Assembly (NCBI GenBank): GCA_905234785.1
Contig: CAJOIP010000002.1
Location: 62,001 to 126,000 of the forward strand
Direction: 5' to 3'
Origin: an uncultured Eggerthellaceae bacterium
Lineage (GTDB): Bacteria > Actinomycetota > Coriobacteriia > Coriobacteriales > Eggerthellaceae
DNA length: 64,000 nt
Part shown: positions 1 to 64,000 of the stretch, piece by piece
Layout: the number at the start of each line of letters is the position of its first letter
Position numbering within the stretch: position 1 is the stretch's first letter
Program-made: the position numbers and the translations under genes
Notes under the pieces: model-generated
Seen by the model: the letters and a program-made list of their open reading frames with translations, nothing else
The model's database searches: none
What the model was told of the DNA's origin: nothing

Positions 1-1
1 A

Positions 2-307
2 GGTGGCCTCACTTCCGCCGAGTTGAGGGAAGGCGTTCTGACGGGGCGCGAGTATGCGTCATGGAGGAAGGAGCGCTTCCCGTCCGAGCCCACCACGCAA
101 GGGCTCATCCGGTCCTGCAAGATGTCCGCGGAAGACGGCGATTTCTTCGAGAAGGCGGCGGCTTCGAACCACATGAGCGGGCGGGCGATCGTGCGCGTCT
201 TGTCGGTTGCCCGCACGATCGCCGACATGGCGCAGAGGGAATCGGTCGTCAAGGCGGATGTGTGCGAGGCGCTCGGCTTCAGGATACGGGACGGGGTGGG
301 GCGATGA
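2..307 (+). CDS. ComM/YifB-family Mg-chelatase-like ATPase, C-terminal end (5' truncated by window)
   Basis: Frame is open from base 2; C-terminus (..MSGRAIVRVLSVARTIADMAQRESVVKADVCEALGFR) resembles the ComM/YifB family; overlaps the dprA start (ATGA). Confidence 0.8.
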   Translation, partial: GGLTSAELREGVLTGREYASWRKERFPSEPTTQGLIRSCKMSAEDGDFFEKAAASNHMSGRAIVRVLSVARTIADMAQRESVVKADVCEALGFRIRDGVGR

Positions 308-1203
308 CGGGCGAGATTGCAGGGCCGCGCTACGAGGTCGGCATCGAAAGCGGGTCGTATCCGGAAGCGCTGCGAAGCATTCCCCGGCCGCCTGCGAAGC
401 TGTATGTCATCGGGAACCCAGATGCGCTCGTCCCGGGGCTCGCGGTCATCGGGGCGCGCAAGGCGACGCCCTACGGGCTTAGCTGCGCGAGGCGGTTCGC
501 CCGGCTGGCGGCGGAAAAGGGCGTCGTCATCATATCCGGCGGCGCGCGCGGGTGCGACTCGGAGGCCCATTGGGCTGCGCTCAAGGCCGAAGGCCCCACG
601 GTCGCGTTCCTCGGTGGCGGCTGCGATGTGGTCTACCCGCCCGAGCATGCCCAGCTGTTCCAGCGGATTGTCGACGCTGGCGGGGCTATCGTCAGCGAGC
701 GGAGCTGGGCAACGCCTCCCAAGCCGTACATGTTCCGCGAGCGTAACAGGCTCATCGCCGGTTTGGCTGATGCGGTGCTCATCGTGGAGGCGGGGTTGCC
801 GTCCGGCACGTTCTCGACGGCTGACGAGGCGCTCGAGACGGGAAAGGAAGTGCTCGTGGTGCCGGGAGCCATTACGAGCGAGGCGTCGTACGGGTCGAAC
901 AGGCTGCTGTTCCAAGGCGCGTCGCCCATCGTCGATGACGAGAGCTTCGAAGACGCGTTGTTTCGCTCGTGCGGCATGTTGAAGCGCCCGCCGGGAACAG
1001 GCCGGGCCGCGTCGCATGAGGACGCGATCGTGCAATCCGTCATGGCTGAGCCCCTCGACGGGGAGACGCTCCTTTCGATGGCGGCGGCCGCGTATGGGGC
1101 AGATGATGCGAACGCGAAGCTGATGGAGGTCCTCGTGGAAGCGGAGGCGCGAGGCGTCATCGCCCGCCAGCCCGACGGCAGATGGGGTCCCGTCGTGCGC
1201 TGA
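304..1203 (+). CDS. dprA: DNA-processing protein DprA
   Basis: Rossmann-fold DprA motifs (VIGARKATPYG, IISGGARGCDSEAH, FLGGGCDVVYP, SGTFSTADEALETGKEVLVVPG); ATG at 304 overlaps upstream stop. Confidence 0.95.
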   Translation: MTGEIAGPRYEVGIESGSYPEALRSIPRPPAKLYVIGNPDALVPGLAVIGARKATPYGLSCARRFARLAAEKGVVIISGGARGCDSEAHWAALKAEGPTVAFLGGGCDVVYPPEHAQLFQRIVDAGGAIVSERSWATPPKPYMFRERNRLIAGLADAVLIVEAGLPSGTFSTADEALETGKEVLVVPGAITSEASYGSNRLLFQGASPIVDDESFEDALFRSCGMLKRPPGTGRAASHEDAIVQSVMAEPLDGETLLSMAAAAYGADDANAKLMEVLVEAEARGVIARQPDGRWGPVVR

Positions 1204-1220
1204 TGGGGTAAACTGGCACC

Positions 1221-2600
1221 ATGGTAAAACCAGTGGCCATAGCGGGCGCCGGACTCGCGGGAAGCGAAGCGGCGCTTCAACTTGCCGCCCGCGGCATTCC
1301 CGTCGTGTTGCATGAAATGCGGCCCCAGGTGGAAACGGCCGTTCACAAGACGGGGCTCTGCGCCGAGCTCGTCTGCTCGAATTCGCTTAAGAGCACGAAA
1401 CCCGCAAGCGCCGCGGGCATGTTGAAAAACGAGCTTGGCGCGTTCGGGTCGTTTCTCTACGCGGCTGCCCTTGCGCATGCCGTTCCTGCAGGAGGGGCCT
1501 TGGCCGTGAACCGCGACCTGTTCGCGCGGCATGTGACCGGGCTCGTCGAGGCGAATCCGCTCATCGAGCTGAAGCGCGGCGAGGTGGCGAGCGTCGAAGG
1601 GCTTGCGCAGGATGCGAGCGCGGTTATACTCGCCACGGGCCCGTTGACGAGCGAGCCGCTTGCGGCATCGCTGCGGGGAATCGTCGGAGGCTACCTGGCC
1701 TTCTACGATGCGGCGGCGCCCATCGTGATGGCCGACTCGCTCGACATGGGCGTGCTGTTCAGGCAAAGCAGGTACGAAGACGCCGAAAGCGCCGACGGGG
1801 CGCAGCAAGGAGATTACCTGAACGCGCCGTTCGCAAAGGACGAGTACGAGCGTTTCATCGACGCCCTCCTGTCGGCGGACAAGGTCATCGCGAAGGACTT
1901 CGAGTCGAAAGACCTCTTCCAAGCATGCCAGCCCATCGAGGAGATTGCGCGTGCGGGGCGCGATGCGCCCAGGTTCGGCCCGTTGAAGCCCGTCGGCCTC
2001 ACCGATCCGCGCACGGGCAGGCGCCCTTGGGCGGCGTTGCAGCTGCGCGCGGAAGACGCCGACCTGACGAGCTACAACCTGGTCGGCTTCCAGACGAACC
2101 TCAAGTTCGGCGAGCAGGCGCGCGTCTTCAGGATGATTCCCGGATTGGAGAACGCCGAATTCGCGCGGTACGGCGTCATGCACCGCAACACGTTCATCGA
2201 CGCGCCGCGGCTGCTCGATTCCGATTTGCGCTTGAGGGTTGCGGAGGAACGCGGCATCAAGGCGCCTGTGTACGTCGCCGGCCAGCTGGGGGGAACCGAA
2301 GGCTACTGCGAGGCGATTCGCTCGGGCCTGCATGTGGCGATAAGCGTTTCGGCGTACATGAACGGCGTGAAGGCCCCCGCTCTTCCACGCGAGACGGCAT
2401 TCGGCGCCCTGCTTGCGCATGCCACGGACGCCGATACCGTGGACTATCAACCCATGCACGTGAATTTCGGCGTCATGCCGCCGCTCGACCCGCCCATCCG
2501 CAACAAGGGGAAACGCTACGAAGCGTATGCGCAACGGAGCGGGGCCGCCTTGGAGTCGTACGCGAGCAGCCTTCGGGCGTGCGGGCTTGTGGGGGAATAG
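1221..2600 (+). CDS. trmFO: methylenetetrahydrofolate-tRNA (uracil-5-)-methyltransferase TrmFO
   Basis: N-terminal FAD motif AIAGAGLAGSEAALQLA, HEMRPQ, LVCSNSLKS, QLGGTEGYCEAI. Confidence 0.96.
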   Translation: MVKPVAIAGAGLAGSEAALQLAARGIPVVLHEMRPQVETAVHKTGLCAELVCSNSLKSTKPASAAGMLKNELGAFGSFLYAAALAHAVPAGGALAVNRDLFARHVTGLVEANPLIELKRGEVASVEGLAQDASAVILATGPLTSEPLAASLRGIVGGYLAFYDAAAPIVMADSLDMGVLFRQSRYEDAESADGAQQGDYLNAPFAKDEYERFIDALLSADKVIAKDFESKDLFQACQPIEEIARAGRDAPRFGPLKPVGLTDPRTGRRPWAALQLRAEDADLTSYNLVGFQTNLKFGEQARVFRMIPGLENAEFARYGVMHRNTFIDAPRLLDSDLRLRVAEERGIKAPVYVAGQLGGTEGYCEAIRSGLHVAISVSAYMNGVKAPALPRETAFGALLAHATDADTVDYQPMHVNFGVMPPLDPPIRNKGKRYEAYAQRSGAALESYASSLRACGLVGE

Positions 2601-2603
2601 CCC

Positions 2604-3605
2604 ATGGCGAGAAAAGTCATGACGAGGGCCTCGAAAAAGGCCGCTCAAGCACCCGATGCGCATGAAGCGCAGAGCGCCGGAAACTCCCGCGTCGCGGCTC
2701 TCGTTGACGGATACGTCGAGTACCTCGTCGCCGAGCGCGGGTATTCCGAGCACACCGTTCGAAACTATACGGCGGACATCGACGCGTTCCTTAGGTGGTG
2801 CGCACGGCATGACGTCGATCCTCTCGACACGACGCACCGGCAGTTGCGCGCTTACCTCGGCGAAATGGACGCAGCGCAGTACTCGCGCGCGACCGTTAAC
2901 AGACGCTTGTCGTCTTTGCGCGGCTTTTACCGTTGGATGAACCTCGTGGGCGCCATGGACGCCGACCCAGCTGAGGCTCTAAGCGGGCCGAAACGCGGCA
3001 AGCACTTGCCGCACGTGTTGAAGCAGGCGGAAATGGAGCGCCTGCTTTCGATGCACGCCCCAGTCGACGCCAACGGACAACCGCGCGAGCAAACCCCGGA
3101 AGACATGCGCGACCAGGCTCTACTCGAATTCCTCTACGCCTGCGGAGCGCGCATATCGGAAGCGGCGGCGCTACGCGTCGGCGACGTCGATTTCGAATCG
3201 CACCTCGTCAAGCTCTTTGGCAAGGGCAGGAAAGAGCGCATCGTGCCCCTGCACGACCTGTGCGTCGATGCCATGCGGCGTTATGCGGAAGTCGCGCGGC
3301 CGGCGCTTCTCGAGGGAAAGACCGCGACCGACCGGTTTTTCATATCGGCACGCGGAAACCCCATGACCGCCGACACGATGCGCGTGCGCTTCAAGACGCT
3401 CGTGCGCCAAGCGGGCCTCGAGGGCAACGTGAGCCCCCACGACATGCGCCATACGTTCGCAACCGACCTCCTCGACGGAAACGCCGACCTTCGGTCGGTG
3501 CAGGAAATGCTCGGCCATGCGAGCCTCTCGACCACCCAGGTGTACACGCATCTGTCGACAAGCCGCCTCAAGGACGCCCACCACCAAGCCCATCCCCGCG
3601 CATAA
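2604..3605 (+). CDS. Tyrosine recombinase XerC/XerD
   Basis: SAM-like N-terminal domain plus catalytic motifs [40 protein letters not shown]. Confidence 0.93.
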
Positions 3606-3613
3606 CGCACCCC

Positions 3614-3646
3614 GTCATCCAAACGGCCTAAGGCATTTTGGATGAC
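3614..3646. repeat. Dispersed palindrome, copy 1 (GTCATCCAAACGGCCTAAGGCATTTTGGATGAC)
   Basis: Near-identical 30-nt palindromes at 17490, 30119 and 52363. Confidence 0.85.
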
Positions 3647-3672
3647 TGGATGTGGTTCTACGGCAGATATGG

Positions 3673-3686
3673 CGAACAAATGTTTT
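3673..3686. promoter_or_regulatory. Candidate LexA/SOS box upstream of uvrA
   Basis: CGAACAAATGTTTT resembles the Gram-positive SOS box CGAACRNRYGTTYG; lies 61 bp upstream of the uvrA start. Confidence 0.6.
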
Positions 3687-3746
3687 GTGCTGAATGTGAC
3701 GAACGGTCTAGTAGAATACTGCCTCGACACATGAAAGCGGGGAGAT

Positions 3747-6629
<2,883 letters not shown>

Positions 6630-6683
6630 ACGATCCGCCATCGGAAACGGGTATGCCCACAGGAATTGCAGTAAGATAGGCGC

Positions 6684-7397
6684 ATGCAAAAACGCACGCG
6701 GGAAATAATCGCGCTCGTGCTCCTCATCGTGCTCGGCGTTGCGGGAGTGAGCGCCATGGCGTGGTACATCCTCGTCGGGCACAACTGGAACGAGGCCGCA
6801 TCGCTCATCGACGACCACTTCGGCTCGATGGAAGGGTACACGGTCGTCTTGTACGAAGGCACGATGCCCTATAACGCAACGGTGGAAGACGGGAACCCGC
6901 AAGCAAAGGACCAGGCGCCTGCGAGTCGGGCCATGGGGGAGACGGCCCGCGAAATCGCCCCTGAAGATCCCGAAGGCGGACAGCTCGAGCTTTCCCAGGT
7001 CGCGGAAAGCTACATCGAGAAAGACGCCCAGGTTGTCAACGTCGACATAACGGACGTGGGGGCGTATTCAGATCCGGTGATCGTCCCGCGCAACGGGAAG
7101 CGCATCGCGGTGTTTTACGCGGGCGGTCCGCGGGCCGACCTTTCGGCACGTCAAACCGAGAAGCATCTGCGGGCCTACGACGTGGACGTGCGCGTGTGCA
7201 TAATCGACGACCTCGAAGCCGTCGAGCGCGGCCTCGGGCATGTGGACATCGCCCTCTGCACTGACCGGAAGGCCCTCGACGCGAATGGCTATATCGGACG
7301 CACGTACACGGTCGGCGTCCCGCACGTCGGCCAGGTGCGGGCCGTGTTGATGGCTCCGAGCGGGTTTATCTCATCGAAAGTGCTGACCTCGCTGTAG
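6684..7397 (+). CDS. Hypothetical membrane-anchored protein between uvrA and uvrC
   Basis: Single N-terminal TM helix (IIALVLLIVLGVAGVSAMAWYILV), extracytoplasmic domain, family not recognised. Confidence 0.75.
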   Translation: MQKRTREIIALVLLIVLGVAGVSAMAWYILVGHNWNEAASLIDDHFGSMEGYTVVLYEGTMPYNATVEDGNPQAKDQAPASRAMGETAREIAPEDPEGGQLELSQVAESYIEKDAQVVNVDITDVGAYSDPVIVPRNGKRIAVFYAGGPRADLSARQTEKHLRAYDVDVRVCIIDDLEAVERGLGHVDIALCTDRKALDANGYIGRTYTVGVPHVGQVRAVLMAPSGFISSKVLTSL

Positions 7398-7423
7398 CAG
7401 CTGCTCGGCGGGAAGGCGTTATC

Positions 7424-9367
7424 GTGCTGAAAGACGGTGCGCAGACGTTGGAGACACAGGCGGAAAAGATCGCCCGCATAAAACGCGAGCTCGAAAGCGT
7501 TCCGGCATTGCCGGGCGTGTACCTGTGGAAAGACTCTTCGGGCGAAGTCATATACGTCGGCAAGGCGAAGCAGCTGCGCGCGCGCATGCGGCAATACGTG
7601 AACTTCCAGGACGAGCGCGCCAAGATCCCCCTGCTCGTCGACGCCATCGACACGTTCGAGTACATCGTGGTCGAAAACGAGCACGAATCGCTCGTGCTCG
7701 AGAAGAATCTCATCAACCAGCATTCGCCGTTCTTCAACGCCGACTTCAAAGACGACAAGTCATACCCGTTCATCGCGCTGACGATGGGCGACGCGTTTCC
7801 CGCGATAAAGTACACGCGCGAGAAGCATCGCGAAGACACGAGGTACTTCGGCCCGTACACCGACAGCCGCGCTGCGCGCATGATGGTCGACGCCGTGCGC
7901 CGCGTCGTGCCCATATGCGCGGCGTCATGTGCCGAGTGGCGCAGGCTGAAGCGCAAGTTCGAGAGGGGAGACGCCGATGCGCTGCTCTCTTCCGACGGCA
8001 TGCTGCGCCCGTGCTTCGACGCCCACGTGGGCTTGGGGCCAGGCGTTTGCTGCGGCGCCATAACGCCCGAAGAGTACGCGGAAAACGTCCGCAAGGTCGC
8101 GCGGTTCCTCGACGGCCATCACGACGAGTTCGTCGACGAGATGACGGCCGAGATGATGGAAGCGGCGGAAAGCCTCGATTTCGAGCGGGCGGCGCGGATA
8201 AAGGAGCGCATCGAAGCCGTGGGGGCGCTGTCCGACCGCCAGCATGCGGTGTCGTCGCGCAACCTCGACGCGGACGTCATCGGCTTCTTCCGCGAGGAGA
8301 CGATCGCCGGCGTGCACGTGCTCATGGTCCGCGAGGGCTGCATCATGAACAGCAACGAGTTCGTGCTGAACAGGGGAAGCGATGTTCCCGACGACGACCT
8401 GCTGCGCGCGTTTTTGCTGCGCTACTACGATGCCACGACGTCGATTCCGCGCGAGGTCATCGTGCGGGACGAGCCGGAAGACGCCGACGTCATGGCGGAT
8501 TGGCTGACCGAAAAGCTCGATAACGCCCATGGCGCCAAGGTGCGTTTCACCGCTCCGCGCAAGGGCGAGAAGCTCGACTTGGTGGAAATGGCCGAGCGCA
8601 ACGCCCAGCACACGCTTCTGCGCTACAAGGTTCGCACGAACTACGAGGACAAGCGCGTCAACGACGCATTGCTGCAGCTGGAAAGCGCGCTTGCGCTCGA
8701 CGGGCCCCCGTACCGCATCGAGTGCTTCGACATCTCGACCATCCACGGTAGCTACACGGTCGCGTCGATGGTCGTGTTCACGAACGGGAAGCCCGACAAG
8801 AACCAGTACCGGAGGTTCAAGATAAAGACGCCGCTCGACGAGGCGAACGACTTCGTCAGCATGCAGGAAGTCATGAGCCGCCGCTATTCCGATGAGCGCA
8901 TGGCCGACGAGCGGTTCGGGAAGAAGCCGGACCTCATCATACTCGACGGCGGCAAGCCGCAGCTCACGGCCGCAATGGAGATGTTCGAGGAAATGGGGAG
9001 GACCGACATCGCGCTGTGCGGCCTGGCGAAGCGCGACGAGGAGATATTCGTTCCATGGCAGGACACGGGTCCCGTCGTGCTGCCCGGTGGTTCGGCGTCC
9101 CTGTACTTGGTGAAGCAGGTGCGCGACGAAGCGCACCGGTTCGCGATCACGTTCCATCGCGAATTGCGCGGCAAGGGCATGACGGCGAGCATCCTCGACG
9201 ACGTCGCGGGAATGGGACCCGTCCGCAAGAAGGCGCTGCTGAAGGCGTTCAAGTCGTTCAGGAACCTGCGGTCGGCCACACTCGAGGAGATCAAGGCCGC
9301 CCATGTCGTCCCCGACGAGGTGGCCGAGGAGACGTACAAGGTGCTGCAACAGTATAATAACCGTTAG
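7424..9367 (+). CDS. uvrC: Excinuclease ABC subunit UvrC
   Basis: GIY-YIG domain (LPGVYLWKDSSGEVIYVGKAK), UVR motif, C-terminal RNase H-like domain and HhH. Confidence 0.97.
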   Translation: MLKDGAQTLETQAEKIARIKRELESVPALPGVYLWKDSSGEVIYVGKAKQLRARMRQYVNFQDERAKIPLLVDAIDTFEYIVVENEHESLVLEKNLINQHSPFFNADFKDDKSYPFIALTMGDAFPAIKYTREKHREDTRYFGPYTDSRAARMMVDAVRRVVPICAASCAEWRRLKRKFERGDADALLSSDGMLRPCFDAHVGLGPGVCCGAITPEEYAENVRKVARFLDGHHDEFVDEMTAEMMEAAESLDFERAARIKERIEAVGALSDRQHAVSSRNLDADVIGFFREETIAGVHVLMVREGCIMNSNEFVLNRGSDVPDDDLLRAFLLRYYDATTSIPREVIVRDEPEDADVMADWLTEKLDNAHGAKVRFTAPRKGEKLDLVEMAERNAQHTLLRYKVRTNYEDKRVNDALLQLESALALDGPPYRIECFDISTIHGSYTVASMVVFTNGKPDKNQYRRFKIKTPLDEANDFVSMQEVMSRRYSDERMADERFGKKPDLIILDGGKPQLTAAMEMFEEMGRTDIALCGLAKRDEEIFVPWQDTGPVVLPGGSASLYLVKQVRDEAHRFAITFHRELRGKGMTASILDDVAGMGPVRKKALLKAFKSFRNLRSATLEEIKAAHVVPDEVAEETYKVLQQYNNR

Positions 9368-9426
9368 CGACAGCGAAGCCGCGTCAATGCGGCCTGGCCG
9401 GAACGGCACATCGAGAGGAGCGCGCC

Positions 9427-10371
9427 ATGGACGATAAGAACGAGATGCCCGAGCTGGTCATCGTCAGCGGCATGAGCGGCGCCGGCCGCACCGAGGCCAT
9501 GCACGTGTTCGAGGATCTCGGCTATTTCTGCATCGACAACCTGCCGCCGGGGCTCATCGGCGACTTGCTGAAGATGCCCGACTTCTCGGCCTCCGCCGAC
9601 GGAAGCCGCAAGATCGCGGTCGTGTGCGACTCGCGCGGCCGCGGGTTCTTCTCGAGCATGAGCAGCGTGCTCAGGAGCCTTCAGGACAGCGGCATCTCGT
9701 ACAAGATCGTGTTCTTAGACGCATCTGACGAGAAGCTCATCTCACGGTACAAATCGAGTCGACGCAGGCACCCGCTCTGCGAGGACGGCGCCACCATTTC
9801 CGCCGGCATCGAGCGAGAGCGTTCCTTGCTGCGCGAGCTGAAGTCAAGCGCCGATTTCGTCATCGACACGACGAACCTGCTGCCTGCCGAGCTGCGCGGC
9901 AAGTTGAAGGACTTGTTCGCGGGAGGCCCCATGCGAGAGGGCCTTTCCGTGTCGGTGTACTCGTTCGGGTTCAAGCACGGGGCGCCGGTCGATGCCGACC
10001 TCGTCATAGACGTCCGATTCCTGCCAAACCCGTTCTACGACCCTGAAATGCGCACGCTTACCGGCCTCGACGAGAAGGTCCGGGATTATGTCCTGTACAA
10101 CAGCGACACCGAGCAGTTTCTCAAGCATTGGAAAGCGTTGCTCGACTGCGTAATGCCGGGTTACGTCGCAGAGGGGAAGCAGCAGCTCGCGATTGCGGTC
10201 GGGTGCACGGGCGGTCAGCATCGAAGCGTCGCGCTTGCAGAAGTCACAGGTGATTACCTAAGGGCCTGTGGATACCGCGTAAGCGTCGCGCATCGCGATT
10301 TGGCGCTCGCTGTTCGGTCGGATGGCGAACTCGTCAACGCCGATCCGTTTGCAGACGTAGGGACGGTGTGA
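9427..10371 (+). CDS. rapZ: RNase adapter RapZ / YvcJ-family nucleotide-binding protein
   Basis: VSGMSGAGRTEAMHVFEDLGYFCIDNLPP; CTGGQHRSV; synteny with yvcK and whiA. Confidence 0.95.
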   Translation: MDDKNEMPELVIVSGMSGAGRTEAMHVFEDLGYFCIDNLPPGLIGDLLKMPDFSASADGSRKIAVVCDSRGRGFFSSMSSVLRSLQDSGISYKIVFLDASDEKLISRYKSSRRRHPLCEDGATISAGIERERSLLRELKSSADFVIDTTNLLPAELRGKLKDLFAGGPMREGLSVSVYSFGFKHGAPVDADLVIDVRFLPNPFYDPEMRTLTGLDEKVRDYVLYNSDTEQFLKHWKALLDCVMPGYVAEGKQQLAIAVGCTGGQHRSVALAEVTGDYLRACGYRVSVAHRDLALAVRSDGELVNADPFADVGTV

Positions 10372-10372
10372 C

Positions 10373-11404
10373 GTGGACGGGTTGATGAAACGGCCTTTTA
10401 GCCATGACCCATCCGCAACGGCCGCATTCGCGGCGCTGCCGGATGCGTCGGCGGATGAACGGCCGAATCGGAAGGTGAGGGCCGTCGTCATCGGCGGTGG
10501 CACCGGCGCGCCGGTATCCATCCGGACGCTCTTGTCCATGGGGGTCGACACGTCGGCGGTCGTCGTCATGGCAGACGATGGCGGCTCCACGGGCATATTG
10601 CGCGACCAAGCAGGTGCAACGACGCCTGGCGACATACGAAAGTGCATCACCGCGATGGCCGCTGATGCAGACGACCCGCTTACGAAGGCGTTCAAAGTGC
10701 GGTTCGGGTTTGCAGAGAACCATACGCTCGGAAACCTCATGTTGTCTGCCCTCGAGGTAACGGGTAGCGGTTTTCCCGAGGCGATCGAGATTTGCGAGCG
10801 GCTGCTCAACGCGCGCGGCAAGGTATACCCTTCGACACTCGACCGCGTCACCCTCGTTTCGAAGACGCGGGATGGCAGGACGCTCGAGGGGCAGGCTGTG
10901 GCATGCCATTCGCGCTCGGCGTTGAAGAAGGTCGCGCTGAAGGCAAATGGCCCCATTGCGGCTTACGAACCCGCTTTGGACACCATACGCAACGCTGATT
11001 TGATCGTGCTCGGGCCGGGGTCGTTGTTCACGTCCATCATCTCGTGCCTCATCGTGCCGGGCGTTATCGACGCCATCGCGGCATCGAAAGCCGAAGTCGT
11101 GTTCGTGTGCTCGCTTGCCGACCAGCAAGGCGAGACGCGCGGCCTGACAGTGCGCGAGCATTATGACGCGCTGATCGACCATGGCATGAGGGGCCTCGTC
11201 GATGTCATGCTCTTGCACGATACGAGCGCTGACGAAACGATCGGTTCTGCGCCTATTAGGCGCTTGCCCTACGAGGTCCAAGAGCTGAACGCAATCGAGA
11301 AGGCGGGCACTCGTGTAATGGTGCGCGATCTTGCCGATGCGCAGCGGCCTTCATGGCACGATCCCGCAAAGCTGCGCCATGCGTTCTCCGAAGTGCTGAA
11401 CTAG
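10373..11404 (+). CDS. yvcK: YvcK family (gluconeogenesis factor / CofD-like)
   Basis: VVIGGGTGAPVSIRTL, DDGGSTGILRD, GPGSLFTSI; GTG start. Confidence 0.94.
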   Translation: MDGLMKRPFSHDPSATAAFAALPDASADERPNRKVRAVVIGGGTGAPVSIRTLLSMGVDTSAVVVMADDGGSTGILRDQAGATTPGDIRKCITAMAADADDPLTKAFKVRFGFAENHTLGNLMLSALEVTGSGFPEAIEICERLLNARGKVYPSTLDRVTLVSKTRDGRTLEGQAVACHSRSALKKVALKANGPIAAYEPALDTIRNADLIVLGPGSLFTSIISCLIVPGVIDAIAASKAEVVFVCSLADQQGETRGLTVREHYDALIDHGMRGLVDVMLLHDTSADETIGSAPIRRLPYEVQELNAIEKAGTRVMVRDLADAQRPSWHDPAKLRHAFSEVLN

Positions 11405-11408
11405 GGCC

Positions 11409-12341
11409 ATGTCGTTTAATTCGGACGTCAAAGACGAACTCGCCCGCGTAGCGCCGACCTGCTCGCACTGCGAGCGCGCGCTGCTCGCCGCCCTCATCCG
11501 CATCGAGGGAACGCTGTTCATAAGCGGTCAAGGCCGTTACCGGCTCGAAGTCGTCACTGACGCGCCGTCGGTTGCGCGCCTGTCGTGGCGGCTCCTTCAC
11601 GAGGCGTACGGCCTGCGCACCGAGCTGACGACGCGCAGGAGCGTGCTTCACAAGACGCCGAACTACCTCATCGACGTGCCTGCGCAGGAGGCGCTGGCCG
11701 ATGCCCTTCGCGATATGGGCGTGCTCGGCGACGCCGGCTTGCAGCTCGGCGTCGCACCCAGCTTGGTTGCTAAGCAGTGCTGTGCCGCAGCGTATTTGCG
11801 CGGAGCATTCCTCGGCAGCGGCTTCGTGTCCGATCCCAGGGGCGATTTCCATTTCGAGATTACGGTGGAATCGCAGGAGATGGCGAACGACCTCGTGGAA
11901 ATCATGAACGACAAGGGCATACACGCCCGCGTGATGCAGCGCAGGTCGTCGTATGTCGTTTACCTGAAGAGCGGCGAGGCGATCCTCGAGTTCCTCGCGT
12001 TCGCAGGAGCCCATCAATCTGCCCTGCGCATGGAGGATGCGCGCGTCGTGAAGAGCGTGCGCAACGACGTGAACAGGCAGACCAACGCCGAGATGGCGAA
12101 CCAGATGAAAGCGGCTGCCGCCTCGGTCGACCAGATATTCGCCATGCGCGCCGTCCTCGAAGCGTATGGCGTAGAGAAGCTGCCGCCCGCCCTGCAAGAG
12201 GTGATACGCCTGCGCGTGGCGTATCCCGACGCAACGCTGAAGGAGCTCGGCGAACGCGCAAACCCGCCGCTTTCGAAGTCGGCCGTCAATCACCGCATCC
12301 GCCGCATCGAGCAGATGGCGCGCGAACTCGAAGCCAAGTGA
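11409..12341 (+). CDS. whiA: Sporulation transcription regulator-like WhiA
   Basis: SFNSDVKDELAR N-terminus, LAGLIDADG-like core and C-terminal HTH; rapZ-yvcK-whiA synteny. Confidence 0.95.
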   Translation: MSFNSDVKDELARVAPTCSHCERALLAALIRIEGTLFISGQGRYRLEVVTDAPSVARLSWRLLHEAYGLRTELTTRRSVLHKTPNYLIDVPAQEALADALRDMGVLGDAGLQLGVAPSLVAKQCCAAAYLRGAFLGSGFVSDPRGDFHFEITVESQEMANDLVEIMNDKGIHARVMQRRSSYVVYLKSGEAILEFLAFAGAHQSALRMEDARVVKSVRNDVNRQTNAEMANQMKAAAASVDQIFAMRAVLEAYGVEKLPPALQEVIRLRVAYPDATLKELGERANPPLSKSAVNHRIRRIEQMARELEAK

Positions 12342-12441
12342 GGCGAAGAGGATTGCTCGCCTGTCTCATGGCGTGGCCGACTCATTCTCCTTCCGCGTCA
12401 TCGTTCGTCGATTTGGGTAGTACAATGTCTTCATACCGTAA

Positions 12442-13476
<1,035 letters not shown>

Positions 13477-13513
13477 TAAGGTTCCGCCGGCCTAACGGCC
13501 GTCGGAAGCCGCC

Positions 13514-13629
13514 GACGCTGCGCGTCGCTATGGCACCCAACCTTGGCTTTCGCCCTTGCGCTTGCGTACCGAAGTACGCGGCGCTTGGGGCTCAAACCAA
13601 TTTTGGGCACCACAGCGCCGCTCGCTGAC
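13514..13629. repeat. Long imperfect inverted repeat between gap and pgk
   Basis: Left arm GCGTCGCTATGGCACCCAACCTTGGCTTTCGCCCTTGCGC pairs imperfectly with GCGCTTGGGGCTCAAACCAATTTTGGGCACCACAGCGCCGCTC; apical GCGTAC-CGAA-GTACGC. Confidence 0.65.
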
Positions 13630-13661
13630 TTACTACGCCAACCCGATCGACAGGAGGGAAC

Positions 13662-14849
13662 ATGGCAGACATCAAGACCATCGATCAGCTGGATGCGGCT
13701 GGCAAGAGGGTGCTCGTCCGCGTCGATTTCAACGTGCCGGTGAAAGACGGCGCCGTCACCGACGACACGCGCATCCGCGCGGCGCTGCCGACTATTCAGA
13801 AGCTTGTGGACGATGGCGCCAAGGTCATCCTCATGAGCCATCGCGGCCGTCCGACCGGGGAAGGGTTCGAGGAGGAGTTCTCGCTTCGCCCTGCCGCGCT
13901 GCACCTTGCCGAGGTGCTCGGCAAGCCCGTGGCGTTCGCATCCGACATCACCGGCGAAGACGCGCAGGCGAAAGCCGCGGCACTGCGTGAGGGCGACGTG
14001 CTCATCGTCGAGAACCTTCGCTTCGACAAGCGCGAGAAGAAGAACGATCCGGAATTCTGCGCCGAGCTCGCCAAGCTGGGCGACGTGTACGTGAACGACG
14101 CATTCGGCACCGCCCATCGCGCCCACGCCTCCACTGCCGGCGTCGCCGCGCTTCTGCCCGCGTACGCAGGGTACCTCATGGAAAAGGAGGTCTCGACGCT
14201 CACGGGCATGCTCGACGACCCGAAGCGCCCGTTCTGCGCAATCCTGGGCGGCTCGAAGGTGTCTGACAAGATTCAGGTCATCGACGCCCTCATGGACAAG
14301 TGCGACACGCTCATCATCGGCGGCGGCATGTGCTTCACGTTCCTGCTGGCGCAGGGTTATTCCGTCGGCACGTCGCTGAAGGAAGACGACTGGGTCGAGC
14401 GTGCGGGCGAGATGATCGCCAAGGCCGAGCAGAAGGGCGTGAAGCTGCTGCTGCCGGTCGACGTCGTGTGCGCTGACAAGTTCGCCGAAGACGCCGCGAC
14501 GAAGACCGTTCCGGTCGATGCGATCCCCGACGACATGATGGGCCTCGACATCGGCCCCGAGACCGTGAAACTGTATGCCCAGGCCATCGCCGAGGCCAAG
14601 ACCGTGTTTTGGAACGGCCCGATGGGCGTGTTCGAAATGGACGCCTTCGCCGTCGGCACGCGCGACGTGGCGCTTGCCGTTGCCGACAACGCCGAAGCCG
14701 ACACCATCATCGGCGGCGGCGACAGCGTCGCAGCCGTGAACAAGTTCGACCTCGCAAGCCGCATGACGTTCATTTCCACGGGCGGCGGCGCCTCGATGGA
14801 GCTCGTCGAGGGCAAGGACCTTCCGGGCGTCGTGGCGCTCGGCGCATAG
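13662..14849 (+). CDS. pgk: Phosphoglycerate kinase
   Basis: [34 protein letters not shown]. Confidence 0.97.
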
Positions 14850-14867
14850 GAAGAAGGGAGAGCGAAT

Positions 14868-15635
14868 ATGGCTCGCAAACCGCTCATGGCAGGTAACTGG
14901 AAGATGAACAAGACGATAGGCGAGGCCGTCGTGCTGGCGCAGGACATCTCGAACCAGTACGATGACCGCTGGGACGCATGCGACGTCGTCGTGTGCCCGC
15001 CGTTCGTCGACCTGAAGCCCGCAAAGACCGTGTTCGAGTTCGACCGCGTTCCGGTCGGCGTCGGCGCCCAGAACGTGTACTGGGAGGAAAAGGGCGCGTA
15101 CACGGGCGAGATCTCCGTTCCCATGTTGAAGGAAATCGGGTGCGAATGGTGCATCGTCGGCCATTCCGAGCGCCGTGGCTACTTCGGCGAGACGAACGAG
15201 GACGTGAACAAGAAGGCCAAGGCCCTTCTGGCTGCAAGCATCCACCCGATCATCTGCGTGGGCGAGTCGCTCGCCGTGCGCGATGCGGGTGACACGCTCG
15301 AATTCGTCTGCGCCCAGGTGCGCGCTGCGTTTGCGGGCATCGACACCGCCCAGGCGAACGAGTGCATTGTCGCGTACGAGCCCATCTGGGCCATCGGCAC
15401 GGGCCGTACGGCCACGCCCGAGCAAGCCCAGGAAGTCTGCGCCGCCATCCGTGAAACGCTGGCCGAGCTGTTCGGCGCAGATGCGGCTGATGCCATCCGC
15501 GTGCTGTACGGCGGCTCGATGAACCCCGGCAATGTCGACATGCTCATCGCGCAGCCCGACATCGACGGCGGCCTCATCGGGGGCGCGGCGCTTGAAGCGT
15601 CGTCGTTCGTCCAGCTCATCAAGGCCTGCATCTAA
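14868..15635 (+). CDS. tpiA: Triosephosphate isomerase
   Basis: AGNWKMNKT, GHSERRGYFGET, AYEPIWAIGTGRTATPEQAQE, LYGGSMNPGN. Confidence 0.97.
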   Translation: MARKPLMAGNWKMNKTIGEAVVLAQDISNQYDDRWDACDVVVCPPFVDLKPAKTVFEFDRVPVGVGAQNVYWEEKGAYTGEISVPMLKEIGCEWCIVGHSERRGYFGETNEDVNKKAKALLAASIHPIICVGESLAVRDAGDTLEFVCAQVRAAFAGIDTAQANECIVAYEPIWAIGTGRTATPEQAQEVCAAIRETLAELFGADAADAIRVLYGGSMNPGNVDMLIAQPDIDGGLIGGAALEASSFVQLIKACI

Positions 15636-15644
15636 TTTGTCGCG

Positions 15645-15679
15645 AACACGCCACGGGGAGCGTCCTCGTGGCGTGTTCT
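15645..15679 (+). terminator. Hairpin after tpiA
   Basis: GAACACGCCACG / CGTGGCGTGTTC perfect 12-bp stem; no strong U-tract. Confidence 0.55.
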
Positions 15680-15794
15680 GCTGTGCTGAACGCGCAGGTC
15701 TTGTGAAGTGTTGGTCGAAAGGCCCATTCACCTTGCAGTTCGAGTATAATTTCTTGCTTGTGTGAATACCGCTTTCGAATGTGGAGTGTGAATA

Positions 15795-16046
15795 GTGAGT
15801 CCGCTGCTTATCATATGCCTTATCCTGCTGTTCGTTTCGGGCGCAGGCCTCATCGTGTTCATCTTGCTGCACTCTGGCAAGGGCACGGGCGTGTCCGACA
15901 TGATTTCCAGCTCGTTCTACGGCAACCAGGGCACGAGCATCGTCGAGAAGAACCTCGACCGCATCACCATCGTGCTTGCGATCGTGTTTTTCCTCACGCT
16001 CGTCGCCCTCATGTTCGTGTATCCGCAAGGAACCATCGGATACTAA
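15795..16046 (+). CDS. secG: Preprotein translocase subunit SecG
   Basis: Two TM helices, LLHSGKGTGVSDMISSSFYGNQGTSIVEKNLDRIT typical of SecG; downstream of tpiA. Confidence 0.9.
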   Translation: MSPLLIICLILLFVSGAGLIVFILLHSGKGTGVSDMISSSFYGNQGTSIVEKNLDRITIVLAIVFFLTLVALMFVYPQGTIGY

Positions 16047-16110
16047 ATTTGCTCTTCCCAAGCGCGAAGCGTTCGGTTAGAATAACGGACGTTGCTCGTG
16101 CAACCAAAAC

Positions 16111-16201
16111 GTCGGAGTGGCGGAATTGGCAGACGCGCTAGCTTGAGGTGCTAGTGCCTATAACCAAGGGCATGCGGGTTCAAGTCCCGCCTCCGACACC
16201 A
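16111..16201 (+). tRNA. tRNA-Leu (GAG)
   Basis: Acceptor GTCGGAG/CTCCGAC, long variable arm, anticodon loop TTGAGGT, T-loop GGTTCAAGTCC, encoded CCA. Confidence 0.95.
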
Positions 16202-16208
16202 CAAAGAC

Positions 16209-16235
16209 AGGCCGCTCATCAAAGCGGCCTTTTTC
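16209..16235 (+). terminator. Rho-independent terminator after tRNA-Leu
   Basis: AGGCCGCT-catcaa-AGCGGCCT followed by TTTT. Confidence 0.85.
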
Positions 16236-16264
16236 ATGCGTATAAGGCCCCTTCGTTTGACGCG

Positions 16265-16969
16265 CTACAGGAGGCTCACAAGGTCTGTGAGGACGGTGAC
16301 GCGTTCGTAAGGGCAATCGGCGATGCTGTTGCGCCGGTCGATGATGACGGGTCGCAGGCCGGCGTTGTAGGCGCCGTCGCCGTCGGCTTCCACGAGGTCG
16401 CCCACATGCACGGCCTGCGATGCGTCCACGCCCATGCGCTCGCATGCGATGTCGAAGATCGCGTGATGCGGCTTTCGGCAACCGACTGCAGCAGAGGCCA
16501 CCACCTCGTCGAAATAGGGGAGCAGCCCCAACGAGCGAAGCAGGTTCTCGAGCGTGGCATCCCAATTGGAAATGACGCCCAGGGCAAAGCCGCGGCGCTT
16601 CAGGCCCTTGAGGCACGCTTCGACGTCCGGAAACAGTGACCAGCATTCAGGAAGCAGGTATTCGTCATAAACGGCTTGCACGAGCGAATCGGCGCCGTCG
16701 GTAATGCCGCAGTAGTCGGCCATCATGGCGTACATGTCGAGCCAAATCTGCACGGCGCGTTCATGCACGCACCAGAAGTCGCCATCGCGCATGTACTGGT
16801 CCTGATAGTATGCGTCGACATCTGCCATGCACGGCTCGACGTCGCGCACCGTTATGTCATGGCCCATGCGGCGTGCGACGCGAACGAACACGTCAGGAAC
16901 CGGGGGATCGGCAAACAGCAGTGTTCCGCCGATATCGAAGAACACGACACGTTCCATGTGCGCCTCCAA
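16265..16969 (-). CDS. HAD-superfamily hydrolase
   Basis: VVFFDIGGTLLFADPP motif I, GVISNWDATLENLLRSLGL motif II, CRKPHHAIFDIA, HVGDLVEADGDGAYNAGL motif IV. Confidence 0.88.
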   Translation of the reverse strand: MEAHMERVVFFDIGGTLLFADPPVPDVFVRVARRMGHDITVRDVEPCMADVDAYYQDQYMRDGDFWCVHERAVQIWLDMYAMMADYCGITDGADSLVQAVYDEYLLPECWSLFPDVEACLKGLKRRGFALGVISNWDATLENLLRSLGLLPYFDEVVASAAVGCRKPHHAIFDIACERMGVDASQAVHVGDLVEADGDGAYNAGLRPVIIDRRNSIADCPYERVTVLTDLVSLL

Positions 16970-16970
16970 A

Positions 16971-16999
16971 AAGAAAAAGCCAGCTCGTCGCTGACTTTT
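16971..16999 (-). terminator. Terminator downstream of tRNA-Val (minus strand)
   Basis: Minus strand AGTCAGC-gacga-GCTGGCT followed by TTTTTC. Confidence 0.6.
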
Positions 17000-17006
17000 G
17001 AATGCA

Positions 17007-17083
17007 TGGTGGGCGTTACAAGATTTGAACTTGTGGCCTCTTCCGTGTCAGGGAAGCGCTCTCCCCCTGAGCTAAACGCCCAC
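17007..17083 (-). tRNA. tRNA-Val (GAC)
   Basis: Reverse complement GTGGGCGTTTAGCTCAGGGGGAGAGCGCTTCCCTGACACGGAAGAGGCCACAAGTTCAAATCTTGTAACGCCCACCA; anticodon loop CTGACAC. Confidence 0.95.
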
Positions 17084-17255
17084 GCTCTCGGGGCCGATGC
17101 ATCGCATCAGCAAGCAGATATACTAGCAGATTGAGCGATTCTGTCAAAAGGGAATTCGAATGGCTAGCGGCATTCATGAATTCATCACGCTTCGCGGTTT
17201 TTCAAATTTTTCCTTGCACAGCACTATCGCTTCGGCTAATATAACTCCTTGCGAC

Positions 17256-17331
17256 GCGGACATGGCTCAGCTGGTAGAGCACCACCTTGCCAAGGTGGGG
17301 GTCGCGGGTTCGAACCCCGTTGTCCGCTCCA
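17256..17331 (+). tRNA. tRNA-Gly (GCC)
   Basis: GCGGACATGGCTCAGCTGGTAGAGC..TTGCCAA..GGGTTCGAACCCCGTTGTCCGCTCCA. Confidence 0.95.
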
Positions 17332-17340
17332 GAATTCAAG

Positions 17341-17370
17341 AGGCCGGTCAGCACATGGCCGGCCTTTTTT
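17341..17370 (+). terminator. Rho-independent terminator between tRNA-Gly and tRNA-Cys
   Basis: AGGCCGG..CCGGCCT followed by TTTTT. Confidence 0.8.
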
Positions 17371-17375
17371 AAACT

Positions 17376-17449
17376 GGCGACGTGGCCAAGTGGTAAGGCA
17401 GAGGCCTGCAAAGCCTTCACCCCCGGTTCGAATCCGGGCGTCGCCTCCA
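17376..17449 (+). tRNA. tRNA-Cys (GCA)
   Basis: GGCGACGTGGCCAAGTGGTAAGGCAGAGGCCTGCAAAGCC..GGTTCGAATCCGGGCGTCGCCTCCA; anticodon GCA. Confidence 0.95.
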
Positions 17450-17460
17450 AGCAAACGAAA

Positions 17461-17486
17461 AGCCGCTCAATCGAGCGGCTTTTTTA
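17461..17486 (+). terminator. Rho-independent terminator after tRNA-Cys
   Basis: AGCCGCTC-aatc-GAGCGGCT followed by TTTTT. Confidence 0.85.
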
Positions 17487-17489
17487 TTG

Positions 17490-17520
17490 CATCCAAACGG
17501 CCTTAGGCTGTTTGGATGAC
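17490..17520. repeat. Dispersed palindrome, copy 2 (CATCCAAACGGCCTTAGGCTGTTTGGATGAC)
   Basis: Same ~30-nt palindrome as 3614, 30119, 52363. Confidence 0.9.
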
Positions 17521-17521
17521 G

Positions 17522-18352
17522 CTACAGGATGGTTGCGCGGACGCCGACGTAGCAGGCGTCCTCGGGAAGGCCCGAAACGGAGTACATCTCGTCGAGCGGC
17601 AACGCCGATATCTTCCATGAGCACATGGTGCCGTCGGCGTCGAACGTGCCGGACGAGAAGGTGTTGCCGGAATCGTCCTCGCCCGATTCGGTGATCGTCT
17701 GCGGGTCGAACCCCTGCTTGGCAAGGGCGTTCTGAACGGCGATTTCGGGATCGCCGGTCGAGAAGTCGGCATAGCGCACGACCATGCTCGTCCATCCGTT
17801 GCGGTCGGCGTTCAGGTACCACGACCCTACGAGTATCTTCGAAGCTTGCGCCGCAGACAGGTTGCCGATGCCCTTTGCGTACATGCCCGCAGCTTCCTCG
17901 ACGCTCACGTCGGAGGGAAGCTTGTACAGCACCATGCTGGTCGGGTCGTCGGGGTCGGAGGCGTCGTAATAGGTGTAACCGGCTTCTTGCAGGCGCGCGC
18001 GGATGTCGTCGTCGCCTAAGGCGATGATTTGCGACATCTGCGGAACGGTTTCGATCGAAGCCTGGCGCGTCAGGTTCGTTGCGAGCGCCTCTTCGGCTTG
18101 CGCGGTTTCACGCATGGCTTGGAACACGGTGCTGTTCAGGAACCAGAGCCCGATGACCACGGCGGCGACCACGATTACCAAGGCGATGATGCGCTGCGTG
18201 CGGGGCATGGAAAACGGGCGACGCAAGGGCGATCCGTCCAAGTAAGCCACGTCGCCTTCCACATGTGTGTAATCACGGCGGTTCTCGTAATAGATGTGGT
18301 CGACGAGCGAGTGCAGATCAGCCATGTTCGTGCTCCTTGCGTTTATGTGCAT
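17522..18352 (-). CDS. Hypothetical membrane-anchored protein
   Basis: Cytoplasmic N-terminus, one TM helix (IIALVIVVAAVVIGLWFL), extracytoplasmic C-terminal domain; family not recognised. Confidence 0.75.
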   Translation of the reverse strand: MHINARSTNMADLHSLVDHIYYENRRDYTHVEGDVAYLDGSPLRRPFSMPRTQRIIALVIVVAAVVIGLWFLNSTVFQAMRETAQAEEALATNLTRQASIETVPQMSQIIALGDDDIRARLQEAGYTYYDASDPDDPTSMVLYKLPSDVSVEEAAGMYAKGIGNLSAAQASKILVGSWYLNADRNGWTSMVVRYADFSTGDPEIAVQNALAKQGFDPQTITESGEDDSGNTFSSGTFDADGTMCSWKISALPLDEMYSVSGLPEDACYVGVRATIL

Positions 18353-18412
18353 CTGGCATTATATCATTGGCCTCACACGCCCTGGTGATAGGATGGCTCA
18401 CCAGGAGGAACT

Positions 18413-19219
18413 ATGTTCGATTTGTCCATATTTACGACTGCAGAAGCGTGGATATCGCTCGTCACGCTCATGTTCTTGGAGATCGTGCTCGGCGTGGACA
18501 ACATCGTCTTCATCTCCATAACGTCGAACCGCCTTCCCCCCGAAAAGCAGCATCTCGGGCGCAAGCTCGGCTTGGCGGGCGCCATGGTCATGCGCATCCT
18601 GTTCCTCAGCGTCGCGAGCTTCTTCGTGCATATGGTCACGCCGCTGTTCGCGCTCGACTTCGGTTTCTGGTCGCACGGGTTCTCGGTGCGCGACCTCGTG
18701 TTGCTCGTCGGCGGCGCGTACCTCGTTTACAAGGGGATTTCAGAACTTGTCAGCGTCATGCGGCTGGAAGACGAGGACGACGTGCGCGTTGACGGGAAGC
18801 CGATCGACCGCACCATCGGACTTCCGCAGGCTGTCGGCACCATCATGGTGATGGACATCGTGTTCTCGATCGATTCGGTCATCACGGCGGTCGGGCTCGC
18901 CGACCATCTCATCATCATGATCATCGCCGTCATCGTCGCGGTGCTCATAATGATGGCGTTCATCGACCCCATAGCGGAGTTCATCGACCGGAACGCCGAG
19001 ATGAAGATCCTCGCCCTCATCTTCATCGCCATGATCGGCGTGCTCCTGATGCTCGACTCGCTCGGCATAAACTCGGGCATCGAAGTGCTCGACATGCACA
19101 TGGAAAAGCTCATGGTGTACTTCGGCATGCTGCTCTCGGTCGTGGTCACGCTCATCCAGATAAAGTACAAGAGCATCCTGAGGAAAAGCCGGATCGAACG
19201 TGAAGGCGATGAAGACTAG
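18413..19219 (+). CDS. TerC-family integral membrane protein
   Basis: LEIVLGVDNIVFISI, MVMDIVFSIDSVITAVGL characteristic TerC motifs. Confidence 0.93.
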   Translation: MFDLSIFTTAEAWISLVTLMFLEIVLGVDNIVFISITSNRLPPEKQHLGRKLGLAGAMVMRILFLSVASFFVHMVTPLFALDFGFWSHGFSVRDLVLLVGGAYLVYKGISELVSVMRLEDEDDVRVDGKPIDRTIGLPQAVGTIMVMDIVFSIDSVITAVGLADHLIIMIIAVIVAVLIMMAFIDPIAEFIDRNAEMKILALIFIAMIGVLLMLDSLGINSGIEVLDMHMEKLMVYFGMLLSVVVTLIQIKYKSILRKSRIEREGDED

Positions 19220-19233
19220 GCTTTGGGGAAGCG

Positions 19234-20145
19234 CTATTTCTCGGTGAACTCGCTAAGCGCCGTGTCAGAAACGATAAAGCGAGCAGCGCCATCGAGGATG
19301 TTCGCTTTGAACGGCGTCTGAAGCCCCGGAACCTCGCCATCGTACTGAATGTAGAAGGGCGGGTCCGCGATCACCTCGACGCTTCGGCCTTTGTGAATCT
19401 CGACCGAATCGGAACGGCCCGGCCGGTTTCCATCGCGGTCGAGGATGCCCTCGATGAGCGCCGGGATGAGCCCGAACGCGTTTTCGGCCTTCAAGATGGC
19501 CACGTCGAACGACCCGTCGCGCGCGTCGGTGCCGTGCGTGATGGGAATCTCGAACTGGATGCGCGGGAAGTTCACGAGCAGTACGCCGAGGCCCTCGCTT
19601 TCGACGGTGCGGCCGTCGATCTTCAGCGTGATGCGTGATTTCTGGGGCATCGTGTTCGAAAGCGCCGCCTGGAAGTACGCGATGGCGCCAAGCGCTTTCT
19701 TGGCTGGAAGCGCATCGTGCATGATGGTGGCATCGTACCCCGCGCCGGCCATGATGCAGAACCCGTGCCGCACGCCAACAGCTTCGATTTCGCCGAGGTC
19801 GAAGTCGAGCGTGTTCATGGCATGCGTCATCTTCGCGAGCGCGAAGGGCTCGTATGGCGCGTACAGGTTGTTGGCGAGCAGGTTGCCGGTTCCGGCGGGG
19901 AAGGGCAGGATCGGAACGCCCGTGTTGGCCAAGGCGTAGGCAACAGAGGAAATGGTGCCGTCGCCCCCCGAGACCACGACGGCGTCGAAGCGCCGGGCGT
20001 CCCGCACCATGTCGGCCACGTCGGTCGTGCCGTCGGTGTAGCGGATGCAGTGCTCGTCGCCATCGGCGGCCACCATGCGCACGTAATCGTATATGGCGCC
20101 GTCGCCGAACCCCGATGATGTGTTGTTTACGATGAGCAGCTTCAC
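19234..20145 (-). CDS. Diacylglycerol/lipid kinase family protein (YegS/BmrU-like)
   Basis: VNNTSSGFGDG, VVVSGGDGTISSVAYALANTGVPILPFPAGTGNLLANNL. Confidence 0.9.
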   Translation of the reverse strand: MKLLIVNNTSSGFGDGAIYDYVRMVAADGDEHCIRYTDGTTDVADMVRDARRFDAVVVSGGDGTISSVAYALANTGVPILPFPAGTGNLLANNLYAPYEPFALAKMTHAMNTLDFDLGEIEAVGVRHGFCIMAGAGYDATIMHDALPAKKALGAIAYFQAALSNTMPQKSRITLKIDGRTVESEGLGVLLVNFPRIQFEIPITHGTDARDGSFDVAILKAENAFGLIPALIEGILDRDGNRPGRSDSVEIHKGRSVEVIADPPFYIQYDGEVPGLQTPFKANILDGAARFIVSDTALSEFTEK

Positions 20146-20230
20146 GCGCGGTTCCTGTCTGATGGCAGCATCTGTCCCGAATGGTATGATGGTACCGCAT
20201 AATGACGTATACCAAGGCGGGATTTAACGC

Positions 20231-21376
20231 ATGTACATTGACTCCCAGGCCGAGCTCGAGGCCTTTGTGGAACGTGCGGGCACGACGCGCGTGCTCGCCA
20301 TCGACACCGAATTCCTGCGCGAGAAAACCTACTATCCGAAGCTCTGCCTCATGCAGCTGGCGACCGATGACGAGCGCGTGATCATCGACCCGTTCGGCGT
20401 GGACGACCTGAAGGTGTTGAAGCGCCTGTTCGAGGACGAGTCGATCGTGAAGGTGTTCCACGCCGGGCACCAGGATATCGAGATCATCTTCTACGACATC
20501 GGGTGCATACCGCGTCCGCTGTTCGACACGCAGGTAGCTGCCGCGCTGCTCGGGCAAGTGCAGCAAATCGGATACGGCGCCCTCGTGCACGCCATGTGCG
20601 GCGTGAAGCTGAAGAAGGTCGACTCGTTCACCGACTGGTCGGTTCGGCCGCTTTCGGAATCGCAGCTCAGCTACGCCGAAGACGACGTCGTGTACCTGCC
20701 CCAGATCTACGAGGCGCAGTGCAAGGCGCTCGAGCAGAAGGGGAGGCTCGGGTGGCTCGATGACGAGCTCGGCGAGCTGATGAACCCCGAAACGTACATG
20801 CCCGACGAGCGCGAGCTGTACCGCCGCCTGAAGCATGTCGGCCAGCTGTCGCGGCGCCAGATGGCGGCTGCGCGCGAGATGGCTTCGTGGCGTGAGATTG
20901 AGGCGCGCAAGCGCAACGTGCCGCGCAAGTGGATCCTCACCGACGAGCAGATCGTCGAGTCGTGCAAGCGGGAGCCGCGCACCATCGACGATTTGTTCAT
21001 GATTCGCGGCATGCGCGAGCGCCTGACGACGCGCGATGCCCGCATGGTCATCGAGCTCGTGGTGGCGGCGCTCGATTCGGCGCCCGACACGTGGCCCGAG
21101 CTTCAGACCGCAGGCAAAAGCGAGCCGAACGTCGACGTTCAGGTCGACCTGCTCATGGCCATCGTGCGCATCCGATCGAAGCAGAACGGCATCGCCATTC
21201 CCACGCTTGCGAGCCATTCCGACCTGGTCGACATTGCGCGCGGACATTACGACAACGTCGACTTGCTGAAAGGCTGGCGGCGCGACATCGTCGGGGCCGA
21301 GCTCGTCGACATGCTCGAAGGCCGCTTGTCGCTCGCCATCGAAAACGGGAACGTGGTCGTGAAGCCGAATAAGTAA
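20231..21376 (+). CDS. rnd: Ribonuclease D
   Basis: DEDD exonuclease motifs (AIDTEFLREKTYYPKLCLMQLA, VFHAGHQDIE, YAEDDVVYLPQIY) and C-terminal HRDC region. Confidence 0.92.
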   Translation: MYIDSQAELEAFVERAGTTRVLAIDTEFLREKTYYPKLCLMQLATDDERVIIDPFGVDDLKVLKRLFEDESIVKVFHAGHQDIEIIFYDIGCIPRPLFDTQVAAALLGQVQQIGYGALVHAMCGVKLKKVDSFTDWSVRPLSESQLSYAEDDVVYLPQIYEAQCKALEQKGRLGWLDDELGELMNPETYMPDERELYRRLKHVGQLSRRQMAAAREMASWREIEARKRNVPRKWILTDEQIVESCKREPRTIDDLFMIRGMRERLTTRDARMVIELVVAALDSAPDTWPELQTAGKSEPNVDVQVDLLMAIVRIRSKQNGIAIPTLASHSDLVDIARGHYDNVDLLKGWRRDIVGAELVDMLEGRLSLAIENGNVVVKPNK

Positions 21377-21403
21377 TCAATTTCCTACGAGGAAATTGAT
21401 TAC
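21373..21403. repeat. Perfect 13-bp inverted repeat at the rnd 3' end
   Basis: GTAATCAATTTCC-TACGA-GGAAATTGATTAC; no U-tract. Confidence 0.8.
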
Positions 21404-21481
21404 AGGTTACGTTCGGGTATCAGGTGCTCGTCGGACGTTATAATCGCTAGCGAGACGTAAGCCTTTCGGAAGGATTTGAAC

Positions 21482-22138
21482 ATGGGCTATTGGGCACTTG
21501 TCATCGTCACGCTGATCATCGGCATGGCTGCATCAGGGTACGTGAACTCGCAGCTGAAAAAGTACCAGAAGGTACCGTCTTCGAGCGGCATCACCGGGCG
21601 CGAGGCTGCCGAGCGCATGCTCGCCGCCAACGGCGTCACGGGCGTGAAGATCATGCGCGGCAACGAGGGCCAGGACCATTTCGACCCGCGCACGAACTCG
21701 ATTTCGCTGTCGCCGAGCGTGTACGACCACAGCTCGGTCACGGCATACGCCACGGCGTGCCACGAGGTCGGCCACGCATGCCAGTTCGCGCAAGGCTACT
21801 CGCCGCTTCGAATCAGAAGCGCCATATGGCCTGTCGCGAACTTCGCGTCGAACGCTTGGATTTTCATCTTGCTCATCGGCGTCATGCTGAACGTCATGGG
21901 CTTGGTAGATTTGGCCATCATCATGTACGCGTGCGTGTTCCTGTTCCAGGTCGTCACGCTGCCGGTCGAGTTCAACGCGTCTCATCGCGCCATGGATTAC
22001 ATGAAGGCCATCGGCATGCCGCAGGCCGAAACCGCTGGCTCGTTCTCGGTCCTGCGCGCCTGCGCCCTCACGTACGTGGCCGCCGCGCTCGCTTCGCTGC
22101 TGCAGCTCGTGTACCTGCTCGGCATGCGCAGGGACTAA
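21482..22138 (+). CDS. YugP-like zinc metallopeptidase (Zn_peptidase_2)
   Basis: ATACHEVGHACQFAQGYSPLRIRS (HExxH), multiple TM helices. Confidence 0.9.
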   Translation: MGYWALVIVTLIIGMAASGYVNSQLKKYQKVPSSSGITGREAAERMLAANGVTGVKIMRGNEGQDHFDPRTNSISLSPSVYDHSSVTAYATACHEVGHACQFAQGYSPLRIRSAIWPVANFASNAWIFILLIGVMLNVMGLVDLAIIMYACVFLFQVVTLPVEFNASHRAMDYMKAIGMPQAETAGSFSVLRACALTYVAAALASLLQLVYLLGMRRD

Positions 22139-22144
22139 CTGTTC

Positions 22145-23461
22145 ATGGGGTTCGAGCGCGAAGACAACGCAAGCTTCGCTCGAGGCGGCGGAGAATCCGG
22201 CGCCATGACGGTGTCGGCGGCGATGGCGCTCGCGAAGGGCGCGCTCGAGTCGCTGACGGTCACCATTGTGGGCGAGGTTTCGGAAGTGTCGGTGAAGGCG
22301 GGGTACAAGGCCGCGTACTTCACGGTGAAGGATTCCTCGGCAGCGCTGCCCTGCATGATGTGGAACAACCGCTACCGTGCCGCCGGCATTCAGCTGGCCG
22401 TGGGGCAGCTCGTGCAGATGACCGGCCGCTTCACGCTGTATGCCGCCAAAGGGCGCATGAACTTCGACGTCTTCTCGGTCGCCTTGGCGGGCGAGGGCGA
22501 CTTGCGGCTGCGCGTCGCCAACATCGCGCGGAAGCTGCAAGCCGAAGGCCTCATGGACCCTGCCCGCAAGCGCGCCATTCCCGAGATGCCCGAGCGCATC
22601 GGCTTGGTCACATCGCCCCGTAGCGCGGCCGTGCACGACGTCCTGCGAACGCTGCGGCGCCGCTTTCCCGTTGCGAACGTGCTCGTAGCCGGCGTGCCCG
22701 TCGAAGGCGTCAATGCGCCGGCGGGCATCATCGAGGGCTTGCGCGCGGTCGTGCGCCAAGGCGCCCAGGTGGTGCTCGTCGTGCGAGGCGGCGGCTCGTT
22801 CGAGGACCTTATGCCGTTCAACGACGAGGCGCTCGCGCGGGCCATCGCGGCGTGCCCCGTTCCCGTCGTCACGGGCATCGGGCACGAGGTCGACACTTCG
22901 ATCGCCGACATGGTTTCCGACATGCGCGCCTCCACGCCGACGGCGGCTGCCGAGGCTGTCAGCCCGTCGCGCGAAAGCCTCGACGCGTTGTTCGCAGCGC
23001 GCTCGGAATCGCTGAGGAACAGCTCTGGGAACATGGTCGGGCAACTGCGGGCCCGGCTCGCCACGATTGCCGACCGTCCCGTGTTCTCCGACCCGATGCA
23101 GCTGTTCGCGGGCGACGCGCAGGCGCTCGACATCGCGTCGGAGCGCATGGCGCGCGCTTTGCCGAATATCATCGTACGCAACCGGCAGGCGCTCGAAGCC
23201 GATAAAGCGCGGCTTGCCGTTGCGGGGCCCAACCTGCTCGGGCGTTTCGACAACCAGATGCGCTCGGGCGCAGCCCGGCTGCACGATTTGTCGCCAATTG
23301 CGGTGCTGGGCAGGGGCTATTCCATAACGAGGACCCAAGAGGGCGCTATCGTGCGCTCGGTCGAGCAGGCGCCGGTCGGTTCCGGAATCGAGGTTTCGGT
23401 TTCCGACGGCGTGCTGCAATGTGAAGTGACGCGACAGATAGGAGCCGAACATGAGCGCTGA
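22145..23461 (+). CDS. xseA: Exodeoxyribonuclease VII large subunit
   Basis: OB-fold N-terminus (VGEVSEVSVKAGYKAAYFTVKD), GLVTSPRSAAVHDVL, VVRGGGSFEDLMPFND, GIGHEVDTSIADMVSD. Confidence 0.96.
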   Translation: MGFEREDNASFARGGGESGAMTVSAAMALAKGALESLTVTIVGEVSEVSVKAGYKAAYFTVKDSSAALPCMMWNNRYRAAGIQLAVGQLVQMTGRFTLYAAKGRMNFDVFSVALAGEGDLRLRVANIARKLQAEGLMDPARKRAIPEMPERIGLVTSPRSAAVHDVLRTLRRRFPVANVLVAGVPVEGVNAPAGIIEGLRAVVRQGAQVVLVVRGGGSFEDLMPFNDEALARAIAACPVPVVTGIGHEVDTSIADMVSDMRASTPTAAAEAVSPSRESLDALFAARSESLRNSSGNMVGQLRARLATIADRPVFSDPMQLFAGDAQALDIASERMARALPNIIVRNRQALEADKARLAVAGPNLLGRFDNQMRSGAARLHDLSPIAVLGRGYSITRTQEGAIVRSVEQAPVGSGIEVSVSDGVLQCEVTRQIGAEHER

Positions 23462-23702
23462 CGCAACGCCCATCCAGGACATGACGTTCCGCGAAGCCAT
23501 GAACGAACTCGACGGCATCGTCCGCAAGCTCGAAAGCAACACGATGGAGCTTGAGGACAGCTTGGAATCGTACGAGCGGGGCGTCGCCCTCATCGCGGAT
23601 TTGCAGAAGCGCCTGGGGACGGCCGAGCAGAAGGTCGAGATGCTCATGGGCGAGCTGTCGGGTGCGCAGGACGACGCCGTCCGCGACACGACGCTGTCCT
23701 AA
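23451..23702 (+). CDS. xseB: Exodeoxyribonuclease VII small subunit
   Basis: MTFREAMNELDGIVRKLESNTMELEDSLESYERGVALI; overlaps xseA. Confidence 0.95.
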   Translation: MSADATPIQDMTFREAMNELDGIVRKLESNTMELEDSLESYERGVALIADLQKRLGTAEQKVEMLMGELSGAQDDAVRDTTLS

Positions 23703-23798
23703 AGCCGCTTGCCGAATGGCATTCGCGCGGAGTGTCGCCAACGGGTCCCGTGCCGATAGAATAATGCAAAGGCAAATGCGGCATTAGGGGGACATCCC

Positions 23799-25040
23799 GT
23801 GAACGTACTCGTCATCAACGCCGGATCCTCTTCTCTCAAATACCAGCTCATCAACGTGGAATCGCAGACGGTCCTCGCCAAGGGCCTGTGCGACCGCGTC
23901 GGCTCGGACGAGGCCATGCACAAGCACGGCCTCGATGACAACGAAATCTGCATCAACACGCCCATGCCCGATCACGACCATGCCGTGGCGCTCGTTTTGG
24001 AAGCGCTCACGTCAGGCCCCAACAAGGCGATCGACTCGCTCGAGGAAATCGACGCGGTGGGGCACCGCATCGTGCAGGGCGGCAAGTACTTCGACCGTTC
24101 CGTCGTCATCGACGAGGATGTCATCGCGAAAATCGACGAGATGGCAGAACTGGCGCCGCTTCACAACAAGGCTGCCATCCAGGGCATCCGGGGCTGCCAG
24201 CACCATATGCCCGACACGCCCATGGTCGCCGTGTTCGACACGTCGTTTTACCAGTCGCTGCCGCCCAAGGCGTTCATGTACCCCATTCCGTACGAATACT
24301 ACGAGAAGTACGCCATCCGGAAGTACGGGGCGCACGGCACGTCCCATCGCTACATCGCCGAGCGAGCGGCGGACTTGCTCGAGGAAGATTTGCAGGACTT
24401 GAAGCTCATCACGTGCCATCTGGGCAACGGGTGCTCCATCTCCGCCGTCGACCACGGCATGGCCGTCGACACCTCGATGGGCATGACGCCGCTCGACGGC
24501 CTCATGATGGGAACGCGTTGCGGCAGCATCGACCCGGCCATCGTCACGTACCTGATGGAGCACGAGGGCCTGACGCCTTCCGAGATGGACGACATCCTGA
24601 ACAAGAAGTCGGGCCTGCTCGGAGTCTCGGGCATCAGCAACGACTTGCGCAGCGTCGACGAGGCCGCCGAGAAGGGCGACGAGCGCGCGCTGCTCGCATA
24701 CGACATGTACTCCAACTCGGCCAAGAAGTACATCGGGCAGTACATCGCCGTCATGGGCGGCGTCGACTGCATCGTGCTAACCGGCGGCGTGGGCGAGAAC
24801 AGCGCCAAGATGCGCCGCATGATCTTCGCCGGCTTGCAGACGATGGGAATCAGGCTCGACGAGTCGCGCAACCGCACGGGCCCGCGTGAACGCGAGATCT
24901 CGACCGACGATTCCGAAGTGCTGATCGTCATCGTGCCGACCGACGAAGAGCTCATGATCGCGCGCGACACCTACGAGCTCGTGCACGACCTCATCGACGA
25001 CCCGGACATCGACTACAATCCCGACATGCTGCTGTTCTAG
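23799..25040 (+). CDS. ackA: Acetate kinase
   Basis: VLVINAGSSSLKYQL, VAVFDTSFYQSLPPKAFMYPIP, HLGNGCSISAVDHGMAVDTSMGMTPLDGLMMGTRCGSIDP. Confidence 0.97.
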   Translation: MNVLVINAGSSSLKYQLINVESQTVLAKGLCDRVGSDEAMHKHGLDDNEICINTPMPDHDHAVALVLEALTSGPNKAIDSLEEIDAVGHRIVQGGKYFDRSVVIDEDVIAKIDEMAELAPLHNKAAIQGIRGCQHHMPDTPMVAVFDTSFYQSLPPKAFMYPIPYEYYEKYAIRKYGAHGTSHRYIAERAADLLEEDLQDLKLITCHLGNGCSISAVDHGMAVDTSMGMTPLDGLMMGTRCGSIDPAIVTYLMEHEGLTPSEMDDILNKKSGLLGVSGISNDLRSVDEAAEKGDERALLAYDMYSNSAKKYIGQYIAVMGGVDCIVLTGGVGENSAKMRRMIFAGLQTMGIRLDESRNRTGPREREISTDDSEVLIVIVPTDEELMIARDTYELVHDLIDDPDIDYNPDMLLF

Positions 25041-25072
25041 TTAGCTGATTCTTACAATCGGGAATCGCTCTG

Positions 25073-25105
25073 ACGCTCTTCGGTTGCATATACGCCGAAG
25101 AGCGT
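25073..25105 (+). terminator. Hairpin terminator after ackA
   Basis: ACGCTCTTCGG-..-CCGAAGAGCGT followed by TATTAT. Confidence 0.65.
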
Positions 25106-25144
25106 TATTATCCTGAACCGAGAAAACGAGGGAACGACTGGTTC

Positions 25145-27454
25145 ATGAAGCAGACATTCGATGTAACGGGCATGACGTGCGCAGCCTGTTCGACGCGGGT
25201 CGAACAGGTCGCTTCGGGCGTGCCCGGCGTCGAGAAAGCGGTCGTCAACTTGCTGAAGAACAGCATGGACGTGACCTACGACGGTTCGCCCGAGACGATC
25301 GCCGCCATAAGCGCAGAAGTCGACAAAGCCGGGTACGGGGCCATCCCGCGCATTGAGGGCGCCGGCGGGGCTGGCGGCTTGGCAGGCAGCCAGGTTCCGC
25401 AGGCCCGTGCCGAGAACGCTGCGGCGAAAGAGGCGAAATCAGTGCGCATGCGCCTGATCGTCAGCTTCGTGTTCTGCATCCCCCTGTTCTACATCGACAT
25501 GGGCCATATGTGGGGCTGGCCGCTTCCGCCGTGCTTCCTCGGCGCGGAAAACGCGATGACGATGGGGCTCACGCAACTGCTCTTGACCATTCCCATCGTG
25601 TTCGTGAACTTCAAGTTCTTCCGCAACGGGTTCAAGGGCCTCGTCCACCGTTCGCCCAACATGGACACGCTGGTGGCGCTGGGCGCTACGGCGTCGCTCG
25701 TGTACAGCATCGCGCAGCTCTACGTTATCGGGGCTGCCCTTGGGATGGGAGACCACGAAGGGGCCCACATGGCCGTGATGGACCTGTACTTCGAGGGTGC
25801 CGGCATGATTCTGACGCTCATCACGCTGGGGAAGTACTTCGAGGCGCGGTCGAAGGGCCGCACGACCGATGCCGTAACGGCGCTGGTGAACCTTGCGCCG
25901 AAAACGGCGACATTGGTGTCGGATGGCGGGGAGGAAAGGGAAGTCCCCGCCGAGAGCGTGCAGCCGGGCGACATACTGGCTGTGCGCGCGGGGCAGGGGG
26001 TTCCCGTTGACGGCGTGGTCGTCGAGGGCTATGGCGTCATCGACGAGTCGGCGCTCACCGGCGAGAGCGTTCCCGTCGAAAAGCAGGTCGGGTCCGACGT
26101 GACGGGTGCGACGGTGAACACGGCCGGTTACTTCAAGATGCGCGCCGTGCGCGTCGGCAAGGACACCGCGCTCGCGCATATCATCGAACTCGTCGACGAT
26201 GCCACAAGCTCAAAGGCGCCGATCCAGCGCCTCGCAGACCGCATCAGCGCCGTGTTCGTCCCCGTTGTCATCTGCATCGCGGTGGCGGTGTTCGCCGTGT
26301 GGCTCGTCGCATCGGGCATGGATGTGTCGAAAGCCGTCGTGCACGCCATCGCCGTGCTGGTCATCAGCTGCCCCTGCGCGCTGGGCCTGGCAACGCCGAC
26401 CGCCATCATGGTGGGCACAGGCCGCGGGGCTGCTCAGGGCATACTGATCAAAAGCGCCGAGGCGCTCGAGAACGCGCATGACATTGCGACGGTCGTGCTC
26501 GACAAGACGGGGACGATAACCAACGGCGCCCCCGAAGTGACCGACGTCATTGCCGCCGACGGCGTGGAGCAGGGCGACCTGCTCATGTTGGCCTATGGGC
26601 TCGAGAAGAAGAGCGAGCATCCGCTTGCGCGGGCCATTTGCGAATACGCAGCTGCTCGAGATAGCGACCAGCTGCCCGTGAAGGACTTCCGCCAAGTGCC
26701 GGGCCGCGGCCTGGCCGGCGTGACCGAGGGCGCCGAAGCTCTTGGCGGGAATGCCGCGATGATGGCCGAGGCCGGCATCGACATGGGCCCGATGGAGGAT
26801 CGCGCCGAACAGCTCGCGCTCGAAGGCAAGACGCCCCTGTTCTTCGCGTGGAATGGGCAGTTGCTCGGGCTCATCGCGATTGCCGACCAGGTGAAGCCGA
26901 CAAGCGCTTCGGCGATACGCGAGCTCGAGGCGCTCGGCGTTCGCACGGTCATGCTGACGGGCGACAACGAGCGCACGGCTGCCGCCATACAGCAGCAGGT
27001 CGGCGTCGACGACGTGGTGGCCGGCGTGCTGCCCGATGGCAAGGATGCGGAGATTCAGCGGCTTGGCCAGCAGGGCAAGGTGGCGATGGTGGGAGACGGC
27101 GTGAACGACGCCCCTGCGCTCGCGCGCGCCGACGTCGGAATCGCGATCGGCGCCGGTACGGACGTGGCCATCGAGAGCGCTGACATGATCCTCGTCCGCA
27201 ACGATCTGCTCGATGTGGCGGCCGCCATTCAACTGTCGCGCGCGACGATGCGAAACATCAAGCAGAACCTGTTCTGGGCGTTGTTCTACAACGTGATCTG
27301 CATTCCCGTCGCGGCTGGCGCGTTCTCGTCGCTCGGGCTTACGCTCACGCCCGACATCGCTGCAGCGGCTATGAGCCTGAGCAGCATCTTCGTCGTGACA
27401 AACGCCTTGCGCCTGCGCGCCTGGCAACCGAAATGGGCCTTTAAGCAAGGGTAA
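25145..27454 (+). CDS. copA: Copper-translocating P1B-type ATPase
   Basis: One N-terminal HMA (GMTCAACSTRVEQ), CPC motif (SCPCALGLATPTA), DKTGTITNG, GDGVNDAPALARADVG. Confidence 0.93.
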   Translation: MKQTFDVTGMTCAACSTRVEQVASGVPGVEKAVVNLLKNSMDVTYDGSPETIAAISAEVDKAGYGAIPRIEGAGGAGGLAGSQVPQARAENAAAKEAKSVRMRLIVSFVFCIPLFYIDMGHMWGWPLPPCFLGAENAMTMGLTQLLLTIPIVFVNFKFFRNGFKGLVHRSPNMDTLVALGATASLVYSIAQLYVIGAALGMGDHEGAHMAVMDLYFEGAGMILTLITLGKYFEARSKGRTTDAVTALVNLAPKTATLVSDGGEEREVPAESVQPGDILAVRAGQGVPVDGVVVEGYGVIDESALTGESVPVEKQVGSDVTGATVNTAGYFKMRAVRVGKDTALAHIIELVDDATSSKAPIQRLADRISAVFVPVVICIAVAVFAVWLVASGMDVSKAVVHAIAVLVISCPCALGLATPTAIMVGTGRGAAQGILIKSAEALENAHDIATVVLDKTGTITNGAPEVTDVIAADGVEQGDLLMLAYGLEKKSEHPLARAICEYAAARDSDQLPVKDFRQVPGRGLAGVTEGAEALGGNAAMMAEAGIDMGPMEDRAEQLALEGKTPLFFAWNGQLLGLIAIADQVKPTSASAIRELEALGVRTVMLTGDNERTAAAIQQQVGVDDVVAGVLPDGKDAEIQRLGQQGKVAMVGDGVNDAPALARADVGIAIGAGTDVAIESADMILVRNDLLDVAAAIQLSRATMRNIKQNLFWALFYNVICIPVAAGAFSSLGLTLTPDIAAAAMSLSSIFVVTNALRLRAWQPKWAFKQG

Positions 27455-27473
27455 GGACAAAGAAGGGGTCGTT

Positions 27474-27698
27474 ATGAGCTTGTTCAGCAAGAAGGAAACG
27501 ATCGAGCTTGAAATCACCGGCATGCATTGCGAGAAGTGCGTCGCGCGCGTGACGGAAGCGCTCGAGGGCGTTGAGGGCGTGACCAGCGCCGACGTGCGGC
27601 TCGAGGACAATGCGGCAACCGTCGAGGGCCATGGCATGAGCGTCGATGCGCTCGTTGCAGCCGTCGAGGCCATCGATTTCGGCGCAACGGTGAAGTAA
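27474..27698 (+). CDS. Heavy-metal-associated (HMA) domain protein, CopZ-like chaperone
   Basis: ITGMHCEKCVARVTEAL, ~74 aa, adjacent to copA. Confidence 0.88.
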   Translation: MSLFSKKETIELEITGMHCEKCVARVTEALEGVEGVTSADVRLEDNAATVEGHGMSVDALVAAVEAIDFGATVK

Positions 27699-27715
27699 GT
27701 CAAGAGGGCGCCTCT

Positions 27716-27907
27716 GTCATTCCGAGCGTAGCGAGGAATCTCGGGCTTTGCCCGGCGCTTCGCGGAGATCCTTCGGCTCCGCGCTTCGCGCTCCGCTCAG
27801 GATGACAAAGGGGATGCGCTCGCGCTCCGCTCAGGATGACAAAGGGGATGCGCTCGCGCTCCGCTCAGGATGACAGTGGGATGCGCTCGCACTCCGCTCA
27901 GGATGAC
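27716..27907. repeat. Intergenic hairpin plus ~34-bp tandem array (GTCATtCcGAGCG... / CTCCGCTCAGGATGAC units)
   Basis: CTCCGCTCAGGATGAC at 27791, 27825, 27859 and 27892; opening segment is its inverted partner; same family at 31470. Confidence 0.9.
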
Positions 27908-27909
27908 AA

Positions 27910-28941
27910 TTAGTTGAACTTGAAGATCTTCTGGGCCAGACGGTAGCCGCCGAGGCCGAGGCGCCGGCCGAGCTCGCCGCCGAGGTTCGTGCCGAGGTTC
28001 AGAACGTTGTTGCGGATGCGCGTGTAGGCCTGCGGGCGAACCTCTTTGAGATAATCCCAGATGGCCCTGCGCTTCTCTTCTGATTCAGGCGTGTTGATCA
28101 TGCGCAAGAACACCGAGCAGATGCACATCATCATGGACAGGTAATTCGCCATGTAGTGGCGCAGCTTCTTCTGCACGACGTCTTCGTCGAGGTCGACGGC
28201 GTCGATCATGAAGCGCGTGATGAGCAGCTGCTGGTCGATGCGCGACATCATGATGTCCTCGTTGACCGATTGCCCTTCGCGGCCGATGAAGTACCGGTAC
28301 ATGTCGACGTCGAAGTAGCGGATGGAATACACGGCTGGAAGCGGCACGTACACGAAGATGTTGTCGACGTAGAAGCAGTGCTCGGGCAGCACGAGGTTCA
28401 CGTCACGCAAAAGCTCGGTGCGGTAGATGACGGAATGCATCAGCAGGTACTGGCTCGCCTTGAAGCTGCCGATCTCGTCCCACGTGAACTCTTTGCCGGT
28501 GGGGAAGACGTTGCGGTAGTCGATGACCGTGCGCGTGCCTTCGAAGACCTTCTCGTACACGTAGTTGGCGATGACGAGGTCGCACGCATCGCGAAGCTCG
28601 CTTTGCCGACGCAGGTAGGGCAGGATGGTGCGCATGGCGTCTTCGTCGAGCCAGTCATCGGAGTCGACGACCTTGAAGTAACGTCCGCGGGCGGTTGCGA
28701 GGCCGACGTTCACCGCCGAGCCGTGGCCGCCGTTTTCCTTGTGGATGGCGTAAACCGTATCCGGGTAACGCTCATGCCACTCGTCGGCTTTCTCGGCGGT
28801 GTTGTCTTTCGTGGAGCCGTCGTCGACGATGAGGATTTCGATGTCGCCGCTTCCATCGTCGCACGCCAAGATGGATTCTATGCACTTGTCCATGTATTCA
28901 GCCGAATTGTAGCACGGTATGGCGAACGTGATGGTTTTCAA
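27910..28941 (-). CDS. Family 2 glycosyltransferase
   Basis: FAIPCYNSAEYMDKCIESIL, ILIVDDGSTKDNT, FKVVDSDDWLDEDAM. Confidence 0.93.
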   Translation of the reverse strand: MKTITFAIPCYNSAEYMDKCIESILACDDGSGDIEILIVDDGSTKDNTAEKADEWHERYPDTVYAIHKENGGHGSAVNVGLATARGRYFKVVDSDDWLDEDAMRTILPYLRRQSELRDACDLVIANYVYEKVFEGTRTVIDYRNVFPTGKEFTWDEIGSFKASQYLLMHSVIYRTELLRDVNLVLPEHCFYVDNIFVYVPLPAVYSIRYFDVDMYRYFIGREGQSVNEDIMMSRIDQQLLITRFMIDAVDLDEDVVQKKLRHYMANYLSMMMCICSVFLRMINTPESEEKRRAIWDYLKEVRPQAYTRIRNNVLNLGTNLGGELGRRLGLGGYRLAQKIFKFN

Positions 28942-29127
28942 ATCGACCCTTCCACTTGTGGAGGCGTTCGGTTAGCCCTCGAAAAACAACCGCGAACCAT
29001 TTTAACGACGGCTCGAAGGGCACCAGACATTACCATACAATTCAGATAATTACCGCAGTCGCGCAACACAAGCGTCGGCGAGCCGATGTCTGCATGAGCA
29101 GGCAACCCTACCAGAACGGAGGCAAGC

Positions 29128-30114
29128 ATGAGCGCGTTTCTCGATTCCATCCTCGCAAGGGCGAAAGCCGACAAGAAGACGATCGTGCTGCCCGAAGGCG
29201 ACGATCCGCGCACCCTCGAGGCTGCCGAGCGCATCCTCGCCGACGATGTGGCGAACCTGATCATCCTCGGCGACGGCGGGGCGATTGCGGAAAGCGGGCG
29301 TGCGCTCGACGGTGCCGAGGTCATCGACGTTGCAACGTTCGAGGGCAAGCAACAGCTTGCCGAGCAGCTGTACGAGATCCGCAAGGCGAAGGGCATGACG
29401 CCCGAACAAGCGCTCGAGCTCATGGACAACGTGCTGTACCTGGGCGTCATGCTCGTGAAGAGCGGGCGTGCCGACGGCATGGTTTCGGGCGCGTGCCATT
29501 CCACGGGAGACGTCCTTCGCCCTAGCCTGCAAATACTGAAGACGGCGCCCGGCGCCAAGCTCGTCAGCTCGTTCTTCGTCATGTGCGTGCCCGATTGCGA
29601 TTTGGGCGCGAACGGCACCTTCGTGTTCTCGGATTGCGGCCTCGAAGTTCAGCCCGATGCCGAGCGGCTTGCGAACATCGCCGTGAGCTCTGCGGCGTCG
29701 TTCGAGCGCCTTGTGGGCGATAAGCCCATTGTCGCCATGCTGTCGCATTCGTCGTACGGCTCAGCGAAGAACGACGATACGGCGAAGGTCGTCGAGGCCA
29801 CGCGTATCGCGAAAGAGCTTGCGCCCGAACTCTCGCTCGACGGCGAGTTGCAGCTCGATGCCGCCATCGTGCCCGAAGTGGGAGCGTCGAAGGCTCCCGA
29901 TTCCCCGGTTGCCGGCCGCGCGAACGTGCTCGTGTTCCCCGACCTCGATGCGGGCAATATCGGCTACAAGCTCGTGCAGCGCCTCGCCAAGGCGGAAGCG
30001 TACGGACCCGTGACGCAGGGCATCGCCGCGCCCGTGAACGACCTTTCCCGCGGCTGCAACGCCGACGACATCTACGGCGTGGTGGCCATCACCTGCGTGC
30101 AAGCGCAAGCCTAA
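29128..30114 (+). CDS. pta: Phosphate acetyltransferase
   Basis: IVLPEGDDPRTLEAAERIL, SGACHSTGDVLRPSLQILKT, LVFPDLDAGNIGYKLVQRL. Confidence 0.96.
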   Translation: MSAFLDSILARAKADKKTIVLPEGDDPRTLEAAERILADDVANLIILGDGGAIAESGRALDGAEVIDVATFEGKQQLAEQLYEIRKAKGMTPEQALELMDNVLYLGVMLVKSGRADGMVSGACHSTGDVLRPSLQILKTAPGAKLVSSFFVMCVPDCDLGANGTFVFSDCGLEVQPDAERLANIAVSSAASFERLVGDKPIVAMLSHSSYGSAKNDDTAKVVEATRIAKELAPELSLDGELQLDAAIVPEVGASKAPDSPVAGRANVLVFPDLDAGNIGYKLVQRLAKAEAYGPVTQGIAAPVNDLSRGCNADDIYGVVAITCVQAQA

Positions 30115-30118
30115 CAGC

Positions 30119-30150
30119 TCATCCAAACGGCCTAAGGCTGTTTGGATGAC
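30119..30150. repeat. Dispersed palindrome, copy 3 (TCATCCAAACGGCCTAAGGCTGTTTGGATGAC)
   Basis: Same family as 3614, 17490, 52363; between convergent pta and the next minus-strand gene. Confidence 0.9.
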
Positions 30151-30152
30151 GG

Positions 30153-31283
30153 TTAGCTGGTGGGGGAGACGATGCGACGCAGCGTCGCGATGAGCTTCTC
30201 GTTGTCTTGGCGCGTGCGAACGGCGGTGCAGAAGTAGCCGTTGTTGGCGAGGCCGGGCGTTCCCGCGAGCTTGCGGATGAGGAACCCTTCCAATTGAAGG
30301 CGCGAGCTGAGCTCGTTGACGTCGCGCACGGCGAGCTTCAAATCGCCGCCGTTGTGGTACGAGCACATGACGTAATTGGCTTCGGCGGGGAAGATGTCTA
30401 TTCCCGGCACGAGCGAGAGCATGCACTGCATCCAGGGAATCTCGCTGTACAGGAACCCCCGCACGCCGTCGAGGCGCGGATATTCGGCCATATGGGGCTC
30501 GGCGAGCACTTCCGCGATCATGGTCACAGACGAGCTGTCGTAGAAGCGCGCGATCTCGGCAATGGTGTCGGGATGCGCGATGCAGTAGCTGACGTGTGCG
30601 CCGGGCATCGAGTACTGCTCCGAGAACGATTGTATGACCACGAGGTTCTTGTTGTCGCGCACAAGCGGCACCATCGACTCGCCGCCGAGCGTGAGCTCGA
30701 TGGAGCGCTCGTCGACGACGACCCAATCGCACATGTCGAGATACGACTCGAGCGTCGATTTCGAAAGGAGCCTGCTCGATGGCCAGCTTGGGTTCGAAAG
30801 CACCGCTGCGTCAATGTGAACGCCACGTTGGCCGAGAAGGTCGGCAGGTGGCGTGATGAACGTCGCGGGCGACGAGATGTCTTCGATGTCGTGGCCGATG
30901 TTCGTCAGCGACATGACGTACTCGACGGGGCAGGGCATCGAAATGCCCACAACGCAGCGCTCGAAAGCTTGCGCGACGGCGGAAATCATTGAAGACACCG
31001 TCGATCCGACGAGGAACGACTCGACGGGCATGCCGTGAATGCGCGCGAGTGCGCTTCGCAGCGTATGGGCCTCGCGGTCGGGATGATACGACACCCACCC
31101 GTCTGCGAGCGCGCTGCGGATGGCATGGACGAACGAAGACGGCGTGCCGAAGGGGTTCTCGACGCCCGAGAAATCGATCCACGAGATCTCGCGGCGCACA
31201 TCGTAGGGCGGGCAGAGCGCCTGCTCGGGGATTTCCTCGAGCGAACGGTGCTGCGAACGCGTTATGTCGGATGCGAACGCCAT
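30153..31283 (-). CDS. PLP-dependent class I/II aminotransferase (HisC/CobD-like)
   Basis: Fold-type I aminotransferase architecture: WIDFSGVENPFGTPSSFVHAI, DWVVVDERSIELTLG, VIQSFSEQYSMPGAHVSYCIA. Confidence 0.75.
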   Translation of the reverse strand: MAFASDITRSQHRSLEEIPEQALCPPYDVRREISWIDFSGVENPFGTPSSFVHAIRSALADGWVSYHPDREAHTLRSALARIHGMPVESFLVGSTVSSMISAVAQAFERCVVGISMPCPVEYVMSLTNIGHDIEDISSPATFITPPADLLGQRGVHIDAAVLSNPSWPSSRLLSKSTLESYLDMCDWVVVDERSIELTLGGESMVPLVRDNKNLVVIQSFSEQYSMPGAHVSYCIAHPDTIAEIARFYDSSSVTMIAEVLAEPHMAEYPRLDGVRGFLYSEIPWMQCMLSLVPGIDIFPAEANYVMCSYHNGGDLKLAVRDVNELSSRLQLEGFLIRKLAGTPGLANNGYFCTAVRTRQDNEKLIATLRRIVSPTS

Positions 31284-31469
31284 GCGCCCAAACCCTTTCC
31301 AAACCGCATGATATGGTGAGAACGGGAGGGCTAAAGTGGCAGATGTTGTACGTGTGCGTCACCGTTCAGTTTTCACTGTTCCCGCAGGTGGAAGCGGGTT
31401 TTCTATCCTAGCATAAAACGAGCAGGATGTGTCAAACGGGTCATCTTTGTTATACATCATCAGCTTGTT

Positions 31470-31663
31470 GTCATCCCGAGCGTAAGCGAGGGATCTCCCC
31501 CGTTGCATCGGGGGAGATCCTTCGACTCCGCGCTTCGCGCTCCGCTCAGGATGACAAAAGGGAAGCGTTGCGCCGCTCCGCTCAGGATGACAAAAGGGAA
31601 GCGTTGCGCCGCTCCGCTCAGGATGACAAAAGGGAAGCGTTGCGCCGCTCCGCTCGTGATGGC
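31470..31663. repeat. Intergenic hairpin plus 36-bp tandem array
   Basis: GCTCCGCTCAGGATGAC at 31539, 31575, 31611 and a diverged copy at 31647; preceded by GTCATCCCGAGCG and a GGATCTCCCCC-gttgcatc-GGGGGAGATCC hairpin. Confidence 0.9.
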
Positions 31664-31708
31664 AAGCGCTATGCGTGCGCTCATGTAAGGCCATGATAGA
31701 CTTTCACC

Positions 31709-32986
31709 ATGGACACGAAGGAAACACGCGATTTCTCGCTTTCGGCGCTGACGGCCATCCCGTGGATCGGCCGCGCGATCTTGCTGGTCGACCTCGACGC
31801 GTTCTTCGCGTCGGTCGAGCAGCTCGACCATCCGGGTTGGCGTGGGAAGCCCGTCATCGTCGGCGGGGCAGCGGACCGGCGCGGCGTCGTGTCGACCGCG
31901 TCCTACGAGGCGCGCACATACGGCGTCCACTCGGCCATGCCGTCGTCGACGGCGCACAAGCTCTGCCCAGACGCCATCTGGACCGAAGGCCACTACGACC
32001 GGTATCGCGAGATGTCGAACAAGGTCATGGCGATACTGTTCGACGAAACGCCCTTCGTGCAGCAGGTGAGCATCGACGAGGCGTTCATGGACGTCACGCC
32101 TACAGCCGTGAACCGCGACCACCCTGTTGAAATCGCCCTGCGCATCCAAGAGCGGGTGGCGAAACTCGGCGTGACGTGCTCGATCGGCGTCGGAACAACC
32201 AAGTCGATCGCCAAGCTCGCCTCGGACATGGACAAGCCGCGCGGCCTGACCGTGGTGCTTCCGGGAAGCGAGCGGAACTTCATGGACCCGCTACCCGTGC
32301 GGGCGCTCAGCGGCGTGGGCGCTTCTGCCGAGAAGAAGCTGAAGAAGCTCGGCATCGAGACGCTCGGCGACTTGGCGCGCGCCGATGACGACGAGGTCAT
32401 CGGGCTTCTCGGCAAAGCCGGCCGCGTCATGCTCGACCGCGCCCGTGCCGAGGAATACGCGCTCGTGGAGTCTGATGGCGAAGTGAAATCGGTTTCGAAC
32501 GAGACCTCGTTCGCGAAGGACCTGACGGCCCGCGCCGACATCGAGGCGGCGATTGACACGATGGCCGCCAAGGTGGGGCGCAGGCTCAGGCGAAAAGGAC
32601 TTGCGGGGCGCACGCTCGCATTGAAGGTGCGCTATTCGGACTTCAGCGTGAGAAGCGTCCAACGCCCGCTTCCAAACCCTTCCGACGACGAGTTCCTGTT
32701 CATGGAAATGCTCCACGACATGCTCGACGACTTGTGGCAGGTCGGCATGGCGCTGCGCCTCGTAGGCGTCGCCGTCACCGGCTTCGACGATGAAAGCGCC
32801 CCCGAGCAGCTCGCCTTGTTCGAGGATGACGAAGCTGACGCCGTCGACAAGCGAAAGCATTTAGCCGGCGCGACCGACCGCGTGAAAGAGCGCTTCGGCG
32901 AAGGCGCGTTGCGCTACGGCCGCGAGCTTCGCCTGTCCGGCAACGACACCGGCACTACATCCAAGAATCCCGCCGATTACAAGTAA
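31709..32986 (+). CDS. dinB: DNA polymerase IV (Y-family)
   Basis: ILLVDLDAFFASVEQLDHP, GVVSTASYEARTYGVHSAMP, VSIDEAFMDVT, CSIGVGTTKSIAKLASDMDKPRGLTVV. Confidence 0.95.
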   Translation: MDTKETRDFSLSALTAIPWIGRAILLVDLDAFFASVEQLDHPGWRGKPVIVGGAADRRGVVSTASYEARTYGVHSAMPSSTAHKLCPDAIWTEGHYDRYREMSNKVMAILFDETPFVQQVSIDEAFMDVTPTAVNRDHPVEIALRIQERVAKLGVTCSIGVGTTKSIAKLASDMDKPRGLTVVLPGSERNFMDPLPVRALSGVGASAEKKLKKLGIETLGDLARADDDEVIGLLGKAGRVMLDRARAEEYALVESDGEVKSVSNETSFAKDLTARADIEAAIDTMAAKVGRRLRRKGLAGRTLALKVRYSDFSVRSVQRPLPNPSDDEFLFMEMLHDMLDDLWQVGMALRLVGVAVTGFDDESAPEQLALFEDDEADAVDKRKHLAGATDRVKERFGEGALRYGRELRLSGNDTGTTSKNPADYK

Positions 32987-33007
32987 AACCACGTAGGGTC
33001 AGGTTGT

Positions 33008-33880
33008 CTATCGCTTGTCGGCCAAGAAGAACAGGGCCAACGTGCCGGGACCGGAGTGCGCGCCGATGACGGGGTCGACGAAGTTGATGCGGATGTCGGT
33101 CACGCCGAGCTTGTCGCGGATCATGTCGGCCAGGTACAGCGCGTCTTCCTCGCAGTCGCCGTGGCTGATGAACACGGTCTGCTCGGAGACTGGCTGGATG
33201 GCGGATTCCTTCATGTGGTCGAACAGCGCCTGAATGGACTTCCTGCGCCCGCGGACCTTTTCCATGGGAATGAGGTGGCCTGCGTTGTCCATGTGCAGCA
33301 CGGGCTTGATGTTCAGGAGCGAACCCGCCCATGCGCTCGTGCGCGACACGCGCCCGCCGCGGAACAGGTACATGAGGTCGTCGACCGTGAACCAGTGCGC
33401 CAAGTTGAACTTGTGGGCCTCGACCCAGCCGTGCGTTTCCTCGATGGTGGCACCGTCGCGCGCCATGCACGCGGCCTTGTACACGAGCAGGCCCTCGCCC
33501 ATGGAAGCGCCGCGCGTGTCGACGTGGAATATCTTGCGCGTGGGGAACTCGCTGCGCATGGCGTCGAGCATGCCGGCTGTGGCCTCGTAGGTGCCGGACA
33601 GGCCGCTTGAAAAGCCGATGTAGAGGATGTCGCGCCCGTCGGCCAAGATCTGGTGCAGGAGCTTCTCGGAGTCTTGCTGGTTGGGCAGCGAGGTCGTGAA
33701 CACCTTGCCTTCGCGCATCATCGTGTAGAACCGCTGCAGGTCGCTCTTCTCGCCCTGCGTGTAGCTTTGGAACTGCTCGCCGTCGGACATGAACGTGAGC
33801 GGCAAGATGTGAAGCCCGAACTCGTCGATCATCTCGTCGAGCAGGTTGCAGCTGGAATCGGTGACGATATCGAATTGCAT
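33008..33880 (-). CDS. DegV family fatty-acid-binding protein
   Basis: DIVTDSSCNLL, TTSLPNQQDSEKLL, SSGLSGTYEA, YLFRGGRVSRTSAW, GAHSGPGTLALFF. Confidence 0.93.
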   Translation of the reverse strand: MQFDIVTDSSCNLLDEMIDEFGLHILPLTFMSDGEQFQSYTQGEKSDLQRFYTMMREGKVFTTSLPNQQDSEKLLHQILADGRDILYIGFSSGLSGTYEATAGMLDAMRSEFPTRKIFHVDTRGASMGEGLLVYKAACMARDGATIEETHGWVEAHKFNLAHWFTVDDLMYLFRGGRVSRTSAWAGSLLNIKPVLHMDNAGHLIPMEKVRGRRKSIQALFDHMKESAIQPVSEQTVFISHGDCEEDALYLADMIRDKLGVTDIRINFVDPVIGAHSGPGTLALFFLADKR

Positions 33881-34046
33881 GTGCGGTCCTTTCGCGATTA
33901 ACCTGATTCATTATTGTACACAACATAGCCTGAAGGGGAGTATCTCCATTGGTCTAAAATCTGTTGATACCGCGATACGCTCGAAGGGCAATGCGCGTTC
34001 TTATATACTTAACGGGTTTGAGTTAAAGCAGCTGAAAGAGGAAAAC

Positions 34047-36890
34047 GTGGCGAACAGTTACAAAGACACGATGAACCTGCCCCAGACCGATTTCCCCATG
34101 CGCGGAAACCTGCCTGAAAACGAGCCGAAGCGCCTGGAAAAATGGGAAAGCGAGCGCCTGTACTGGCGCGTCCTCGAGAAGAACAAGGACAACGAGCCTC
34201 ACGTCCTGCACGACGGCCCGCCGTACGCGAACGGCCCCATTCACATCGGGCACGCCTTCAACAAGATCCTGAAGGATTTCGTGAACAAATCGCACGCCCA
34301 GCGCGGCTACCACACGCCTTACATCCCCGGCTGGGATTGCCATGGCCAGCCCATCGAGCACATGGTCGAGGAGATGCTCGGCACGGAGAAGTTCCGCGAG
34401 ACGCCCCAGCCCGAAGTGCGCCGGTTGTGCCGCGAATGGGCCGAGAAGTACGTGGGCGTGCAGCGCGAGGGCTTCAAGCGCCTGGGCGTGAACGCCGACT
34501 GGGAGCACCCGTACCTCACGTTCATCCCGAACTTCGAGGCGGGCAACGTCGAGATCTTCAAGAAGATGTACCTCGACGGCGCTATTTACCGCGGCCGCAA
34601 GCCCATCCACTGGTGCAGCCACTGCCACACGGCGCTCGCCGAGGCGGAAATCGAATACGGCGACGAGGTGTCGCCCGCCATCTTCGTGCGCTTCGAGATG
34701 ACTACGACGCCCGCGGGCCTGGAAGCGTGGGAGGGCAAGCTCGACGTCGCCATCTGGACGACCACGCCCTGGACGCTTCCCGCCGACGACGCCGTCATCC
34801 TGCACCCGACCGAGGGCTATGTCGCCGTCGCGCACGAGGGTCGTGCCTACATCATGGCCGAGGCGCTCGTCGAGAAGCTCGTCGAGAAGTTCGGCTGGGA
34901 TGACGCAAAGGTCGTCGAGGGCTTCAAGGCCACGGGTACCGAGCTTGAGGGCAACCGCTACAAGCAGCCCATATTCGGCGATCAAGGCGAAGAGGGCGTG
35001 TTCATCTACGCCGACTACGTCACGATGGAAGACGGCACCGGCATCGTGCACACCGCGCCAGGCCATGGCGTCGACGACTACCTCGCCGGCATGAAGTTCG
35101 GCGTGCCGGTTGTCATGCCGGTCGACGACGACGGCCGCTTCTACGTGGGCGACACCATGGGCTTCGGCGGCCCGTTCTCCGGCATGGAAGTGAACGAGGC
35201 TAACCCCGTCATCATCGAGTGGCTGCGCGAGCGCGGCATGCTCATCCTGCATGAGGACATCAACCACAGCTACCCGCATTGCTGGCGCTGCCACGAGCCG
35301 GTCATCTTCCGCGCCACGAGCCAGTGGTTCGTGAGCATGGACGACACGGGCCTGCGCGAAGCGGCCACGAAGGCCATCCAGGAAGACGTCGAGTGGATCC
35401 CCGCGTGGGCCTCCAACCGCATCGGCGCCATGGTGGCCGAGCGCCCTGACTGGTGCATCTCGCGCCAGCGTTCCTGGGGCGTGCCCATTCCCGTGTTCAC
35501 CTGCGGGAAGTGCGGTCAGACCGTTGCCACCGAGGCGACGTTCGACGCCGTCATCGACCTGTTCTACAAGGAGGGCGCCGACGCGTGGTTCACGAAGCGC
35601 CCCGCCGAGTACCTGCCTGCCGACACGTGCTGCGCCAAGTGCGGCGCCGGCGTGGAAGACCTCGAACCCGAAAAGGACATCCTCGACGTGTGGTGGGAAA
35701 GCGGCGTGTCGCACCAAAGCGTGCTGCGCCACCGCGCCGACGAAGGGCTCACATGGCCTGCCGACATGTACCTGGAAGGCTCTGACCAGCACCGCGGATG
35801 GTTCCAATCGTCGCTGCTCACGAGCGTGGGGGCATACGGCGTTCCCCCGTACAAGTCGGTCATGCACTGCGGATTCACCGTCGACGAGAACGGCGAGAAG
35901 ATGTCGAAGTCGAAGGGCAACGGCATCGACCCGGCCGATGTCATGGGCAAGTTCGGCGCAGACGTGCTGCGCCTGTGGGTCGCATCGGTCGATTACTCGC
36001 ATGACGTTTCCATATCCGACAACATCCTGAAGCAGGTGTCCGACGCGTACCGCAAGTTCCGCAACAGCCTGAGGTTCCTGCTTGCCAACCTCTACGACTT
36101 CGGGCTCGGCGAGCTCGCGAGCTCGTGGGACGACCTCGAGCCCGTCGACAAGTACATGATGGCCCGCGCGTACGCCCTGCTCGTCGAGTGCGAGGCGGCG
36201 TACGATGCGTACAAGTTCCAGGGCGTGTACCGCGCGTGCTACGATTTCGTGAACGAGCTCTCGAGCGTCTACATGGACGTCACGAAGGACCGCCTGTACT
36301 CCGAGGCACCCGATTCGCCGCGCCGCCGCGCCGTTCAGACCGTGCTCGCGAACATCCTCGAGGTGCTCGTGCGCGTGCTCGCGCCGATCCTCTCGTTCAC
36401 GTGCGACGAGGTGTGGGAGCACTTCCCCGAGGGGCTGCACGGAGGCCAAGACCGGCCGTTCAGCGTGCAGCTGGCAGGATGGCCCGCGCGCGACGACTTC
36501 TGCCCGCCGCTTCCGGCCGACGACGGCGCTGCCGACATCGCCGCGTTCGAGAAGGCGCTTGCGGTCCGCGAGGTCGCAACGAAGGCGCTCGAGGATGCGC
36601 GCGCAGAGGGTTTCGTGAAGAAGAGCCAGGAAGCCGCCGTCAAAGTCACGGCTCCTTCCGAGGACCTGGCTGCCTTGAAGTCGTTCGGCGAAGCGGTTCT
36701 CGAAGAGCTCTTCATCGTTTCGGGAGTCGAGCTCGCCGCCGGCGACGAGCTCGCATGCGAAGTCGTCCATGCGCAAGGCGAGAAGTGCCCGCGCTGCTGG
36801 AATTACCGCGAGCTCGGCGGAAACGCGAACCACCCGGATGTCTGCGGACGCTGCGGCGATGCCCTCGACGCAATCGGGTTCGCCGGGTAG
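34047..36890 (+). CDS. ileS: Isoleucyl-tRNA synthetase
   Basis: DGPPYANGPIHIGHAFNKILKD (HIGH), GEKMSKSKGNG (KMSKS), C-terminal zinc motif CPRCWNYRELGGNANHPDVCGRCG; GTG at 34047 with RBS preferred over 33846. Confidence 0.96.
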   Translation: MANSYKDTMNLPQTDFPMRGNLPENEPKRLEKWESERLYWRVLEKNKDNEPHVLHDGPPYANGPIHIGHAFNKILKDFVNKSHAQRGYHTPYIPGWDCHGQPIEHMVEEMLGTEKFRETPQPEVRRLCREWAEKYVGVQREGFKRLGVNADWEHPYLTFIPNFEAGNVEIFKKMYLDGAIYRGRKPIHWCSHCHTALAEAEIEYGDEVSPAIFVRFEMTTTPAGLEAWEGKLDVAIWTTTPWTLPADDAVILHPTEGYVAVAHEGRAYIMAEALVEKLVEKFGWDDAKVVEGFKATGTELEGNRYKQPIFGDQGEEGVFIYADYVTMEDGTGIVHTAPGHGVDDYLAGMKFGVPVVMPVDDDGRFYVGDTMGFGGPFSGMEVNEANPVIIEWLRERGMLILHEDINHSYPHCWRCHEPVIFRATSQWFVSMDDTGLREAATKAIQEDVEWIPAWASNRIGAMVAERPDWCISRQRSWGVPIPVFTCGKCGQTVATEATFDAVIDLFYKEGADAWFTKRPAEYLPADTCCAKCGAGVEDLEPEKDILDVWWESGVSHQSVLRHRADEGLTWPADMYLEGSDQHRGWFQSSLLTSVGAYGVPPYKSVMHCGFTVDENGEKMSKSKGNGIDPADVMGKFGADVLRLWVASVDYSHDVSISDNILKQVSDAYRKFRNSLRFLLANLYDFGLGELASSWDDLEPVDKYMMARAYALLVECEAAYDAYKFQGVYRACYDFVNELSSVYMDVTKDRLYSEAPDSPRRRAVQTVLANILEVLVRVLAPILSFTCDEVWEHFPEGLHGGQDRPFSVQLAGWPARDDFCPPLPADDGAADIAAFEKALAVREVATKALEDARAEGFVKKSQEAAVKVTAPSEDLAALKSFGEAVLEELFIVSGVELAAGDELACEVVHAQGEKCPRCWNYRELGGNANHPDVCGRCGDALDAIGFAG

Positions 36891-37394
36891 ATGGCCTCAT
36901 CCGAAAACAATGCTGTGGCGAAGAGGACGGTCTTGCTTGCCGTCCTTGTCGTCATTTGGGTGCTGCTCGACCAGTTCACGAAATCGCTCGTCGCCGGCCA
37001 GGAGCTGGGCGGCATGTTCGTGGGCCCGTTCATGGGGCTCGTCGACTTCAGGCTCGTGCACAACACGGGCGGCGCCTGGGGCGTCTTCGAGGGCAACACG
37101 GTTGCGCTCGGCGTCTTCTCGCTCGTGGTGTGCGCGTTGCTGGCGGTCTATTACATCTGGCAGCGCAACGAGGTGAACCTCGTGCAGGCCATAGGCATCG
37201 CCCTCATCATGGCGGGCGGCATCGGCAACGCCATCGACCGCTTCGCCCAAGGCTACGTCACCGATTTCATCGAGTTCAGCTTTTTCGACTTCCCCGTGTT
37301 CAACGTGGCCGACATAGGCGTGACGTGCGGGTTCGTGCTACTCTTCATCGGGCTGGCGCTCGAGTGGCGCCGCGACGCGAAGGCGCGGCCATGA
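36891..37394 (+). CDS. lspA: Lipoprotein signal peptidase
   Basis: WVLLDQFTKSLV, LVHNTGGAWGVFEG, GGIGNAIDRFAQGYVTDFIEF. Confidence 0.95.
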   Translation: MASSENNAVAKRTVLLAVLVVIWVLLDQFTKSLVAGQELGGMFVGPFMGLVDFRLVHNTGGAWGVFEGNTVALGVFSLVVCALLAVYYIWQRNEVNLVQAIGIALIMAGGIGNAIDRFAQGYVTDFIEFSFFDFPVFNVADIGVTCGFVLLFIGLALEWRRDAKARP

Positions 37395-38365
37395 GCGTTT
37401 CGCGCTGCTACGTGGCGACGGCCGCCGACGAGGGCATGAGGCTCGATGCGCTTTTGGGCGAGCGAGGCCTCTACGCGAGCCGCTCGGCTGCCGCCCATGC
37501 CATCGAAGGCGGCAAGGTGCTCGTGGCGGGGGAGCCTGCATCGAAGAAGCAGGCGGTCAAATCCGGCCAGGCCATCGTGTACGAGGTTGTCGAGGCCGAG
37601 GTCGACACGCCCCTCACCGGCGAGCCGATTCCGCTCGATATCCGCTACGAAGACGATGACGTCATCGTGCTGTCGAAGCAGGCTGGGCTCGTGTGCCATC
37701 CGTCCGACGACCACCGCGACGGAACGCTCGTGAACGCGCTCATATACCATTGCGGGGCCGACCACCTGTGCGACGTGCAGGGCGAGAAAGACCGCCTCGG
37801 CATCGTGCACCGGCTCGACATGGACACGACGGGGCTCATGATGGCCGCCAAGACGAACGTGGCCGGCGAAGCCCTCATGGCGGCCATTCAAGACCACGTG
37901 GTCGACCGTCGCTACCTCGCGCTCGTGCACGGGGTCATTGCGCACGACACTGGCATGATCGACGCCCCCATCGCGCGCCATCCCAAGGACCGCACCCGCA
38001 TGGCCATCCGCGACACCGAAAGCGCGCGCGAGGCCATCACGACGTTCACGGTGCTCGACCGCTTCGAAGCCGGCCTGCGTGACAACGGCTACACGCTTGT
38101 GGACTGCAAGCTGTTCACGGGGCGCACCCACCAGATCCGCGTTCACATGGAATACGCGAAGCACCCGCTCGTGGGCGACCCGCTCTACACGGCCAACCGC
38201 CCGCGGCACGAGTCGGCGAACCTCGGGCTTTCGCGTCAGTTCCTCCACTCGTTCAAGTTGACGTTCGATCATCCGATTACCGGAGAGACCTTGCATTTCG
38301 AGGACGACTTGCCCGATGATTTGGCAAACGTCCTCGAACAGCTCGAGGGTAGAAGGCAAAGCTGA
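37391..38365 (+). CDS. RluA/RluD-family pseudouridine synthase
   Basis: S4 domain, GIVHRLDMDTTGLMMAAK, LFTGRTHQIRVHMEYAKHPLVGDPLY; overlaps lspA stop. Confidence 0.94.
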   Translation: MSVSRCYVATAADEGMRLDALLGERGLYASRSAAAHAIEGGKVLVAGEPASKKQAVKSGQAIVYEVVEAEVDTPLTGEPIPLDIRYEDDDVIVLSKQAGLVCHPSDDHRDGTLVNALIYHCGADHLCDVQGEKDRLGIVHRLDMDTTGLMMAAKTNVAGEALMAAIQDHVVDRRYLALVHGVIAHDTGMIDAPIARHPKDRTRMAIRDTESAREAITTFTVLDRFEAGLRDNGYTLVDCKLFTGRTHQIRVHMEYAKHPLVGDPLYTANRPRHESANLGLSRQFLHSFKLTFDHPITGETLHFEDDLPDDLANVLEQLEGRRQS

Positions 38366-38388
38366 CACATCCAAAAGGAGCGTGCAGT

Positions 38389-39573
38389 ATGAGCAGGACC
38401 GTTCTCATAGGCGTTACCGGCTGCGTCGCCATTTACAAGACGTGCGAAGTCATACGCGGCCTGCAGAAGGCGGGCGTGCGCGCAAAGGTCGTCATGACCG
38501 AAAGCGCCACCCATTTCATCAACCCCACGCTGTTCCGCTCGCTCACGCGCGAGCCTGTTGCGGTCGGGCTGTTCGACGACGCGCCGGGCGATCCCATACA
38601 TCACATATCGTTGGCGAAGGAAGCCGACCTGTTCCTCATCGCCCCCTGCACGGCAAACGTCATCGCGAAGATGGCGCATGGCATCGCCGACGACTTGCTG
38701 ACCACGACGGCGCTTGCCACGACGGCGCCCATTGTCATCGCGCCCGCCATGAACGTGAACATGTACGAGAACGCGGCAACCCAGCTGAACATGGAAACGC
38801 TCCGTACGCGCGGAATCGCGTTCATCGATGCCGAAAGCGGTTACCTTGCCTGCGGCGACGAGGGGAAGGGACGCCTTGCAGACCCGGCTGTCATCGTCGA
38901 GGCGGTTCTCGAGCGCCTCGACGCGAAACGCGACCTCGAGGGAAAGCGCGTGCTCGTCACGGCCGGCCCGACAGTCGAGCCCATCGATGCCGTACGTTTC
39001 ATATCGAACCCGTCGTCGGGAAAGATGGGCTTTGCCATCGCCGCGGCTGCGCACGAGCGCGGCGCGGACGTCACGCTCGTGACGGGTCCCGTGGCCCTCG
39101 AAGACCTCCCGGGCATGGAAACCGTGCACGTGAGGACGGCGTGCGAGATGCTCGAAGCCGTCGATGCGGCCTTCGACAAGGCGGACATCGCCATATTCAC
39201 GGCTGCTGTCAGCGATTACCGTCCCGCAAACCCGTCTGGCTGCAAGCTCAAGAAGGGGAGGGACGATGCCGAGCTATCAACGATTCAGCTCGTCGAGAAC
39301 CCCGACATCCTCGCCACGATGTCATCGCGAAAGCGCGACGGCCAGGTAGTCGTGGGCTTCGCAGCGGAAACGGACGACCTCGAGGTGAACGCGCGCGAGA
39401 AGCTCGCCAAGAAGAACGCCGACTTCATCGTGGCAAACCTCGTGTCTCACGGAAACGGGTTCGCTGCCGACGAAAACGAGGCGACAATCGTTTCGAAGGA
39501 TGGTGCCAAGCCGCTCAACCGCATGGCAAAAGGCCAGCTTGCGCATAGGATTCTCGACGAATTACTGGGATAA
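38389..39573 (+). CDS. coaBC: Bifunctional phosphopantothenoylcysteine decarboxylase/phosphopantothenate-cysteine ligase
   Basis: GVTGCVAIYKTCEVIRGLQ, APAMNVNMYENAATQLN, TAGPTVEPIDAVRFISNPSSGKMGFAIA. Confidence 0.95.
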   Translation: MSRTVLIGVTGCVAIYKTCEVIRGLQKAGVRAKVVMTESATHFINPTLFRSLTREPVAVGLFDDAPGDPIHHISLAKEADLFLIAPCTANVIAKMAHGIADDLLTTTALATTAPIVIAPAMNVNMYENAATQLNMETLRTRGIAFIDAESGYLACGDEGKGRLADPAVIVEAVLERLDAKRDLEGKRVLVTAGPTVEPIDAVRFISNPSSGKMGFAIAAAAHERGADVTLVTGPVALEDLPGMETVHVRTACEMLEAVDAAFDKADIAIFTAAVSDYRPANPSGCKLKKGRDDAELSTIQLVENPDILATMSSRKRDGQVVVGFAAETDDLEVNAREKLAKKNADFIVANLVSHGNGFAADENEATIVSKDGAKPLNRMAKGQLAHRILDELLG

Positions 39574-39594
39574 TAGTCAGATATATATATAAAA

Positions 39595-39610
39595 TGGGAC
39601 AAATGTCCCA
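39595..39610. promoter_or_regulatory. Operator-like palindrome TGGGACA-AA-TGTCCCA with TATAAT at 39640-39645
   Basis: 7-bp perfect arms with 2-nt spacer, ~30 bp upstream of a -10-like hexamer in front of the first EAL gene. Confidence 0.45.
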
Positions 39611-39701
39611 CCTCTTCGCTCAAATCGTGGACGAACTGTTATAATTTCGTTAACGAAGAAGGGGTGGGCGTATTACCACGCGCGTCATCATAGTCTTTGC
39701 C

Positions 39702-41954
39702 GTGCTCATAGTAGCCTTGATAGTCTGCGCCTTCCTCGCCCGAAAATCAAAGCGCGCCATCTCGACCGATGTCGTCATAATGCTCGTGGCGTTGCTGCCC
39801 CCCATGGTGGGCAATTCCATAATCATCGGGGCCAACGACTGGCTATTGGCCAACATCGGAAGCTATGTTTACTTCATCGGCCTCGACTTCTCGGTCTTGG
39901 CGCTCCTGCGCTTCACAGCTGATTACTGCGACATATCCTACGTTGGCACGAAATGGCGCGTCGTCGTCACGACCATAATCGCCCTCGATATCCTGCAGCT
40001 GCTGCTCAATCCGATAACGGGTCATGCGTTCATGCTGCGGCTCACCATGGTCGACGAAACGGTTTACTACCAGCTCGTCCCGCTGGCAGGTCAGTACGTG
40101 CACCGCGTCGTGGCGTACGGCATCTTCTTCGTCTCGGTGTTCATCTTCGCGTTCAAGACGTTCAGGGTCTCTCGGATATACGTCGAGAAGTACCTCGTCA
40201 TTTTCCTGAGCATGGTCTTCGTGGGCCTGTGGGAGACGTTCTACATTTTCTCGGGCACGCCCATCGACCGGTCCATGATAGGGTTTGGCGTGTTCGGCTT
40301 GCTCGTGTTCTATTTCGCGCTGTACTTCAAGCCCATGCGCCTGCTCGACCGCATGCTCGCCCGCATCGTGTCGGGTATGAACGCTGCGGTGTTCTTCTTC
40401 GACACGTCGAGGAAGTGCATTTACGGCAACGACACCGCCCGCGACCTCGTCAATCTCGGACAGGGCGACGAAATACCCGAAAACGTATCGGAATCGGTCG
40501 CGAAGGCCATCGGCGGGTGGGGCGGCGCCTACAAGGAAGAATGGCATGCCGTGCGCCACGTCTTCAGGGATTCACGCGAATACTACCTCGATGTGCTCGT
40601 CCAGCAAATCTACGATGAGAGGAACCGCTACCTAGGAGCCGCCGTCTCGGTGCGCGACATCACGGCTGAAGAGCAGAAGCTGCAGCGCGAGCAGTTCCTT
40701 GCCAATCACGACGTCCTGACAGGGCTGTTCAACCAGCGCCATCTGTACGAGCGCGCCCGGCTGCTCATCGACGAAAATCCCGAAACGCAATACGAGGTCG
40801 TCGGCATCGACATCAAGGACTTCAAGATCATCAACGACATTTTCAGCAAGGAGTTCGGCGATCACGTGCTATGCGTCTTGGCCGACGCAATGCGCAGCGA
40901 GACCCAGCCCGGAACGGTGTACGGGCGGCTTACCGGCGATAAGTTCGGCTTCGTCGCGCCAAAGGGGATGTACACCGCCGATCACCTGAACGCGCTGCTC
41001 GACCTTAAGCTGTACGGCGACGACCTTTCCAACTACCCCATCGTCGTGCACATCGGCATGTTCGAAGCCACCGATCGAACGCTGCCCATTTCGGTCATGT
41101 TCGACCGGGCGTTCATGGCCATCAATTCCATCAAGCACGATTACAACCGGCGCGTCGCGCGTTACGACGAGGCGATGCGCGACGACCTCATTTGGAACCA
41201 GACCATATCCTCGCAGCTCGACAAGGCGATCCGCGAACGCCAGATCCGCCCGTACCTTCAGCCCATGGTCGATGCCGATGGAAACGTCGAAGGCGCCGAG
41301 GTGCTCGTCAGGTGGATCCACCCTGACGAAGGGTTCCTGTCTCCTGCGCGCTTCATCCCAGTCTTCGAGAACAACGGTATGGTCGCCCAGCTCGACGAGT
41401 ACATGTGGCGCTGCGCTTGCGAGATACTGCGCGACTGGGCCGATCGGGGCATCGACTTGTTCTTGTCAGTCAACATCTCGCCGAAGGACTTCTACTTCAT
41501 CGACGTATTCGGCGTCATAAAGGGCCTGGTCGACGAGTACGCCATCGATCCGGCGAAGCTGCGCCTTGAAATAACCGAGACGGTCATGATGACCGACCTC
41601 GAAAACCGCCTGCGCATCATCGAGAACTTGCGCTCCGAAGGCTTCCTCGTGGAAATGGACGACTTCGGAAGCGGCTACTCGTCGCTCAACATGCTGAAGG
41701 ACATCCCCGTTGACGTGCTCAAGATCGACATGATGTTCTTGTACAAGACGAAGGACCAATCGAAGGCCCAGACGATCCTGCAGACCATCATCAACCTTTC
41801 CGGGCAGCTCGGCATTCCGTCTGTGACCGAAGGCGTCGAGACCGCCGAACAGCTCGACATGCTGGTGAACATGGGCTGCAGCTTGTTCCAGGGCTACTAT
41901 TTCGCCAAGCCCATGCCCGTTTCCGAATTCGAGGAGCGGTTCCGCGCTGCGTGA
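39702..41954 (+). CDS. Membrane GGDEF/EAL-domain protein (multi-TM sensor; degenerate GGDEF, EAL likely intact)
   Basis: ~6-7 N-terminal TM helices, PAS-like linker, GGDEF region reads TGDKF, EAL region EVLVRW..NISPKDFY..EITETVMM..DDFGSGYSS..ITEGVET; exact start uncertain. Confidence 0.9.
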   Translation: MLIVALIVCAFLARKSKRAISTDVVIMLVALLPPMVGNSIIIGANDWLLANIGSYVYFIGLDFSVLALLRFTADYCDISYVGTKWRVVVTTIIALDILQLLLNPITGHAFMLRLTMVDETVYYQLVPLAGQYVHRVVAYGIFFVSVFIFAFKTFRVSRIYVEKYLVIFLSMVFVGLWETFYIFSGTPIDRSMIGFGVFGLLVFYFALYFKPMRLLDRMLARIVSGMNAAVFFFDTSRKCIYGNDTARDLVNLGQGDEIPENVSESVAKAIGGWGGAYKEEWHAVRHVFRDSREYYLDVLVQQIYDERNRYLGAAVSVRDITAEEQKLQREQFLANHDVLTGLFNQRHLYERARLLIDENPETQYEVVGIDIKDFKIINDIFSKEFGDHVLCVLADAMRSETQPGTVYGRLTGDKFGFVAPKGMYTADHLNALLDLKLYGDDLSNYPIVVHIGMFEATDRTLPISVMFDRAFMAINSIKHDYNRRVARYDEAMRDDLIWNQTISSQLDKAIRERQIRPYLQPMVDADGNVEGAEVLVRWIHPDEGFLSPARFIPVFENNGMVAQLDEYMWRCACEILRDWADRGIDLFLSVNISPKDFYFIDVFGVIKGLVDEYAIDPAKLRLEITETVMMTDLENRLRIIENLRSEGFLVEMDDFGSGYSSLNMLKDIPVDVLKIDMMFLYKTKDQSKAQTILQTIINLSGQLGIPSVTEGVETAEQLDMLVNMGCSLFQGYYFAKPMPVSEFEERFRAA

Positions 41955-42111
41955 CGAACCCGTTTCGCAGCTTGCGCGGACCCGGCTCGCGCACATCTTC
42001 CGCACTCTATGTTAACAACGGTGAAATCGCGCTCCGACGTGCTTTTTTTGCTGTTTTGAACGATATAATGCTCTCAATACGATCTGTAGCATAGCGAGGG
42101 GTTTTTTCATC

Positions 42112-45100
42112 ATGGAACACGACAATCACGATGCGATGCCGCAAGGCGGTTTTCCAGCTGGTTTTGGCGGCCCCGCTGAAGGAGCGGGAATGACGCAAGG
42201 CGGCCCTCCCGCGGGTTTCGGCGGCCCCCAAGGCGGTCCTCCAGCAGGCGTGGGCGGCCCCCAAGGCGGTCCTCCAGAGGGGTATCAGGGGCCTCCTCCG
42301 GGGCTCGACGCCACGACTGGCGCCATGAATATGCCCATGTTCGTCCGCGCATTTGCGACGGACGTTCTGCCGAAGCGGCTCGAAAACACCGCCCTGTGGT
42401 ATATCGACATCCGCAACTTCAGATCGGTTAACCCGAAGTACGGGTTTCTCAAGGGCAACATCGTCCTCAAGGGCCTCGTCGATTGCGTCAGGTCGTTGCT
42501 CGCGCCTGAAGGTCCCATCGCGCGCCTCGGCGCCGACCGTTTCATATTCGTCACCGACGGCATCGACTTCGACGCGGCTCAGGTTAAATACCGCGAGCTC
42601 ATCGGCGCGGTAAATGAACTCGCCGACAGCAACGGCGTGAAGACGCACCTGTCGCTGACGGGCGGCATGTATTACCTGCGCGATATCGATTACGAAACCG
42701 GCAAGCACAATCGCGCGCTTGACTACGCATCGATCGCCCATCGCAACGCGCATCGCGAAAGCCACTCTATCCTGCTTATGTTCACGCAAGAGGATCTCGA
42801 ACGCGACGTTCGCCGCATCACGATCGAGCAATCGATAGACGAAGCGCTCGTCAACGGCGAAATCGAGGTTTGGTACCAGCCGCAAATCGACTACACCTAC
42901 GGGGACGTCGTCGGCGCCGAGGCGCTGGCCCGCTGGAACCATCACGACCTCGGGTGGATCAGCCCGGCCGAGTTCATCCCCATCCTCGAGAACTGCGGCA
43001 AGGTGCACGACCTCGACTTGTTTGTGTGGGAAGAGGCGTGCCGCAACGCCGGCCGTTGGCGCAACGTGTCAGACGGCAAGCCGGTGCCCATTTCCGTGAA
43101 CGTGTCGCGTACCGAGATGTTCGAAGAAGGGCTCATGGAGCACTTCCTCGAGCTGCAGCAGAAGTACGATTTGCCCGACGGCAGCCTTCACCTCGAAGTC
43201 ACCGAAAGCGCCTTCGTGGAGGAAGCGGACCGCCTGTATGGCATCATCGAGAACATGCGCGAGCACAACATGATGGTCGAGATGGACGACTTCGGCAGCG
43301 GCTTGTCCTCGCTCAACATGCTGAAAGACGTTCCCGTCGACGTCGTGAAGCTCGACATGGGTTTCATGCGCTCCGCCGTGAACGAGGATCGCGGCGGCGT
43401 CGTGCTCAGCTCGGTCATACGCATGCTGCAGGGGCTCGACACGCCGATTATCGCCGAAGGCGTGGAAACGCTCGAGCAGGCCGAGATGCTCAAGAACATG
43501 GGGTGCCACCTCATGCAGGGCTTCCATTTCTCGCGTCCCATGCCGCTTGACGAGTTCGAAGGGTTCATCGCCTCAAGCAGCACGGTCGAGGCGAGCGCGA
43601 AACGCAAGAAGAGCGAATCGCACCTCGACGAGCTCACGAGTTTCGACCCTTCGTCGTCGTACCTGTTCAACGAGGTCATTGGCGGCACGATGTTCTTCTT
43701 CGCAGGCGATGGCACGTCCGAGAGCATTCTCGTGAACGACGAGTTCTACGAGGAATGCGGTCTTGACCGCATGGCGTTCGGGAACGCGAAGGTAAATCCC
43801 ATCGAGGAAATCGACGCCGAATCGCGAGCCACGTTATGGCGCGCGGCCGCCGAAGCCCGCGAGCTGGGTGCGGCGCCTTGCCGCGCGAAGGTGAGGCTCA
43901 CGGGTCGATGGATCGACTGCATCATGCGCTACCTGGGCCCCAGCGCACGTGGCGACGTGTTTTCCCTGAACATCTACCGTTCGGGCGAGCTGGCCGGCGA
44001 AGCAGAGAACGACGCCATGCAGGCAAGCCAAGACGGCGCGTGGGCGCAAAGCCTGCTCGACAAGATCGCGCCGAGCGGGTTTTTCAAATTCGCCATCGAC
44101 GAGTCGCTCACCTTCGACTTCGTCAGTTCGGGCGCCATTGCGAACAGCGGACTTTCACGCGAGGACTTCTCGCGCCGGTGCCATAACTCGTTTGCGGAGT
44201 ATGTCGTCTCGGCGAACAGGGCCGAAGTCATCGCGGCGGTTCACGAGGCGGTTGACGGCTGCAACCTCGTCGACGTGGAGTTTAAGACGTTCCACGGCTT
44301 CGGGGACGAGCGGATGGTCCAGATGTTCGGCCGGCCCGAGTACGACGAGTACGGAAGGCCGTGGATGTACGCGATGGTGCTCGCAAAGGGCGGCCAGTCG
44401 TTGCTCGGAGTAGACGGGGAGCATGCGCACGAGCGCATCATACCGTTCGATTACTACGTCAACGAAGACCGTTTCGTCATGCGCGACGTGAAACCCGATG
44501 GCCGCGTCAACGAAATCGAGGCGTTCAACTGGCTCGAGCGGGTGGAGGAGATGCCCGACTACATCGCGCCTTCAAGCGCGTCGAAGATACTCGCCACAGT
44601 GCGCGACCTGAGCCATCACGCATCGTCGGGTTTCACCGACCTGAAATGCAACCTCCGCGGCGGCAAGTCGCTGAGGTGGTTCCACATCAACTACACCTGC
44701 GAAGCCGACGAGAACGGCGGGGCGGCGGTCATCCACGGCTACGCCCAGGACGCCAACGACCAGATGGGGTCTGCCAAGTGGTGGAGGCGTCAGGCAGAGA
44801 TCGACCAGCTTACGGGTCTTTTGAACCGAAACGCCGTCGAACAGGACATCAACCTGTCCATGCGCACGCAAGGGGTGGGCATGATGTTCATGATCGACCT
44901 CGATTCGTTCAAGAGCGTGAACGACGAGCTCGGGCATTTGGCGGGCGACGCGCTCTTGCGCGATGTCTCGAGGACGCTCGCCGACCATTTCCGCGAAGGC
45001 GACGTGCTCGGGCGCTACGGCGGCGACGAGTTCGTGGCGTTCGTGCCCGTTGCGGTGGGCGATCCCGAGGCGATTGCCGCGAAGCGGAGCGCCGACATCA

Positions 45101-45279
45101 TCGAATCGATCGAGGACATAGAAATCACCGACGACACGCGCGCGGGTTGCAGCGTCGGCGTGGCCATATCGCACAATCGCGATGCCACGTTCTACGATTT
45201 GCTCGAAGTCGCCGACCAGGCCATGTACCAGAGCAAGTTGAAGGGCAAGGGGACGTACACGATCCTCGACATGGAATAA
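42112..45279 (+). CDS. Multidomain c-di-GMP protein: G/P/Q-rich N-terminus, degenerate GGDEF, EAL, PAS-like, C-terminal canonical GGDEF
   Basis: EALARWNHHDLG, VEMDDFGSGLSSLNMLKDVPVDVVKLD, IIAEGVET; C-terminal GRYGGDEFVAF. Confidence 0.9.
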   Translation: MEHDNHDAMPQGGFPAGFGGPAEGAGMTQGGPPAGFGGPQGGPPAGVGGPQGGPPEGYQGPPPGLDATTGAMNMPMFVRAFATDVLPKRLENTALWYIDIRNFRSVNPKYGFLKGNIVLKGLVDCVRSLLAPEGPIARLGADRFIFVTDGIDFDAAQVKYRELIGAVNELADSNGVKTHLSLTGGMYYLRDIDYETGKHNRALDYASIAHRNAHRESHSILLMFTQEDLERDVRRITIEQSIDEALVNGEIEVWYQPQIDYTYGDVVGAEALARWNHHDLGWISPAEFIPILENCGKVHDLDLFVWEEACRNAGRWRNVSDGKPVPISVNVSRTEMFEEGLMEHFLELQQKYDLPDGSLHLEVTESAFVEEADRLYGIIENMREHNMMVEMDDFGSGLSSLNMLKDVPVDVVKLDMGFMRSAVNEDRGGVVLSSVIRMLQGLDTPIIAEGVETLEQAEMLKNMGCHLMQGFHFSRPMPLDEFEGFIASSSTVEASAKRKKSESHLDELTSFDPSSSYLFNEVIGGTMFFFAGDGTSESILVNDEFYEECGLDRMAFGNAKVNPIEEIDAESRATLWRAAAEARELGAAPCRAKVRLTGRWIDCIMRYLGPSARGDVFSLNIYRSGELAGEAENDAMQASQDGAWAQSLLDKIAPSGFFKFAIDESLTFDFVSSGAIANSGLSREDFSRRCHNSFAEYVVSANRAEVIAAVHEAVDGCNLVDVEFKTFHGFGDERMVQMFGRPEYDEYGRPWMYAMVLAKGGQSLLGVDGEHAHERIIPFDYYVNEDRFVMRDVKPDGRVNEIEAFNWLERVEEMPDYIAPSSASKILATVRDLSHHASSGFTDLKCNLRGGKSLRWFHINYTCEADENGGAAVIHGYAQDANDQMGSAKWWRRQAEIDQLTGLLNRNAVEQDINLSMRTQGVGMMFMIDLDSFKSVNDELGHLAGDALLRDVSRTLADHFREGDVLGRYGGDEFVAFVPVAVGDPEAIAAKRSADIIESIEDIEITDDTRAGCSVGVAISHNRDATFYDLLEVADQAMYQSKLKGKGTYTILDME

Positions 45280-45293
45280 GCGGGGTGGGTCCG

Positions 45294-48200
45294 ATGAACA
45301 TGGAGGAATTCCGCAGCAAGGTGCTGTCCGACTTGAAATCGGACCCGCATTCGAACAACGCCATCTGGTACCTGAACATCAAGAAGTTCCGGTACATCAA
45401 CGAATCGTACGGCTACGAGGTCGGCGACAACGTCCTTGAAGAGTTCGAATCGTATCTCGGGAAGCGCATAGCGAACCGCGGCACCGTCGCCCGCGTCGGC
45501 GACGACCGGTTCACCGCATTCGTGTCGCAGGAGTTTTACGAGAGCGACGAGGCGACTGCTGCGTTCGAGTCGCTGTACCGCGAATTCAACCTCGAGCTTT
45601 CGAAGCACGGCATCGAACAGCCCGTGGAGATAGCCGCCGGCGTGTATTTCCTCACGCCCGACGACATCGAGGCCCCCGATCTCGACGCCGTCATCGACCA
45701 TGCGAATGCGGCGCACAAGCGTGCGCGCGAACAGGGCGGCAACCACGTCATCTTCTACGACTACGAGTTCGCCGAGAAGCAGAGGCGCGAAAACGCCATC
45801 GAGCACGACCTGACGGCGTCGATTGCCGCAGGCGAGATCGAAGTGTGGATGCAGCCGCTCATCGACTTCGTGAAAGGGGAGGTTGTCGCCTCGGAGGCGC
45901 TGGCTCGTTGGAATCACGCCCGGCTTGGGCGCATCAGCCCTGCAGAGTTCATCCCCGTGCTCGAGCGGGCGGGCAAGATCGGCGAGCTCGACCGCCATAT
46001 TTGGAACGTGGCATGCTACGAGTCCTATAACAGGCAACTCGAAACGGGCGAGGCTCCCGTTCCGTTCTCGGTGAACGTGTCGCGAGCCGAGATCCTCGAC
46101 CCTGGCCTTCCAGACTACCTGGCGTCGTTGCGCGAGAAATACGATCTGCCCGACAACACGTTGCGCCTGGAAGTGACCGAGAGCGCCTACACCGATCAGC
46201 CCGAAGAGCTCATACGCGCCGTCACCGCGTTGCGCGAGCGCGGGTTCATCGTCGAGATGGACGATTTCGGCAGCGGGTACTCGTCGCTCAACATGCTGCG
46301 AAACCTTCCCGTCGACGTGCTGAAGCTCGACATGGGCTTCCTGCGCAACGAGAACTCGGCGTCGAGCGACGCCGTCATCTTGAATTCGGTCATCCGCATG
46401 GCGCACGGCCTCGACATTCCCGTTATCGCCGAGGGAGTCGAGACCATCGAGCAGGCGGAAATGCTCAAGACTATGGGCTGCCGGCTCATGCAGGGCTACT
46501 TCTTCGCCAAGCCCATGCCCATCGAGCAGTTCCACAAGCTGCTCGACGACACGAAGGCGTCGCGTCACTCGTATGCGGTGCCCACCGGCGACAGCGATCG
46601 CGTCGCGCGCCTGCTCGACCAGCGGGGCGACACGGCGTTCTTCTTCAACTACTGCGTTGGGCCGGCCTTCATCTTCAGCGCCACTGCCGGGCATTTCGAG
46701 GTCATGCTCGTAAACGACGCGCTCTACGACGAGCTCGGGCTGAACCGCGAGGACATCGACCTGTTCAAGTCGAACTTCCTCGGCGGCATCGACGCGAAGG
46801 GCCGCGACGCGTTCAGACGCGCGGCGGCCGCCACCGACAAGGCGGGTCATGCCCGCTGCACCGTGCGGGTCCCCTCCATAGGCAAGTGGCTCGAGTGCAC
46901 CATGCGCTCGATCGCCTCCGAGGAGGCTTCAGGCGTGTACGCATGCTACGTGCGCGATGCCACGGAGGAAAGCGAGCTTGCGCTGACAGGGCTCGACAAG
47001 CCCGATGCCGAACTCGGCGAGGTTATGCGCGATGAGCTGACGGGTCTGCTCACGTACCACTCGCTCGACGCGCTCATCTCGGGAGAGCTCGGCCGCAACG
47101 GCGGCACGCTCGCCCTCGCGGACATCGACGGATACGACTTTTTCGTCGCCGAGCACGGGGAGTCGGCCGCGCTCGAGCTCGTCGACCACGTGGCCTACGA
47201 GCTGCGCATGTGCCTGCCGGCCGACACGCTGCTCGCGCGCTGCGGCGAGGGGCTCTTCGCCGCGTTTCTGCCGAGTGCGCACGGAACGGTCGAGGCTCGC
47301 ACCAACGCGTGCACGATCGTCGACGCGCTGCGCACGGGGAGGTCGCGCAACGGCTACAAGGCCACGTGCAGCATCGGGCTGGCGTTCGTAACGCAGGGAA
47401 GCGCCATCGACACCGCCATCATGTACCGCCGGGCCCTCCGCGCGCTCACCATCGCCAAGATCAACGGGGGAGACGGCTTCCTGCTCTACAACACCGTGCG
47501 CAGCGAGGTGGAAAACCCCATCGAGGTGTTCGGCGTGTCGCTTCGCCATGCGCCCGACGGCGAGCTCTTGACGCCCAAGGCGCTCGAAGGGTCGGACCTG
47601 TTCGAGATCATCAGCCGCGACTTCGAGGAGTACCACACCTGGAACCTGCCCGCGCAGTCGGGCCGGAAGGTCCGCGACACCGTGTTCAGCGCGCTTCGGT
47701 ACCGCAGCATGGCCGAGATGCCGGGCATCCTGAGCTTCGACTACAACCCGCTCGACGATGTCATCTTCCTCGAGTCTGTCGGTCATGACGGCACGGTGAA
47801 CCAGAGGGTTTTGGGCGATTTCAGCCATTCGCTCTTCGATTACACCGGCAAGCTCGCCGAGGAGAGCATGGCACGCCTGTCGTCGCTGCTCGCCGATTTG
47901 GAGTACATGCCGTCGGTCGGCAACGTCGATTTGAAGTGCCGGTTCGACACCGACGAGGACTTCCGGTGGTACCGCTTCAGCTTCACGTCGCTGCGCGATG
48001 ACCAGAGCTTCGTCATCCGCGGGCTCGGGTACGGCGAGGACATCGACCTCTCGCGCGAGTCGAGCATGTGGTGGAAGGACCGCGCCATGCACGATGGCCT
48101 GACGGGCCTGCTCAACCGCGAGGGCCTCGAGGACGCCATCTCCACGAAGCTCGCACGTAACCAAGGCGGCATCATGTTCATGGTCGACGTGGACGACTTC

Positions 48201-48683
48201 AAGACGATCAATGACCAGCACGGCCACCTCTCTGGCGACTCGGTGCTCTGCGAGGTTGCCGACACCTTGCTCGCGACGTTCCGCGAGCACGACGTGGTCG
48301 GCCGCTATGGCGCCGACGAGATGATCGCCTTCATCTCGGGCTTCACGGCGCGCGAGCTCGCTCATGCGCGCGGCCAGGTGCTCGTCGACATGGCGCACGA
48401 TATCTTCATCGGCTCGTCGGACTCCATCACGGTGAGCGTTGGCGTCGCCGTCATCGACGGGCAAGCGTCGTTCTACGACTTCCTCGAGCTTGCCGACCGC
48501 GCCATGCACATCTCGAAGGCGAACGGCAAGGACCGCTTCACCGTGGCCGACGAGGCCGACGAGCCCGTGCGCGTGCACCGCATCGCCCGTTCGGTGAAAT
48601 CGACGCGCTCCGATGCCGGCAAGCGCGCCATGGCGATCGAGGCCAAGTGGAATAGGGAGCGCAACAAGGGCGGCGAATCGTAA
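45294..48683 (+). CDS. Multidomain c-di-GMP protein: degenerate GGDEF, EAL, sensor-like, degenerate GGDEF, sensor-like, GADEM-type GGDEF
   Basis: EALARWNHARLG, DDFGSGYSSLNMLRNLPVDVLKLD, VIAEGVET; internal DELTGLL..ARCGEGLF and C-terminal GRYGADEMIAF; start chosen as ATG at 45294 inside the longer ORF. Confidence 0.88.
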   Translation: MNMEEFRSKVLSDLKSDPHSNNAIWYLNIKKFRYINESYGYEVGDNVLEEFESYLGKRIANRGTVARVGDDRFTAFVSQEFYESDEATAAFESLYREFNLELSKHGIEQPVEIAAGVYFLTPDDIEAPDLDAVIDHANAAHKRAREQGGNHVIFYDYEFAEKQRRENAIEHDLTASIAAGEIEVWMQPLIDFVKGEVVASEALARWNHARLGRISPAEFIPVLERAGKIGELDRHIWNVACYESYNRQLETGEAPVPFSVNVSRAEILDPGLPDYLASLREKYDLPDNTLRLEVTESAYTDQPEELIRAVTALRERGFIVEMDDFGSGYSSLNMLRNLPVDVLKLDMGFLRNENSASSDAVILNSVIRMAHGLDIPVIAEGVETIEQAEMLKTMGCRLMQGYFFAKPMPIEQFHKLLDDTKASRHSYAVPTGDSDRVARLLDQRGDTAFFFNYCVGPAFIFSATAGHFEVMLVNDALYDELGLNREDIDLFKSNFLGGIDAKGRDAFRRAAAATDKAGHARCTVRVPSIGKWLECTMRSIASEEASGVYACYVRDATEESELALTGLDKPDAELGEVMRDELTGLLTYHSLDALISGELGRNGGTLALADIDGYDFFVAEHGESAALELVDHVAYELRMCLPADTLLARCGEGLFAAFLPSAHGTVEARTNACTIVDALRTGRSRNGYKATCSIGLAFVTQGSAIDTAIMYRRALRALTIAKINGGDGFLLYNTVRSEVENPIEVFGVSLRHAPDGELLTPKALEGSDLFEIISRDFEEYHTWNLPAQSGRKVRDTVFSALRYRSMAEMPGILSFDYNPLDDVIFLESVGHDGTVNQRVLGDFSHSLFDYTGKLAEESMARLSSLLADLEYMPSVGNVDLKCRFDTDEDFRWYRFSFTSLRDDQSFVIRGLGYGEDIDLSRESSMWWKDRAMHDGLTGLLNREGLEDAISTKLARNQGGIMFMVDVDDFKTINDQHGHLSGDSVLCEVADTLLATFREHDVVGRYGADEMIAFISGFTARELAHARGQVLVDMAHDIFIGSSDSITVSVGVAVIDGQASFYDFLELADRAMHISKANGKDRFTVADEADEPVRVHRIARSVKSTRSDAGKRAMAIEAKWNRERNKGGES

Positions 48684-48696
48684 GGCGTTGTCCGCC

Positions 48697-48803
48697 GTGC
48701 GCGCCCGGGTGCTGTGCGTCAGCTTGTCCTCGCTCGCATGGATGTTCTGTTTGCAGCCATTCCCGGCTGCGGAATCGCTGACGCACAGCACCCGGGCGCG
48801 CAC
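48697..48803. repeat. Long inverted repeat, two perfect 27-bp arms
   Basis: GTGCGCGCCCGGGTGCTGTGCGTCAGC (48697-48723) / GCTGACGCACAGCACCCGGGCGCGCAC (48777-48803); inner GCAGCC-attccc-GGCTGC. Confidence 0.92.
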
Positions 48804-48815
48804 GGCTCCGCGAAA

Positions 48816-48846
48816 CAAAAAGCCACCCTTGGTTGGCAAGGGTGGC
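48816..48846 (-). terminator. Rho-independent terminator for the DUF853 gene
   Basis: Minus strand GCCACCCTTG-ccaac-CAAGGGTGGC followed by TTTTT. Confidence 0.8.
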
Positions 48847-48870
48847 AAAGTCGGAGCTTGCATCTATTCC

Positions 48871-50544
48871 TTAGATGATCTTCTTCAGGCTTCCCAACAG
48901 GCCGCGGGCGACGCCGCTTCCGACGGCGCGGCTAGCGGACGTGAGGGCGGCGTCGAGGAACTTGGTCTTGGCTTTACGGTCGGCTTCCTCTTGCCTCAGG
49001 CGGGCCTTTTCCTCGGCTTCGGCCTTCTTGGCGGCTTCGCGCTCTTCGCGTTCCGCCTGGCGCTGGGCTTCACGAGCCTCGCGTTCGGCCTGCTGCTGGG
49101 CGGCTTTGGCTTCACGCTCCGCTTGCCGCTCTTCTGCGATGCGCTGCTTTTCGGCCTCTTTCTCTTCCGCCAGACGCTGCTTCTCGGCTTCCTTTTCCTC
49201 GGCAAGGCGCTGCTTTTCCTCCTCGGCAGCGATACGGGCCTGTTCCGCGGCTTCCTGAGCTGCAATGACGCTTGCATTCAGGATTTCATACGCGCTTTCG
49301 CGATCGATGGCCGTGCCGTACTTCGACTGCAGCGAATCGTTGGCGACGATGTAGTCCTTCGCGTCGTCGGGAGCCGCGTCCATCGAGCACGTCGGCGCGA
49401 TGACCATGGCGCGCTGCACGACGGCGGGCGTGCCGTCTTCTTGCAGGAAGCTGATGAGGGCCTCGCCGGTGCCGAGCTCGGTGATGGCTTTCGCGGTGTC
49501 GAAGTCCGGGTTCTCGCGGAAGCTTTCGGCTGCGGCCTTTATGGCCTTTTGCTCTGCCGGGGTGTACGCGCGCAACGCGTGCTGCACCTTGTTGGAAAGC
49601 TGGGCGAGGACCGTGCCGGGGATGTCCGAAGGGCTCTGCGTGATGAAGTACACGCCGACGCCCTTCGAGCGCACGAGCTTCACGATTTGCTCGACCTTCT
49701 CGATGAGCGCGCGCGGCGCGTTGTTGAACAGCAGATGGGCCTCGTCGAAGAAGAAGCAGACCTTGGGCTTGTCGAGGTCGCCAACTTCGGGCAGCGACTC
49801 ATACAGGTCGGACAGCATCCACAGCAGGAACGTGGAGTACAGCAGCGGGGATTGCACGAGGCGCACGCAATGCAGGACGTTGATGTAGCCGTTGCCCTCG
49901 GAATCGAGCTGCAGCCAATCGTTGATGTCAAGCGCCGGCTCTCCGAAGAAGATGTTTCCGCCGGCGTCCTCGAGCTGCAGCAAGGCGCGTTGGATGGCGC
50001 CGATTGACTGCGAGGCAATTTGCCCATATGAAAGCGTGTAGTCCTTGGCGTGCTCGCCGACGTAGTTGACCATCGAGCGCAAATCCTTCAGGTCGAGCAG
50101 CAGCAGGCCCTCGTCGTCGGCGACATGGAAGACGATGTTCAGCACACCTTCCTGAACTTCGGTGAGGTCGAGCAAGCGGGCGAGGAGCACCGGCCCCATT
50201 TCGGAGATCGTGGTGCGGCAGGGAAGGCCCCCTTCGCCGTACACGTCCCAAAAGCGCGTGGGGCAGCCGTGGAAGTCGTAGTCGTATACGCCGAGGTTGG
50301 CAAGGCGCTCGGTGAGCTTCTCGGTCGCCTCTCCGGCGACGGCGACGCCCGATACGTCGCCCTTCACGTCGGCGAGGAACACGGGAATGCCCGCGTCGCT
50401 CATTGATTGCGCGATCGTCTTCAGGGTCACCGTCTTGCCCGTGCCCGTGGCGCCCGTGATCAGGCCGTGCCGGTTAGCCAGCTTGGGCAGCAGGTAGACG
50501 GGCTCGGTTCCCTTCGCAATCTGAAGCTTGCCGTCGATGTACAT
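48871..50544 (-). CDS. HerA-like/DUF853 ATPase with C-terminal coiled coil
   Basis: [19 protein letters not shown] Walker [15 protein letters not shown] Walker [17 protein letters not shown]-terminal ([27 protein letters not shown]) repeats. Confidence 0.9.
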
Positions 50545-50717
50545 GAGGTCTCCTTCGCCGCAGGTTGTCAACTGCGCTCATTGTAGCAGCACGTAAGCGT
50601 GCCGGGATGGGCTAAAGATTCCCTCGGGCAATCTTCGGTCGCTTTACTCATGATTTATTTGCAGCCGCGGGTTTGCTACAATCTCGGTTCCTTCTCGAAT
50701 GATCCAAGGAGGCTTCA

Positions 50718-51644
50718 TTGGAACGTAAGTGCAATCTGATAGTCGACTCGTGCTGCGATCTTCCGTACGACGTCGTGAACAGGGAAGGCGTTTACCTGGT
50801 CCGCTTCCCGTTCTTCTTCGACGAGGAAGAGCACCTCGACGATTTATGGAACGAGAACGACCCCCACGAATTTTACGAGCGCATGCGCAAAGGCGAGCAG
50901 CCAACGACTGCGCAGGCGTCTATTCCGGTGCTGAGGAAAACGTTCGAAGAGGCCGCTGCCGACGGGCTTCCCTGCGTGTACCTGAGCTTCACGTCGGGCC
51001 TTTCGGCAAGTTACGACCAGGCGTGCCTTGTGGCCGATCAGGTTAAGGCCGAGCATCCGGAATTCGACCTTCGCATCGTCGACACGTATTTGGCGTCGAC
51101 GGCCGAGGCTGTCATCGTGTTCGAGGCGCTTCGCCAGCAGGAGCGGGGCTTGACGGCCGACGAGATGGAGAAATGGGCGTGCGAGGCGCGCTATTTCGCA
51201 AACGTGTACTTCATGGTCGAAGATTTGGAATGCCTGCACCGCGGCGGGCGCATTCCGGCGTCGGTTGCGGTCGTGGGATCGAAGCTCGACGTGAAGCCCA
51301 TCGTGACGATCGCCGCTGACGGAACGCTGTCGGTGAAGGGCGTCGCGCGCGGGCGCAAGAAGGGCCTTCGCCAGCTCGTGCAGCTGTACATGGACCGCGT
51401 CGACAGCACGGCGGCGCCTTTCGTGTGCGTCGGCAATGCCGATTGCCCGAAGGACATGAAGAAGATGGAGGAGATCCTCGTGAAGGAGGCGGGGAAGGAG
51501 CCTGTGTTCGTCGAGCAGCCCATCGGGCCCGTCATCGGAAGCCACGTGGGGCCGGGCATGGTGTCGCTCTGCTTCTGGGGCAAAGACCGGCGCGAGGACG
51601 TTTCCCTTACCGACAAGATCGCGCGCAAGGTCAAGGGCGAATAG
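50718..51644 (+). CDS. DegV family protein
   Basis: LIVDSCCDLPYDVV, TAQASIPVLRKTFEEA, SFTSGLSASYDQA, CLHRGGRIPASVAVVG, GSHVGPGMVSLCF; TTG start with GGAGG RBS. Confidence 0.92.
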   Translation: MERKCNLIVDSCCDLPYDVVNREGVYLVRFPFFFDEEEHLDDLWNENDPHEFYERMRKGEQPTTAQASIPVLRKTFEEAAADGLPCVYLSFTSGLSASYDQACLVADQVKAEHPEFDLRIVDTYLASTAEAVIVFEALRQQERGLTADEMEKWACEARYFANVYFMVEDLECLHRGGRIPASVAVVGSKLDVKPIVTIAADGTLSVKGVARGRKKGLRQLVQLYMDRVDSTAAPFVCVGNADCPKDMKKMEEILVKEAGKEPVFVEQPIGPVIGSHVGPGMVSLCFWGKDRREDVSLTDKIARKVKGE

Positions 51645-51656
51645 GTTTGAATGTTC

Positions 51657-51770
51657 GCGTTTTTGGCAGGAGGGGGCGTCATGCTCAGACAGTCCTGCTT
51701 TGTTGAACAGCCCACTGGGCTGTTTAAGTCGTGCGGAACTGCGCGTGACGCCCCCTCCTGCCAAAAACGC
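51657..51770. repeat. Long inverted repeat, two perfect 25-bp arms
   Basis: GCGTTTTTGGCAGGAGGGGGCGTCA (51657-51681) / TGACGCCCCCTCCTGCCAAAAACGC (51746-51770). Confidence 0.92.
51703..51727. repeat. Palindrome family B, copy 1 (TTGAACAGCCCACTGGGCTGTTTAA)
   Basis: One mismatch from the copy at 52502; sits inside the spacer of the 51657 inverted repeat. Confidence 0.85.
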
Positions 51771-51868
51771 TGCGTTATATCCGCTCGATGCAGTAGTGGC
51801 CGGTAATTAAGAGCGAGGCACCGGTTTTGCCAGCGCCTCGCTCTTGTAAATGGCGTGCTATGCGCTCT

Positions 51869-52249
51869 CTATAGAGCGAGCTTCCAGAGGCCGTGGAGGT
51901 TGCAGTACTCGAAGACCTCGAGCGGCTTCTGGCCGCCGAGCACGATTTCCGCATGAGGGGCCTCGCCGGGCTTCAGGCAGCGGGCGATGACGCCTTCCTC
52001 GGTCACGACGTAGATCCACTGGATGAAATGGGCTTCTTCCATCGGATGGTCGACGCTGCCGACGTTGACGACGATCTTGTCGCCTTCGAGCGTGACGACG
52101 GGAACGTGCTTTTCCAGGGCGGCGTCGGTCGTGTTCGGCTCGATGACCTGCATGGGCTCGCCACAGCATGACAGCTGGCCGCCGCCATCGGCAACTTTCA
52201 CGACGATGTTGCCGCACTTCGCGCACCGGTAAAACGTCGATCTCTTCAT
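51869..52249 (-). CDS. Desulfoferrodoxin / superoxide reductase
   Basis: N-terminal rubredoxin-like CAKCGNIV..CCGEPM, EKHVPVV, VGSVDHPMEEAHFIQWI, YCNLHGLWK. Confidence 0.94.
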   Translation of the reverse strand: MKRSTFYRCAKCGNIVVKVADGGGQLSCCGEPMQVIEPNTTDAALEKHVPVVTLEGDKIVVNVGSVDHPMEEAHFIQWIYVVTEEGVIARCLKPGEAPHAEIVLGGQKPLEVFEYCNLHGLWKLAL

Positions 52250-52362
52250 GTGAACCACCTTTCATCCTCGTCTTAACCGCTGTAGATATCATAAATGAAA
52301 ATAAGGGCCGCATCGCCAAGATGCTACCCTTTTGCAAACCACAACCCCGGCAATACGCCCAA

Positions 52363-52394
52363 GTCATCCAAACGGCCTTAGGCTGTTTGGATGA
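52363..52394. repeat. Dispersed palindrome, copy 4 (GTCATCCAAACGGCCTTAGGCTGTTTGGATGA)
   Basis: Same family as 3614, 17490, 30119; abuts the tRNA-Pro duplication. Confidence 0.9.
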
Positions 52395-52452
52395 AAAAAA
52401 CGGTTCCCAGGGTTGGGAACCGTGAAAGATCTGGTCGGGTGGACAGGATTTG
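52395..52452. repeat. 58-bp direct repeat, copy A: orphan tRNA-Pro 3' end plus terminator
   Basis: AAAAAACGGTTCCCAGGGTTGGGAACCGTGAAAGATCTGGTCGGGTGGACAGGATTTG, identical to 52564-52621. Confidence 0.95.
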
Positions 52453-52501
52453 GGCCGTATGCTCGCTACGCTCGCATCCGGTGCCTTCGCTGCGCTCAGG
52501 C

Positions 52502-52526
52502 TTGAACAGCCCACTGGGCTGTTCAA
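52502..52526. repeat. Palindrome family B, copy 2 (TTGAACAGCCCACTGGGCTGTTCAA)
   Basis: One mismatch from 51703-51727. Confidence 0.85.
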
Positions 52527-52563
52527 CTGCCCCGCAGGTTCAAATCGTGCAAGGTCAACAAAC

Positions 52564-52600
52564 AAAAAACGGTTCCCAGGGTTGGGAACCGTGAAAGATC

Positions 52601-52621
<21 letters not shown>
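52564..52621. repeat. 58-bp direct repeat, copy B: 3' part of the intact tRNA-Pro plus terminator
   Basis: Identical to 52395-52452, offset 169 bp. Confidence 0.95.
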
Positions 52622-52677
<56 letters not shown>

Positions 52678-52904
52678 AACGGCGAGAAAGTATATTACTG
52701 GTATGCGACGAGGTTTGCAAGAACCAGTTTTCGGAGTCACAAATACGACACCCGAGGGTGGGCGGTTATCCTTGCGGGGTGGGCGGTTGGGCTTGTGCCG
52801 ATTACCGAAGGCGAAGGGCGCAGCACGTCGTTCCTTCATCTCGTGGCGACCCCTTTACCTAAAATGGAACAATCGTATGTAGTGGGAATAAAGGGGAGAG
52901 TGCT

Positions 52905-54854
52905 GTGGAACTCATTTCGTTTCTTATTCTGTTTCCCTTGGTAATCGCGGTGTTGCTGCTGTTCGTGAAGGCCGATTGGCCTCGCAACGTCATCGTGGGC
53001 ATGTCGGCTGCGGTCATTGCCGTGGCGTCGATCGCGCTTTCGGTGCGCTACATCGGCGCGCCGTGGATCGGGTTCGAGTTCTCGTCTGAGGTGGCGGACT
53101 ACATCGGCACGACCATTGGCGTCGTCATCGCCGCAACGGTCATCGGGTTCGGCGTGAAGTACAAGAACTACTTCGCCGTCGTGCTCGCCGCCATCCAGGT
53201 CGTCGGATCGCTCGTGTTCGAGTTCGGGTTCGCGCACAGCGTGCATGTCCCCGTCGGGCTGTACATCGACTCGCTTTCCATCGTCATGGCGCTCATCATC
53301 GGCGTCATTGGCAGCGGCATCTGCGTGTACGCGCTCGGGTACATGATGGACTTCCAAAAGCACCTCGACGATCATGGGGAAGAAGAAGGGCTGACCGAGC
53401 TTCAGCGCCGCGACCGTCGTCCGACGTTCTTCGCGCTCATGTTCGTGTTCCTGTCGGCTATGTACGTCATCGTCTTCTCGAACAACATGACGTGGATGTT
53501 CACCGGCTGGGAAGTCACGACGGTGTGCTCGTTTTTGCTCATCGCCTACACGCGCACCGAAGAGGCCATCCGCAACGCGTTCCGCCAGATCATCATGAAC
53601 ATCGCCGGCGGCATCGGCTTTCTGGTGGCGCTGTTCTTGGCCGTCATCCTGGCTAACACGCTCTCGTTCGAGCGCTTCGTGCTCATCGGCCTCGAGCATC
53701 CCGAGATCGTCTCGGTTGCCGTGTGCGCGCTGGCGTTCGCGGGCCTCACGAAGTCGGCCCAGATGCCGTTCCACACCTGGTTGCTCGGCGCCATGGTCGC
53801 TCCCACGCCCACGTCGGCGTTGCTTCATTCGTCGACGATGGTGAAAGCTGGCGTGTTCCTGCTCATCAAGCTCGCGCCGCTGTTCATGGTGTGCACCGTT
53901 CCCGCGAGCATGGTCGTGCTCGTGGGCGGCTTCACGTTCATGCTGTGCTCGTTCATGGCCATCTCGCAGTCGAACGCCAAGCGCGTGCTCGCGTACTCGA
54001 CCATCGCGAACCTCGGCCTGATCGTCGCTTGCGCGGGCGTCGGCAGCCCCGAGGCCATCTGGGCGGCCACGCTGCTCGTCATCTTCCACGCTGCCGCCAA
54101 GTCGCTGCTGTTCCTGTGCGTCGGCACGGCCGAGCATCACATCGGCAGCCGCGACATCGAGGACATGGACTTGCTGTTCGACCGCATGCCGCGTTTGGCC
54201 CGCTTCATGATGCTCGGCATCATGTGCATGTTCATCGCCCCGTTCGGCATGCTCATCGCGAAATGGGCGACGCTCGTGTCGTTCGTCGAGGCCGGGCAGC
54301 TCATCCTTATCCTGTTGCTCGCGTTCGGCTCGGGCGCCACGTTCATGTTCTGGGCGAAGTGGCTCGGCAAGCTTTCGGGCATTGCCGGGTCGCCTGAGAA
54401 CGTCGAGCTGACGGTCCATCCTTCCGAATGGATTTCGCTCGTCATCATGGCGTGCATCGCGGTCGTTGCCTGCATCGCGCTGCCGATCGTCTCCAATGCG
54501 TTCGTCGAGCCTTACATCGTCAGCGTTTTCGGCGTGCTCGGGCGCGACGTGACGATCGACAACCTCTGGATTTCCTCGATCCTAGCCGTCTTCGTGTTCG
54601 TCGTGCTGTTCGGCGGCGTGCGGTCGTCGAAGAAGAAGCGCGTGAGCGCGTATCTGTCGGGCGTGTCCGTCGACGACGCCACGCGCACGTACCGCAACAG
54701 CCTGTCGGGCGAATCCGTCGCCACGTCGCGCAACCTGTACCTCGACTCGTACTTCGGCGAGGACAAGATGCGGCCGATAGGCGAGGCGTTATGCGGCGCC
54801 ATCATAGTAGTGGCCCTCCTGGCGAGCGGCCTTGTCGTCCCGCCGATTCTGTAA
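52905..54854 (+). CDS. Ech-type hydrogenase subunit A / NuoL-like proton-translocating subunit
   Basis: ~14 TM antiporter-like protein, FSNNMTWMFTGWEVTTVCSFLLI, AQMPFHTWLLGAMVAPTPTSALLHSSTMVKAGVFLLIK. Confidence 0.9.
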   Translation: MELISFLILFPLVIAVLLLFVKADWPRNVIVGMSAAVIAVASIALSVRYIGAPWIGFEFSSEVADYIGTTIGVVIAATVIGFGVKYKNYFAVVLAAIQVVGSLVFEFGFAHSVHVPVGLYIDSLSIVMALIIGVIGSGICVYALGYMMDFQKHLDDHGEEEGLTELQRRDRRPTFFALMFVFLSAMYVIVFSNNMTWMFTGWEVTTVCSFLLIAYTRTEEAIRNAFRQIIMNIAGGIGFLVALFLAVILANTLSFERFVLIGLEHPEIVSVAVCALAFAGLTKSAQMPFHTWLLGAMVAPTPTSALLHSSTMVKAGVFLLIKLAPLFMVCTVPASMVVLVGGFTFMLCSFMAISQSNAKRVLAYSTIANLGLIVACAGVGSPEAIWAATLLVIFHAAAKSLLFLCVGTAEHHIGSRDIEDMDLLFDRMPRLARFMMLGIMCMFIAPFGMLIAKWATLVSFVEAGQLILILLLAFGSGATFMFWAKWLGKLSGIAGSPENVELTVHPSEWISLVIMACIAVVACIALPIVSNAFVEPYIVSVFGVLGRDVTIDNLWISSILAVFVFVVLFGGVRSSKKKRVSAYLSGVSVDDATRTYRNSLSGESVATSRNLYLDSYFGEDKMRPIGEALCGAIIVVALLASGLVVPPIL

Positions 54855-54872
54855 AGGGAGGTGCCAGATATC

Positions 54873-55757
54873 ATGTTGTTCGTCACCGAGAATTTCATCT
54901 TCACGCTCATCGGCACCGTTGCGTTCGCCATCCTCGCGCCTGTCGTGGGCTGCCTGCTCGCCGGGCTCGACCGCATCATCTCGGCCCGCATGCAGGGCCG
55001 TGTCGGGCCCCCGCTCTTGCAGCCGTACTACGATGTGCGCAAGCTCATCGCGAAAGACGACGTCACCGTGTCCGGCGTCGACGGCGTGTACATGACGTGC
55101 GCGCTCGTGTTCACGGCGTTCGCAGGCGGCATCTTCTTCAGCGGCGGCAACCTGCTGATGAGCGCCTTCGTCATCACGATGGCGGCGCTGTTCTTCATCA
55201 TGGCGGCGTACTCGTCGCGGAGCCCCTTCGCCGAGCTGGGCGCGGGCCGCGAAGCCGTGCAGGTCATGTCGTACGAGCCGATGGTGCTCCTCATGGCCGT
55301 GTGCTTCTTCATGGCGGCGGGATCGTTCAACGTGGGCGAGACATTCTGGCTGAAGCTGCCGGTCATCTGCTACACCATCCCGGCGTTCATCGGCTTCTTG
55401 TTCATCCTGACCATCAAGCTGCGCAAGTCGCCGTTCGACCTGTCGACGTCGCATCATGCGCACCAGGAGCTCGTCCGCGGCACGACGACCGAGATGAGCG
55501 GCAAGACACTTGCCAAGGTCGAGGTCATGCACTGGTGCGAAACGGTGCTGTTCCTCGGCTGGACGGGCATGTTCTTCATCTGGGGCAACCCGGTCTCGAT
55601 CGTGCTCGCCATCGTCGCCGCGCTTGCGGCGTGGTTCTTCGAGATCTGGATCGACAACAACTTCGCACGCGTGAAGTGGCAGGCCATGCTGAAGTGGGCG
55701 TGGATCGTGGCGCTCGTCTGCGGCGGCATCAACATCGTCCTTTTGGCGTTCATTTAG
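54873..55757 (+). CDS. Ech-type hydrogenase subunit B / NuoH-like
   Basis: GLDRIISARMQGRVGPPLLQPYYDVRKL, SSRSPFAELGAGREAVQVMSYEP; ATG at 54873 after GGGAGGTG. Confidence 0.9.
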   Translation: MLFVTENFIFTLIGTVAFAILAPVVGCLLAGLDRIISARMQGRVGPPLLQPYYDVRKLIAKDDVTVSGVDGVYMTCALVFTAFAGGIFFSGGNLLMSAFVITMAALFFIMAAYSSRSPFAELGAGREAVQVMSYEPMVLLMAVCFFMAAGSFNVGETFWLKLPVICYTIPAFIGFLFILTIKLRKSPFDLSTSHHAHQELVRGTTTEMSGKTLAKVEVMHWCETVLFLGWTGMFFIWGNPVSIVLAIVAALAAWFFEIWIDNNFARVKWQAMLKWAWIVALVCGGINIVLLAFI

Positions 55758-55770
55758 GAAGGGGAGCAAC

Positions 55771-56214
55771 GTGGGTTACGCATCTAAATCCCCCTGGGTC
55801 ATCCATTACGACGCGTCGAGCTGCAACGGCTGCGACATCGAGGTTTTGGCGGCGCTGTGCCCCGGTTACGACGTCGAGCGCTTCGGCATCATCAACACGG
55901 GCAATCCGAAGCATGCCGACATCTTCCTCGTCACGGGGTCGGTCAACGAACGCAACATCTCGGTCGTGAAGCAGATTTACGACCAGATGGTCGAACCGAA
56001 GGTTGTCGTCGCATGCGGCATTTGCGCATGCACGGGCGGCATCTTCCATGACTGCTACAACGTCATTGGCGGCGTTGACAAGGCCATACCGGTCGACGTG
56101 TACGCGCCCGGCTGCGCGGTGCGCCCCGAGGCGATCATCGACGCGGTGGTGCAGGCCATCGGCATCCTCGACGAGAAGTCGAAGGCCCTCCAAGCTGCGA
56201 AGAAGGGAGCATAG
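55771..56214 (+). CDS. Ech-type hydrogenase small subunit / NuoB-like
   Basis: DASSCNGCDIEVLAALCPGYDVERFGI, VACGICACTGGIF, VDVYAPGCAVRPEAII: iron-sulfur ligands. Confidence 0.92.
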   Translation: MGYASKSPWVIHYDASSCNGCDIEVLAALCPGYDVERFGIINTGNPKHADIFLVTGSVNERNISVVKQIYDQMVEPKVVVACGICACTGGIFHDCYNVIGGVDKAIPVDVYAPGCAVRPEAIIDAVVQAIGILDEKSKALQAAKKGA

Positions 56215-56216
56215 CC

Positions 56217-57152
56217 ATGGCATTCCAACAGGAATTCGTGCCCTTGGAGCTCGAGCAGCTGCATAGGGCGGCGGCAGTCCTGAAAGTAGAAGGCTGGCGC
56301 TTCATCCAGACGCATGCCGTGAACACCGACGACGGCATCGACTTGTACTACTCGTTCATGAAAGACGGACGCGTGGTGAACTACCGCGTGGCCGGCGTGC
56401 AAAAGGGCCAGGCGGTTCCTTCCATCACCGACCTGTTCCTAGCTGCCTTCGTGTTCGAAAACGAGGCCCGCGAGCTGTTCGGCGTCGACATGCGCGATAT
56501 CGCCATCGACTTCGACGGTGCGCTATACGCGCCTGCGCAGGCCGAGCCGATGACGATCATCACGCCCGAGCAGAAAGCCGCCCGCGAAAAGGCCAGGAAA
56601 GCCGCCGAGGCCAAGGCTGCCAAGGACGCTGCTCCTGCCGAGGCGCCTGAAGGCGCCGCACCGGCAAAGGGCGGGTTCGTCATGACGCCCGAGCGCCGTG
56701 CGCGCCTCGACGCCAAGCTCGCCACCATGTCGCCGGAAAAGGTCGCCAAGGTCGAAGCCGCCCTGAAGGCGCGTGAAGCCGAAGCGGCCGCAAGTGGGTC
56801 GAACACCGCATCCGGTTCTGCACAAGCGCAGGCTTCTGCTCCTGCGGCTGATTCGCGAGAAGCCACCCAGGAAAAGGCTGCAGGTGCCACGGCAGCTACA
56901 GCCGCCGCAAAAGATGCCGATCTCGAGGCCAAGCTCGCCACCATGGATCCCGCGAAGGCGGCTAAAGTTCGCGCCGCCCTTGCCGGCAAGGCAGCTGCTT
57001 CAGAGGCGGCTGTTGAAGCCGCGCCCGCCGCTGCCGAGGAGCCTTTGGCGGAACGGTTCGCCGACGAGCAGCTCGAAGCGCTCATCGGCCTCATGGATGA
57101 CGAAAAAGCAGCCGTCGTGAAGAAGGCTCTCAACATGAAAGAGGGTAAATAG
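56217..57152 (+). CDS. Ech-type hydrogenase NuoC-like subunit with long Ala-rich C-terminal extension carrying three helix repeats
   Basis: N-terminus NuoC/EchD-like (SITDLFLAAFVFENEARELFGVDM); C-terminal extension KLATMSPEKVAKVEAALKA, KLATMDPAKAAKVRAALAG, ADEQLEALIGLMDDEKAAVVKKALNM. Confidence 0.85.
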   Translation: MAFQQEFVPLELEQLHRAAAVLKVEGWRFIQTHAVNTDDGIDLYYSFMKDGRVVNYRVAGVQKGQAVPSITDLFLAAFVFENEARELFGVDMRDIAIDFDGALYAPAQAEPMTIITPEQKAAREKARKAAEAKAAKDAAPAEAPEGAAPAKGGFVMTPERRARLDAKLATMSPEKVAKVEAALKAREAEAAASGSNTASGSAQAQASAPAADSREATQEKAAGATAATAAAKDADLEAKLATMDPAKAAKVRAALAGKAAASEAAVEAAPAAAEEPLAERFADEQLEALIGLMDDEKAAVVKKALNMKEGK

Positions 57153-57153
57153 C

Positions 57154-58242
57154 ATGGGCAAGAAATCGGTCATCCCGTTCGGGCCGCAACACCCGGTCCT
57201 GCCCGAGCCGCTTCACCTCGACCTCGTGGTGGAAGACGAAGTCGTCATCGAGGCGGTTCCGCAGATCGGCTTCGTGCACCGCGGACTCGAGCGCCTCGTG
57301 CAGACGAAGGACTACAACCAGTTCATTTACGTTGCAGAGCGCATCTGCGGCATCTGCGCGTTCGGGCATTCCATGGGCTACGCGGAAACGGTCGAGCGTC
57401 TCATGGGCGTCGAGATCCCCAAGCGAGCCGAGTACCTGCGGGTCATCTGGCATGAGCTTTCCCGCGTGCATTCGCATATCCTGTGGCTCGGCCTCGCCGC
57501 CGACGCGTTCGGCCATGAAGCGCTGTTCATGCACTGCTGGCGTTTGCGCGAGCGCGTGCTCGACCTGTTCGAGAAGACGACCGGCGGCCGTGTCATCTTC
57601 TCGGTCGTGAAGGTCGGCGGCGTGCAGCGTGACATCGACAAGGACATGTTCGACCAGTTCATCAGCACGCTCGAGGGCATCAAGGACGAGTACAAGCAGA
57701 TCTGCGATGCATTCCTCACCGATCCGTCGGTTTACAACCGCACGGCAGGCGTCGGGCTCATTCCGACCGAAGACGCCTTGAACCTCAGCATGGTCGGCCC
57801 GTTTGCGCGTGCTTCGAACGTGGGCTACGACGTGCGCACGCTCGGCAACGGCGCCTACGGGGACCTGTCGGATTTCAGCCCGATCGTCTCGCAGAACTGC
57901 GATTGCTATGCGCGCATGGAGGTCCGTGCCGCCGAAGTGCCGCAATCGATCGACATCATCGAGGAGCTCATCGCGAAGATTCCCGCCGGCGACATCGCGG
58001 TGCCCGTGAAGGGCAGTCCCGCCGTCGACTCCGAGGCGTGCAACGTCGTGGAGCAGCCGCGCGGCGAATGCTTCTACTATGCCAAGGGCAACGGCACGAA
58101 GTACCTCGACCGCATGCGCATGCGCACTCCGACCTCGCAGAACCTCGCCGGCATGGCGGTGGCGCTCGAAGGCTGCGACGTGGCGGACGTGAACATGATC
58201 GTGCTGACGATCGACCCCTGCATCAGCTGCACGGAAAGGTAG
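57154..58242 (+). CDS. Group 4 [NiFe] hydrogenase large subunit (EchE-like)
   Basis: FGPQHPVLPEP, ERICGICAFGHSMGYAE (N-terminal CxxC), terminal DPCISCTER (C-terminal CxxC): both Ni-ligating motifs retained, distinguishing it from NuoD. Confidence 0.92.
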   Translation: MGKKSVIPFGPQHPVLPEPLHLDLVVEDEVVIEAVPQIGFVHRGLERLVQTKDYNQFIYVAERICGICAFGHSMGYAETVERLMGVEIPKRAEYLRVIWHELSRVHSHILWLGLAADAFGHEALFMHCWRLRERVLDLFEKTTGGRVIFSVVKVGGVQRDIDKDMFDQFISTLEGIKDEYKQICDAFLTDPSVYNRTAGVGLIPTEDALNLSMVGPFARASNVGYDVRTLGNGAYGDLSDFSPIVSQNCDCYARMEVRAAEVPQSIDIIEELIAKIPAGDIAVPVKGSPAVDSEACNVVEQPRGECFYYAKGNGTKYLDRMRMRTPTSQNLAGMAVALEGCDVADVNMIVLTIDPCISCTER

Positions 58243-58246
58243 TCTC

Positions 58247-58756
58247 ATGGGAGCATTCAAACTGGGGAAGATGACCTTCGGGTCGCTGTTCAAGAAGCCC
58301 GAGACGGTGCTGTACCCCGTCGTGACGAAACCGCAGCCGGCAGGCTTGAAGGGCCATATCGCCATCGACGTCGACGACTGCATCCTCTGCGGCATGTGCG
58401 ACCGCTCGTGTTCGACCGATTGCATCAGGGTCGACAAGCAGGCGCGCACGTGGACGATCGACCGCTTGCAATGCGTGCAGTGCGGTTACTGCATCACCGT
58501 GTGCCCGAAGAAGTGCCTGTCGATGGATCCGAATTACGCGCCGGCTTCGACTGTCCACGAAGCCGACGTGTTCGCGGTTCCCGAACAGGCGAAGCCGGAG
58601 AAGAAAGCCGAGACTAAAACACCCGAGCCCGCGCCCGCTGTGGAAAAGGCTGCGGAATCGCCCGTCGAGCAACACGCGGACGAGCAGCTCGTCGCTCTCA
58701 TAGGGCTCATGGACGAGGAGAAGGCCGCGAAGGTGCGCTCTGCACTGAGCATGTAG
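58247..58756 (+). CDS. Ech-type hydrogenase 2[4Fe-4S] ferredoxin subunit (EchF/NuoI-like) with C-terminal helix motif
   Basis: CILCGMCDRSC and CVQCGYCITVCPKKC clusters; C-terminal ADEQLVALIGLMDEEKAAKVRSALSM. Confidence 0.9.
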   Translation: MGAFKLGKMTFGSLFKKPETVLYPVVTKPQPAGLKGHIAIDVDDCILCGMCDRSCSTDCIRVDKQARTWTIDRLQCVQCGYCITVCPKKCLSMDPNYAPASTVHEADVFAVPEQAKPEKKAETKTPEPAPAVEKAAESPVEQHADEQLVALIGLMDEEKAAKVRSALSM

Positions 58757-58764
58757 CGTGAATG

Positions 58765-58864
58765 TGATGCACGGGAGGGGGGCTACTGCATCATTTTGCG
58801 GTTAGGAACGGTCATTCGAAAGCTTTCTGGCAAAATGATGCACTTGCTCCCCTCCCGCGCATCA
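58765..58864. repeat. Long inverted repeat, 35-bp arms (about 4 mismatches), 30-nt loop
   Basis: TGATGCACGGGAGGGGGGCTACTGCATCATTTTGC (58765-58799) / GCAAAATGATGCACTTGCTCCCCTCCCGCGCATCA (58830-58864). Confidence 0.9.
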
Positions 58865-58902
58865 TTCCAGTACGATCCTTTGGTAGAATCATGTGTACCG
58901 GA

Positions 58903-58925
58903 ACCGGGCGAAAGCCCGGTTTTCA
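58903..58925 (+). terminator. GAAA-tetraloop hairpin with T-run upstream of pgsA-like gene (terminator or 5' leader hairpin)
   Basis: ACCGGGC-GAAA-GCCCGGT followed by TTTTC; a TAGAAT-like hexamer lies just upstream. Confidence 0.55.
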
Positions 58926-58949
58926 TTGCATGGCTAGAAAGGTCGGTCC

Positions 58950-59612
58950 TTGGCGGACGAAACGCAGCAGAAAACCGCAGCAGACGAAGAGGTCACAGAC
59001 CGCATCTTGACGGCTGCGAACGTCATCACCTTCATACGGCTTGTCATGGTTCCTGTTTCGCTCGGGTTCCTGCTTACGGGAAACGACGTCGTCGCAACGG
59101 TCCTCTTCGCCCTGACGGCTGCAACCGACTTCGTAGACGGGCAGGTCGCCAGGCGGACGCACACGGTCTCGAAGCTCGGGCAGCTGCTCGACCCTGCAGT
59201 CGACAGGCTTCTCATGATCTGCGCCGTTGTCGGCTTGCTTGCCGTGGGGCGCCTTCCCGTGTGGATTGTCGTGCTCGTGCTCGCCCGCGACGTTTTCCTC
59301 CTGATCGGCGGCGCATGGCTGCTTCGCGAGCATGCGGTGCGCGTTCCCGTCGTTTATGCGGGCAAGGTCGCGACGACGTTTCTCTTCATAGGCCTTGCGG
59401 GCCTCATGTTCAACATGCCCCAGATTGCCGGGCTCGGCTGGTGCGACGTTTCATGGCTGCCGGGTTTCAATTCGATGTCATGTTCATGGGGTATATGGTG
59501 TATTTACATTGGGTTGTGCATCGGGGTGTTCACAACCGTATATTATGTGGTGAGCGCATACAGGAAACTGAAAGAAGCACTAGCAGCAGAACGTCATGGC
59601 AGCGAACGATAA
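58950..59612 (+). CDS. CDP-alcohol phosphatidyltransferase family (PgsA-like)
   Basis: NVITFIRLVMVPVSLGFLL, AATDFVDGQVARRTHTVSKLGQLLDPAVDRLL (CDP-alcohol motif); TTG start. Confidence 0.9.
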   Translation: MADETQQKTAADEEVTDRILTAANVITFIRLVMVPVSLGFLLTGNDVVATVLFALTAATDFVDGQVARRTHTVSKLGQLLDPAVDRLLMICAVVGLLAVGRLPVWIVVLVLARDVFLLIGGAWLLREHAVRVPVVYAGKVATTFLFIGLAGLMFNMPQIAGLGWCDVSWLPGFNSMSCSWGIWCIYIGLCIGVFTTVYYVVSAYRKLKEALAAERHGSER

Positions 59613-61902
59613 ACAGAACAAGCCGAAAGCGACTACCGGGTCGCGAACGCGTTCGTCGGCAACGGGGAAAAAACAGAGGGCTCGAAGCGCCTCGAAGGAC
59701 GTTCGGGCAGCATCCTTGTCCAGTAGGCCCTCATCCAGAAGGCCCGCATCGGGCCAAGCTAAGCGGACGTCTTCCCGGAAGTCGGCGACGAGCCGCTCGA
59801 GGGCGGCGCAGAGCAATGCGAGCCGCCGCAGCGCCGACAGGATCGCGTCGCAATACGGCTCTTCGAAGAAAACGTCCCGTAAAACGTCTTCTAGCGGTGC
59901 CGGCAGCCAAGCTGTTGCGACTACGCTCGGGAATGGCGTGAGGGCGATTCTTTCGAACCGCACCGCCACAATCGTCGCAATTGTGCTCATCGTGCTTGTC
60001 GTCGTCGGCGGAGTCGATTCGATTGCGAACATGGGAAAGGCCTATGGCAACGTCTCTGTGGCCGGCGTTGACGTCGGAGGCATGAACGCCGAGGAAATAG
60101 ACGCGACGCTGCGCGAGAAGCTCGGGCCTCAGGTTTCGCATGCCCAGGTGAAAGTGTACGCAAGCGAGGATGCCCAGCGAATCGGAAGCGGCGACATGAC
60201 CGATGAAGAGCGCCTTGCGCAAATCGAGCGCATCGCCCAGGCCGAACAGATATCGGTCGAGCAGGCGACGGCCGAAGTGCAGCAATGGTCGACCGATGCG
60301 CTCTCGCTGAAGGCTTCTGTTCCCTACGAGCAGCTCGTAGCAGACGCCATGGCCGTCGGCCGCGAAGACGGCGGCATAATTTCCAGGTTGGGCCTTGTCT
60401 TCATGCGGCACGAGGTTCCCGTCAGCATAGAATACGACGAAGGTTCCGTCGAGGCGCTCGCTGCGGAAATCGACCGCACTATCGGCGATGCGCGCGTCGA
60501 CGCCACGGTAGCGATCGAGGAGGGGGAAGCGCGCCCGGTTGAAGGGCACGACGGCCTTATGGTCGATCGCGATTGGCTGAAGCAGAAGATCTCGGAGGCC
60601 ATGGTGTCCGGCGCCGAGGCTCCCTCGTTTATCGCCCAGGTTTCAGAAGCGCCTTCGCGCATAACGTTCGCTGAGGCGCAGCAGACGAGCGACGGCGTGA
60701 ACAAGGCGCTGCAAACGGGGGCGGTGTTCTCGTACAACGGCGTTGACTGGGCTGCTTACGGTGATGAAATCGGCAATTGGACGCGTGTCGAAACGGCCCA
60801 AAACGAAGACGGCAGCTACAGGCTCAACGTTCGATTCGATGACAGCGCGGCTATTCCCGCAGTCGTGAAGGGCGCGGGCGCCGCGGTGAAATCCGACAAC
60901 GTCACGGTGAAATTCGCGAAGGCGGATGACGGAACGGTCGTGGTGCGCACGTTCGGGCCGGGCAACATCCCAGAGGTAACGCCCGCAATCAAACAGCTTG
61001 AAGAGAGCCTGTACGGAGACGACGGTATCGCCTGGAACGGCAGCATCGTCGACCAGCCCGTTCACATCGAAATCACGGAGTCTGACGCCCCTGCGGCGCT
61101 TACGCTCGACCAAGCGCTCGAGCTGGGTATCGTCACCGTCATCGGCGAGTACACGACCGAGTTCTCGAATTCCGAGGGAACCGAGAACCGCAACCACAAC
61201 ATAAAGCTGGTCGCGGACATCCTCGATAACGGCATCGTCGAGGCGAACGGCGGGCAGTGGCGCTTCAACGACCGCTCGGGCGACACGAACGAAGCGGCTG
61301 GTTTCTGGTCGGCAGGCTCCATCATCGATGGCGAGTACGTCGATTCGATCGGCGGCGGCATCTGCCAGGTGGCGACGACTATTTTCAACGCAGCGTACGA
61401 GGCCGGCTTGCCAATCGACATGCGCTTCCCGCATCAGCTCTACATTGCAAGCTACCCACCTGGGCGCGATGCGTCCGTCAGTTATCCCGACCTCGACCTG
61501 TGGTGGACGAACAACCTTGCGAGCGATGTTTTGCTCGACCTGTCGTATACCGACTCGTCGGTCACCGCGCGCATTTACAGCGTTTACACGGGTTACACCG
61601 TCGAATCGCAAGTGGGCGAATGGGAAGTTGGAACGCTGTACAAGACGAAGTTCGAAGAGGATTCCGACCTTGAGAAGGACGAATCCTACGTGAAGACGAC
61701 TGGTGAAGACGGCAGCAGCATTACCGTCACGCGATTTGTGAAGAACGAGGCTGGAGAGATTATTTCCGACCAGGTTTTCGAATCGCAGTACGATGCCAAA
61801 GACGAGGTCGTCGTCGTCGGTCCCGGCACCGACACCAAGAAGCTCGAGAGAACGGACACCGACAGCGACGTGAAGTACCGTTCGAACGAGTATTGGGGTT
61901 AG
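59596..61902 (+). CDS. VanW-family protein with Ser/Arg/Lys-rich cytoplasmic tail
   Basis: Single TM (ATIVAIVLIVLVVVGG), putative peptidoglycan-binding region, VanW domain NRNHNIKLVADILDN..GGICQVATTIFNAAYEAGLPIDMRFPHQLYIASYPPGRDASVSYP. Confidence 0.9.
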   Translation: MAANDKQNKPKATTGSRTRSSATGKKQRARSASKDVRAASLSSRPSSRRPASGQAKRTSSRKSATSRSRAAQSNASRRSADRIASQYGSSKKTSRKTSSSGAGSQAVATTLGNGVRAILSNRTATIVAIVLIVLVVVGGVDSIANMGKAYGNVSVAGVDVGGMNAEEIDATLREKLGPQVSHAQVKVYASEDAQRIGSGDMTDEERLAQIERIAQAEQISVEQATAEVQQWSTDALSLKASVPYEQLVADAMAVGREDGGIISRLGLVFMRHEVPVSIEYDEGSVEALAAEIDRTIGDARVDATVAIEEGEARPVEGHDGLMVDRDWLKQKISEAMVSGAEAPSFIAQVSEAPSRITFAEAQQTSDGVNKALQTGAVFSYNGVDWAAYGDEIGNWTRVETAQNEDGSYRLNVRFDDSAAIPAVVKGAGAAVKSDNVTVKFAKADDGTVVVRTFGPGNIPEVTPAIKQLEESLYGDDGIAWNGSIVDQPVHIEITESDAPAALTLDQALELGIVTVIGEYTTEFSNSEGTENRNHNIKLVADILDNGIVEANGGQWRFNDRSGDTNEAAGFWSAGSIIDGEYVDSIGGGICQVATTIFNAAYEAGLPIDMRFPHQLYIASYPPGRDASVSYPDLDLWWTNNLASDVLLDLSYTDSSVTARIYSVYTGYTVESQVGEWEVGTLYKTKFEEDSDLEKDESYVKTTGEDGSSITVTRFVKNEAGEIISDQVFESQYDAKDEVVVVGPGTDTKKLERTDTDSDVKYRSNEYWG

Positions 61903-61906
61903 CCGA

Positions 61907-63286
61907 ATGCCCGCCCACGTGCTTGCAAAGACGGTCGCCGCGAGCTTTATCTGCGCATTGCTGCTATGGCCTTCGGTTGCGACTGCCGAGGTCAGGAAAG
62001 CGGACATTATCGCCGGGTCGAGCGTCGAAGAACGCGGCCTCACGGTTGCCGACTGTCCGTCAGTCGATGCGAAATACGCCGTGCTGGTCGATTCTGACGG
62101 CACGGTGCTCTTTGCCCGGGAAGCCGACCAATCATCGCAGATCGCCTCGATTACAAAGGTCATGACCGCGATCGTCGCGCTCGATAACGCGCCCGACGAT
62201 TTGCGCATAGCCGTGAGCGAGGCCGCAGCGGAAGTCGGCGAGTCGAGCGCCAACTTGCAGCAAGGCGACGTCATGGACCTCGATGCTGCGTTGAAGGCCC
62301 TCCTCGTCCCCTCAGGCAACGATGCGGCCGTGGCCATCTCCGAGGCGGTCGGCGCCACTATGATTGCGGCGGATCCGTCGTTGGGGAACGACCCCGTGGG
62401 TGCGTTCGTGCATGCGATGAACGAGAAAGCCGAGCAACTAGGGTGCACGAACACCGTGTACGAGAACCCGCACGGCCTCGATGACGGCATATACGAGGGC
62501 AATCTGCACTCCACGGCATACGACCAGGCAAAAGTCGCCCAATGCGCAATGGGGTACCAGCAGATCAGGGACATCGTGTCAGGTGGGTCGACGACGATAA
62601 CCGTCGACCGCAACGGCGCGAAAGCCGATGTCGAGCTGGAAACAACAGACGAGCTTCTCGAAATGTACGAGTACACGATCGGAATCAAGACGGGCGTAAC
62701 CGATTCGGCGGGTCCCTCGTTCATGGGCGCGGCGAACATGGACGGGCGCGAGCTATATAGCGTCGTGCTTGGGTCGACCGATGAATTCCAGCGTTTTGCC
62801 GACACGAAAGAGCTGTTCATCTGGGCGTACGATCACTGCATCGAACTATCGCTGGCGCAATCGGATACATGGTCGACCATGAGGGCCGAGGGTCTAAGCA
62901 GGGATGTTCCCGTGGTGGCCGCGGTCGCGCATGGCGACTGGATCGACCGCACCGTTCCCGCGACGCTTGCCGACCCCGATGCGAGCATCCAGGTGTTCGA
63001 TTTCGAAGGCAACGTCAGCCAATCGGTGACGTTCGACGAGCTTCACGGCACGGTGCATGCGGGCGACAAGGTCGGATCGGTCGTGTACAAGCAAAAGAAC
63101 CAGGTCGTTGCCGAACAGGACCTGGTTGCGTGCGAAACCGTCGATGCGCCTAACATCATCGACACGATCGCGATTGGCTGGAGCAGGTTCATCGGCCTGT
63201 TCACCGGTGCGCCCGCCGTTGCCGAATCGCAGGTTTTCAACGTCATGCCTATAATAAACTCGAACTCGACGAACATCGCACAGTAG
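61907..63286 (+). CDS. D-alanyl-D-alanine carboxypeptidase (DacA/DacF-type, peptidase S11)
   Basis: SQIASITKVMTAIVAL (SxxK), PSGNDAAVAISE (SxN), GIKTGVTDSAG (KTG). Confidence 0.93.
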   Translation: MPAHVLAKTVAASFICALLLWPSVATAEVRKADIIAGSSVEERGLTVADCPSVDAKYAVLVDSDGTVLFAREADQSSQIASITKVMTAIVALDNAPDDLRIAVSEAAAEVGESSANLQQGDVMDLDAALKALLVPSGNDAAVAISEAVGATMIAADPSLGNDPVGAFVHAMNEKAEQLGCTNTVYENPHGLDDGIYEGNLHSTAYDQAKVAQCAMGYQQIRDIVSGGSTTITVDRNGAKADVELETTDELLEMYEYTIGIKTGVTDSAGPSFMGAANMDGRELYSVVLGSTDEFQRFADTKELFIWAYDHCIELSLAQSDTWSTMRAEGLSRDVPVVAAVAHGDWIDRTVPATLADPDASIQVFDFEGNVSQSVTFDELHGTVHAGDKVGSVVYKQKNQVVAEQDLVACETVDAPNIIDTIAIGWSRFIGLFTGAPAVAESQVFNVMPIINSNSTNIAQ

Positions 63287-63317
63287 GGTGTTCGATACAA
63301 CGCCGAAAGGGGTCGCC

Positions 63318-63767
63318 ATGGCCACAACGTGCCCGATTTGCAACGGAGAGCTCGGCGAGGGCGTGCGCACATGCCCCGTTTGCGGATACCACGTCCTCGA
63401 TTCCACCCAGAGCTTCCAACCGGTGAAAGTCGACGGGGCCGACGTGGACGCCGGCCTTCCAGAAGCGGCTGGCAAGCACTATGAGCTGAAAGTCGTGCGC
63501 GGGCCCCAGACGGGCGTTGACATCACGCTGCGCGAAGGCACGATGAGCGTGGGGCGTGATCCGCGATGCGACATATTCCTCAACGACATGACGGTTTCGC
63601 GCAACCATGCGGAAATCGAAATTGGCAACAGCGGGTGCGTCTTGCGGGACAACAGCTCGTTCAACGGGGTTTGGGTTAACGACCGCGCCGTCGAGACGTG
63701 CTTGCTGAAGTCGGGGGACCTCATCCAAATAGGCGCGTTCTGCCTGCTGTACCGCGCACGTTCGTAA
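63318..63767 (+). CDS. Zinc-ribbon plus FHA-domain protein
   Basis: CPICNGELGEGVRTCPVCGY; FHA core MSVGRDPRCDIFLNDMTVSRNHAEIEI..LRDNSSFNGVWVN. Confidence 0.92.
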   Translation: MATTCPICNGELGEGVRTCPVCGYHVLDSTQSFQPVKVDGADVDAGLPEAAGKHYELKVVRGPQTGVDITLREGTMSVGRDPRCDIFLNDMTVSRNHAEIEIGNSGCVLRDNSSFNGVWVNDRAVETCLLKSGDLIQIGAFCLLYRARS

Positions 63768-63790
63768 CGGGCGCTCAGAGAGGGGAGAGT

Positions 63791-64000
63791 ATGGAACTGC
63801 TATCGGGCAACGAGGCCATTGCGCGAGGCGCATGGGAAGCAGGCGCTACAATCGGCGTTGCGTATCCCGGAACTCCATCGACCGAAACGATGGAGTCGTT
63901 TGCAACGTACGAAGACGTATATGCCGAATGGTGCACGAACGAGAAGGTCGCCGTGGAAGTGGGTATGGGCGCCTCTGCTGCCGGCGCGCGCGTGCTGGCA
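63791..64000 (+). CDS. iorA: Indolepyruvate ferredoxin oxidoreductase alpha subunit (3' truncated by window)
   Basis: Translated MELLSGNEAIARGAWEAGATIGVAYPGTPSTETMESFATYEDVYAEWCTNEKVAVEVGMGASAAGARVLA. Confidence 0.85.
   Translation, partial: MELLSGNEAIARGAWEAGATIGVAYPGTPSTETMESFATYEDVYAEWCTNEKVAVEVGMGASAAGARVLA

Follow-up and report, generated by a model that had tools for sequence, protein, structure and literature searches.

A short tail module, modelled as a helical hairpin, on EchD, EchF and NfnA-like proteins of Coriobacteriia-type gut bacteria

How anaerobes divide low-potential electrons among H2, NADPH and proton pumping is determined by Ech and Nfn, and the physical organisation of enzymes of this type is a largely open question. 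The window (the whole 64,000-nt stretch of DNA analysed here) carries a hydrogenase operon in which a NuoC-like and a NuoI-like subunit bear near-identical 26-residue tails. Why would two different subunits of one enzyme carry the same tail? A preliminary description of the window gave the position and sequence of both tails and counted 20 identical residues of 26, all of which proved exact. The module is real, specific, conserved and apparently undescribed, on an enzyme of a known kind (Ech), and the 26-residue tail offers a concrete genetic handle on enzyme organisation in human and ruminant gut bacteria.

Six open reading frames on the forward strand (52905-58756) encode, as judged from Pfam matches, NuoL-, NuoH-, NuoB-, NuoC-, NuoD- and NuoI-like proteins in that order (Table 1), and NuoEFG are absent from this six-gene operon. 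Gene content and order identify it, at the level of sequence, as an Ech-type energy-converting hydrogenase, a type whose predicted activity is ferredoxin-dependent H2 evolution with ion pumping. The gene order and the CxxC large subunit are like those of the Ech-type group 4 [NiFe] hydrogenase (EchABCDEF) and of Pyrococcus MBH (6cfw), whereas the modules are extra to this enzyme family. The PDB sequence closest to EchE is 6cfw_L, the alpha subunit of the Pyrococcus membrane-bound hydrogenase (E 5e-70). EchD has a NuoC/MbhK-type fold in a Foldseek comparison and relatives in 55 of 61 genomes, and the cluster motifs of EchF are CILCGMCDRSC and CVQCGYCITVC. Most of the nearest relatives that bear a name are metagenome assemblies from the ruminant gut, under the labels Eggerthellaceae or Coriobacteriaceae. 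A desulfoferrodoxin gene (51869-52258) lies a short way upstream of the operon on the opposite strand, with a tRNA-Pro in between.

Table 1. Genes and tail elements of the ech operon, in positions of the window.
Feature	Position	Strand	Description and support
echA-like	52905..54854	+	NuoL/Mrp-antiporter-type membrane subunit; PF00361, PF00662
echB-like	54861..55757	+	NuoH-type membrane subunit; PF00146
echC-like	55771..56214	+	NuoB-type small subunit; PF01058, NuoB family
echD-like	56217..57152	+	NuoC (30 kDa) domain aa 1-115 and 196-aa Ala-rich tail; PF00329 E 1.5e-6
EchD tail up to C3	56562..57059	+	Lys/Ala helix aa 117-137, then inter-module linkers; linkers pLDDT <50
module C1	56694-56771	+	EchD aa 160-185, RRARLDAKLATMSPEKVAKVEAALKA; profile match; helices 158-170, 173-194
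module C2	56910-56987	+	EchD aa 232-257, KDADLEAKLATMDPAKAAKVRAALAG; profile match; helices 224-242, 245-264
module C3	57060-57137	+	EchD aa 282-307 of 311, ADEQLEALIGLMDDEKAAVVKKALNM; helices 278-291, 295-307
echE-like	57154..58242	+	NiFe large subunit; both CxxC motifs, ERICGICAFGH and DPCISCTER
echF-like	58247..58756	+	NuoI-type 2x[4Fe-4S] ferredoxin subunit, linker, terminal module; Fer4_7 E 6.4e-10; NuoI/MbhN-like
EchF linker	58571..58675	+	aa 109-143; pLDDT <50 at 117-143
module F1	58676-58753	+	EchF aa 144-169, extreme C-terminus, ADEQLVALIGLMDEEKAAKVRSALSM; helices 146-154, 157-168

The profile of the module (A1) finds four copies in the whole genome to which the window belongs, three on EchD and one on EchF, and no others. 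The motif had been placed at two C-termini, which is correct for EchF; the last EchD copy, C3, is near-terminal, being followed by four residues (KEGK), and the two internal EchD copies, C1 and C2, had been missed. C3 and F1 are identical at 20/26 amino acids and 54/78 nucleotides, and C1 and C2 share 75% nucleotide identity over 59 nt (DNA repeat family D1). In 300 composition-preserving shuffles of both tails, the top 26-mer identity is 12; these shuffles, together with the genome-wide specificity, rule out chance or composition as the source of the likeness. The Ala/Pro/Glu-rich linkers that had been described as joining the tails to their proteins are supported. The module has the consensus DAxLEAKLAxMDPEKAAKVRAALxA and a length of about 24-26 residues. 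Its most constant positions among the EchD copies of the family are K8, P14, K16, V20, A23 and A26, with L, I or M at 5, 9, 12 and 24; judged by hydrophobic moment against shuffles, the amphipathicity of its helices is not significant.

The AlphaFold model of EchD (single chain, with 13 EchD sequences) places a Lys/Ala helix after the NuoC domain and then three helix pairs, with pLDDT mostly 70-81 in the pairs and <50 in the segments between them. The EchF model consists of the ferredoxin-type core, a disordered linker and a single terminal helix pair with pLDDT of about 80. The module is thus modelled as a helical hairpin with a D-P-E type turn, repeated one to five times on EchD, in place of the single terminal helix proposed earlier. 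Because the overall pTM is low (0.30 for EchD and 0.42 for EchF), module-module packing cannot be read from these models. The LDPEKAA pattern presumably resembles the MgtE_N / FliG-type helical hairpin repeats, which likewise have a helix-turn-helix with a D-P-E type turn; the module has no Pfam match to any such family even at E = 10, and no significant Pfam match of any kind. Its best match among PDB sequences, not significant, has an E of 0.38, EchD has no NCBIfam match, and Foldseek matches the NuoC domain alone, with nothing convincing for the EchD tails. No description of such a tail was found for Ech, for group 4 or membrane-bound hydrogenases, for the Eggerthella hydrogenase or for Nfn in the open-licence literature, represented mostly by titles and abstracts; an E. 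lenta study, in excerpt, names the Ech complex once and does not comment on tails (PMC10234575).

The profile of the module has matches in 111 of 140 genomes from the family and in 148 of 400 from the class; those listed for the class all lie in two families of one order (f1 and f10). Among 397 genomes sampled across the phylum, there are 28 matches, all in the same two families; none was found in the sampled actinobacterial genomes outside them. Only three kinds of carrier occur among 32 genomes with every match listed (matches with E below about 1e-4 counted): EchD (82 proteins examined, 1-5 copies each), EchF (26 proteins, mostly with a single copy) and an NfnA-like protein (9 proteins in three genera, g5, g18 and g23). 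This excludes a random genus-wide occurrence on unrelated proteins, and it extends the proposal of a motif on two hydrogenase subunits, which is right for EchD and EchF, to a third carrier. The tails were said to be no part of the NuoC and NuoI folds, and indeed none of 174 modules overlaps a catalytic-domain match. Judged from these matches, the module occurs only on NfnA and on EchD and EchF, two subunits of the peripheral (cytoplasmic) arm; that so few proteins carry it, and that these are linked in function, fits the suggested docking or assembly element. Many Ech operons within the same family have no module at all, so the module is dispensable for the Ech enzyme, and six genomes checked (G148, G207, G188, G039, G048 and G042) have neither a close Ech gene nor the module.

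Several loci depart from the arrangement in the window. In G144 (L122, G144:C1:1530500-1536500), three modules lie on EchF and one on EchD, the reverse of the window. The EchF C-terminus of G138 (L140) is formed by two near-identical tandem units, EPTGDPDMDAKLAKLPYxKAVKxRAAFMAKQ, and the EchD of this genome has no detectable module. In the EchD of G007 (L115 / L150), the module-bearing end is out of frame with the remainder, which probably reflects a frameshift or a mistake in assembly. L162 (G122) is a similar case.

The third carrier contains FNR-type FAD/NAD domains and the motif DGTGMCGGCR, and an NfnB-like gene lies directly 3´ of the module-bearing nfnA in L129. The [2Fe-2S] motif of Nfn is given as DGTGMCGxCR in excerpts of a review of this enzyme, which describe the C-terminal extension of NfnA as a [2Fe-2S] domain and a long helix and mention no further module (PMC6405883). 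The protein is like the NfnA subunit of NfnAB (NADH-dependent ferredoxin:NADP+ oxidoreductase), and the module is extra to it here: NfnA orthologues from other genera are 75-77% identical, align only to residue 305-306 and lack the module. A close NfnA was not found in the genome of the window. Conversely, the module is on NfnA in G127 and G085, assemblies that are 86% and 85% complete, and a close Ech was not found in either. Ferredoxin is the established redox partner of both Ech and Nfn (PMC5861303, PMC6405883). The occurrence of the module on NfnA, which has its substrate ferredoxin in common with Ech, suggests a local clustering of ferredoxin-linked enzymes or the recruitment of a shared partner.

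We tentatively favour, at somewhat less than even confidence, a reading of the module as a multivalent helical-hairpin sticker by which ferredoxin-linked enzymes assemble or cluster. The module would act as a protein-protein sticker, present several times per complex on long flexible spacers. Such stickers might pair hairpin to hairpin or bind one common partner, and their contacts could hold the Ech peripheral arm together during assembly and cluster hydrogenases. In some genera, they could also bring NfnAB beside Ech, allowing a local exchange of reduced ferredoxin. Counting against this reading are the Ech operons that lack the module, the genomes with it on EchF only or on NfnA where a close Ech was not found, the unassociated carriage on EchD and EchF, and helices whose amphipathicity is not significant. 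The fuller version, in which a sticker that only two families of Coriobacteriia-type gut bacteria possess gathers Ech and NfnAB into a ferredoxin-channelling membrane cluster, is doubtful. EPYC1 and CsoS2 repeats form multivalent sticker-and-spacer scaffolds with helical repeats on disordered linkers, and terminal encapsulation peptides are a further known case. By analogy, the tails may be compared with these systems in that short helical repeats of variable number sit on flexible linkers at free termini and are shared by several enzymes, but the carriers here are membrane-enzyme subunits and not a scaffold or compartment cargo, and a sequence relation is not claimed.

The main rival to the general sticker, and a less probable though real possibility, is that the modules each recruit the same soluble protein and not each other. 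The partner would most plausibly be the ferredoxin used by both Ech and NfnAB, or else a maturation or assembly factor common to them, and its local concentration would be raised at the electron-entry side. A common ligand would select a similar sequence on different subunits, and the carriers have ferredoxin in common as a redox partner; Lys8, Lys16, Lys19 and Arg21 are, moreover, conserved at 79-95% among the EchD copies of the family. However, the net charges of the window copies (-3 for C3, -2 for F1 and +4 for C1) do not support a basic clamp for acidic ferredoxin in all copies, which leaves a simple electrostatic clamp a misfit for some of them.

The tails might instead reflect a neutral or weakly selected expansion, in which easily duplicating GC-rich, Ala-rich sequences are tolerated at free C-termini. 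A copy number of 0-5, the many operons without the module, an EchD tail of about one-third Ala and the similarity of copies as DNA all suit such an expansion, as does codon sharing in the second family, where identical codons between EchD and EchF are modestly more frequent than expected and the duplication may be more recent. The pattern of conservation weakens it and renders it unlikely. In a comparison of the window with its closest relative, amino acid identity in EchD is 0.92-0.96 for the modules, 0.94 for the core and 0.66 for the linkers; the corresponding values in EchF are 0.77 for the module, 0.93 for the core and 0.49 for the linker. By these comparisons, the modules are conserved nearly like catalytic domains, while the linkers drift. 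EchD modules scarcely vary at V20, A23 and K16, and the precise pattern of 22-26 residues recurs across two families with no other carrier proteins. 

In the genus, the EchD and EchF copies have 93 identical codons in 203 identical residues, compared with 94.6 expected from codon usage, which rules out recent duplication or gene conversion behind the near-identity; because codon sharing is not above expectation, the likeness between EchF and EchD in the genus is taken to be old and held at the protein level. On an EchE tree of 91 genomes, 7 changes are needed to explain which EchF proteins carry the module, and well-supported branches force at least 4 of them; therefore, the EchF module has been gained (or lost) several times.

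The EchF copy tends toward likeness with the EchD copy of its own genome: MPPEKAAKFRAA occurs on both proteins in G144, and TAGLDPxRAEKVRA is in both copies in G083. An unusual V-to-F change (KFRAA) is also common to the EchD and EchF modules of G144. Across 11 species of the genus, the EchF copy resembles its own C3 more than the C3 of other species by +0.62 BLOSUM units per site (p ~5e-5, and p <= 0.0072 after dropping up to four species), in a permutation that ignores the species tree and has C1 and C2 as its sole internal controls. These controls are mostly without an own-genome excess, with p = 0.03 for C2 in one subset.

This tracking of the last EchD copy would agree with an intracomplex clasp, in which the EchD and EchF copies pair and so fasten the peripheral arm within a single Ech complex, as would the adjacency of their counterparts in related complexes; NuoC- and NuoI-type subunits are close together in complex I and MBH. 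The distribution of the module weakens a strict clasp and makes it the least likely reading, since the commonest pattern is a module on EchD only (most genomes), EchF alone was found to carry it in G138 and G080, and NfnA carries it too. Strict co-occurrence on EchD and EchF was tested and is not significant: carriage on the two proteins shows no statistical association (24/26 versus 55/65, Fisher p = 0.50), so a simple EchD-EchF clasp has no universal role. The specific tethering of these two subunits that had been proposed is therefore not borne out, and the general sticker is preferred, with the common soluble partner as its main rival.

In the second family, module-less EchF tails (L187-L197) carry another conserved Lys/Ala helix, KRELTPEQQARVEAARKAAAAKKAAK. 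It resembles the EchD helix that follows the NuoC domain, at a level not clearly above composition. For the shared pattern TPEQxAxxEAxRKAA of the EchD and second-family EchF tails, pairs from the same genome differ from shuffles by no more than 1-2 SD, and the Lys/Ala helix as a second element common to both tails is only suggestive.

Directly after echF, a 35-nt inverted repeat (58765-58864) is 89% complementary around a 30-nt loop, with a folding energy of -63 kcal/mol (z -8.8). It is one of dozens of copies of a palindromic element of about 100 bp in its own genome (98 matches, with both strands and half elements counted), and none is present in five other genomes of the genus. Its appearance is that of a REP- or MITE-like element that has spread recently.
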